From Bacteroidales bacterium (GTDB lineage Bacteria; Bacteroidota; Bacteroidia; Bacteroidales; UBA12170), in assembly GCA_016744655.1 (NCBI GenBank), contig JADGDY010000029.1, forward strand, positions 1-37,084: 37,084 nucleotides of DNA, in the 5' to 3' direction. Numbering within the stretch: the stretch's first letter is position 1; each line of letters begins with the position of its first letter. Below are positions 1-37,084 of this stretch, piece after piece. Under the pieces are notes generated by a model. The model saw only the letters and a program-made list of their open reading frames with translations, did not search any database and had not been told where the DNA came from. Both the position numbers and the translations under genes were made by a program.

Positions 1-865
1 AAAGGTTTTCTTCGATATTTAAAATGAACTGAGTGTGTTTTTTAAACTGATGAAAACTAGTATCAATAAGCTCGTTAATAGTTTGAAGTATTTTTACTTC
101 TGATTTGTCGGTGGAAAGCAATTTGGTATTTCTGCTATATTCCAAAATTCCATCAATTAGTCCGGTAAGTTTTGAAGACGAATTACTAATGATATCTAAT
201 ACCTCAACCGCTTTTGGGTTTACAGCATCGGCGTACATGGTTTTAAAAAGAGCAGATAGTTGTATGATATTATTTAGAGGAGACTTTATATCATGGGCAG
301 CTATTCTAGCAAAATTATCAAGGGCTTCGTTTTGAATTTCTAGTTCATAGAGTTTAATGTTAAGCTCCATTGTTCTTTTGCGCGCTTCAAATAATTCAAT
401 AACTTGATTGCTGAGTGTAATTAAAGCATTTTGCTGTTCCTTATTTAGTTCTTTGGGTTTATTATCAATCACACATAAGGTTCCAACAGGATAACCATCG
501 GCACTAACCAAAGGAATTCCAGCATAAAATATCACATTTGGAGCACCCGTAACCAATGGGTTATCGTGAAATCTTTCATCATCTCTGGAATCAGGGACTA
601 TCAGTATCTCATCTTTATGATTGATGGCGTGGGCACAAAAGGCAACATTTCGAGGTGTAGATTCTGCCTCTAATCCTTTTCTCGATTTAAACCATTGTCT
701 ATCATCATCAATTAAGCTAATCAGAGAAATAGGAGTTTCACAAATATAGGAAGCTAGAGCTGTAATTTCATCATATTCTTTTTCAGGCATGGTGTCTAAA
801 ATGGAATATTTCTTTAACTCCTCTAATCGCTTGATTTCGTTTTGTGGTATTTTAGGCTCTATCAT
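1..865 (-). CDS. GAF-domain sensor histidine kinase (3' end outside window)
   Basis: I translated this minus-strand frame by hand from ATG at 865 (MIEPKIPQNEIKRLEEL); it stays open to base 1, so about 288 N-terminal residues are present and the ATP-binding domain is missing. Residues about 20-165 look like a GAF domain of the phytochrome-like kinase type (motifs TPISLISLIDDDRQWF and GTLCVIDNKP). A short coiled linker follows, then a HisKA-type dimerisation helix with AAHDIKSPLNNI, placing the phospho-acceptor at His191. There are no transmembrane segments, so it is probably a soluble sensor. The HDIKSPL form (rather than HEIRTPL) is typical of GAF-HisKA kinases in Bacteroidota. A TATATTTG element lies 57 bases upstream. 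The ligand is unknown and no response regulator is visible nearby. Confidence 0.85.
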   Translation of the reverse strand, partial: MIEPKIPQNEIKRLEELKKYSILDTMPEKEYDEITALASYICETPISLISLIDDDRQWFKSRKGLEAESTPRNVAFCAHAINHKDEILIVPDSRDDERFHDNPLVTGAPNVIFYAGIPLVSADGYPVGTLCVIDNKPKELNKEQQNALITLSNQVIELFEARKRTMELNIKLYELEIQNEALDNFARIAAHDIKSPLNNIIQLSALFKTMYADAVNPKAVEVLDIISNSSSKLTGLIDGILEYSRNTKLLSTDKSEVKILQTINELIDTSFHQFKKHTQFILNIEENL

Positions 866-921
866 GCGCTCTGAATTAATTTAATGTTTAGAGTTTCTAC
901 AAATGATTTATCAAATAAATT

Positions 922-929
922 CAAATATA
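922..929 (-). promoter_or_regulatory. -7 promoter element of the GAF kinase gene
   Basis: Minus-strand TATATTTG fits the Bacteroidota TAnnTTTG consensus and lies 57 bases upstream of the kinase ATG. No clear TTTG -33 box was seen. Confidence 0.5.
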
Positions 930-991
930 GTTTAATATTGGTAATATGGGTTGAATATTTCGTGGAACTTAGAGAATCTGGTGCTTTGTAA

Positions 992-2110
992 CTAAAGCTT
1001 CTTCTCGAAAATCCTGTATTTCTTGTAAACAATAGCATCTAGTCTTTCCATTAATGCTCTCATTTTTTTGTTCTCTTCTAAAATGAGATGACTATCCAAT
1101 ACCTTTAAGTTTGCTTTTTTTGCCGATTCAAATAAGCTAACAGCCATAAGAGCATCTATTCCTGAATTTCTAATATTATCCTTTACACAGCCTAATAGAA
1201 GGTTGAGTTGTGAGGCTTTTTTAAAGGAACGTAGAATATGATAAAATCCCAAGGGAAATAATTGCCCATTTGCTTTTCTAAAACCATCGCTAATATCTGG
1301 CATAGCAACCACAAAGGCTACAATCTTTTCATCTTCGTCGGCAACTATTTTTATAAATTCAGGATTAAGTAAAGGAAGGAAACGCTCTGAAAATTCTTTT
1401 GCTTCTCTATCTTTAAGGGGAGCAAAACCATAGATATCTGTATAGGTTTGGTTAATGAGATCGAAAACTGGCTTTACATAGGGTCTAACGTTTTTTGATT
1501 TGTTGAATTCCAAAATTTTAAATCCTCTAGTTTGTACTCGCTCAGCTACTTTCGCGTAAAACTCAGGTATAAGTTGAGGAATATCTAACCTATATTCAAA
1601 AAGGTCCAACTTTTTTTCATAGCCTAATTTTTTAGAGAAATCAATCATATATGGATAGCTACAATTGGTCACCATAACAGTCATTGGATCATCAAAACCT
1701 TCAACTAAATAACCTTGAGGATCTTTATCAGAAAACCCTAAAGGACCCACCACTTTTTCCATCCTATTTTCTTTGGCCCAATCCTCTATGGTTTTTAAAA
1801 GAGCATGATAAACTTCAATATCATCATAGGTTTCTGCAAAACAGAAGCGTGCATTTTTTTCATCATGCCCTTGATTATAGGAATGATTGATAATGCCCAT
1901 AATTCTACCCACCACTTTATTGTTTTTTTCTGCTAAAAGTAGTTTTGTATCACAGTGTTCAAAAGAATGGTTTTTCTTTTTGTCAAATACCTTCCATTCA
2001 TCGGAAATTAAAGGTGGCAACCATTCTTTATGGTTTTTGTGGATTTCAAAGGGCAAGCCGATGAATATCTTTAAATCCTTTTTAGAAACAACTTCTTTGA
2101 TTTTGATCAT
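992..2110 (-). CDS. GNAT-fold acyltransferase-like protein (YghO-like; possible N-acyltransferase in lipid synthesis)
   Basis: This 372-residue protein has an N-terminal GNAT-like half: WLPPLISDEWKVFDKKKN, then KKNHSFEHCDTKLLLAE and VVGRIMGIINHSYN (residues about 30-80), then VVGPLGFSDKDPQGYLVEGF (about 120-140). This matches the pattern I know from the widespread 'acyl-CoA N-acyltransferase' proteins resembling E. coli YghO. I believe, without being able to check, that the bacterial ceramide synthase of Caulobacter belongs to this broad group. No signal peptide or membrane segment is seen. It starts 8 bases after the PAP2 gene ends, so the two are almost certainly cotranscribed. Inference: it may acylate a lipid precursor. 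An ordinary small-molecule acetyltransferase of unknown substrate is the alternative. Confidence 0.6.
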   Translation of the reverse strand: MIKIKEVVSKKDLKIFIGLPFEIHKNHKEWLPPLISDEWKVFDKKKNHSFEHCDTKLLLAEKNNKVVGRIMGIINHSYNQGHDEKNARFCFAETYDDIEVYHALLKTIEDWAKENRMEKVVGPLGFSDKDPQGYLVEGFDDPMTVMVTNCSYPYMIDFSKKLGYEKKLDLFEYRLDIPQLIPEFYAKVAERVQTRGFKILEFNKSKNVRPYVKPVFDLINQTYTDIYGFAPLKDREAKEFSERFLPLLNPEFIKIVADEDEKIVAFVVAMPDISDGFRKANGQLFPLGFYHILRSFKKASQLNLLLGCVKDNIRNSGIDALMAVSLFESAKKANLKVLDSHLILEENKKMRALMERLDAIVYKKYRIFEKKL

Positions 2111-2118
2111 TGAACTCT

Positions 2119-2991
2119 TTAGTTATGATGGTTTGTTGATTCTTGTTGCTTCCAAGTGGGAGCTTGGTATAAAAAATCGGATAAATATAAGATAAAAGGA
2201 GCAATGAGCAAGCCTCCTACAACATCAATGGCATAATGTGCTTTTATATAAACTGTTGATAAAATAAGGAGAATAACAAAAGGCCATGACCAATGAAAAA
2301 ATACACGGATATATTTCCATGATAACATAAGGATGATGATAGAAATACCAACATGAGAACTTGGGAAAGCTCCTGTTGGGTGTTCTGCTGTATCTTGTAT
2401 AAAGATGACTATATCTTTGAATATATAAGCATCAGGAACTTGGTTATCAGGAAAAGCAAAGTAAAACTGCGGCCCAGCGGAGGGAATAATGCAGAATATG
2501 GTATAGAAGATATATAGCGATGCACTTAGCTTAAAAACCAGTTGATTGAAAAGCTCCTTTTTTTGGAATAAAACATATAAACTAAAGAAAAGGATTAATA
2601 GGTAGAAGCTAAAATAACCAAAGTACATCAACTCACTAAATATCTGTTGTGGTAATAGTTGTGAGAATGTGATACTTAGCTGTGAGCCAAAAATATAATC
2701 TTCCCATAGTATTAAATGGGAATCTATGTTTTCCATAAAAAGCTGATTATAGAAATATGTTTCTGAATAGAAATATCCACTCAGAATTAATGGGTAACTA
2801 TTTCTGAGGATGTTAATGATATTGTTATTGCTCTTTTGATTGATATATATCAGTACAAGAATAGTTGGGACTAATATTAAACGAGTCAAAAGGAGAAGGG
2901 GAGAGTAATCGCCCCACTCCATCAATAAAAAAAGAGTGCTCAATAGTAGATATGAGAAAAATAAATAATCGAGTCTTTTAAATGGAATCAC
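2119..2991 (-). CDS. PAP2-superfamily membrane protein, Aur1/Ipt1-like (lipid phosphatase or head-group transferase)
   Basis: This integral membrane protein has about six hydrophobic segments. The PAP2 signature is split between FPSSHVGIS and YIKAHYAIDVVGG, giving the two catalytic histidines and the partner aspartate; SAGPQFYFAFPD precedes them, as in inositolphosphotransferase-type (Aur1/Ipt1) members. The usual KxxxxxxRP box is not clear. I start it at GTG 2991 (MIPFKRLDYLF, 290 residues). The longer frame begins with an ATG at 3051 that lies in the loop of the sucB terminator and upstream of the TATCTTTG promoter at 3010-3017, so that ATG cannot be used from this promoter. It leads a two-gene unit with the acyltransferase-like gene. 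Family-level function is secure; the substrate is not. Confidence 0.72.
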   Translation of the reverse strand: MIPFKRLDYLFFSYLLLSTLFLLMEWGDYSPLLLLTRLILVPTILVLIYINQKSNNNIINILRNSYPLILSGYFYSETYFYNQLFMENIDSHLILWEDYIFGSQLSITFSQLLPQQIFSELMYFGYFSFYLLILFFSLYVLFQKKELFNQLVFKLSASLYIFYTIFCIIPSAGPQFYFAFPDNQVPDAYIFKDIVIFIQDTAEHPTGAFPSSHVGISIIILMLSWKYIRVFFHWSWPFVILLILSTVYIKAHYAIDVVGGLLIAPFILYLSDFLYQAPTWKQQESTNHHN

Positions 2992-3009
2992 ATTTTTGTT
3001 TTTAGCGTG

Positions 3010-3017
3010 CAAAGATA
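3010..3017 (-). promoter_or_regulatory. -7 promoter element for the PAP2-acyltransferase unit
   Basis: Minus-strand TATCTTTG (TAnnTTTG) lies 18 bases upstream of the GTG at 2991 and just downstream of the sucAB terminator, so the unit has its own promoter. Confidence 0.6.
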
Positions 3018-3034
3018 GGATTTTGGAGAAGGCC

Positions 3035-3066
3035 AAAAAAAAAGGCCGCATAAAAATGCAGCCTTT
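3035..3066 (-). terminator. Rho-independent terminator of sucA-sucB
   Basis: Read on the minus strand, AAAGGC-t-GCAT pairs with ATGC-g-GCCTTT around a TTTT loop and runs into a T tract. It begins 20 bases after the sucB stop. Confidence 0.85.
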
Positions 3067-3086
3067 AATATCATTATCGTTGGTTT

Positions 3087-4361
3087 TTACAATCCTAACA
3101 GTTCTGCAGTAGGTTCTCCACCATCAAACAGCATTTTCTCAGGATTCTCCAATAACTCTTTTACTTTCACTAAAAAGCCAACGCTCTCTCGTCCATCTAC
3201 TATTCTATGGTCATAACTTAAGGCCACATACATAATAGGGTGAATTTCTACCTTTCCTTTTACTGCAATTGGGCGTTCTACAATATTATGCATTCCCAAA
3301 ATGGCAGACTGAGGAGGGTTAATAATAGGAGTGGAGAGCATACTTCCAAACACTCCTCCGTTAGTAATGGTAAAGGTTCCGCCAGTCATTTCGTCGAGAC
3401 CAAGTTTCCCATCACGTGCTTTAATAGCTAGTCTTTTAATATCTGCTTCTATTTCTGCTAAACTCATGGTTTCTGCATTGCGCACCACAGGAACCACAAG
3501 TCCTTTTGGAGAGCTTACAGCAATACTCACATCGGCATATTCAAAGCTTCTTACCAAATCTCCATCAATCATAGAATTGATTTGAGGAAAATGCTTCATG
3601 GCAATAGTACAAGCCTTGGTGAAGAATGACATAAATCCTAGTCCAACACCATGCGTTTCTTTAAATTGCTCTTTATACTTCTTTCTAATTTCAAAAATAG
3701 GCGTCATATTCACCTCATTAAAAGTGGTGAGCATGGCGGTTTCATTTTTCACGCTGACTAATCTTTGAGCGAGCTTTTTTCTCAGCATGCTCATTTTTTG
3801 CTCTTTTTGTTCTCGTCCACCACCCCAGCTATCATTACTGTATTTAGCAGAGTTTGCAACACCAGAAGCTTTAGCATTTTTAAAGAACTCAATGTCTTTT
3901 ACTCCAAGGCGCAGTGATTTATAGAAAGCATCCAATTCTGAAGCATCAATATTTTCCTCTTCCATAAGTTTGCGTGCCAATGGAGAAAGTTTAAATCCAA
4001 AACTATCGTCAGGAGCTTGAGCTTTCTTTTCTTTTTTTGGAGCCTCTTCTTTTTTAGCTTCAGGGGCTTTTTCTTTCTTGGCTTCAACAGGAGCAGGGGC
4101 CGATGCTTCTGGAATTTCTACTTTTGCATCGGTGTCTATTCTAGCAATTACAGAACCCACATCAACAGTTTCGCCTTCTTCCACCAGTATTTCAATCTTA
4201 CCGCTGGCTTCAGCTGTAATGCTTAAAGTTGCTTTATCGGAGTCAACCTCTAAAATTTCCATGTCTTTTGCCACGCCAGCACCATTTTCAACCAACCAAC
4301 TGGCTATTTGAACTTCGCTAATGGATTCACCTGGAGTAGGGACTATTATATCTATTATCAT
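3087..4361 (-). CDS. sucB: 2-oxoglutarate dehydrogenase E2, dihydrolipoyllysine succinyltransferase
   Basis: This E2 transfers the succinyl group from lipoate to CoA in the 2-oxoglutarate dehydrogenase complex of the TCA cycle. Residues 1-77 are one lipoyl domain with the lipoylated lysine at Lys43 in EVDSDKATL. An Ala/Pro/Lys/Glu-rich flexible linker follows (about 88-118), then a short, poorly conserved peripheral-subunit-binding segment (LSPLARKLMEEENIDASEL, about 125-145). The catalytic domain from about 185 ends with SYDHRIVDG, giving His385 and Asp389 of the HxxxDG active site. Its 424 residues are normal for the family. It lies 23 bases after sucA in the same direction; no E3 (lpd) gene is near. 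The binding segment lacks the usual Gly/Arg-rich second half. Confidence 0.95.
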   Translation of the reverse strand: MIIDIIVPTPGESISEVQIASWLVENGAGVAKDMEILEVDSDKATLSITAEASGKIEILVEEGETVDVGSVIARIDTDAKVEIPEASAPAPVEAKKEKAPEAKKEEAPKKEKKAQAPDDSFGFKLSPLARKLMEEENIDASELDAFYKSLRLGVKDIEFFKNAKASGVANSAKYSNDSWGGGREQKEQKMSMLRKKLAQRLVSVKNETAMLTTFNEVNMTPIFEIRKKYKEQFKETHGVGLGFMSFFTKACTIAMKHFPQINSMIDGDLVRSFEYADVSIAVSSPKGLVVPVVRNAETMSLAEIEADIKRLAIKARDGKLGLDEMTGGTFTITNGGVFGSMLSTPIINPPQSAILGMHNIVERPIAVKGKVEIHPIMYVALSYDHRIVDGRESVGFLVKVKELLENPEKMLFDGGEPTAELLGL

Positions 4362-4384
4362 TAGATGGTGTTTTAATCAGTTTT

Positions 4385-7192
4385 TTATTTAGTATTAACT
4401 CTTTCAATCTCAGCAAGAACTTCTTTCCAGTTATTACCAATGCAGGCCATTTTACAATCAGTACCTACTCTTGGACATTCACCGCATTCATCAAAAAGTT
4501 TCTCTATGATTTTGCGTTGCTGCATATTATGGAATTTAATACTTCCGGTTGCTGGACTTCCTGTAGCAGGACGAGAAATAATATGAATATCTAAATCATG
4601 TAATTCGCTTCTGATAAAGGTCCATGCACCCATATTGAAAGGCTCCTCTTGTACCCAAAGATATTCTTTTGCATTACTATACTTTTTCAATAATGCTTTA
4701 ATCTGAACTATCGGTAATGGGTATAATTGCTCTAATCTTACAATGGCAATGTGCTCCTTATTTCCAAGTTTGGCTTTCTCTTCAATTAAATCATAATAGA
4801 TTTTACCACTACAGAAAGCTATCTTTGTTACTTTTTTGGCATCTTCAACTTGGTCGTCAATTAATTCTTTAAAACCGCCAGTTGTGAGATCTGCCATGCT
4901 TGAAGTAGCCAATGGATGACGTAATAAACTCTTTGGTGTAAATACGATTAAAGGTTTTCTGAATTCTCGTTTTACTTGTCGACGAAGCATATGGAACATA
5001 TTAGCAGGAGTAGTAGGATTTACTACCTGCATATTATTTTCCGCGCATAATGTCAAATATCTTTCAATTCTAGCACTGGAGTGTTCTGGACCTTGGCCTT
5101 CATAACCATGTGGTAATAAAACAACTAAGTCGTTCATGACTTTCCATTTGTCTTCAGCACTGCTGATAAACTGGTCGAAAATAATTTGAGCTCCATTTCC
5201 AAAATCACCAAATTGAGCTTCCCAAATCGTTAAATCATTAGGGGAGGCTAAAGCATAACCATACTCAAATCCTAATACTCCATATTCCGAGAGAAGGGAG
5301 TTATAGATAGAAAAACGAGCTTGGTCCTCGCTAATGTTTTGCAATGGAGTGTAAGTTTCAGCACTGTCATCTAATGTAAAAACAGCATGACGGTGAGAAA
5401 AAGTCCCTCTCTGTACATCTTGTCCACTAATTCTTACTGGATATCCTTCTTTCAATAAGGTACCATAAGCTAAGAGTTCACCCATGGCCCAATCTAACTT
5501 GTCGTCCTTAAACAACATGTTTTCACGAGTCTTTTGCAAGCGAACAATTTTCCTAAACAGATTTTTTCCTTCAGGAACAGCAGTTATCTTTTGTCCAACA
5601 TACTCTAAAAAATCCTTACTGACAGATGTGTCTGGAGAGTAATCAAAATCTTTATTCTCAGCTTTTCTAATCCCTGTCCATTCTTCTTCTAGAAAGTTGG
5701 TGATATGTCCTTTGGTAATTTCTTTTGATTTTAATAAGCTTCCTTCTAAGTGCTCATTAAAACCAGCTTCCATTTGGTCTATTTTATCTTGAGAGAGGGC
5801 ATTTTCTGCCAATAGTTTCTTGGCATATATCATCCTAGGGTCAGGATGTTTCTCAATAGCTTTGTATAAAATAGGCTGTGTAAAACGAGGTTCATCACCT
5901 TCATTATGGCCATATTTTCTATAACACAGCAAATCGATAAACACATCTTTCTTAAACTTCTGTCGGAATTCCATAGCCAATTGCACGGTATATGCAACCG
6001 CTTCCACATCATCTCCATTTACATGGAAAATGGGAGATTGTATGGTTTTTCCAACATCAGTACAATAGGTAGAGGTACGAGCATCTAAATAATTGGTAGT
6101 AAATCCTACCTGATTATTAATTGCTAAATGAATAGTTCCACCAGTTCGATAGCCCTGTAATTCGGCCATCTGTACCACTTCGTAAACTACGCCTTGACCA
6201 GCTAAACTGGCATCTCCATGAATAAGAATCGGAGAGATGCTGTCTTCGCTCAAATCGCTATTCACATCATCAATTCTGGCTCTACACATTCCTTCTACCA
6301 ATGGATTTACCGCTTCTAGGTGAGAAGGGTTTGGAGATAAAGTTAAACGTACTTTATGACCTTTAGAAGTTTCTCTATCAGTAGTCGCTCCAAGGTGATA
6401 CTTTACATCGCCTAAAAGATGACTGTCATCATATTCATTCCCAGCAAACTCACTGAAGATAGTATGATAGGGCTTTTTCATAATATTAGCCATCACGTTC
6501 AGACGACCTCTATGTGCCATCCCTATCATAAACTCTTTAATCCCTTTATCTGCTCCAATTTCAACTACCGATTCCAGGGCAGGAATTAAAGCTTCGGCGC
6601 CTTCTAAGGAAAACCTTTTCTGGCCGGGGAATTTTCTATGTATGAACTTCTCAAAACCAACAGCCTGAGTTAGTTTATAAAGAATCCTCTGTTTTCTTTC
6701 TGGAGCAAAGTCAGGTTTATTCTGACGGGCTTCCATCTTTTCTTTTAACCAAGAAACTTGTTCTGTATCTCTGATATATACATATTCAACAGCAACTGAA
6801 CCACAATAGGTTTTCTCCAATGCAGAAATGATATCTTTCAGCTTTGCAGGACCCATGCCAAGCTTGTTTCCGGCTTGGAATATCTTTTCTAGGTCAGCTT
6901 TTGTTAAATCGTAGTTTTCAATATCCAAACTAGGCGTGTATTGACGACGGGTACGAACAGGATTTGTTTTGGTAAAAAGATGTCCACGTTTTCTATAATC
7001 TTCAATCAGATTAATTACTTTATATTCGGAGGCAGAAACGGTATCTTCTTCACCATAATTCTTTCTGCTGAATTCAAAACCCTCGAAGAATTTCTTCCAG
7101 CCTTCTTCAATAGAATCTGGGTCTTGGAGGTAGTTTTGATAAAGCTCCTCAATAAATTCAGGATTATTATTTAAGTACGAATGCTTTTCCAT
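4385..7192 (-). CDS. sucA: 2-oxoglutarate dehydrogenase E1 component
   Basis: This is the thiamine-diphosphate-dependent decarboxylase that opens the 2-oxoglutarate dehydrogenase reaction. The N-terminus has the E1o-type E2-binding helix region (NNPEFIEELYQNYLQDPDSI), followed by GMAHRGRLNVMAN, the cofactor region HGDASLAGQGVVYE with AINNQVGFTT, and ISGQDVQRGTFSHRHAV with EAQFGDFGNGAQ in the second transketolase-like half. At 935 residues it is full length. The C-terminus after RPATGSPATGS carries an unusual cysteine-rich tail with Cys903, Cys906, Cys913 and Cys917. The first gene of the sucA-sucB operon, it has a candidate promoter at 7283-7290 and a 16-base perfect palindrome in its leader at 7205-7220. 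Confidence 0.96.
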   Translation of the reverse strand: MEKHSYLNNNPEFIEELYQNYLQDPDSIEEGWKKFFEGFEFSRKNYGEEDTVSASEYKVINLIEDYRKRGHLFTKTNPVRTRRQYTPSLDIENYDLTKADLEKIFQAGNKLGMGPAKLKDIISALEKTYCGSVAVEYVYIRDTEQVSWLKEKMEARQNKPDFAPERKQRILYKLTQAVGFEKFIHRKFPGQKRFSLEGAEALIPALESVVEIGADKGIKEFMIGMAHRGRLNVMANIMKKPYHTIFSEFAGNEYDDSHLLGDVKYHLGATTDRETSKGHKVRLTLSPNPSHLEAVNPLVEGMCRARIDDVNSDLSEDSISPILIHGDASLAGQGVVYEVVQMAELQGYRTGGTIHLAINNQVGFTTNYLDARTSTYCTDVGKTIQSPIFHVNGDDVEAVAYTVQLAMEFRQKFKKDVFIDLLCYRKYGHNEGDEPRFTQPILYKAIEKHPDPRMIYAKKLLAENALSQDKIDQMEAGFNEHLEGSLLKSKEITKGHITNFLEEEWTGIRKAENKDFDYSPDTSVSKDFLEYVGQKITAVPEGKNLFRKIVRLQKTRENMLFKDDKLDWAMGELLAYGTLLKEGYPVRISGQDVQRGTFSHRHAVFTLDDSAETYTPLQNISEDQARFSIYNSLLSEYGVLGFEYGYALASPNDLTIWEAQFGDFGNGAQIIFDQFISSAEDKWKVMNDLVVLLPHGYEGQGPEHSSARIERYLTLCAENNMQVVNPTTPANMFHMLRRQVKREFRKPLIVFTPKSLLRHPLATSSMADLTTGGFKELIDDQVEDAKKVTKIAFCSGKIYYDLIEEKAKLGNKEHIAIVRLEQLYPLPIVQIKALLKKYSNAKEYLWVQEEPFNMGAWTFIRSELHDLDIHIISRPATGSPATGSIKFHNMQQRKIIEKLFDECGECPRVGTDCKMACIGNNWKEVLAEIERVNTK

Positions 7193-7204
7193 TTAGGTTT
7201 TTTT

Positions 7205-7220
7205 ATGTGTTTAAACACAT
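7205..7220. promoter_or_regulatory. Perfect 16-bp palindrome in the sucA leader, candidate operator
   Basis: ATGTGTTTAAACACAT is a perfect inverted repeat whose near edge is 12 bases upstream of the sucA ATG and downstream of its candidate promoter. A symmetric site of this size suits a dimeric regulator. Its factor is unknown. Confidence 0.4.
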
Positions 7221-7282
7221 GGTTCTAGATTTCAATGCTTATAAAATTACTTAGAATTGAGTTTAGAACGATTTTAAATAAG

Positions 7283-7290
7283 CAAAATTA
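7283..7290 (-). promoter_or_regulatory. Candidate -7 promoter element of sucAB
   Basis: Minus-strand TAATTTTG matches TAnnTTTG and would give a leader of roughly 80 bases containing the palindrome at 7205-7220. A TTTG lies 23 bases further upstream, slightly far for a -33 box. Confidence 0.45.
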
Positions 7291-7563
7291 GAAAATTCCA
7301 CCAAGTAGGCACGCAAATCATTGATTTTTCTGGGGTTTTTTTGATTTTTTTAGGAAACAAGTGTAATTATTGGAGCCTACTTTTTGTGAATGGCTTGTTT
7401 TGTTGTTCAATTGCCATTGAAGAATGCAACTATATCTCATACATTGATGTCTTTACAGTTAAGTAAATGATTTGATCTACAAGTTTTTAAATGCTTGTTA
7501 ATAAAGGTTGTAGATTTTCAGTTAAAATAATTGATTTATATTTTATCCACTAAAAATAACACA

Positions 7564-8751
7564 ATGAAAAGAATTTACATGGTGATTCTATTAACAATAA
7601 TAGTCAGTACAGGATTTTCCCAAAACTGGATCATACAAAACTCAATTACTTCTGAAAAGTTGAATTCTGTTTTTTTTACAGATACAATCACGGGGTTTGC
7701 TGTGGGTAATTCAGGTACTATCTTGAAAACAATCAATGGTTCTGATTGGGAGATACAAGGTTCCGAAACTGATAGTGATTTAAACTCTGTTTTTTTTGCA
7801 ACAAACTTTGTTGGTTATGCGGTAGGGAATGATGGTGTGATTTTAAAAACAACTGATGGGGGGAATTATTGGGAGAACCTTAATTATGAATCGGATAAAT
7901 GGTTGAGATCGGTTCATTTTGTTAGTGTTGATACAGGTTTTGTTGCTGGTACTGGTGATATGATTCTAAAAACAACGGATGGCGGAGAAACTTGGATAGA
8001 ACTTGCTGCACCTGCCTCAGGACCAATCTGGCCGATCAATTCAGAATCACTTGTTTTAGTAGGTGATAATACATATATATTTAGCTCTAGCAATAGTGGT
8101 CTCAATTGGGATGTTTTTGGAGATGGCTTTTATGGTAGCTTAAATGGAATACATTTTTTAGATTCAAACAAAGGAATGATTGCTGGTGGGACGTTTGCTC
8201 AAGGTTATAATTATAGTGAGATCTATTATACTAATAACGGTGGAAGTAGTTGGAGTCTCTGGATCCAAGATGGAAATTGGTTAAATTCAGTCTTCTTAAT
8301 GAGTCAGAATATTGCCTATTCCGTAGGTGATAATGGTGAAGTTTTTAAAACTATCGATGGTGGTGTGAATTGGAATAGTCAAATTTCAGGAACATCTGAA
8401 TCTTTGAATTCAATATGTTTCACGGACTCAGGAATTGGATATATAGTTGGAGATGCAGGTATCATATTAAAAACAAAAATTGAAGAAGTAAATATAGATG
8501 AATTGAATCATGATCAACCAAGTATTCATATTTATCCAAATCCTATTGGTATTGATAGTTATTTATCAATTGTAGGAGGTGACCTTATTGAGTTTTCAAT
8601 TATCTCAACAAATGGTCAGCTAGTTAAATCTGGAGAATTTGATAAACAGGGTAGTTTTTCAATAGATATTGATAATTTGATTTCAGGACTTTATATTTTA
8701 CAATTGAAAACGGATAATCGATTGTTTTCAAGAAAACTAGTAGTAAAATAG
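7564..8751 (+). CDS. Secreted YCF48-repeat beta-propeller protein with T9SS sorting domain
   Basis: I start at ATG 7564, which gives a clean signal peptide (MKRIYMVILLTIIVSTGFSQ) and 395 residues; an in-frame ATG at 7531 would put 11 polar residues before it. Residues about 30-310 are repeats of roughly 42 residues, each with a version of LNSVFF...GFAVGNSGTILKT.DGG..W. These are YCF48/BNR-type blades known from PSII assembly factors and from many secreted Bacteroidota proteins. The last 75 residues (from about IHIYPNPIGIDSYLSI) form a type A T9SS sorting domain ending in SRKLVVK, so the protein is expected outside the outer membrane. It stands alone. The fold and export route are well supported; the ligand or role is unknown. 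Confidence 0.85.
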   Translation: MKRIYMVILLTIIVSTGFSQNWIIQNSITSEKLNSVFFTDTITGFAVGNSGTILKTINGSDWEIQGSETDSDLNSVFFATNFVGYAVGNDGVILKTTDGGNYWENLNYESDKWLRSVHFVSVDTGFVAGTGDMILKTTDGGETWIELAAPASGPIWPINSESLVLVGDNTYIFSSSNSGLNWDVFGDGFYGSLNGIHFLDSNKGMIAGGTFAQGYNYSEIYYTNNGGSSWSLWIQDGNWLNSVFLMSQNIAYSVGDNGEVFKTIDGGVNWNSQISGTSESLNSICFTDSGIGYIVGDAGIILKTKIEEVNIDELNHDQPSIHIYPNPIGIDSYLSIVGGDLIEFSIISTNGQLVKSGEFDKQGSFSIDIDNLISGLYILQLKTDNRLFSRKLVVK

Positions 8752-9022
8752 ACCTTGTTTCTAAAGGTAAAATTAATAGGACACATCAATTTGTCATGAA
8801 GTTCAGTCATGTTTATTCATGAAAATAGTATCGGTGAGCAAACCTTCTGGAGCAACTTTGTTTGTGAAGAATATAAGGCTCAGCTTGAACGAATTTGCAA
8901 TCCAGTCATCAATATTGTAAGTTTTTCTATCCGATTCTTTGTGCCTTCGAGCCCTTGTGGCAATAAAAAATCCTTTCATTAATATTAAACCTTTATTGTG
9001 ACAGAATTTCCCTCCAAAACCC
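8752..9022. other. Gene-poor spacer with a degenerate repeat and a doubtful 58-codon frame
   Basis: No clear gene. A minus-strand ATG frame of 58 codons (8979 to 8803) reads MKGFFIATRARRHKESDRKT and onward, including DDWIANSF. Its 5' third covers a GCCACAAGGGCTCGAAGGC-type repeat, resembling the CACAAAGG-rich spacer repeats common in Bacteroidota genomes. No promoter element precedes it. I regard it as a spacer repeat or a decayed gene. Confidence 0.35.
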
Positions 9023-9030
9023 TATTTTTG
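9023..9030 (+). promoter_or_regulatory. -7 promoter element of the thioesterase gene
   Basis: TATTTTTG fits TAnnTTTG and ends 17 bases before the ATG at 9048. A TTG about 24 bases upstream could be the -33 box. Confidence 0.6.
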
Positions 9031-9047
9031 CCAAAAATTAGAAAAAG

Positions 9048-9428
9048 ATGAATTTAGAAATAGGAATAGAACACGATATAGAAATTATTGTAACACCAAA
9101 TGATACAGCTAAAGCTTATGGCTCAGGATTAGTTGAAGTTTTTGCTACGCCAGCTATGGTAGCATTAATGGAAAAAGCAGCTTTGCAATTGGTTGGATCT
9201 CATTTAGAAGAAGGTAAAAACACAGTAGGAACCGAAATCAGTGTAAAGCATATAAAAGCAACAGGCCTTGGAAAAAGAGTTCAAGCCACAGCTAAACTAA
9301 TTGCCGCAGATGGCCCAAAACTCACTTTCGAAGTAGAAGCATACGATGAAGATGGTATGATTGGAAAAGGAACACATAAGAGATATGTTATCGACGAAGA
9401 AGCATTCATGAAAAGCCTCGATAAGTAA
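9048..9428 (+). CDS. FlK-like hotdog-fold acyl-CoA thioesterase
   Basis: This single hotdog-fold domain of 126 residues is of the fluoroacetyl-CoA-thioesterase-like type. Visible features are VEVFATPAMVALMEKAA, which carries the Thr and Glu of the family's catalytic Thr/Glu/His set, and GTEISVKHIKAT with the His, followed by TAKLIAADGPKLTFEVEAYDEDGMIGKGTHKRYVI. Such proteins hydrolyse short acyl-CoA thioesters; family members outside Streptomyces are general housekeeping thioesterases of unknown substrate. There is no signal peptide, so it is cytosolic. It is a single gene with its own promoter, 107 bases before the protease pair. Confidence 0.8.
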   Translation: MNLEIGIEHDIEIIVTPNDTAKAYGSGLVEVFATPAMVALMEKAALQLVGSHLEEGKNTVGTEISVKHIKATGLGKRVQATAKLIAADGPKLTFEVEAYDEDGMIGKGTHKRYVIDEEAFMKSLDK

Positions 9429-9502
9429 TCTTTATTATAAAACCTTAGATTTAGTTTGTTTTTTTTCCATTTAGGGAAGGGGCAAACAAAAAAACAAATC
9501 CT

Positions 9503-9530
9503 ACTTCGCGCTTCAAGCTTCAAACTTCAA
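9503..9530 (+). repeat. Tandem heptamer repeat upstream of the M16 protease gene
   Basis: Four successive 7-mers fit RCTTCRM (ACTTCGC, GCTTCAA, GCTTCAA, ACTTCAA), ending 5 bases before the ATG at 9536. Confidence 0.6.
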
Positions 9531-9535
9531 AAAAA

Positions 9536-10783
9536 ATGATAAACTTCAATAGATTTCAATTAGAGAATGGCTTACGAGTCATTGTTCATCAAGACCAAAG
9601 CACACCATTGGTGGCCATGAATATATTATGCCAAGTAGGGGCCCGTGATGAGGAGCCTAACAGAACTGGATTTGCCCATTTATTTGAGCACCTCATGTTT
9701 GGAGGTTCTGCCAATATTCCATCCTATGATACCCCTTTGGAAAAGGCTGGTGGCGAGAATAATGCTTTCACTAACAGTGATATTACCAATTATTACCTCA
9801 CCATCCCCAAAGAAAACTTAGAAACAGCCTTTTGGTTGGAGTCTGATAGAATGCTGAATTTGGCTTTTACCGATAAGAGCTTGGAAGTTCAACGTCAAGT
9901 AGTGATTGAAGAGTTTAAGCAATCCTACCTAAATCAGCCTTATGGCGATGTTTGGCTTTTATTAAAACCATTGGCCTATAAAACACATCCTTATCAATGG
10001 AATACCATTGGAAAAGATGTTTCTCATATTGAAGAAGCTTCCATGAAAGAAGTGAAGGCATTCTATCAGCGTTTCTATAATCCAAATAATGCCATCATGG
10101 TATTGGCAGGTAATATAAATCTAGAGGAGGCTAAAGAATATTGCGAGAAGTGGTTTGCTAATATCCCTGCTGGTGATAAGGTTCAGCGAAATTTACCAAA
10201 AGAAAAAGAACAGAAGGAAGCACGAGTATTAAAAGTGGAACGAGATGTCCCCAATGATGCCCTATATATCGCTTTCCATATGTGTGAAAGAATGAGTGAT
10301 GCTTATCAGGTAACAGATTTATTAAGCGATATTCTTTCAAATGGACCTTCCTCTCGTTTGTTTCGTACCTTGGTAAAAGAGAGAGCTTTGTTTGCTGAGT
10401 TGGATGCTTATATCACTGGTGATATTGATGAAGGCTTATTTATATTTAGTGGAAAACCTGCCGAAGGAGTTACCCTAGAGCAAGCAGAACAAGCCATTTG
10501 GGAAGAAATAGAGAAAGTGAAAGATGAGCTCATTGGAGAAGAAGAGTTAGAGAAGGTGAAGAATAAATTGGAATCTTCTATGATTTTTGGTGAGGTGAGT
10601 TTCTTAAACAAAGCTATGAGTTTAGCTTATTATGAGAATATTTCCAACGCTGAAGACATTAATGAAGAAGTGAAAAAATACAGGAAAATATCTGCTCAGC
10701 AATTGCAAGCTATGGCAAAGAATATCTTTACAAAAGAAAATAGCAGTACCCTGTTTTATAAAGCCAGAAAGGAGCAATCATGA
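9536..10783 (+). CDS. M16 family zinc peptidase, catalytic subunit
   Basis: This is an M16B-type (processing-peptidase-like) metalloprotease of 415 residues with two homologous halves. The inverted zinc motif HLFEH is intact (His48, Glu51, His52), and the third ligand is one of the glutamates in QVVIEEFKQS (Glu125/Glu126). The conserved GGENNAFTNSDITNYY follows the zinc site. It lacks an obvious signal peptide, so it may be cytosolic, although related proteins in this phylum can be periplasmic. It overlaps the next gene by 4 bases (ATGA), and the two together form the usual active/inactive pair enclosing a cleavage chamber. The substrate is unknown. A heptamer repeat lies directly upstream. 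Confidence 0.92.
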   Translation: MINFNRFQLENGLRVIVHQDQSTPLVAMNILCQVGARDEEPNRTGFAHLFEHLMFGGSANIPSYDTPLEKAGGENNAFTNSDITNYYLTIPKENLETAFWLESDRMLNLAFTDKSLEVQRQVVIEEFKQSYLNQPYGDVWLLLKPLAYKTHPYQWNTIGKDVSHIEEASMKEVKAFYQRFYNPNNAIMVLAGNINLEEAKEYCEKWFANIPAGDKVQRNLPKEKEQKEARVLKVERDVPNDALYIAFHMCERMSDAYQVTDLLSDILSNGPSSRLFRTLVKERALFAELDAYITGDIDEGLFIFSGKPAEGVTLEQAEQAIWEEIEKVKDELIGEEELEKVKNKLESSMIFGEVSFLNKAMSLAYYENISNAEDINEEVKKYRKISAQQLQAMAKNIFTKENSSTLFYKARKEQS

Positions 10784-12069
10784 TATTAGATAGAAAATTA
10801 CAACCTAGTTTAAAGCCCATTGGAGATATTCAAATTCCTGCCATTCAAAAAACTAAATTGGATAACGGAATCCCTCTTACCTATATGAATGTGGGAAGTC
10901 AGGAATTAGTGAAGTTCCAAGTAGCAATTCCAGCGGGAATAGTTTATCAAAGTCAATCTTTATTGGCATTTTTTACCAATAAAATGCTAAAAGAGGGAAG
11001 TCAAAACCACACAGCTTCTGAAATTGCTCAAAAGATGGACTATTATGGAGCTTTTTTTGAGACTCGTATCACTCGCGATTATGCTTATTTCAATCTTTTT
11101 TGTTTAAATAAATACCTTAACAATATATTGCCCTTGGTAGCAGATATGTTGGTAGCTCCCTTATTTTCTAATAAGGAGTTTTCGGTTTTAAAGGAACAAG
11201 AAAAGCAGAGCTTTCAAGTGAGAATGAAAAAAGGGAAAAACTTGGCTTTAAAAGCTTTTAATACTGCTTTGTTTGGTGCCGATCATGTTTATGGTTCTGC
11301 AGCGAATCTTTCCTCTTACGATGCTTTGCATATTGATGAATTAAAAGATTTTCATCAACGGTTTTATCAAGCAAATTCTTGGAAGATTTATTTGTCAGGG
11401 AATGTTTCTGATGAAATTATAGGAATCATCAATCATTATTTTGGAAAAATCGAAGTCAAGGGAGAACCCAACAAGAAACCTCTAATTGAACTGAATGAAG
11501 TTTTAGGAAAAGAACAAATTTGGGTGGAACAAAAAGGAGCCATGCAAACAGCCATAAAAATGGGTTGTTTAAGTTTGGATAAAAAGCATGAAGATTATGC
11601 TGCTCTTAACTTAGCTCAAACTATTTTTGGAGGTTTTTTCGGGAGCCGTTTGATGCAGAATATCCGAGAAGACAAAGGCTATACCTATGGCATTCATTCA
11701 GGGATTCAGCATTTACAACAAGCTAGTATTTTTGCGATAAGTAGTGAGGTTGGTAAAGATGTAGCTTCGAAAGCACATGCCGAAATTCTAGTTGAACTCA
11801 AACGACTAAGGACAGAATTGGTCGCGGAGGAAGAAATAGAATTGGTAAAGAATTATATGACTGGAAGCCTCCTCCGTTCTTTAAATGGACCATTTGCTTT
11901 AGGAGAAATGATGAGGAATCTAGCAGAGTTTGATTTACCTGAAAACTATTATACGATCCTAACCAAGAAGATTCAAGAAGTAAAAGCTGAGCAAATAATA
12001 AATGCTGCTGATAAATATCTTCACGAAGATCATATGATAACTGTGATGTCTGGTAGTGAATTGGTGTAA
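10780..12069 (+). CDS. M16 family peptidase-like protein, non-catalytic partner
   Basis: This 429-residue protein has the M16 fold but not its zinc site: where HxxEH should be it has TNKMLKEGSQNH. It keeps the substrate-binding Arg/Tyr pair of the C-terminal half in RLMQNIREDKGYTYG (Arg296, Tyr303). This is the pattern of the inactive subunit in heterodimeric M16 proteases such as mitochondrial MPP and bacterial pairs. It is translationally coupled to the active subunit by an ATGA overlap. No terminator is visible in the 72 bases that follow. Confidence 0.9.
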   Translation: MILDRKLQPSLKPIGDIQIPAIQKTKLDNGIPLTYMNVGSQELVKFQVAIPAGIVYQSQSLLAFFTNKMLKEGSQNHTASEIAQKMDYYGAFFETRITRDYAYFNLFCLNKYLNNILPLVADMLVAPLFSNKEFSVLKEQEKQSFQVRMKKGKNLALKAFNTALFGADHVYGSAANLSSYDALHIDELKDFHQRFYQANSWKIYLSGNVSDEIIGIINHYFGKIEVKGEPNKKPLIELNEVLGKEQIWVEQKGAMQTAIKMGCLSLDKKHEDYAALNLAQTIFGGFFGSRLMQNIREDKGYTYGIHSGIQHLQQASIFAISSEVGKDVASKAHAEILVELKRLRTELVAEEEIELVKNYMTGSLLRSLNGPFALGEMMRNLAEFDLPENYYTILTKKIQEVKAEQIINAADKYLHEDHMITVMSGSELV

Positions 12070-12141
12070 TCTGCTTCTGACATTTTTTCAGCTTAATTCT
12101 CGTGGCATAGTGATTGCGTTAATGGAGCTAAAACCTAGAGA

Positions 12142-12717
12142 ATGAAATTGATTAATATTGCTTCTTTCAAAGATTTGCAAATGCAATTGAAAGAAACACC
12201 AAATGCATATTTACTCTTATATAAATCTGGTTCCGATGCCAGTGATTGTGCATTGAGTAATGCCTCAAAAACTATTAATGAGGAGCTTGTTTTTATGGCT
12301 GCTGATGTAAGTAAGGTTAGAGATATTCATGGTGAATTTGGTGTGAAATCAGCGCCTGTATTGTTGAGTTATAAAAAAGGTGAATTGAGTAATTCCTATA
12401 AAGGCTGTAATGATGTCAGTTTTTATGATAAGATTTTTGCTCAAGACTATTTTGTATCTCAAGCAGATGGAGAAGAACAAGTGCAGAAGCGAGTAACAGT
12501 ATATTCCTCTCCAAGTTGCAGTTGGTGCGGAACTTTAAAAAAACATCTTGATGTACACGGAATTAGATATCAGGAAATAAACATAGCAAGTAACCAAGTT
12601 GCAGCTGAGGAAATGGTAAAGAAAAGTGGCAAACAAGGCGTTCCTCAAACCGATATCAATGGACAAATGGTTGTTGGTTTTGATAAAGCGAAACTCAATA
12701 GCCTTCTTGGAATTTAA
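12142..12717 (+). CDS. Fusion of a degenerate thioredoxin-like domain and a glutaredoxin domain
   Basis: The protein has 191 residues in two parts. Residues 1-108 look like a thioredoxin fold (LLLYKSGSDASDCALSN, later GVKSAPVLLSYKKGELSNSY with a cis-proline at Pro72), but the CxxC is absent: only Cys36 lies near the usual position, with Cys89 further on. Residues 117-191 are a small glutaredoxin/NrdH-like domain with VTVYSSPSCSWCG (active site Cys126-Cys129), GVPQT (cis-Pro168) and a C-terminal GFDKAKLNSLLGI. It is cytosolic, with no signal peptide. It lies 24 bases before groES in the same direction, so it is likely cotranscribed. The glutaredoxin part is firm; the N-terminal assignment is inferred from fold-like sequence and length. 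Confidence 0.78.
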   Translation: MKLINIASFKDLQMQLKETPNAYLLLYKSGSDASDCALSNASKTINEELVFMAADVSKVRDIHGEFGVKSAPVLLSYKKGELSNSYKGCNDVSFYDKIFAQDYFVSQADGEEQVQKRVTVYSSPSCSWCGTLKKHLDVHGIRYQEINIASNQVAAEEMVKKSGKQGVPQTDINGQMVVGFDKAKLNSLLGI

Positions 12718-12741
12718 ATAAAACAAATAATAAAATATAAT

Positions 12742-13029
12742 ATGAAAGAGTTACAACCTTTAAACGACAATGTGCTTTTAGATCTTAATGAGGAGAAAAA
12801 AGAACAAACAACAGCAAGTGGAATTATTATTCCTGATACAGCTAAAGAAAAACCTCAGTATGCAAAAGTAGTTGCAGTTGGTAATGTGGAAAATCCAGGT
12901 ATAGCAGCTGGAGATGTAGTTTTCTACAAGAAATTTGCTGGAAATGAAGTAGCCTTCGAAGGAAACAAATATCTTTTTATTCCTTATGCTGATATTTTGG
13001 CTAAAGTTGTTGAGACTGAGGAAATATAA
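12742..13029 (+). CDS. groES: GroES-type co-chaperonin (Cpn10), without an adjacent groEL
   Basis: This 95-residue protein is a full-length Cpn10: LQPLNDNVLLDL, a mobile loop ending in SGIIIPDTAKEKPQYAKVVAVG with the hydrophobic triplet that docks on GroEL, and VVFYKKFAGNEVAFEGNKYLFI. In most bacteria groES directly precedes groEL; here a strong terminator follows at 13047 and the next gene is a small secreted protein, so there is no groEL partner. Upstream is a thioredoxin-glutaredoxin fusion. It is either a second groES copy acting with the main GroEL or one with a special client set. The protein looks functional; its status as sole or extra copy cannot be told here. Confidence 0.92.
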   Translation: MKELQPLNDNVLLDLNEEKKEQTTASGIIIPDTAKEKPQYAKVVAVGNVENPGIAAGDVVFYKKFAGNEVAFEGNKYLFIPYADILAKVVETEEI

Positions 13030-13046
13030 TCCCAGTTTTTAAATTT

Positions 13047-13079
13047 AAAATCCCATGGTGTTTGCTATGGGATTTTTTT
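13047..13079 (+). terminator. Rho-independent terminator after groES
   Basis: AAAATCCCATGG pairs with CTATGGGATTTT (one G-T pair) around a 6-base loop, followed by a T tract. It starts 17 bases after the groES stop. Confidence 0.9.
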
Positions 13080-13207
13080 GTGCCTCATATTTTTATCTAT
13101 TATTTGCGAATAAAGATTCAGACAACACTAATAATGCTCAAGCTTATTTTTTCCATTTATTAAGTAGTATTTTTGAGATTATTGAAATTAACGCAAGATT
13201 AATGATT

Positions 13208-13597
13208 ATGAAAAATATTATTGTTTTCATTTTTGTTATGGCCATTCCTTATAGTGGCTTTTCTCAAAATGAAATATTAGAAGCATCCATCGATAATACT
13301 TGTAATGTGAAGCCCGCTAAAATAAATGTACCAAATGGAAAAACAGCCTCTTCGTTTGTGGTGGCCTCACTAATATCAGGAAATAATTGTTATAGCGGAG
13401 CTAAGTTTACAGATAAGGGTTTTGTAATAAAAAATTCTGCAGGAGATGTGGTTTATCGGTATCAAATTAATAAAGATGGACAGGTATTTGAACCTAATGG
13501 TGCATTAAAAGAATTTAAGCTCAGTTCTGGAATCTATCAATTATATGTGGACGGAGGAAAGGGAGCTTATGTGAAACTTAAATTTCATACCATTTAA
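13208..13597 (+). CDS. Small secreted protein of unknown function
   Basis: I do not recognise this family. Starting at ATG 13208 gives 129 residues with a good signal peptide (MKNIIVFIFVMAIPYSGFSQ) and a mature part of about 109 residues. A longer frame from 13055 is excluded because it would begin inside the groES terminator; ATG 13202 is a close alternative. The mature part has two cysteines (NTCNVKP and NNCYSGAKF) that could form a disulfide, and a beta-rich, Gly-containing C-terminal half (YRYQINKDGQVFEPNG, SGIYQLYVDGGKGAYVKLKF). The ending resembles the late strands of secreted beta-sandwich domains, but it is too short for a standard T9SS sorting domain. It is monocistronic between two terminators. 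Confidence 0.65.
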   Translation: MKNIIVFIFVMAIPYSGFSQNEILEASIDNTCNVKPAKINVPNGKTASSFVVASLISGNNCYSGAKFTDKGFVIKNSAGDVVYRYQINKDGQVFEPNGALKEFKLSSGIYQLYVDGGKGAYVKLKFHTI

Positions 13598-13650
13598 GTG
13601 ATTAGGAGGAAACCCCAAAGTATTTCCTCCAAAGATGAGTATACACTGCG

Positions 13651-13684
13651 AAAAAAAACTCGATTCGTCCTGAATCGAGTTTTG
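13651..13684. terminator. Bidirectional terminator between the secreted protein gene and dusB
   Basis: AAAACTCGATTC pairs perfectly with GAATCGAGTTTT around a 5-base loop, with an A tract before and T tract after, so it can serve both converging genes. Confidence 0.88.
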
Positions 13685-13707
13685 CTTTCTTATTGGCCAA
13701 TATTATT

Positions 13708-14706
13708 CTATACTGGCTTTTCGTCTCTATATTTCTTATAAAAGATTCTCAATTCCTCTAGAATATCGTAAAGCTCTTGAGGCTCGCTCGCATTCATCAA
13801 TTTCATTTTGAACTCTTTAAAATGGGGGAACCCTCTAAAATAATTACTATAATGTTTACGCATTTCGTTTACTGATCTGGCTATTCCTTTCCACTCAATA
13901 GAACGTTCCACATGTTCACGACATATATCAACCCTTTCGTCTATCCCAACAATTAAAGGCTCGGTATTTCCATTGATGTATTCTTTTATTTCTTTAAAAA
14001 TCCAAGGATTGCCAATACTTGCTCTTCCGATCATAATGCCATCTACACCGTATTTGTTTCTGGCTTCAAGAGCTGAAGCCCCAGAATTTATATCTCCATT
14101 TCCCATGATAGGAATGTGCATGCGAGGATTCTCTTTTATTTTACCAATCAATGTCCAATCGGCAACACCTCGATATAATTGAGAGCGCGTTCTTCCATGT
14201 ACTGTTAGGGCTTGAATTCCTAAGTCCTGGAGTTGTTCTGCTAGATCAACAATGATTTTATTGTTTTCGTCCCAGCCTAATCTTGTTTTTACAGTTACAG
14301 GAAGGTGGGTAGCTTTTACTACAGATTCTGTTATTCTTAGAAGTCTTGGAATATCTTGTAAAGCTCCTGCGCCAGCACACTTGGTAACCACTTTTTTTAC
14401 CGGACAACCAAAGTTGATATCTATCATGTCTGGCTTTGCTTGTGTAGCTATCTCAGCCGCTTGTATCATAGACTCCTCATTGTGCCCAAATATTTGAATT
14501 CCTACGGGAGATTCTCCTGGATTCATATCTAGTTTCTCTATGCTCTTTTGAGCGTCTCTAATCAATCCTTCAGATGAAATAAACTCAGTATACATAATAT
14601 CTGCTCCTAAGCGTTTACAAAGCGCTCTAAAAGGAGGATCCGTTACATCTTCCATGGGAGCTAATGCCAATGGGAAGCCTTCAATTTCTATATTTCCTAT
14701 TTTCAA
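13708..14706 (-). CDS. dusB: tRNA-dihydrouridine synthase
   Basis: This FMN-dependent TIM-barrel enzyme reduces uridines in tRNA to dihydrouridine. Visible motifs are LALAPMEDVTDPPFR at the N-terminus, DINFGCPVKKVVTKCAGAGAL with the catalytic Cys in KCAGAGAL, VKTRLGWDE, ALTVHGRTRSQLY, and PIMGNGDI followed by DGIMIGRASIGNPWIF for phosphate binding. It is nearest to the DusB group. I start at TTG 14706 (MKIGNIEIEGF, 332 residues). The frame also has a TTG at 14730, but that triplet is the end of the TAATTTTG promoter element, so transcription would begin after it; homologous proteins also begin near the KIGNI segment. It is divergent from the CPBP protease gene and ends at a bidirectional terminator. 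Confidence 0.92.
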   Translation of the reverse strand: MKIGNIEIEGFPLALAPMEDVTDPPFRALCKRLGADIMYTEFISSEGLIRDAQKSIEKLDMNPGESPVGIQIFGHNEESMIQAAEIATQAKPDMIDINFGCPVKKVVTKCAGAGALQDIPRLLRITESVVKATHLPVTVKTRLGWDENNKIIVDLAEQLQDLGIQALTVHGRTRSQLYRGVADWTLIGKIKENPRMHIPIMGNGDINSGASALEARNKYGVDGIMIGRASIGNPWIFKEIKEYINGNTEPLIVGIDERVDICREHVERSIEWKGIARSVNEMRKHYSNYFRGFPHFKEFKMKLMNASEPQELYDILEELRIFYKKYRDEKPV

Positions 14707-14727
14707 TGTTGTCGTTTTTAGAAAGCG

Positions 14728-14735
14728 CAAAATTA
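14728..14735 (-). promoter_or_regulatory. -7 promoter element of dusB
   Basis: Minus-strand TAATTTTG matches TAnnTTTG; only one base separates it from the opposing element at 14737. It decides the dusB start at 14706. Confidence 0.6.
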
Positions 14736-14736
14736 T

Positions 14737-14744
14737 TACTTTTG
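14737..14744 (+). promoter_or_regulatory. -7 promoter element of the CPBP protease gene
   Basis: TACTTTTG matches TAnnTTTG and ends 10 bases before the GTG start at 14755, implying a leader of only a few bases. Confidence 0.55.
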
Positions 14745-14754
14745 CTTAAAAACT

Positions 14755-15693
14755 GTGGATATTCAATTGTTAAAGGATACAAAAGATGGCAAACGCCTGT
14801 TTGCTCTGGTTTTACTGATCTTCGGAATCGGTATTTTCGTTAGCCTTTTTGGCATTTTACTAGGTGTAGGGTTTATAGAAGGACCTATTTTTGATCGAAT
14901 TTCGACTATGGGCAACTTAAATACGCCCTCCGATATTAGTTTGATGAAATATTTTCAGATTGTTTCACAATTTGCCTTTTTTATTATTCCTGCTTTAGTA
15001 TTTGGTTTTTTAATAGATAAAAAAACTTGGGGATTCTTTAATCTCAATACCTGGCCTTCGATAATTATGTTAGGTCTAGGAATACTCACCCTGCTCATGT
15101 CGAATCCTCTAAGCGAATGGTTGATATATCAGAATGGAAAAATGTCTTTGCCAGCGAGTTTATCTGCCATAGAACAGTGGATGAGAGAAGCAGAAGAACG
15201 AGCTGCTTTTGCCACCAATGTTTTCCTCGATATGAAAGATTGGAAGGACTATGCTATTAATATTCTAATGATTGGAGTATTGGCTGGAATAGGAGAGGAG
15301 TTGTTATTACGCGGTGCTTTTCAACCTATTTTTATTAGAGTTTTCAAAAATGAACACATTGGGATTTGGTTCACTGCTATTATTTTTAGCATGATCCATT
15401 TTCAATTCTATGGGTTTTTTGCCCGATTATTCTTAGGTGCATTATTAGGCTATTTCTATTATTATTCTAAAAATTTATGGGTTCCCATCATTGCCCATTT
15501 CTTTAATAACTCATTGGCTGTTACCTATGTATTTATAACAAAAGAGCCATTGTTTAGCACCCAACCAGAATTAATAGAACAAAAGGAACCGCAAAGTCTC
15601 CTTGCTTTTTTAAGTCTTTCATTGGTGATTTTGGGAGTTTTTCTAATGCAGTATTATGGAAAACGATTGAGGTTGAATAATCTCGATAACTAA
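14755..15693 (+). CDS. CPBP-family intramembrane metalloprotease (Abi/CAAX protease-like)
   Basis: This 312-residue polytopic membrane protein has the three CPBP motifs: GEELLLRG (Glu181, Glu182, Arg186), FSMIH (Phe211, His215) and HFFNN (His248, Asn251), placed in consecutive membrane segments as in Rce1-like proteases. In bacteria such proteins are linked to peptide maturation, bacteriocin immunity or membrane protein control; no peptide gene is next to it, so the substrate is unknown. It starts at GTG 14755, the only reasonable start after the TACTTTTG promoter element; the next Met is at residue 52, inside the first periplasmic or cytosolic loop. A final hydrophobic helix is followed by a basic tail (YYGKRLRL). 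Confidence 0.85.
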   Translation: MDIQLLKDTKDGKRLFALVLLIFGIGIFVSLFGILLGVGFIEGPIFDRISTMGNLNTPSDISLMKYFQIVSQFAFFIIPALVFGFLIDKKTWGFFNLNTWPSIIMLGLGILTLLMSNPLSEWLIYQNGKMSLPASLSAIEQWMREAEERAAFATNVFLDMKDWKDYAINILMIGVLAGIGEELLLRGAFQPIFIRVFKNEHIGIWFTAIIFSMIHFQFYGFFARLFLGALLGYFYYYSKNLWVPIIAHFFNNSLAVTYVFITKEPLFSTQPELIEQKEPQSLLAFLSLSLVILGVFLMQYYGKRLRLNNLDN

Positions 15694-16014
15694 TTCTATC
15701 CTTGGTAGGAATACCTTACTGTATTAATAGTATATAATTAGAGGTACATTAAATAATGACGCTTCTTTAATCTAATTGTTACACTTTCTTTTTAAATTTT
15801 AACTTTCTTAAACATTTGATGCTGAGTATCATAATGGCTTGTTAATATTTTTTTGGCTGTTCACTTACGTGCATGATTTTGTATCAATGTGTCACAGTAG
15901 ACTTCTGCGAAAATAGCTATTGTGTGATGTAAAGTGTTTGAAAACAGCGTGATGTGAGTTTTGGCACAATTGTTATTAGTACAATTTGCACATAACATAA
16001 CAAAAACAATCACC
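15694..16014. other. Intergenic region upstream of the TonB-C-like gene
   Basis: AT-rich, with no gene or RNA recognised. TACAATTTG at 15980-15988, with TTTG at 15960-15963, is a near-match promoter (one extra base in the -7 element) 26 bases before the ATG at 16015. Two similar GTGATGT words lie at about 15924-15956. Confidence 0.4.
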
Positions 16015-16353
16015 ATGAAAACAAAAACAATAATCATCACAGCCTTATTCCTTATAGGATTTTTATTTCAACCCGTATTAGCCGAAGCTGCAACAGTAGA
16101 CTTTAAGAAGGCCATTAGTAAAACTATAAAATACCCTGCCAAAGCCAGTGAAAATGGTATGGAAGGTACCATCTGGGTAAGTTTAGATGTTGATGCAAAT
16201 GGCATCATGAGTATTAACGAAACTAACCATAGTTGTTGTGATAAGCTACATGATAAAGTAGTAGAGCAGTTAGATGGAAAAACAATAAAGAAATTTAACG
16301 AAAGTATGATAGGTAAACATAATATTAAATTGGTGTTTAATATTGAAGAATAG
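16015..16353 (+). CDS. Small secreted protein with a TonB C-terminal-like domain
   Basis: Starting at ATG 16015 gives 112 residues with a signal peptide (MKTKTIIITALFLIGFLF, cut near AEA). The mature part has the TonB_C pattern: IKYPAKASENGMEGTIWVSL and VDANGIMSINETNHSC, followed by a helix and a final beta strand (HNIKLVFNIEE). Full TonB proteins have an N-terminal membrane anchor and a Pro-rich spacer; both are missing, so this is a free periplasmic or lipid-free domain. A Cys-Cys pair (SCCDKL) sits where the family often has charged residues. A TTG at 15961 would extend the frame upstream but lies in the promoter region. It is convergent with an exbB-exbD operon. It ends at a strong terminator. 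Confidence 0.75.
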   Translation: MKTKTIIITALFLIGFLFQPVLAEAATVDFKKAISKTIKYPAKASENGMEGTIWVSLDVDANGIMSINETNHSCCDKLHDKVVEQLDGKTIKKFNESMIGKHNIKLVFNIEE

Positions 16354-16400
16354 TGATTTCATAATTGAATATAAGATTGATTAAATTCGTTTATTTTTAG

Positions 16401-16439
16401 AGCCCGTTTTATTGTCCCCTGCAATAAGCGGGCTTTTTT
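16401..16439 (+). terminator. Rho-independent terminator of the TonB-C-like gene
   Basis: AGCCCG and TTATTG pair with CAATAA and CGGGCT around a short loop, followed by a T tract. Confidence 0.88.
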
Positions 16440-16500
16440 ATTCTGGTTAATTCCACAGAAAAGTGAAGTATACAAACTTTACTTAGAAAATAGCAAACAC

Positions 16501-16535
16501 AAAAAAACCGTCTGGCCTCAGGCTAGACGGTTTTT
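16501..16535. terminator. Terminator of the exbB-exbD operon
   Basis: AAACCGTCTGGCC pairs with GGCTAGACGGTTT (one G-T pair) around a 3-base loop, with an A tract on one side and a T tract on the other. It lies 26 bases past the last exbD stop and can also act for the plus strand. Confidence 0.88.
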
Positions 16536-16560
16536 ATTATTTAAGAATTATACTTGCGTA

Positions 16561-17022
16561 TTAATCTTCTCTTTGTTCGGTTACAGAGTAGTTTATTTTA
16601 AAAGCTCCTACTTTTCTTAACTCCTGTTTCACATCGGTAACAATTCCCATTTTTGTGTCCTTGTCAACCTTTAATGAAGTCGTTAAAAATTTTCTATCAG
16701 CTTCGTCTCTCGCTTCTTTTTCAACAGCAATGAAATCAGAGATATCATCAACTGTCCCAAAAGTATCGTTTAATTGAATACGAGTATTGGTTCCTAATTT
16801 ACCTTGAACAGGCTCACCAATATATATAAAACTCACTAAACTTTTCTTTTCAAGTTTTGAAACTTCTTTAGCCGAAGTAGGATTAACCTTAACTAGTAAT
16901 TCGGTTTCACGCATTACAGTAGTTACCATAAAGAAGAACAAGAGCATAAAGATAATATCTGGCAATGAAGCCGTAGATACTGCTGGGGTTTCTTTGTCCC
17001 CTCCTTTTTTAAATCTAGACAT
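16561..17022 (-). CDS. exbD: ExbD/TolR-family biopolymer transport protein (second copy)
   Basis: This 153-residue protein has one N-terminal membrane helix with the proton-path aspartate in STASLPDIIFMLLFFFMV (Asp22), then a periplasmic domain. ExbD proteins pair with ExbB to form the proton-driven motor that energises TonB or related systems. It is the last gene of a four-gene operon, 16 bases after the first exbD. Two different ExbD proteins in one operon is usual for Bacteroidota. Its periplasmic domain (INYSVTEQRED at the end) differs clearly from that of its neighbour, so the two are not recent duplicates. Confidence 0.9.
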   Translation of the reverse strand: MSRFKKGGDKETPAVSTASLPDIIFMLLFFFMVTTVMRETELLVKVNPTSAKEVSKLEKKSLVSFIYIGEPVQGKLGTNTRIQLNDTFGTVDDISDFIAVEKEARDEADRKFLTTSLKVDKDTKMGIVTDVKQELRKVGAFKINYSVTEQRED

Positions 17023-17038
17023 AATATCCTCCTTTTTA

Positions 17039-17611
17039 TTATTTTGTTCCTACATCTTCTGGTTCAGCTTCTGATACTGGAACCGGAACGGCTGCATTAA
17101 TAGCTTTTGCTTCATCCTCATTTAAATCAGCATATTTTCTGCCAAATTTCTTGTCAGATAATTCATCTTTAAGTTGAGTAAAAGCTTGAGCAATGTTATC
17201 TTGAACTTGGATGTACATATCGTAAGAAGTACCACGGTCATTTTTCAATGAAATAATACCTCTACTCTTGTATACAGTACCAATTAAGTCGATAGTTTCC
17301 TCTTTAACTTCTGGAAAAGCAGGATCATCAGGAAAGTGAGGAGTCATAAATTTTATAACGTCTTCTTTTAAATTTTCCAATTGGCCTGGTTTTCCGTTCA
17401 CCAATAGCCTATCTGATTTACTCACCAAGATATTCATGATATTTCTATCTTTAATGTCCGGTGGCTTCACAGAAGGATCTGGTGGTGGAGGTAACTTTCT
17501 ATTGATACCTGTTGTAACATCCATAGTAGTTGTTACCAAAAAGAAGATCAAGAGCAAGAAGGCAATGTCTGCCATTGAGCTTGCATTAAATTCGGGTGTT
17601 TTTCTTGCCAT
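17039..17611 (-). CDS. exbD: ExbD/TolR-family biopolymer transport protein (first copy)
   Basis: This 190-residue ExbD has the membrane helix ASSMADIAFLLLIFFLVTT with the conserved Asp15, followed by a proline-rich segment (KLPPPPDPSVKPPDIKDRN) and a periplasmic domain. The domain is longer than in the second copy and ends in an acidic tail (VSEAEPEDVGTK). Located between the 144-residue membrane protein and the second exbD, with 16-base gaps on both sides. The Pro-rich segment right after the helix is a known trait of Bacteroidota ExbD proteins. Confidence 0.9.
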   Translation of the reverse strand: MARKTPEFNASSMADIAFLLLIFFLVTTTMDVTTGINRKLPPPPDPSVKPPDIKDRNIMNILVSKSDRLLVNGKPGQLENLKEDVIKFMTPHFPDDPAFPEVKEETIDLIGTVYKSRGIISLKNDRGTSYDMYIQVQDNIAQAFTQLKDELSDKKFGRKYADLNEDEAKAINAAVPVPVSEAEPEDVGTK

Positions 17612-17627
17612 GATTCTATTTTTTTAA

Positions 17628-18062
17628 TTATTTAAATATGTTTGAGATGCTGGCATAAAGTATAGACAGTATGGCCAAGCCAAAAACAACATATGTGTAA
17701 ATCAAACCAGCTCCAACCATTACAGAAGTTTCTGCTGTAATTTTCTTTAACTCCAATTCTTCTGGAGAAAATGTGTTGGTTGCTATTCCTTTAGCCACGA
17801 ACCAGAGCACTACTGCTACAGCAACAATGACAAGAGTTTTAACCGCACCTTTAGGATTAGAAATGATTTGAAGGACAGGGAAGAGTATAGCGATTACTAC
17901 TGACATGCCAAATGCAATATAGGCTGTTAAGAAGTAACCATTAAGAACGCTTTCTGATACTGAATCTGCTCCCTGATATAAAACCGCAATTTGATAGGCT
18001 GTTGCAATTAAAATCAGGATAATAGCGATTCCAAAAAATGCTTTTTTTAGTATATTATCCAT
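17628..18062 (-). CDS. Conserved membrane protein of the Exb operon, function unknown
   Basis: I do not recognise a named family. The 144-residue protein has four hydrophobic segments: about 8-28 (AFFGIAIILILIATAYQIAV), 43-65 (GYFLTAYIAFGMSVVIAILF), 74-92 (KTLVIVAVAVVLWFVAKGIA) and 113-135 (SVMVGAGLIYTYVVFGLAIL). Charged residues are few. It lies between exbB and the first exbD, with 9 and 16 bases to its neighbours, so it should be made together with the motor and may be an accessory membrane subunit. Confidence 0.75.
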   Translation of the reverse strand: MDNILKKAFFGIAIILILIATAYQIAVLYQGADSVSESVLNGYFLTAYIAFGMSVVIAILFPVLQIISNPKGAVKTLVIVAVAVVLWFVAKGIATNTFSPEELELKKITAETSVMVGAGLIYTYVVFGLAILSILYASISNIFK

Positions 18063-18071
18063 GTTTAATTA

Positions 18072-18887
18072 TTATTTACCTGATTTAAATTTGGTTAAAA
18101 TATCAACGAAATCGATAGTACTATCTTCCATATCGTTAACAATAGCATCAATTTTAGCTACACAGTAATTGTAAAAGATTTGAAGGATAATCGCTACGAT
18201 CAAACCGAATACAGTTGTTAAAAGAGCCACCTGAATACCAGAAGCAACAACAGTAGCAGAAATGTTACCAGCAGCAGCGATATCAGCAAAAGCACCAATC
18301 ATACCAATTACAGTACCCATGAAACCAAGCATAGGAGCAAGAGCAATAAATAATGCAATCCAGCTTAAGTTTTTCTCTAAACGACCCATTAAAACACCAC
18401 CAAGAGCAACGATTGATTTTTCAACCACGTCAATACCTTCGTCATATTTGTTAAGACCTTCCCAGAAGATAGAAGCAACTGGTCCACGAGTGTTTTTGCA
18501 AACTTCTTGAGAAGCTTCAATTCCACCGTTGTGTAGAGCGTTTTCAACTTTGTTTAATAATTTCTTTGTGTTAGTAGTTGAAAGATTTAAATAGATAATT
18601 CTTTCAATAGAAAGAGCTAAACCAAAGATTAATGCTAATAATACGATACCCATAAATCCGGCACCACCAGCAATAAACTGCTCTTTCAACACTTCATGGA
18701 ATCCTGCATCTTGTTTTACAGGTTCTTCTAAAGTAGCAGGTACTTCAGCAACAGGTTCTTCAACCACCACTTGTTCTACAGTAGTTGTATCATCAGTAGC
18801 AGTCGTCTCTTCTTGAGCTATAGCTACATTGAACAAACCGAAGCTTAGCATTCCGGCTACAGTTAATAATGCAATTAGTTTTTTCAT
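18072..18887 (-). CDS. exbB: ExbB/TolQ/MotA-family proton channel protein with signal peptide
   Basis: This 271-residue protein has the ExbB/TolQ core: a first membrane helix at about 72-93, a cytosolic loop, and two C-terminal helices with the signature LGFMGTVIGMIGAFADI and TTVFGLIVAIILQIFYN. Unlike E. coli ExbB it begins with a cleavable-looking signal peptide (MKKLIALLTVAGMLSFGLF, cut after AIAQ), followed by about 40 acidic and Thr/Val/Pro-rich residues (TTATDDTTTVEQVVVEEPVA) that should be periplasmic. It is the first gene of exbB-orf-exbD-exbD, 62 bases downstream of tRNA-Ser on the same strand. Together these form a proton-motive-force motor probably driving TonB-dependent uptake. Confidence 0.93.
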   Translation of the reverse strand: MKKLIALLTVAGMLSFGLFNVAIAQEETTATDDTTTVEQVVVEEPVAEVPATLEEPVKQDAGFHEVLKEQFIAGGAGFMGIVLLALIFGLALSIERIIYLNLSTTNTKKLLNKVENALHNGGIEASQEVCKNTRGPVASIFWEGLNKYDEGIDVVEKSIVALGGVLMGRLEKNLSWIALFIALAPMLGFMGTVIGMIGAFADIAAAGNISATVVASGIQVALLTTVFGLIVAIILQIFYNYCVAKIDAIVNDMEDSTIDFVDILTKFKSGK

Positions 18888-18949
18888 AATTTACAAAAAT
18901 TTATTTACAGAACTTCAATATTTATTTTTACTTATTTATTTCATAATAG

Positions 18950-19037
18950 CGGAGAAAGAGGGATTCGAACCCTCGGTACACTTTTGGCGTACACACGCTT
19001 TCCAAGCGTGCACCTTAAGCCACTCGGTCATCTCTCC
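18950..19037 (-). tRNA. tRNA-Ser (anticodon GGA)
   Basis: On the minus strand the 88-base sequence folds as a class II tRNA: acceptor GGAGAGA with TTTCTCC (one G-T pair), a D arm, the anticodon stem CACGC/GCGTG around TTGGAAA (anticodon GGA), a long variable arm, and the T arm GAGGGTTCGAATCCCTC. The discriminator is G and CCA is not encoded. It lies 62 bases upstream of exbB in the same direction. Confidence 0.97.
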
Positions 19038-19404
19038 GAAGCTTAAATGATTTTCATCATTTCGTAGCGGCGGCTAAATTACAAAAATTTATTTCTAAAA
19101 TAAAGAATGCCTTTATTTTTATCGGGTCAAGATTAGATAAAAAATCCCAGTTAAAATCCTTGTATTACCTTGGGTTTTAGAATGAAATAATCGTGCCGGA
19201 ATTTGTAAGGTTTTTTTTATTCCATTTTTTTTCAAATATTTATTCTTGTTTATCAGTATTATCACCTAGATAATCGATTTGAATTCGGTTTTTAATTTTT
19301 ATATAATTTTGTGAGCTTTTTAGGAATATCATTGCATTTTGTTAACAGATAAAAACTTCCAATATTTTATCTTTGTAGCTCTTAAACAGTAATATAAAAC
19401 CATT
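19038..19404. other. Intergenic region between tRNA-Ser and the SDR gene
   Basis: No gene is seen. It contains a small hairpin next to the tRNA (AAATGAT/ATCATTT at 19045-19062, with a GAAA loop on the tRNA strand) and the promoter element of the next gene at 19368-19375. Confidence 0.5.
19368..19375 (+). promoter_or_regulatory. -7 promoter element of the SDR gene
   Basis: TATCTTTG matches TAnnTTTG and lies 29 bases before the ATG at 19405. Confidence 0.6.
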
Positions 19405-20325
19405 ATGCAAACTATATTAGGTTCAGGAGGAATAATAGGTCAAGAGGCCTCTTATTGTATTTCCGAATTCTCAGATCAAATTAGACAGGTGAGTAGAAAG
19501 CCCAAACAGGTAAATTCTAGTGACCAAATTTTTCCTGCTGATTTAAGAAATGAATCTGACGTTAGAGCAGCTGTTAAAGGATCTGAAATTGTTTATCTTA
19601 CCATTGGACTTCCATATGATACCAAAACATGGAAAGAATCATGGCCTAGAATCATGACTAATACTATAAAAGCATGCCAAGAGAATAATGCGAAATTGGT
19701 GTTTTTTGATAATGTATATATGTATGGGAAAGTGGATGGCTTGATGACAGAAAGCACGCCATATAACCCTTGTAGTAAAAAAGGAGAGGTCAGAGCAATA
19801 GTAGCACGACAATTAACGGAGGAAATGGACAAAGGAAATATTAATGCTTTGATTGCTCGTTCAGCTGATTTTTATGGTCCGAAGGCAAGCAATACCTATA
19901 TTGGACCAATGCTATTTGATAAATTGCATGCTGGTAGTAAGCCACAGTTTATGCTTACCGCTGATACTAAACACTCTTTTACATATACTCCAGATGCTGC
20001 CAGAGCCATGGCATTTTTAGGAAATACTGAAGAAGCTTATGGTCAGGTTTGGCATCTTCCTACCGATGAGAATGCTCTAACAATGAAAGAATGGGCAGAA
20101 TTGGCTTCCCCATTTTTTAAAAGAAAGCCAAAGTATTCCCTATTAAGCCCTATGATGATAAAGATGGCCTCATGGTTTAGCCCTGTGGTGAAAGAATCTC
20201 AAGAAATGCTTTATCAATTTAAATATGATTATCTTTTTGATAGCTCTAAATTTTCTAATAAATATTTTGACCCTACTATATACCAAGATGGAGTAAAAAC
20301 AATTTACAATACCCAGTATAAATAG
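19405..20325 (+). CDS. NAD(P)-dependent epimerase/dehydratase-like protein (extended SDR)
   Basis: This 306-residue Rossmann-fold protein has a shortened N-terminal nucleotide-binding loop, ILGSGGIIGQEASY (Gly-x-Gly-Gly-x-x-Gly), acidic/polar strands FPADLRNESDV and VYLTIGLPYDTKTW, and LVFFDNVYMYGKVDG where extended SDRs have the catalytic Ser/Tyr region. The classic YxxxK is not clear; Arg/Lys follow in SKKGEVRAIVARQL. SFTYTPDAARAMAFLGN and WHLPTDENALTMKEW near the C-terminus fit the substrate part of NAD-dependent epimerases. It is conserved-looking but without a known reaction; it may be a sugar- or flavonoid-type reductase or a non-catalytic binder. It has its own promoter and is not in an obvious operon. 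Confidence 0.75.
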   Translation: MQTILGSGGIIGQEASYCISEFSDQIRQVSRKPKQVNSSDQIFPADLRNESDVRAAVKGSEIVYLTIGLPYDTKTWKESWPRIMTNTIKACQENNAKLVFFDNVYMYGKVDGLMTESTPYNPCSKKGEVRAIVARQLTEEMDKGNINALIARSADFYGPKASNTYIGPMLFDKLHAGSKPQFMLTADTKHSFTYTPDAARAMAFLGNTEEAYGQVWHLPTDENALTMKEWAELASPFFKRKPKYSLLSPMMIKMASWFSPVVKESQEMLYQFKYDYLFDSSKFSNKYFDPTIYQDGVKTIYNTQYK

Positions 20326-20367
20326 TATTATTGAATGTTATTTTCAAACTTTAAAGTGTTTTTTTTC

Positions 20368-20375
20368 TATCTTTG
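20368..20375 (+). promoter_or_regulatory. -7 promoter element of the six-PAS kinase gene
   Basis: TATCTTTG matches TAnnTTTG and, as for the preceding gene, lies 29 bases before the ATG (20405). Confidence 0.6.
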
Positions 20376-20404
20376 AGGGAAGCTTATTCCCAACGCTAAT
20401 TTAT

Positions 20405-23400
20405 ATGCAAAAAAACAATAAACCATCTCTTGTCTCATCTGGAAATAATGAAGAAACTACACTAGATCTTATTGCTAAGAATATTGATGATATCATTTGG
20501 AAAATGGATATTGATAGCATGAGATTCACTTATGTAAGTCCATCGGTTTTTAGTATTCGAGGCTACACACCACAAGAAGTAATGGAGGATGGTATTGAAA
20601 ACAGTTGTCATCCAGACGATTTGAAATCAGCAATTGAATCTGTTAAAGCATTGTTTTATGATGAAACGAGAAATCTAAATGAAGTTTTTCATCTGAAGTT
20701 AGAAATGCGTCAAACTAAAAAAGAGGGAGGTTATGTTTGGCTTGAAGTAAAACTATCCATTGTACTAAACGAGAAAGGTGAGCCTATACAAGCTGTGGGA
20801 GTGTCGCGTGATATTTCAGATTCAAAAAAAGAAACCAAGGATCTATTAAAGAGTTTAGAAAGGGAAAAGTTTTTTGCTGATATCATCAGACATTCTTCGC
20901 AAGCAATTGGAATAGGATATCCTGATGGTAAAGGTATACTATTAAATCAAGCAGCCTATAATTTGTTAGGTTATACTGAGCATGAGATGAAGCAGATTAG
21001 TTGGATTGATGACTTAACCCCTGAAAAATGGATTGAAGAAGAGACTAATATTCTTAAAGAGGGTATATCGGAAAAAAAGACCATGACCTACCGAAAAGAA
21101 TATATTCACAAGTCCGGTAGAATATTTCCAGTGGAGTTATTGATACATCCACAATTCGATGATAATGGAGAGCTAAACTATTTTCTAGCTTTTATAACTG
21201 ATATAACAGAAATTGAGAAAACACGAAGTAAATTAAAACAAACCAGTGAGCGCTTTGAATTGGCTTTAAAGGGTGCTAATGATGGTCTTTGGGACTGGAG
21301 AGTGGGAAATGAAAAAGTTTATTTAAGTCCGAGATATCTAAATATGCTGGGTTATGTGGAAGGAGAATTAGATTTTAGTTTAAGTGATTTGTTGGCCTTA
21401 ATTCATGCTGATGATATTGATCGTGTAGAGCAATCTCACACCGACTTTATAAATAGTAATGAAGAGAGAACAGAAATGCAATTTCGAATTCAGCATAAAA
21501 AAGGGTTTTATGTTCCTGTATTATCTAGGATTTATAAAGTAATTGATACCGAAGGTAAGGCTATAAGGATTGTGGGAACAAATATAGACCTAACGGAAAC
21601 CCTTCAGATGCAACAAAAAATTGAGGAGGGTGAAGCCAGATATAAATTGCTTTTTGAAAATTCAAATATTGGAATCGCAATTACTAGTGACAATGGTGAA
21701 ATATTAGAATCTAATGTTACACTAAAACAGATGTTTGGAGTTCCTTCAAATTCAACAGATAAACTTTATGCTCTCGATTTTTATTCCCATCAAGAAGATC
21801 GAGCTCACTTTTTAGAATTATTAGATGTTGGCGGTGAAGTGAAAAGCTTTATTTTTCTAGGAAAAAAACTAGATCAATCAGAAGTATGGTTGAGTATGTC
21901 GAGCCGTAGACTAGAGATCGATGGTAAATTAAGGATTGTTAATGCTTTGAATGATATTACTCAACAGGTTTTATCCGAACAAAAATTAAAAGATAGCGAA
22001 GAAAGATTCAAGCAATTGTCAATTCTTACTTTAGAAGGCATTATGATTCATGAGAAAGGATTGATACTAGACGTAAATGAGTCTTTTATTAATTTATCTG
22101 GATATCTTAAGAAGGAGCTACTTCATAAGGATTTCTTTACTCTCTGCATGCCTGACCAGTCATTTCATACAAGTTTATTAAATGATTCTGACTTATCTTC
22201 AACTGTAGAAATCGAGATTAAGACTAAAGAAGAGAAAACCATACCCGTTGAGGTTAATAGTAGAACAACTAGGTTCAAAGGCAGAAAAGTTCAGGTGACT
22301 TCTTTTCATGACATCAGTAATAGGTTAGAAACTGAAAGTAATATAAAAAAACTATCCACAGCGGTAGAACAGAGTGGCCACTCCATAATTATAACAGATA
22401 AAAAGGGAATAATCGAATATGTTAATCCACAGTTTGTGAAGATGTATGAGTTTGGTTTATTAGAATGCCTTGGTAAGCCGATATCTATTATAGATTCTGG
22501 GTTTCATAGACCTGAGTATTACGATAATCTCTGGCATCAAATAAATGAAGGACAAGTTTGGAAAGGTGAATTTTTAAATCAAAGTAAGAATGGTAAGAAG
22601 TATTGGGTGAGTTCAACCATAAGTCCTATAAAAGATAGAGAAGGAAACATGACTCATTATTTAAGTATAATGGATGATATTACTCAAAAGAAAAAGTTTG
22701 AAAAAGAACTGATAGAAGCAAAAAAGAATGCTGAGAAAAGCGATCAGCTTAAATCAGCCTTTTTAGCAAATATGAGTCACGAGATACGGACCCCTCTTAA
22801 TGGCATAATTGGTTTTACCGATTTGTTAAATGATCCAGAAGAGATTTTCTCAAGTGATGAAATATCTAGATACCTTGGTATCATTAGTGCAAATGGACAA
22901 CTATTATTACATTTAGTAAATGATATTATCGATATTTCTAAAATAGAATCGGGTCAACTTCATATTTCGGTTCAGGACTTTGCTTTTTCTGAAGTGCTGC
23001 AAAAGTTGGAGAACAGTTTCGAAAATTCCGTAAAAGATGGTGTAGAATTAAGAATTCAACATATAGATAATGATTTAAATCTTAAAACTGATTTTACTCG
23101 TGTGGTTCAGGTTTTCAATAATTTAATCTCAAATGCTTTAAAATTTACAGATGTAGGGTATGTGAATATTGGTTTTGAGGAAGAAGAAAGGCATTTAAAA
23201 GTATGTATTGAAGATACTGGGTGTGGAATCTCGGAGGAGGCCCAGAAAATAATATTCGACCGATTTGCACAAGGTAGGCCTATAAATGATCAGCTGTTGG
23301 GAGGTACAGGTTTGGGCTTGTCTATTACTAAAGGGTTGGTGAAACTTTTAGGTGGCGAAATTGATGTTGAATCAGTAGAAGGTGAAGGTTCAGTATTTTG

Positions 23401-23434
23401 TTTTCGCATTTTAAAGTCCATGAAAAAGAAATAG
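20405..23434 (+). CDS. Soluble multi-PAS sensor histidine kinase
   Basis: This 1009-residue kinase has about six PAS domains in a row, at roughly 15-140, 150-275, 285-400, 415-530, 540-650 and 655-775. They are recognised by repeated PAS/PAC endings such as IQAVGVSRDISDSKK, FLAFITDITEIEKT, IRIVGTNIDLTET, RIVNALNDITQQ, VQVTSFHDISNR and YLSIMDDITQKKK. The HisKA helix carries FLANMSHEIRTPLNGI with phospho-acceptor His792, and the ATPase domain has NNLISNALKFTD (N box), VCIEDTGCGISEE and GGTGLGLSITKGLV. There are no membrane segments and no receiver domain, so it is a cytosolic sensor with an unlinked partner. It converges on nadD with one base between the stop codons and no terminator between them. 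Confidence 0.93.
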   Translation: MQKNNKPSLVSSGNNEETTLDLIAKNIDDIIWKMDIDSMRFTYVSPSVFSIRGYTPQEVMEDGIENSCHPDDLKSAIESVKALFYDETRNLNEVFHLKLEMRQTKKEGGYVWLEVKLSIVLNEKGEPIQAVGVSRDISDSKKETKDLLKSLEREKFFADIIRHSSQAIGIGYPDGKGILLNQAAYNLLGYTEHEMKQISWIDDLTPEKWIEEETNILKEGISEKKTMTYRKEYIHKSGRIFPVELLIHPQFDDNGELNYFLAFITDITEIEKTRSKLKQTSERFELALKGANDGLWDWRVGNEKVYLSPRYLNMLGYVEGELDFSLSDLLALIHADDIDRVEQSHTDFINSNEERTEMQFRIQHKKGFYVPVLSRIYKVIDTEGKAIRIVGTNIDLTETLQMQQKIEEGEARYKLLFENSNIGIAITSDNGEILESNVTLKQMFGVPSNSTDKLYALDFYSHQEDRAHFLELLDVGGEVKSFIFLGKKLDQSEVWLSMSSRRLEIDGKLRIVNALNDITQQVLSEQKLKDSEERFKQLSILTLEGIMIHEKGLILDVNESFINLSGYLKKELLHKDFFTLCMPDQSFHTSLLNDSDLSSTVEIEIKTKEEKTIPVEVNSRTTRFKGRKVQVTSFHDISNRLETESNIKKLSTAVEQSGHSIIITDKKGIIEYVNPQFVKMYEFGLLECLGKPISIIDSGFHRPEYYDNLWHQINEGQVWKGEFLNQSKNGKKYWVSSTISPIKDREGNMTHYLSIMDDITQKKKFEKELIEAKKNAEKSDQLKSAFLANMSHEIRTPLNGIIGFTDLLNDPEEIFSSDEISRYLGIISANGQLLLHLVNDIIDISKIESGQLHISVQDFAFSEVLQKLENSFENSVKDGVELRIQHIDNDLNLKTDFTRVVQVFNNLISNALKFTDVGYVNIGFEEEERHLKVCIEDTGCGISEEAQKIIFDRFAQGRPINDQLLGGTGLGLSITKGLVKLLGGEIDVESVEGEGSVFCFRILKSMKKK

Positions 23435-23435
23435 G

Positions 23436-24023
23436 TTAATTCTCGTAAAAATGCATTTTCTTAATATAATCCCATACTCTTTTTGGTAGAAAACATCTAA
23501 TATTCTTTCCATCTTTTATAGCGTTCCTAATAAAACTTGCCGATATTTCCATTTGAGGAGCATGAAATATATTTATATGTTCATGAGTATGAATATCATG
23601 TTTGGCACCAGGACGAGCATACACATATATTTTATATTCTTTGAGCAAAGTATCGTAGTTTTTCCACTTGTGGAGGCTTTCTATACTATCACCTCCCATG
23701 ATAACCACAAACTCCTTGTCTGGATATTTCTCGTCCAACCAAGTTAAAGTATCTATAGTGTAACTAGGTTGAGGCATGTTGAACTCAATATTACTGGCTT
23801 TCATATCATACTCATCCTCCAAAGCTTGGTGAACCATTTCTAACCTATGATAATCTGCAAGCAAACTCTTCTTTTCCTTTAAAGGATTATGTGGAGAAAT
23901 CACAAACCAAACCTTATCTAAGTCTGTAAATTCCAACATGTAATTGGCGATGGCCATATGGCCGATATGAATAGGGTTAAAGGAGCCAAAGTAAAGCCCA
24001 ATTCTTTGTTTAGGCTTATTCAT
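23436..24023 (-). CDS. nadD: Nicotinate-nucleotide adenylyltransferase
   Basis: This enzyme adenylates nicotinate mononucleotide to deamido-NAD in NAD synthesis. The 195-residue protein has the nucleotidyltransferase signature LYFGSFNPIHIGHMAIA (His19, His22), VWFVISPHNPLKEK, FVVIMGGDSIESLHKW, and the C-terminal ISASFIRNAI (the ISxTxIR motif with Ser-Phe variation). Length is normal. It overlaps gmk by 8 bases and is the last gene of yicC-gmk-nadD. The 3' end nearly touches the convergent six-PAS kinase gene. Confidence 0.95.
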   Translation of the reverse strand: MNKPKQRIGLYFGSFNPIHIGHMAIANYMLEFTDLDKVWFVISPHNPLKEKKSLLADYHRLEMVHQALEDEYDMKASNIEFNMPQPSYTIDTLTWLDEKYPDKEFVVIMGGDSIESLHKWKNYDTLLKEYKIYVYARPGAKHDIHTHEHINIFHAPQMEISASFIRNAIKDGKNIRCFLPKRVWDYIKKMHFYEN

Positions 24024-24597
24024 TGATGAAATTTGTTAAGGTCTGATATGTTTCTTCAAAGGCATCCTCTAATTCGTCATTAATAATGGTAACATCAAAT
24101 TGAGGAGCAAAACTCATTTCGTACTCCGCTTTATCTAGCCTTTTCTGTATACTCTCTATACTATCGGTAGCTCTATTAATTAACCTGTCTTTGAGCACAT
24201 CTATATTTGAAACCTGAATAAATACAGCAATGGCTTCCTCACCAAGAAGTTTCTTTAGGTTTAATCCGCCAATCACATCTAAGTCAAAAATAGGGAGCTT
24301 TCCTTCCGAAAAAATACGTTCTAATTCAGATTTTGGGGTGCCGTATTTAACGCCAGTATATACTTCTTCCCACTCAATAAACTCATTATTTTCTATCTTC
24401 TTGTCAAACTCTTCCAGACTTAAAAAATGATAATCAACTCCATTTTCTTCTTCCCCTCTAGGGGCTCGACTTGTTGCAGAAACAGAGAATTCTAGAGGGA
24501 ATCCTCTTTCCATCATCTCTCGAACAATTGTGGTTTTTCCAGAGCCTGAAGGAGCAGAAAAAATAATATGTTTGCGTTTTAAGACAGCTGTACTCAT
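24016..24597 (-). CDS. gmk: Guanylate kinase
   Basis: Phosphorylates GMP to GDP. The 193-residue protein has the P-loop IFSAPSGSGKTTIV (residues 12-25), SVSATSRAPRGEEENGVDYHFLS for GMP binding, GVKYGTPKSELE, and a DLDVIGGLNLKK strand. ATG 24597 overlaps the yicC stop by one base (TAATG), and its own 3' end overlaps nadD by 8 bases, so the three are translationally coupled. Confidence 0.95.
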   Translation of the reverse strand: MSTAVLKRKHIIFSAPSGSGKTTIVREMMERGFPLEFSVSATSRAPRGEEENGVDYHFLSLEEFDKKIENNEFIEWEEVYTGVKYGTPKSELERIFSEGKLPIFDLDVIGGLNLKKLLGEEAIAVFIQVSNIDVLKDRLINRATDSIESIQKRLDKAEYEMSFAPQFDVTIINDELEDAFEETYQTLTNFINE

Positions 24598-25472
24598 TAT
24601 AATATATTAAGCAGTTGTTCTTTTATTTTCTCTAACTCATCTTTCATTCTAACTATTAAATGTTGAATTTGAGCTTGGTTAGCTTTACTTCCCAGGGTGT
24701 TTAATTCTCGTCCAATCTCTTGACTAATGAAATTTAGTTTCTTTCCTTGGGAAATATCTTCAGATAAAACTTCTAAGAAATACTCTAAATGTTGGGTAAG
24801 ACGAACTTTTTCTTCTGTGATATCAAGTTTCTCCATATAATAAATGAGCTCTTGTTCTAATCTATTCTCATCTATTTTACTGCGATCGATTAAATCAGTT
24901 AAATCTTTTTCAAACTTTGCTCTTAAATGCTTAACTCTTGTTTCTTCCAAAGCAGGGATTTCACCTTGATAGCGTTTAATGTTTTCAATTCTTTCGGCGA
25001 AATCTTTGTCCAAAGATTGCCCTTCTTGTTGACGGAAATTATCAAGTGCTTTACAGGCGGTTTCAACACCTTGCATAATTTGATCCCATTCTTTCTCATC
25101 TATCTCATTAACTTGTGGAACCAAAACATCAGGAATTCTGAGAATGGCACTAAGCATTTCAGCTGTTGGAGTAATTCCTAGATCCAGTGCTGTTTCTTTC
25201 ATGCTATTGAAATGCATTTTTAGTGCATTATTGTTAATCTGAACTGAAGAATTAGATTCGCCACTCACCTCGTTAATACTAAGCTCTATTTTACCTCTTA
25301 CTAAGATGGTTTGTACTAGTTTTCTTATTAATGGCTCTTTCTCTCGGTATTGAGAAGGAATTCGACTAATAAAGTCAAAGTTTTTACTATTAACAGAGCG
25401 GAATTCTATATTTACAGATTTATTTGGCAAGCTCACTACATTTTTGCCAAAACCAGTCATCGATTTTATCAT
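24597..25472 (-). CDS. yicC: YicC family endoribonuclease-like protein
   Basis: The 291-residue protein starts with the family hallmark MIKSMTGFGK and has IEFRSVNSKNFDFISRIP and a C-terminal QEIGRELNTLGSKANQ with IKEQL in the DUF1732 part. YicC proteins are RNA-cleaving enzymes or adaptors involved in sRNA turnover in E. coli. I start at ATG 25472. A TTG at 25490 in the same frame would add six residues, but it is the end of the TATCTTTG promoter element at 25488-25495, so it cannot be in the mRNA. The leader is therefore only a few bases. It is the first gene of yicC-gmk-nadD, a common arrangement. Confidence 0.94.
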   Translation of the reverse strand: MIKSMTGFGKNVVSLPNKSVNIEFRSVNSKNFDFISRIPSQYREKEPLIRKLVQTILVRGKIELSINEVSGESNSSVQINNNALKMHFNSMKETALDLGITPTAEMLSAILRIPDVLVPQVNEIDEKEWDQIMQGVETACKALDNFRQQEGQSLDKDFAERIENIKRYQGEIPALEETRVKHLRAKFEKDLTDLIDRSKIDENRLEQELIYYMEKLDITEEKVRLTQHLEYFLEVLSEDISQGKKLNFISQEIGRELNTLGSKANQAQIQHLIVRMKDELEKIKEQLLNIL

Positions 25473-25487
25473 GAAGAAAATTTTGCA

Positions 25488-25495
25488 CAAAGATA
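25488..25495 (-). promoter_or_regulatory. -7 promoter element of yicC-gmk-nadD
   Basis: Minus-strand TATCTTTG (TAnnTTTG) lies 15 bases upstream of ATG 25472 and overlaps the false TTG start at 25490. Confidence 0.65.
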
Positions 25496-25545
25496 ATCAT
25501 ATGGTCGATAATCCCTAAAATGAAATCTGAAGCAAAATAGAGACA

Positions 25546-25953
25546 TTAAATAGAGTCGTAACGATGCACTTTATGTAGGTCTTCTCTTAAACTTTCAATA
25601 GATTGGTCTATTAATTTTTTAAGATCATCGATGGAATATGGTTTCTGAAGAAATGGGACATCACGAAAACGGGTAAGTTTGTTTTTGTTTTCTGGGAATC
25701 CAGAAATCACAATGACTTCAAATTTCCGGATGGGAAATCTTTCGAGGAGATTAATTCCAGAACCTCTTGGAAGGTTGATATCAAGAAATACCAAATTTGG
25801 TTTGTGTTTTTTTATCTGCAGAAAAGCATCATCTATATTAATTGACGATCCTAATAATTCAACATCCTCATAGTTTTCTTCTAAAATTTTTTTGACTAAA
25901 GCTTGAGCATCGCTTTCATCATCAATTAACCAGGCTTTAATTTTTTTCTTCAT
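25546..25953 (-). CDS. Receiver-only response regulator
   Basis: This 135-residue CheY-like protein consists of a receiver domain alone: AWLIDDESDAQALV (acidic pair Asp11, Asp12), the phospho-acceptor Asp58 in LVFLDINLPRGSG, EVIVISGFPE and the conserved Lys104 in FLQKPYSIDD. About 20 residues follow, and no DNA-binding domain is present. In Bacteroidota the equivalent partner of a LytS-type kinase usually carries a C-terminal LytTR domain; here no trace of one is seen between the stop and yicC. It begins 17 bases after the large kinase gene, so the two are cotranscribed. Output must go by protein contact or phosphotransfer. Confidence 0.9.
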   Translation of the reverse strand: MKKKIKAWLIDDESDAQALVKKILEENYEDVELLGSSINIDDAFLQIKKHKPNLVFLDINLPRGSGINLLERFPIRKFEVIVISGFPENKNKLTRFRDVPFLQKPYSIDDLKKLIDQSIESLREDLHKVHRYDSI

Positions 25954-25970
25954 AATATAAAGGTAATAAA

Positions 25971-28900
25971 TTATTGTATCTCTTTTAGTTTTTCTTCGTC
26001 TCTAAATCCTCTTTTGGAAGGGAACTTTAGAATTACCTTTGTTCCTTTAGCTTCTTTTGTTAAATAGTTTTGTAAGTCGATCACTTCGAAAAGTATTTTT
26101 TGTTGAGGATCGTGTATATTTAATAGTTTGATTCTTTCTTCTATAACTTTTAATCCGTGCAATTCCCTCTTATTTGATTTCTCTTTTTTAAACTCGTTGG
26201 CTTTTTTACGACCAATACCATTGTCCATAATAATACATTCTACCATTCCTTCTGATTTTCTGAAATGAATAGTAAGTAAGGCTCCTCTAATTTTTAAATC
26301 TGAAAAGCCATGAATAACACTGTTTTCTGCAAATATTTGTATCATAATGGAGGGGATGGTAAATTTTTCTAATCCCTCTTCTACTTTTACCATAAAGTTA
26401 AAGTAAGAGTTCGATCTTCTTTGTTCTAATTGCAGATATGAGTTTAGCAGTCTTGCTTCTTTTTCAAGTGTGATTTCTTTGTGATAAGCACTATTGAATA
26501 TTTGCCTAATTAAGTCGCCAATTTGTTTAACAAAGTATGTTGCATCACTGGTTCTGTTGTTTACAATGTATGAGTTAACAGAGTTAAGAGCATTGAACAT
26601 AAAGTGGGGGTTCATTACTCTTGTAAGAGATTGCTGATGATAATCTGCTAAAACTTTTTCGCTTTTTAGTTTTTCGTTTCTCTTTGAGAAATAGAAATAG
26701 ATTATGATTCCAAGTAAAGATAAAATAGCTAGCGTTACTAATATTCGAAACAGCCATGTCTCATAAAATATCTTCTTTATTGAAAAACTAATGCTATCAA
26801 TATTATCACTTTCATAACCATAAGAATTAATTCCTTTTATTTCGAAAGTGTAATCTCCAGCAGGTATATACGGCATCACTACACTTGATCTTTTAATCTC
26901 TTCCCATTCTTCGATACCTTTTCCTGTTATTCTATAATAATAGGTGATATTTTTTTTATCATGAAAATCGATGGCATTGTATCCAATTTCGATATTGTTT
27001 TCATAATGTTCCAGATCGAAATGAGTAATGCCTGATTGATATTTATTTTCACCATTTACCATGAATTTATTTATATAAATAGGGAAGTTGTCCGTCATCG
27101 ACAAAACTATAGGAAGGTTGATTAGGGAAACCCCTCTATCAGTTGCTGCCAATAAGTGTTTTTTGTTTATTATTTTGAGGTCGTGGATATCACTTCCCTT
27201 AAGCCCGTCATTCTTTTTAATGATTTTCGAAGACTTGAATTTAGGATATCTGCCGTTTGTGAACTCAAGGATATTAATTCCTTTGTTAGTTCCTAAGTAT
27301 AAAACAGAATCGTTTAGTTGTTTCAATACTTGTATGTTATTGCTTAATAGTCCAGAGTTTTCATTGAAGACTAAGGTAGTATCAGTTTTAACCCAGAATA
27401 ACCCTCTTCCCTTGGTTCCAATAAGCACATCTTCACTATTGGAAGGGGTAATAAAAGTGTTTGCTGTGGTGTATTGTTTTTGATATTTTAAGTTCAGAAT
27501 TGAAAGTTGAGCACTTTGTGGACTGCCTTTTTTATATCGTAGCCTTTGTAGGTGATTAATGTCTTGGAATAATAAATATAAATAGTTTTTGTCTTTATCA
27601 ATTGGTGAATAAGTGGTGATTTTATTCATTCTTAAGTCCTTGGTGTTTTCTAATCTTATTAAGGTCTTTTCATCTGAAGAAAATATGTTTTCGCAGTATG
27701 ATAGCCCTGTACTTGTAGCAAACCAAAGAGTAGAATCTTGAATCACAAAGTCTTTTCCATTGGTAAATGGGTATCTAGTGGCTTTAGCAGTATGTTTTTT
27801 ATTATTAAATAAAGATTTGATAGGGATTTCGTAGAAAGCTTCGCTAGAGCTTAAATATAGATTTTCATTATAAATTTTGGCCTTATTAACTATTTCTCTT
27901 TCTAGTGCAGGAATTTCAATTTTTTGAAGTCTACTTTTAATCCCATCAAGAATAAATACTTTATTAGTTCTTGAAACTCCAATAAACTTATCCTTATCAA
28001 CTTTTAATATTTGAGAAATATAATTATCAATATAGCTTCCTCCCGTAGCGTAGTTTGTAATATAAAGAGACTGAATATGATAAATACCACTCAATAATGT
28101 GGTCACCCAGCCTCTTGTATTTTGATCGTACCTTAATGAAGTGATGCTTTGATCTTTTAGAAAAGACAGATGAGGAGGGTTGGAAAAAGATTCATTGCGA
28201 TAAAACATCAAGCCACGATCAACACTACCAACCCATACACCACCCAAGACACCTTTTATGGTATATAGTGGGGTGTAATCTATTTTATAGTTTTCAATAG
28301 AACCATCCTCGTTAAAGATTTCTATATCATTTGAAGTAAAATAAATAATTTTATCAGGATATTCGATATATAGATTTCTGTTGGGTAACAAGTCATTATT
28401 AAGGGTATATGCTTTACTGTATTCTATTCTTTTTCCATTTATGATTGCTGTAGAAATGACACTATCTTTTGTTTTGTTGAATTGATTATAGAATAAATGT
28501 TGATCGTCAGGGTTTGATATACATACACTATCGCCAAATTGAATATTATAAATATCAAATTCTTGGTCTTTTATATAGATCATTTTTCCCCTTGTTAAGG
28601 AGAAAACAACTTCGTTGGTGTCGTATGGATAAAGGGTTCCCGATGCAACTATTTCAACACTGTTTTTTAAATTTTGTATGATATGGTTTCCACTAAATTG
28701 TTTTACAACACCATCTTGATAGTAGGATAGCTTCCCAGAAATACCAGCAAACCATATTCTGCCAAACTTGTCCTTTTCGATTTCTAATATGGTATTCTCT
28801 GTTAAGCCATCGTTTAAATCTAAAGTAGTAAATGTTTCCCCATCAAAATAGCAAACTCCATTGTTAGTAGCAAACCATAAGTATCCTTTGTCATCTATTA

Positions 28901-29024
28901 AACTCTTATATACTTCATCAGAAGGGAGTCCATCGTGAGTATGGAAAAATTGCATTCCTGGAGTTTGGGATAATAGGACCAAAACCGGAATTATCAGTAA
29001 AAACAATAGAAGTTTAAATTTCAT
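25971..29024 (-). CDS. LytS-type sensor kinase with periplasmic two-component propeller and Y_Y_Y domain
   Basis: This 1017-residue membrane kinase has an N-terminal signal/anchor (MKFKLLLFLLIIPVLVLLSQ), then Reg_prop-type blades (FHTHDGLPSDEVYKSLIDDK, YLWFATNNGVCYFDGETF, RIWFAGISGKLSYYQDGVV and further repeats) to about residue 645, followed by a Y_Y_Y-like domain (about 690-755, HYENNIEIGYNAIDFHDKKN). One membrane helix follows at about 760-780 (ETWLFRILVTLAILSLLGII). The cytosolic part has MNPHFMFNALNSVNSYIVNN with His807 and an ATPase domain (AENSVIHGFSD, IIMDNGIGRKKAN, GLKVIEERIKLLN). The fold resembles the carbohydrate-sensing kinases of Bacteroides, but no glycan-utilisation genes lie nearby. 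It is cotranscribed with the receiver-only regulator. Confidence 0.93.
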   Translation of the reverse strand: MKFKLLLFLLIIPVLVLLSQTPGMQFFHTHDGLPSDEVYKSLIDDKGYLWFATNNGVCYFDGETFTTLDLNDGLTENTILEIEKDKFGRIWFAGISGKLSYYQDGVVKQFSGNHIIQNLKNSVEIVASGTLYPYDTNEVVFSLTRGKMIYIKDQEFDIYNIQFGDSVCISNPDDQHLFYNQFNKTKDSVISTAIINGKRIEYSKAYTLNNDLLPNRNLYIEYPDKIIYFTSNDIEIFNEDGSIENYKIDYTPLYTIKGVLGGVWVGSVDRGLMFYRNESFSNPPHLSFLKDQSITSLRYDQNTRGWVTTLLSGIYHIQSLYITNYATGGSYIDNYISQILKVDKDKFIGVSRTNKVFILDGIKSRLQKIEIPALEREIVNKAKIYNENLYLSSSEAFYEIPIKSLFNNKKHTAKATRYPFTNGKDFVIQDSTLWFATSTGLSYCENIFSSDEKTLIRLENTKDLRMNKITTYSPIDKDKNYLYLLFQDINHLQRLRYKKGSPQSAQLSILNLKYQKQYTTANTFITPSNSEDVLIGTKGRGLFWVKTDTTLVFNENSGLLSNNIQVLKQLNDSVLYLGTNKGINILEFTNGRYPKFKSSKIIKKNDGLKGSDIHDLKIINKKHLLAATDRGVSLINLPIVLSMTDNFPIYINKFMVNGENKYQSGITHFDLEHYENNIEIGYNAIDFHDKKNITYYYRITGKGIEEWEEIKRSSVVMPYIPAGDYTFEIKGINSYGYESDNIDSISFSIKKIFYETWLFRILVTLAILSLLGIIIYFYFSKRNEKLKSEKVLADYHQQSLTRVMNPHFMFNALNSVNSYIVNNRTSDATYFVKQIGDLIRQIFNSAYHKEITLEKEARLLNSYLQLEQRRSNSYFNFMVKVEEGLEKFTIPSIMIQIFAENSVIHGFSDLKIRGALLTIHFRKSEGMVECIIMDNGIGRKKANEFKKEKSNKRELHGLKVIEERIKLLNIHDPQQKILFEVIDLQNYLTKEAKGTKVILKFPSKRGFRDEEKLKEIQ

Positions 29025-29040
29025 ACAAAAGTCTTTGTAT

Positions 29041-29048
29041 CAAATTTA
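29041..29048 (-). promoter_or_regulatory. -7 promoter element of the LytS-type kinase operon
   Basis: Minus-strand TAAATTTG matches TAnnTTTG and lies 16 bases upstream of the ATG at 29024. Confidence 0.6.
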
Positions 29049-29081
29049 GTAAAAATATTGTATTCCATAAATAAGATTATG

Positions 29082-29089
29082 TACCTTTG
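29082..29089 (+). promoter_or_regulatory. -7 promoter element of the hybrid kinase gene
   Basis: TACCTTTG matches TAnnTTTG. ATTG at 29057-29060 lies 21 bases upstream and can serve as the -33 box. The two divergent promoters share this region. Confidence 0.6.
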
Positions 29090-29134
29090 AAGAGCTTTAT
29101 TTATTGAAAACCAAAAATAACCAAATTAACTACA

Positions 29135-30649
29135 ATGTATCTACCATCTGAACTCGAAATGTACCGTAAAACCTTTGAAAAACTTAAGGATATAATTTTC
29201 TTGGTAGACTCCTCTGGTCATGTTCTTGTCACCAATTTTAGAAAAGAAAAATTAGATAAAGTAAAACAAATACTACAAGAAAAAGACTGGAATAATATTC
29301 AAGAAATTATTCAAGGAGATTTAAAAGAAAGCGACCCGTCAGTGGAGTTGGAGATGGAATTAATAATGAAGGAAAAACGAGTCTGGTATCGTTGTAGAAT
29401 TGGTTGTATTGAAAATTGTGAGGAAAAACAAGCCTTGTATATTATTGCATTAAACAATATACAAAAGCAGAAACTACGCGAACTGGCATTGATTAATGCC
29501 AAAGAAAAAGCAGAATCTCAGGAGAAAATAAAAACAAGTTTCTTGGCCAATATGAGCCACGAAATTCGTACACCTATGAATTCTATTCTTGGCTTCTCCG
29601 ATCTTATTCAGCGTTCCGATGACAGAATGGAACGAAAGCAATATCTTGAGATTATAAAAAGCAGTGGTAAATATCTTCTGAATATCATTAACGATGTAAT
29701 TGATATTTCAAAAATTGAATCTGGTTTATTAGATATTAAAGTACACAGAGTAGATATTAATGAACTGATATCTGAGTTGTCGGATATTTATAGAAGTGAT
29801 ACTAGACTAAAAACCAAAAAAGTAGAGATTATTCCTATTATGCCATTGCAAAACGTAGAGGCCTTGATTTTAACCGATCAAACTCGCTTACGTCAGATTT
29901 TGAGTAATCTAATGGATAATGCTGTGAAGTTTACTCAAAAAGGGCAAATAGAAATTGGATATCAATTGATTGAAAAACAGAAACATGATAAGACTCCCCA
30001 TATTCAGTTTTTTGTAAAAGATAGTGGATTGGGAATTCCTAAAGCTGAGCAAGATTTAATTTTCGATCGTTTTCATCAGGTTCGTGAAGGAGATCAGGCT
30101 ATAGGCAGTGGATTAGGTTTAACTATAGTGAAAGCCTTAGTGACAAAGTTAGGAGGTGAGTTGTCTTTGGTTTCGGAAAATGGCGTTGGCTCTGAGTTTA
30201 GTTTTCTCATACCATATTTGCAAAGGAGCAAAGAGATGGATAAATCAAAAACTTCCAAGTCTAATATTGATGCACCTGAACTAAAAGGACGACATATATT
30301 AATTGCTGAAGATGTAGACGCTAATTATAAATTTGTTTCGGCAGTTTTAAGAAAGACTAATGTGAAGCTAACCTGGGTAAAAAATGGGAAAGATGCGGTA
30401 GCTGCTGTTATAGATAATGATAAATTCGACCTCATTTTAATGGATTTACGAATGCCTATTATGGATGGATATAAAGCATCGGAGCATATTAAAACCATTC
30501 AGCCAAAAATTCCAATAGTAGCTTTAACAGCATTTGCTGTGGATGGAGATATGGAAAAAGCCTTAGAAGCTGGTTGTGATGATTATCTAACCAAGCCTAT
30601 AAATATTCCTGATTTCTTCGGAAAACTGAAGTTCTACCTTACTATGTAG
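29135..30649 (+). CDS. Hybrid sensor histidine kinase with C-terminal receiver domain
   Basis: The 504-residue soluble protein has an N-terminal PAS-like domain (about 10-115, FLVDSSGHVLVTNFRKEK to LYIIALNNIQKQK), a short coiled coil, and HisKA with FLANMSHEIRTPMNSILGF (His142). The ATPase domain has SNLMDNAVKFTQ, FFVKDSGLGIPKAE and GSGLGLTIVKALV. The receiver domain (about 385-504) has ILIAEDVDANYKFV, the phospho-acceptor Asp437 in LILMDLRMPIMDG and YLTKPI. Such hybrids pass phosphate through an Hpt protein or a further receiver. It is transcribed divergently from the LytS-type kinase operon; whether the receiver-only protein of that operon is its target is not shown. Confidence 0.94.
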   Translation: MYLPSELEMYRKTFEKLKDIIFLVDSSGHVLVTNFRKEKLDKVKQILQEKDWNNIQEIIQGDLKESDPSVELEMELIMKEKRVWYRCRIGCIENCEEKQALYIIALNNIQKQKLRELALINAKEKAESQEKIKTSFLANMSHEIRTPMNSILGFSDLIQRSDDRMERKQYLEIIKSSGKYLLNIINDVIDISKIESGLLDIKVHRVDINELISELSDIYRSDTRLKTKKVEIIPIMPLQNVEALILTDQTRLRQILSNLMDNAVKFTQKGQIEIGYQLIEKQKHDKTPHIQFFVKDSGLGIPKAEQDLIFDRFHQVREGDQAIGSGLGLTIVKALVTKLGGELSLVSENGVGSEFSFLIPYLQRSKEMDKSKTSKSNIDAPELKGRHILIAEDVDANYKFVSAVLRKTNVKLTWVKNGKDAVAAVIDNDKFDLILMDLRMPIMDGYKASEHIKTIQPKIPIVALTAFAVDGDMEKALEAGCDDYLTKPINIPDFFGKLKFYLTM

Positions 30650-30830
30650 TTTTTCAGGTATTGATAAATTGATTTTATGAAGCCATGATTTAATGGTTGT
30701 AAACTCATATTCTAAGGTGATCAAAGCATTTTATCATTATCTCATTCTCCCATTCCCTTATCATAAGATCTGAAAAGTAAAGATTTGTAAAGAATAGTAA
30801 AGGTTTTCAACCTACACCAATCAAAACATT

Positions 30831-30862
30831 CAATCATTCCATCATTCATCAATTCCCTCATT
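30831..30862. repeat. Degenerate CATT-rich octamer repeat
   Basis: Four consecutive 8-mers (CAATCATT, CCATCATT, CATCAATT, CCCTCATT) end a spacer that also contains a related CTCATTCTCCCATTCCCTTA at 30741. The last copy overlaps the stop codon of the downstream convergent gene. Confidence 0.5.
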
Positions 30863-31703
30863 CTCCTAAAAAAAACTCTCCACACACCATCTTCTCATTC
30901 AACTTAGGAAACAAACTGATAAAACTAGGTAGTCGGTGGATTTTAATGGTTTTGTTCCTTAATTTCGTATAAATGCGATCCTCAAAATTTCTTTTCTCTG
31001 TATTGAAGAAAAAAGGAAAGTGATCCTCTCCAGCCCATGAAGTGATATATAGTTTTAGTTTCTGGTTTAAGTGATAAATTGGAAAATCAATTTTACTCAA
31101 TTCATTCCAGAACCAACTCTCAGTAAAAGGCGGTTCACTACCATGATGAACTGGATACTGTTTTTTTATTCGCTCAAAGAAAGCTAAATGCTGAGGGAGG
31201 ATTTTTAAACTAATAAAGTCATTTTCTTTTGGTCTTTCCATAAAGGTAAAGACAAACCTAGCTCCTTTACTGGTTTTGTGTTTCATCTCTTTTCGCTTTT
31301 CCCATTGATCAGTAAAAATAGAGGAGGAGGGCCTGTTTGGAATTAATGCTGGCAATTCAATAATTTCTTTTGGACTGAGAGAAGTCCTTGTTCTAACAAA
31401 AGTGTTTTTGATGTCCCATTCGTATTCATCCATAATAAAATCTCTTTTACTGGGTAAATAAAAAGGAGTTTGACAAGAAGAGAAGTTAACGGGTAGTTTG
31501 TTCTGCGTAATAAAATGCTGAAATATCAATTCTACAATCCGTCCTTTAGTAATGTTCTCAATTTTTCTTTTAATAGAGAACAAATCCATTTTCTTACTGG
31601 TAAAAGTTAAGGAAATTAGGGCATAATTAATGGCCTTGTTAATGATACTGTTTTCTATTCGTTCCGGTAAATCCTCAATGATAATGATGTCATGGCTTAA
31701 CAT
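30858..31703 (-). CDS. Unrecognised protein with a PD-(D/E)XK-like nuclease motif
   Basis: I do not recognise a named family. The 281-residue soluble protein has a helix KGRIVELIFQHFI (Glu58), then PSKRDFIMDEYEWDIKNTFV, giving Asp88 followed by Asp97-Ile98-Lys99. This matches the D-(x)n-(D/E)-x-K arrangement of PD-(D/E)XK nucleases, including the strand-hairpin spacing. A later hydrophobic strand (ARFVFTFMERP) could be the next core strand. The C-terminal half contains LKLYITSWAGEDHFPFFFN. I start at ATG 31703. A TTG at 31730 in the same frame is part of the TACCTTTG promoter element (31728-31735) and cannot be translated. No methyltransferase or other restriction partner is near. Confidence 0.55.
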   Translation of the reverse strand: MLSHDIIIIEDLPERIENSIINKAINYALISLTFTSKKMDLFSIKRKIENITKGRIVELIFQHFITQNKLPVNFSSCQTPFYLPSKRDFIMDEYEWDIKNTFVRTRTSLSPKEIIELPALIPNRPSSSIFTDQWEKRKEMKHKTSKGARFVFTFMERPKENDFISLKILPQHLAFFERIKKQYPVHHGSEPPFTESWFWNELSKIDFPIYHLNQKLKLYITSWAGEDHFPFFFNTEKRNFEDRIYTKLRNKTIKIHRLPSFISLFPKLNEKMVCGEFFLGE

Positions 31704-31727
31704 ATTGTGGGTTTTTAAGTGGTTCCT

Positions 31728-31735
31728 CAAAGGTA
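31728..31735 (-). promoter_or_regulatory. -7 promoter element of the nuclease-like gene
   Basis: Minus-strand TACCTTTG matches TAnnTTTG, 24 bases upstream of ATG 31703, and overlaps the false TTG start at 31730. Confidence 0.55.
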
Positions 31736-31864
31736 ATAATTCCTACACACTATTTTGAATGGATTTTGATTCCAGAACTTTTTCGAATAACAACTCGGTA
31801 CATTCTATATTTTCCCTACTTTAGCCCATTAAAATTTTAAAAATAAACTTTAAACAATAAGAAA

Positions 31865-33292
31865 ATGACAGAAGTAATTAAAAAAAGCCTGAGAGATTCT
31901 AAAGGCGCAAGGTGGGGAGCTCTTGCCGTTGTGTCCTTTACAATGATGACAGGTTATTATATCAATTATGTGATTTCTCCATTGAAACCACTATTAGAAG
32001 AGGCTTTTGGCTGGAATAGTGTTGATTTTGGTCTTTGGAATAGTGCTTATGGCTGGTTTAATGTATTCTTCTTAATGTTGATTTTTGGAGGAATTATTTT
32101 AGATAAAATTGGTGTTAGATTTACTGGTCTTGGAGCTGCTCTTACTATGATTGTAGGTACCCTGTTACAGTATGCTGCAATTTCGGGCATGGTTCCTATG
32201 GGTGATGTTTATTTTGCTGGAACATTTTTAGAGATGAAATCTCAAATTGCTTTCGGTGCACTTGGATTTGGAATATTTGGTGTCGGTGTTGAAATCGCCG
32301 GTATTACGGTAAGTAAGATTATTGTAAAATGGTTTAAAGGCAAAGAATTAGCCCTTGCAATGGGACTTGAAATGGCAACTGCTCGTATGGGTACTGCTCT
32401 TGCTTTAGCACTTCCTTATCCAATGGCTACAGCTTGGTTTGGTACAAAAGCCATGCCTGCACTTTCAGCTCCTGTTATGTTAGGACTAGGTCTTCTGGTA
32501 GCTGGATTTGTTGCTTTTATCTGGTATACATTCATGGATAAAAAGCTCGAAAAATCAGAAGGTGTTAAAGATGAAATTAGTGAAGAAGATGAATTCAAAG
32601 TAAGTGATATCTTAACAATCCTTACAAATAAAGGGTTCTGGTTAATCGCTTTCCTTTGTGTATTATTCTATTCTGGTGTTTTCCCTTTCCTTTATTATGC
32701 AACTGACTTAATGATTAATAAATATGGCGTAGATCCAGAGTTTGCAGGCTCTATTCCTGGACTACTTCCTTTTGGTACCATTCTTTTGACTCCTCTATTT
32801 GGTAGTATTTACGATAGAAAAGGTAAAGGTGCAACCATTATGTTAATTGGTTCTGTGATGTTATTATTAGCGCACACTGTTTTTGCCATTCCATTCATTA
32901 CTAATTATATAGTTGCTATTGCTCTTATTTTATTCTTAGGAGTTACATTCTCTTTAGTACCTTCAGCCATGTGGCCTTCAGTACCAAAGATTATTCCTGA
33001 AAAACAATTAGGTACAGCTTATGCTCTTATTTTCTGGGTTCAGAACTGGGGATTAATGGGTATTCCACTATTAATTGGTTGGGCACTAGATTATTCTAAT
33101 CCTGAAGTAATGGCTGCCAAAGCTGCTAAAGCTGCTGGTGATGCAAGTGTAATAGTTCCTGCTTATGATTATACTTTACCAATGCAAATATTTGCTGCTA
33201 CAGGTTTATTAGCAATTGTTGTTGCTTTAATGCTAAAAGCAGAAGACAAGAAAAAAGGTTATGGTTTAGAGCTTCCAAATATTCAGAAGTAA
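31865..33292 (+). CDS. MFS transporter, MFSD1-like
   Basis: This 475-residue protein has twelve hydrophobic segments in two groups, separated by a charged loop (KKLEKSEGVKDEISEEDEFK). The first-half signature NSAYGWFNVFFLMLIFGGII with LDKIGVRFTG fits MFS motif A in an unusual form. FGSIYDRKGKGATIM repeats it in the second half. The order of segments and MWPSVPKIIPEKQLGTAYAL with VQNWGLMGIPLLIGWALD closely resemble animal MFSD1, a lysosomal exporter of dipeptides. Inference only: a peptide or amino-acid-type carrier. A TACTTTAG (one mismatch to the promoter consensus) lies at 31817-31824. It is monocistronic with a strong terminator. Confidence 0.8.
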   Translation: MTEVIKKSLRDSKGARWGALAVVSFTMMTGYYINYVISPLKPLLEEAFGWNSVDFGLWNSAYGWFNVFFLMLIFGGIILDKIGVRFTGLGAALTMIVGTLLQYAAISGMVPMGDVYFAGTFLEMKSQIAFGALGFGIFGVGVEIAGITVSKIIVKWFKGKELALAMGLEMATARMGTALALALPYPMATAWFGTKAMPALSAPVMLGLGLLVAGFVAFIWYTFMDKKLEKSEGVKDEISEEDEFKVSDILTILTNKGFWLIAFLCVLFYSGVFPFLYYATDLMINKYGVDPEFAGSIPGLLPFGTILLTPLFGSIYDRKGKGATIMLIGSVMLLLAHTVFAIPFITNYIVAIALILFLGVTFSLVPSAMWPSVPKIIPEKQLGTAYALIFWVQNWGLMGIPLLIGWALDYSNPEVMAAKAAKAAGDASVIVPAYDYTLPMQIFAATGLLAIVVALMLKAEDKKKGYGLELPNIQK

Positions 33293-33314
33293 GACTATCT
33301 TAAATTATATAATC

Positions 33315-33352
33315 ATCCTGCTTTTTCTTATTGAAAAAGCAGGATTTTTTTT
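33315..33352 (+). terminator. Rho-independent terminator of the MFS gene
   Basis: ATCCTGCTTTTTC pairs perfectly with GAAAAAGCAGGAT around a 5-base loop, followed by a T tract. Confidence 0.92.
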
Positions 33353-33469
33353 GTTCAATAATTAATCAGGTATTACTGCTATTTGTTATCAAATGAGGGG
33401 GTTAAAAGAGGGATATTAAGGCGCTAAAAAAAAGAAGCATTAAAATGCCTGAATTTGCATAGATTGTTT

Positions 33470-33477
33470 TATATTTG
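33470..33477 (+). promoter_or_regulatory. -7 promoter element of atpD-atpC
   Basis: TATATTTG matches TAnnTTTG and lies 23 bases before the ATG at 33501. No TTTG is seen at -33. Confidence 0.55.
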
Positions 33478-33497
33478 CTTCAAATTTTAAGCGTTAA

Positions 33498-35006
<1,509 letters not shown>

Positions 35007-35012
35007 ACGATT

Positions 35013-35249
35013 ATGAATTTAGAAATCGTAACACCAGATAAAACAGTTTTTGAAGGAGAAGTCCAATTGGTTCAATTACCAGGTTTGGATGGTTCTTTTG
35101 AAGTTCTAAATCATCACATGCCCATGATAGCTGGTTTGGCTAAAGGCAAAGTTAAAGTGATAGATAAGGATAAAAAAGAAAACTTCTTTGAAATCAATGG
35201 TGGGGTTTTAGAAGTTGTTGATAATAAAGTGATGATTTTAGCTCAGTAG
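35013..35249 (+). CDS. atpC: F1F0 ATP synthase subunit epsilon (short form)
   Basis: The 78-residue protein has the N-terminal beta-sandwich of epsilon (MNLEIVTPDKTVFEGEVQLV, LPGLDGSFEVLNHHMPMIAG, FFEINGGVLEVVDNKVMILA) and lacks the C-terminal two-helix domain that inhibits ATP hydrolysis in E. coli. The short form is normal in this phylum, and the gene looks complete: it ends naturally and a strong terminator follows. It lies 6 bases after atpD. Confidence 0.95.
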   Translation: MNLEIVTPDKTVFEGEVQLVQLPGLDGSFEVLNHHMPMIAGLAKGKVKVIDKDKKENFFEINGGVLEVVDNKVMILAQ

Positions 35250-35269
35250 TTGAAATCTCAATATATACG

Positions 35270-35304
35270 AAAATCCGATTTGCAGTCTGCAAATCGGATT
35301 TTTT
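35270..35304 (+). terminator. Rho-independent terminator of atpD-atpC
   Basis: AAAATCCGATTTGCA pairs perfectly with TGCAAATCGGATTTT around a 3-base loop, followed by further T residues. Confidence 0.93.
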
Positions 35305-35669
35305 GTTTTTATACCCAATGGAATATATTGAATTGATGTGGAACTCACTTTATTCTAATTTGAATTTTTTACTAAACCCTCCTCAAAATATATCGTTCAG
35401 AAAATACCCTTCCCAAAAACGCTTATTCGTCCAGACATATAAAGTGCCGAGAATTTGTCCAAATACAAAACAAAACAGGGAATTTATGACAGTTTTTCTC
35501 TAAAATGGCAATTTCATTCCTCATTTTGGCAATGGAATTTTTTCTGATTTTCTTCCATCCTTGCGAAATTTGATAAACAATAATTGAATCGAACAATTGT
35601 GTTGAGTATTCTCAAAGATTTTGAGAACCTCTATTATTTGGTAATAAATGTATGTATCAAAAAAATATT
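35305..35669. other. Intergenic region upstream of the secreted protein gene
   Basis: No supported gene. An 8-bp perfect inverted repeat, TTCTCAAA-GAT-TTTGAGAA (35609-35627), lies 42 bases before the ATG. TATTATTTG (35632-35640) is a near promoter element with one extra base. A repeated TGGCAAT word occurs at about 35507 and 35530. Confidence 0.45.
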
Positions 35670-37084
35670 ATGATGAAAAAAAACCAACTCTTTTTATTCC
35701 TGCTGTTATTTTCTGTGGTAATTGCCCTAGCACAAGGTGTGAGGATAGAACCTAATACTTGTCTCAAAATAGAATCTGCTACCACTTTTAAAGTGGATAA
35801 TGGTGATTTGTTTATAGATTCGGATGCCAGTGGTGATGCATCACTGATTGATATCGGAACGCTGAGTTATATCAATGGCGAAGCCAAGGTTCAACGTTAT
35901 TTAACAGAGCAATGCTGGCACTTTATAAGTTCCCCTGTTATAGGAGCTACTGCAGCTATGTTTGAGAATGACTATTTACAATATCATTCTGAAAGTAGTA
36001 ATCTATATACTGAAATTTCTAGTTTAACTGATGATTTAAACCCCATGCAAGGTTATGGTTTGTGGATTGTGGATGAATCTGCCAGTACTGAGATGTTTTC
36101 TGGAGTCACTTATACTGGAAATAAAAGTAAATCATTTACTCAGAGTGGAGCTGGTTTTAACCTTTTAGGTAACCCTTATCCTTCAGCTATTGATTGGGAA
36201 TCGGTAAGTATACCTGATCAACTTAATGGAGCCTATTGGGTTTTTGATCCTACTATTGGTGCAAATGGAGGAGATTGGCGAGAATACATTAGTGGAGGTG
36301 GTGTTGCCAATACCACATCTCAATATATTCCAATGGGCCAAGGCTTTTTTGTTCGAGCCACTTCTGGTAGTGGAACCATAACCTTTGGCAATGATGATAG
36401 GGCTCATGATGCTCAATCCTACTATAAAAACTCAAGTGCAACAGATTCTGATACTGAGCTAATATTAATTAAAGCAACTGGAAACAATGTGACCATGCAA
36501 ACAGCAGTCCGCTTTAACTCAAATGCAACAAATAATATCGACAGACTCTATGATGTTCAAAAAGTCTCCTCCGGAAATATTGATATTCCGATAATTTACA
36601 CCAAATGCGAAGGGGAGAATATGGCCATTAATACGCTTCCTTCTTATATTGGTAACGAGGTATTGCCTTTGTATTTTGAAGCTGGAATGAGTGGAGATTA
36701 TTCTTTTGAAGCATTATTAGAAAACTTAGACTTCAATACCGGTGTTTATTTAGAGGATATCAGTTTAAATTATACTCAGAATTTAAGACATGAGCCTACT
36801 TATTCTTTCGATTATACCACAGGAGAAGTCAAGAACTTTAATATTAGATTTAAAGATGTTACAGGGATTGATGATTTGGAAAGTAAGGCTATGCAATGCT
36901 ATTTATCTCACCAAGTCCTGCATATAAATATTAAGGAAGATAATTTTTCCAATTCTCAAATAGAAGTTTTTAACCTTTCTGGTCAAAGTGTGCTTCAGAT
37001 GAATACCTCTGAAAAAGAAAATGAGATTCCATTTATAGGCATATCTTCCATTTATATTGTACAAGTTACGACCAACAAGAATAC
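35670..37084 (+). CDS. Secreted protein with T9SS sorting domain (3' end outside window)
   Basis: I translated this by hand from ATG 35670 (a second ATG follows at 35673); it is open to the window end, 471 codons. The N-terminus is a signal peptide (MMKKNQLFLFLLLFSVVIAL, cut after AQ). The body contains segments common in large Bacteroidota extracellular proteins, such as VQRYLTEQCWHFISSPV, NPMQGYGLW, NLLGNPYPSAIDW and PMGQGFFVRAT. From about residue 400 a sorting domain begins (GIDDLESKAMQCYLSHQ, SQIEVFNLSGQSVLQMN), whose last strand is just being reached at the window edge. It is expected to be exported through T9SS. Function unknown. The AT-rich spacer before it carries an inverted repeat. 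Confidence 0.85.
   Translation, partial: MMKKNQLFLFLLLFSVVIALAQGVRIEPNTCLKIESATTFKVDNGDLFIDSDASGDASLIDIGTLSYINGEAKVQRYLTEQCWHFISSPVIGATAAMFENDYLQYHSESSNLYTEISSLTDDLNPMQGYGLWIVDESASTEMFSGVTYTGNKSKSFTQSGAGFNLLGNPYPSAIDWESVSIPDQLNGAYWVFDPTIGANGGDWREYISGGGVANTTSQYIPMGQGFFVRATSGSGTITFGNDDRAHDAQSYYKNSSATDSDTELILIKATGNNVTMQTAVRFNSNATNNIDRLYDVQKVSSGNIDIPIIYTKCEGENMAINTLPSYIGNEVLPLYFEAGMSGDYSFEALLENLDFNTGVYLEDISLNYTQNLRHEPTYSFDYTTGEVKNFNIRFKDVTGIDDLESKAMQCYLSHQVLHINIKEDNFSNSQIEVFNLSGQSVLQMNTSEKENEIPFIGISSIYIVQVTTNKN

Follow-up and report, generated by a model that had tools for sequence, protein, structure and literature searches.

Two adjacent minus-strand genes in the window, by which we mean the whole analysed stretch of 37,084 nucleotides, encode a PAP2 membrane protein and a YghO-like acyltransferase. 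The family of the PAP2 protein is best read, from its motifs, predicted fold and gene contexts, as a putative head-group transferase acting on ceramide-like lipids. We tentatively propose, as a reading that stands almost as good a chance of being right as of being wrong, that the pair is a second two-step lipid-finishing module, in which a long-chain-base-like amine would be N-acylated and then given a phospho-head group. The preliminary description had taken the two genes for a possible operon for ceramide or a related lipid; the head-group transferase half of that idea is supported, but the separate clade of the acyltransferase and the small share of pair genomes with SPT weaken the rest.

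Organization of the gene pair

The ORF coordinates confirm that the two genes are separated by 8 bases, and the following features are found on the minus strand of the window:

992..2110, minus strand: YghO-like GNAT-fold acyltransferase of clade C, 372 aa (PF00583, YghO homology, tree and AF2 model)
2111..2118, minus strand: intergenic gap of 8 bases (ORF coordinates)
2119..2991 (GTG start) or 2119..3051 (ATG start), minus strand: PAP2_3 membrane protein, candidate head-group transferase (PF14378, fold and motifs)
3010..3037, minus strand: promoter-like TTTG-N16-TATCTTTG, found by eye and presumably of the Bacteroidota type
3041..3066, minus strand: terminator-like hairpin of 11 pairs followed by a T run, between the pair and the upstream gene

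The longest PAP2 ORF (2119-3051) encodes 310 aa, and translation from the in-frame GTG at 2991 gives 290 aa. Since the ATG at 3051 falls inside the terminator-like hairpin (3066-3041) and the GTG agrees with the N-termini of the closest PAP2 relatives, the GTG is the more likely start and 290 aa the more likely length, and the gene end at 2991 that was given earlier is probably right. The PAP2 residue numbers used below are counted from the ATG at 3051. The upstream genes on the same strand are, as we read the sequence, sucB and sucA, and the hairpin follows the presumed sucB, so the pair is likely a unit of its own; the names sucA/sucB, engB, cysteate synthase and Kbl are all our assumptions from reading the sequence. 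A single promoter for the pair, as initially described, is plausible, but a sigma-70 scan gave none on the minus strand ahead of the two genes; the element TTTG-N16-TATCTTTG (3037-3010) resembles, with a short spacer, the Bacteroidota promoter pattern. The motifs WLPPL..D..K..H..FEH, GRIMGI..H..N, PQFYF and HYAID quoted in the preliminary description are all present in the translations, and the two proteins match PAP2_3 (PF14378, 60.5 bits, cut-off 27) and GNAT (PF00583, 22.6 bits, cut-off 20.7), respectively.

We scanned named genomes and examined the best-scoring 80 of 586 confirmed relatives (loci L032-L111), 27 of which have a window-type PAP2 gene with a window-type acyltransferase gene directly after it. 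The same order exists in four genomes of a sample of 60 relatives (the window's own genome G000, G009, G016 and G053) and in G008, which is the same genome as L035. This recurrence indicates that the arrangement is more than chance. Among the recurrent neighbor families of the pair loci, read by eye, no lipid gene was recognized. Five pair loci share GldF/GldG-like neighbors, and three of these loci belong to close Polaribacter relatives.

The PAP2 family and its paralogue on C34

The residues H233, H272 and D276, which form the triad PSSH ... HYxxD, are invariant in 46 aligned PAP2 rows. PAP2 lipid phosphatases of the PgpB/LpxE type carry the motifs KX6RP and SRX5HX3D. Neither motif occurs in any of the 87 PAP2 family rows (among the matches listed), on which ground a lipid phosphatase was rejected, and both are also missing from the PAP2 protein encoded on contig C34 of the same genome. 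SRX5HX3D is present in both phosphatase-like PAP2 proteins of this genome (L014 and L015), KX6RP in L015 only. With the AF2 model of the window PAP2 (pLDDT 92.5), Foldseek returned Aur1-Kei1 (9ivc, E 3.2e-5, TMq 0.51) at rank 1 and IPC synthase-ceramide (9vj4, E 8.5e-5, TMq 0.56) at rank 2, both with moderate TMq scores; two bacterial phosphatases rank below Aur1/IPC synthase, and SMSr stands at rank 5 (E 0.27). The PDB sequence search and the NCBIfam search were uninformative for both window proteins, and with the PAP2 protein neither the PDB nor the NCBIfam PI-dihydroceramide synthase model gave a match up to E 1.

The window PAP2 therefore shares with Aur1 and the PI-dihydroceramide synthases of the BT_1522 type the PAP2_3 family, the H-H-D triad and a predicted fold nearest to Aur1/IPC synthase, but it has no sequence match to them, unlike its C34 paralogue, which matches both. 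With sphingomyelin synthase/SMSr (PAP2_C) it has in common the H-H-D type and the Foldseek hit at rank 5, whereas PF14360 (PAP2_C) scores 19.2 bits, below the cut-off of 27. BT_1522, Caulobacter bCerS and BT_0972 were compared via NCBIfam models or E. coli YghO. The two PAP2 proteins of the genome are 21% identical, and the profile of the window family does not report the C34 PAP2 at E 1e-6. Fold, motifs and gene context support the earlier view of the window PAP2 as a head-group transferase with a probable Aur1-like mechanism; as an Aur1/PI-dihydroceramide synthase by sequence it does not qualify, and the C34 PAP2 fits instead.

The window genome is a MAG of 5.2 Mb (86.8% complete), and the C34 PAP2 is the second protein above the cut-off in a PF14378 search of it. 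The C34 region (L016) begins with a phosphatidyltransferase that among NCBIfam models fits the BT1523-type PIP synthase best (309 bits, cut-off 350). The next genes are myo-inositol-phosphate synthase (Pfam), a PgpA-like gene, and, as we presume from reading, a GtrA-like gene and a large outer-membrane-type gene; these are followed by SPT, a YghO-like acyltransferase, an epimerase-family CerR-like gene (PF01370), a small protein and the PAP2 gene. The identity of the SPT is firm, its best PDB match being a serine palmitoyltransferase (E 2e-139). The C34 PAP2 matches Aur1 by sequence (E 1e-16), and in NCBIfam it hits the PI-dihydroceramide synthase model alone (324 bits, cut-off 480). According to PMC9246714, BT_1522 to BT_1526 of B. 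thetaiotaomicron comprise the same kinds of inositol genes. Judged by its sequence, C34 carries a complete SPT-acyltransferase-CerR inositol-sphingolipid cluster. The spt gene and a cerR-like gene, for which the preliminary description advised a search of the genome, are thus present, in a separate cluster, which makes the window pair an extra set and not the main ceramide route of the genome.

A window-type PAP2 is found in 7 of the 60 relatives, the own genome included, and a profile search gave the same 7 plus three weak matches (30-34 bits). Among the matches listed, the PAP2 tree holds 87 rows: 31 are paired with a window-type acyltransferase; 31, from 30 loci, adjoin other lipid genes, 24 of these lying within 1.5 kb of an spt or cerR-like gene and 7 adjoining only a YghO-like gene outside clade C; and 25 have no such neighbor, although 20 of their genomes carry SPT. 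L061 accounts for two rows, one of which sits on a very long branch and is the only row that lacks PSSH and GPQ. The trees do not include either gene of L095, nor acyltransferases shorter than 300 aa (L087, for example). In Algibacter (L038), where the order is spt-acyltransferase-cerR-PAP2, the PAP2 falls inside the 12-row subclade of the window protein (support 99/95). A window-type PAP2 closes the spt-acyltransferase-cerR cluster of G049 and follows a cerR-like gene in G012.

The acyltransferase clade and its genomic company

Over 383 aa, the window acyltransferase and E. coli B YghO share 27% identity (161 bits); for local BLAST we give bits or identity, because E-values there refer to tiny local sets. 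In E. coli B, yghO is clustered with spt and with genes for an acyl carrier protein, an epimerase and a fatty acyl-AMP ligase, and PMC9386255 names YghO as a possible N-acyltransferase. The AF2 model of the window protein (pLDDT 91.8) shows two GNAT-like halves, and its nearest solved folds are mainly small-molecule acetyltransferases; the fold is thus no guide to the substrate. The NCBIfam acetyltransferase models score far under their cut-offs, for example 12.6 bits for aminoglycoside acetyltransferase (cut-offs 140 and 300). The protein shares full-length YghO homology and the two GNAT-like halves with bCerS/Aca (E. coli B YghO and Caulobacter CC_1154), but it belongs to a separate clade, has residues of its own and often occurs in genomes without SPT.

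In the tree of 91 YghO-like proteins, the window protein belongs to clade C, with 45 rows (support 100/99), 31 of which adjoin the PAP2 family and 14 of which stand alone (among the matches listed). None of the 45 listed clade-C rows lies beside spt or cerR, against 21 of the 46 rows outside the clade, a figure that overstates the contrast because L132-L136 were fetched for their adjoining SPT; the E. coli row was labeled as SPT-cluster by hand from its annotation. The 60-genome sample, free of SPT-based choice, gives the fairer comparison: none of its 19 clade-C genes has SPT as a neighbor, as against 10 of the 48 other YghO-like genes (p 0.05). The residues H24, M71, K254, G307 and H341 are near-universal in clade C and rare outside it. 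The lack of spt or cerR neighbors in all 45 rows and the signature residues H24, M71, G307 and H341 argue for another substrate of clade C. Of the earlier assignment of this protein as a ceramide synthase, the YghO homology is real, but the protein lies in a separate clade not seen beside spt or cerR and is no more than a possible ceramide synthase. The genome encodes two paralogues of the acyltransferase, on C205 (35% identity) and C34 (32%). 

SPT was called at an identity of at least 49% to the C34 SPT, with partial matches accepted in G060, G087 and G095. A YghO-like protein is present in 20/20 relatives with SPT versus 24/40 without (p 5e-4), but clade C itself is not clearly commoner (8/20 versus 11/40, p 0.38). 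Clade C also exists in G010 and G056, where neither SPT nor CFAT was found, and of the 19 relatives that carry clade C, 14 lack a window-type PAP2 entirely. That a YghO-like gene implies sphingolipids was rejected as a general rule, as many genomes have clade C or the C205 type on its own.

The SPT genes of the 20 SPT-positive relatives adjoin a CerR-like gene in eight (G000, G001, G004, G005, G006, G009, G022 and G049) and an SDR gene in four (G013, G015, G016 and G032), neither being detected in the other eight; an SDR gene also follows SPT in the pair genomes G072 and G076. All six SDRs have the 3-ketodihydrosphingosine reductase KdsR as best NCBIfam model, at 314-359 bits (cut-off 400), and five of the six genomes carry clade C, the exception being G013, which has the SPT-SDR arrangement without it. 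In B. thetaiotaomicron, BT_0972 is an SDR-type 3-ketosphinganine reductase of a reductase-first order, according to PMC9278070, and both orders of reduction and N-acylation are described in PMC10865984. Taken together, the clade-C proteins of these five SPT-SDR genomes (G015, G016, G032, G072 and G076) and the reductase-first order in B. thetaiotaomicron suggest that clade C may act on already reduced long-chain bases. The window genome differs from this route in that its SPT is coupled to the epimerase-family CerR-like gene and not to an SDR. The KdsR match and the weaker contrast in SPT adjacency pull our estimate of the proposal in opposite directions.

Possible products of the pair

In the proposed module, the clade-C protein would N-acylate a lipid resembling a long-chain base, probably one already reduced, such as sphinganine, which the cell could synthesize or import. 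With a glycerophospholipid as donor, the PAP2 protein would then place a phosphate-bearing head group on the N-acylated lipid, using two histidines and one aspartate as in Aur1 or sphingomyelin synthase. Computation gives the gene order, homology, fold, motifs, gene contexts, clades and co-occurrence, from which we infer both substrates, the head group and the sequential action of the two proteins. In its own genome, the pair would work beside, not instead of, the inositol-phosphoceramide cluster on C34 and would thus yield a further phosphosphingolipid class, whose head group might be phosphoethanolamine or phosphoglycerol.

The module might instead serve a non-sphingoid amino lipid, with some other amine, for instance an amino acid, as the substrate that clade C N-acylates, and with the PAP2 having moved to a new acceptor; the pair would then be an offshoot of sphingolipid enzymes and not a sphingolipid operon, which we regard as unlikely yet a serious competitor. 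SPT is found in 8 of the 31 distinct pair genomes among the matches listed (32 handles, one genome being represented twice), although many genomes are incomplete MAGs in which a missing SPT or CFAT may be a gap. It is no commoner there than in the relatives without the pair (17/55, p 0.8; 20/60 relatives overall). The pair thus shows no tie to SPT, and the expectation that it would be confined to genomes with sphingolipid genes is largely contradicted as far as SPT goes. The genomes of the 25 listed PAP2 rows with none of the lipid-gene neighbors described above carry SPT in 20 cases, against the 8/31 pair genomes (Fisher p 1e-4, with rows that are not independent). The separate position and distinct residues of clade C also agree with a non-sphingoid substrate, as does the clade-C gene without PAP2 that lies close to glycine-lipid genes in six genomes of one genus; in L118, the one tested, genes matching GlsB (449 bits, cut-off 300) and GlsA (353 bits, cut-off 260) are near the clade-C gene, with a gamma-glutamyltransferase on its other side. 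However, clade C is the sole YghO-like protein found in the SPT-positive genomes G015, G016 and G032 (at E 1e-30) and G072 (at E 1e-20), and no candidate amine presents itself, glycine being already covered by GlsB.

It is improbable that clade C N-acylates capnine or 3-ketocapnine to form a sulfonolipid, with the PAP2 acting on another substrate or a shared pool. Besides SPT, the window genome encodes one more alpha-oxoamine synthase, identified as a cysteate fatty acyltransferase (CFAT; PDB 28eh, E 3e-184), and among the matches listed CFAT occurs in 29/31 pair genomes versus 38/55 relatives without the pair (p 0.013, rows not independent). Polaribacter porphyrae, an isolate (L040 = G067), gives no SPT match but has the pair and a CFAT gene that follows a PF00291 gene, the latter possibly a cysteate synthase. 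The term 'N-acyl' is missing from the main text of PMC11211663, which deals with the first three steps. On the other hand, CFAT is present in 43 of the 60 relatives and not clearly enriched with clade C (15/19 versus 28/41), and a sulfonolipid needs no phospho-head-group transferase. As a general sulfonolipid N-acyltransferase clade C was rejected, since a search at E 1e-30 found no YghO-like protein in 12 CFAT-positive relatives; a distant YghO-like group of about 24-29% identity could be the N-acyltransferase in those 12.

Retention of the pair in genomes without an SPT match, including the P. porphyrae isolate, would also fit salvage, in which SPT-less organisms import foreign long-chain bases and the pair turns them into phosphoceramides; the PAP2 family is elsewhere often tied to ceramide genes, but no uptake gene was recognized beside the pair among neighbors read by eye, and we consider salvage very improbable. 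Two unrelated housekeeping genes, a lipid phosphatase beside a small-molecule acetyltransferase, would suit the best solved folds of the acyltransferase but are hardly credible given the 87/87 listed PAP2 rows without phosphatase motifs and a pair order kept from Bacteroidales to Flavobacteriaceae.

The most interesting lead comes from outside the window, where Bacteroides and Prevotella have members of this PAP2 family next to a CerR-like gene. Bacteroides finegoldii and Prevotella oral taxon 299 each carry the two genes in tandem; the CerR-like proteins are 39-41% identical to that of the window genome, the PAP2 proteins match the window family, and for the B. finegoldii PAP2 no NCBIfam model matches at E 0.01. 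According to PMC9246714, B. thetaiotaomicron without BT_1522 still makes phosphoethanolamine-dihydroceramide (PE-DHC), so another enzyme must make it; from the titles and abstracts of the literature searched, no gene for that enzyme is apparent. It is conceivable, if rather doubtful as a whole, that the window PAP2 family is the second phosphosphingolipid synthase of Bacteroidota and makes PE-DHC, that it replaces the Aur1 type in other spt-acyltransferase-cerR clusters, and that a further branch of it, captured together with clade C, yields a phospho-N-acyl lipid without SPT. Phosphosphingolipids of gut Bacteroidota affect their hosts. Because one YghO-like branch is not tied to SPT, genome surveys should not take each YghO-like gene as a sign of ceramide synthesis, and the window PAP2 family, found beside a CerR-like gene in a gut commensal, offers a concrete candidate for the PE-DHC synthase.

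Window-type PAP2 genes beside CerR-like and gliding genes

The family of the window's PAP2 protein, likely head-group transferases, also occurs beside CerR-like (epimerase-family) sphingolipid genes.

L180:3757-5720, tandem CerR-like and window-type PAP2 genes, Bacteroides finegoldii
L181:3699-5711, the same tandem, Prevotella oral taxon 299
L084:5881-9363, cerR-like gene, then window-type PAP2, then gldF and gldG

Both tandems belong to human-associated Bacteroidales, the two genes overlap in B. finegoldii, and the PAP2 proteins are candidate phosphosphingolipid synthases. The gliding-motility genes gldF and gldG of L084 exceed the NCBIfam cut-off, and their families recur in five loci that carry both the PAP2 and the acyltransferase genes; a link between sulfonolipids and gliding has been published.

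YghO-like acyltransferases in other settings

YghO-like genes accompany serine palmitoyltransferase (SPT) or a related enzyme in three further arrangements.

L136:5287-8779, SPT, then two YghO-like acyltransferases in tandem, genome G030
L061:929-6879, SPT, YghO-like protein, two PAP2 proteins (one strongly diverged) and CerR-like gene
L155:2769-6051, overlapping class I/II PLP enzyme, YghO-like protein and epimerase, Streptomyces sp. NBC_01001 plasmid

No CerR-like gene was detected adjoining the L136 genes. The PLP enzyme of L155 matches SPT best within the comparison set, and the trio looks like a ceramide backbone operon on an actinomycete plasmid.

In six same-genus genomes (L118-L123), the acyltransferase of clade C, the branch including the window's protein, occurs without PAP2, adjoining a gamma-glutamyltransferase gene and near the glycine-lipid genes GlsA/GlsB, which exceed the NCBIfam cut-off in L118. 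Several Bacteroidota genomes (L172-L175, L178, L179) also encode YghO-like proteins of 388-439 aa that make up a more remote group, at about 25-29% identity.

Lipid genes elsewhere in the window's genome

Contig C34:66000-85500 (L016, 2128-12394), same strand throughout, inositol-sphingolipid cluster
L113:7373-8620, cysteate fatty acyltransferase (CFAT)

The cluster is a single run of mostly touching genes, encoding PIP synthase-like, MIPS, PgpA-like, SPT, acyltransferase, CerR-like and PI-dihydroceramide synthase-like PAP2 proteins. Because the genome also encodes CFAT, it may produce sulfonolipids besides sphingolipids.
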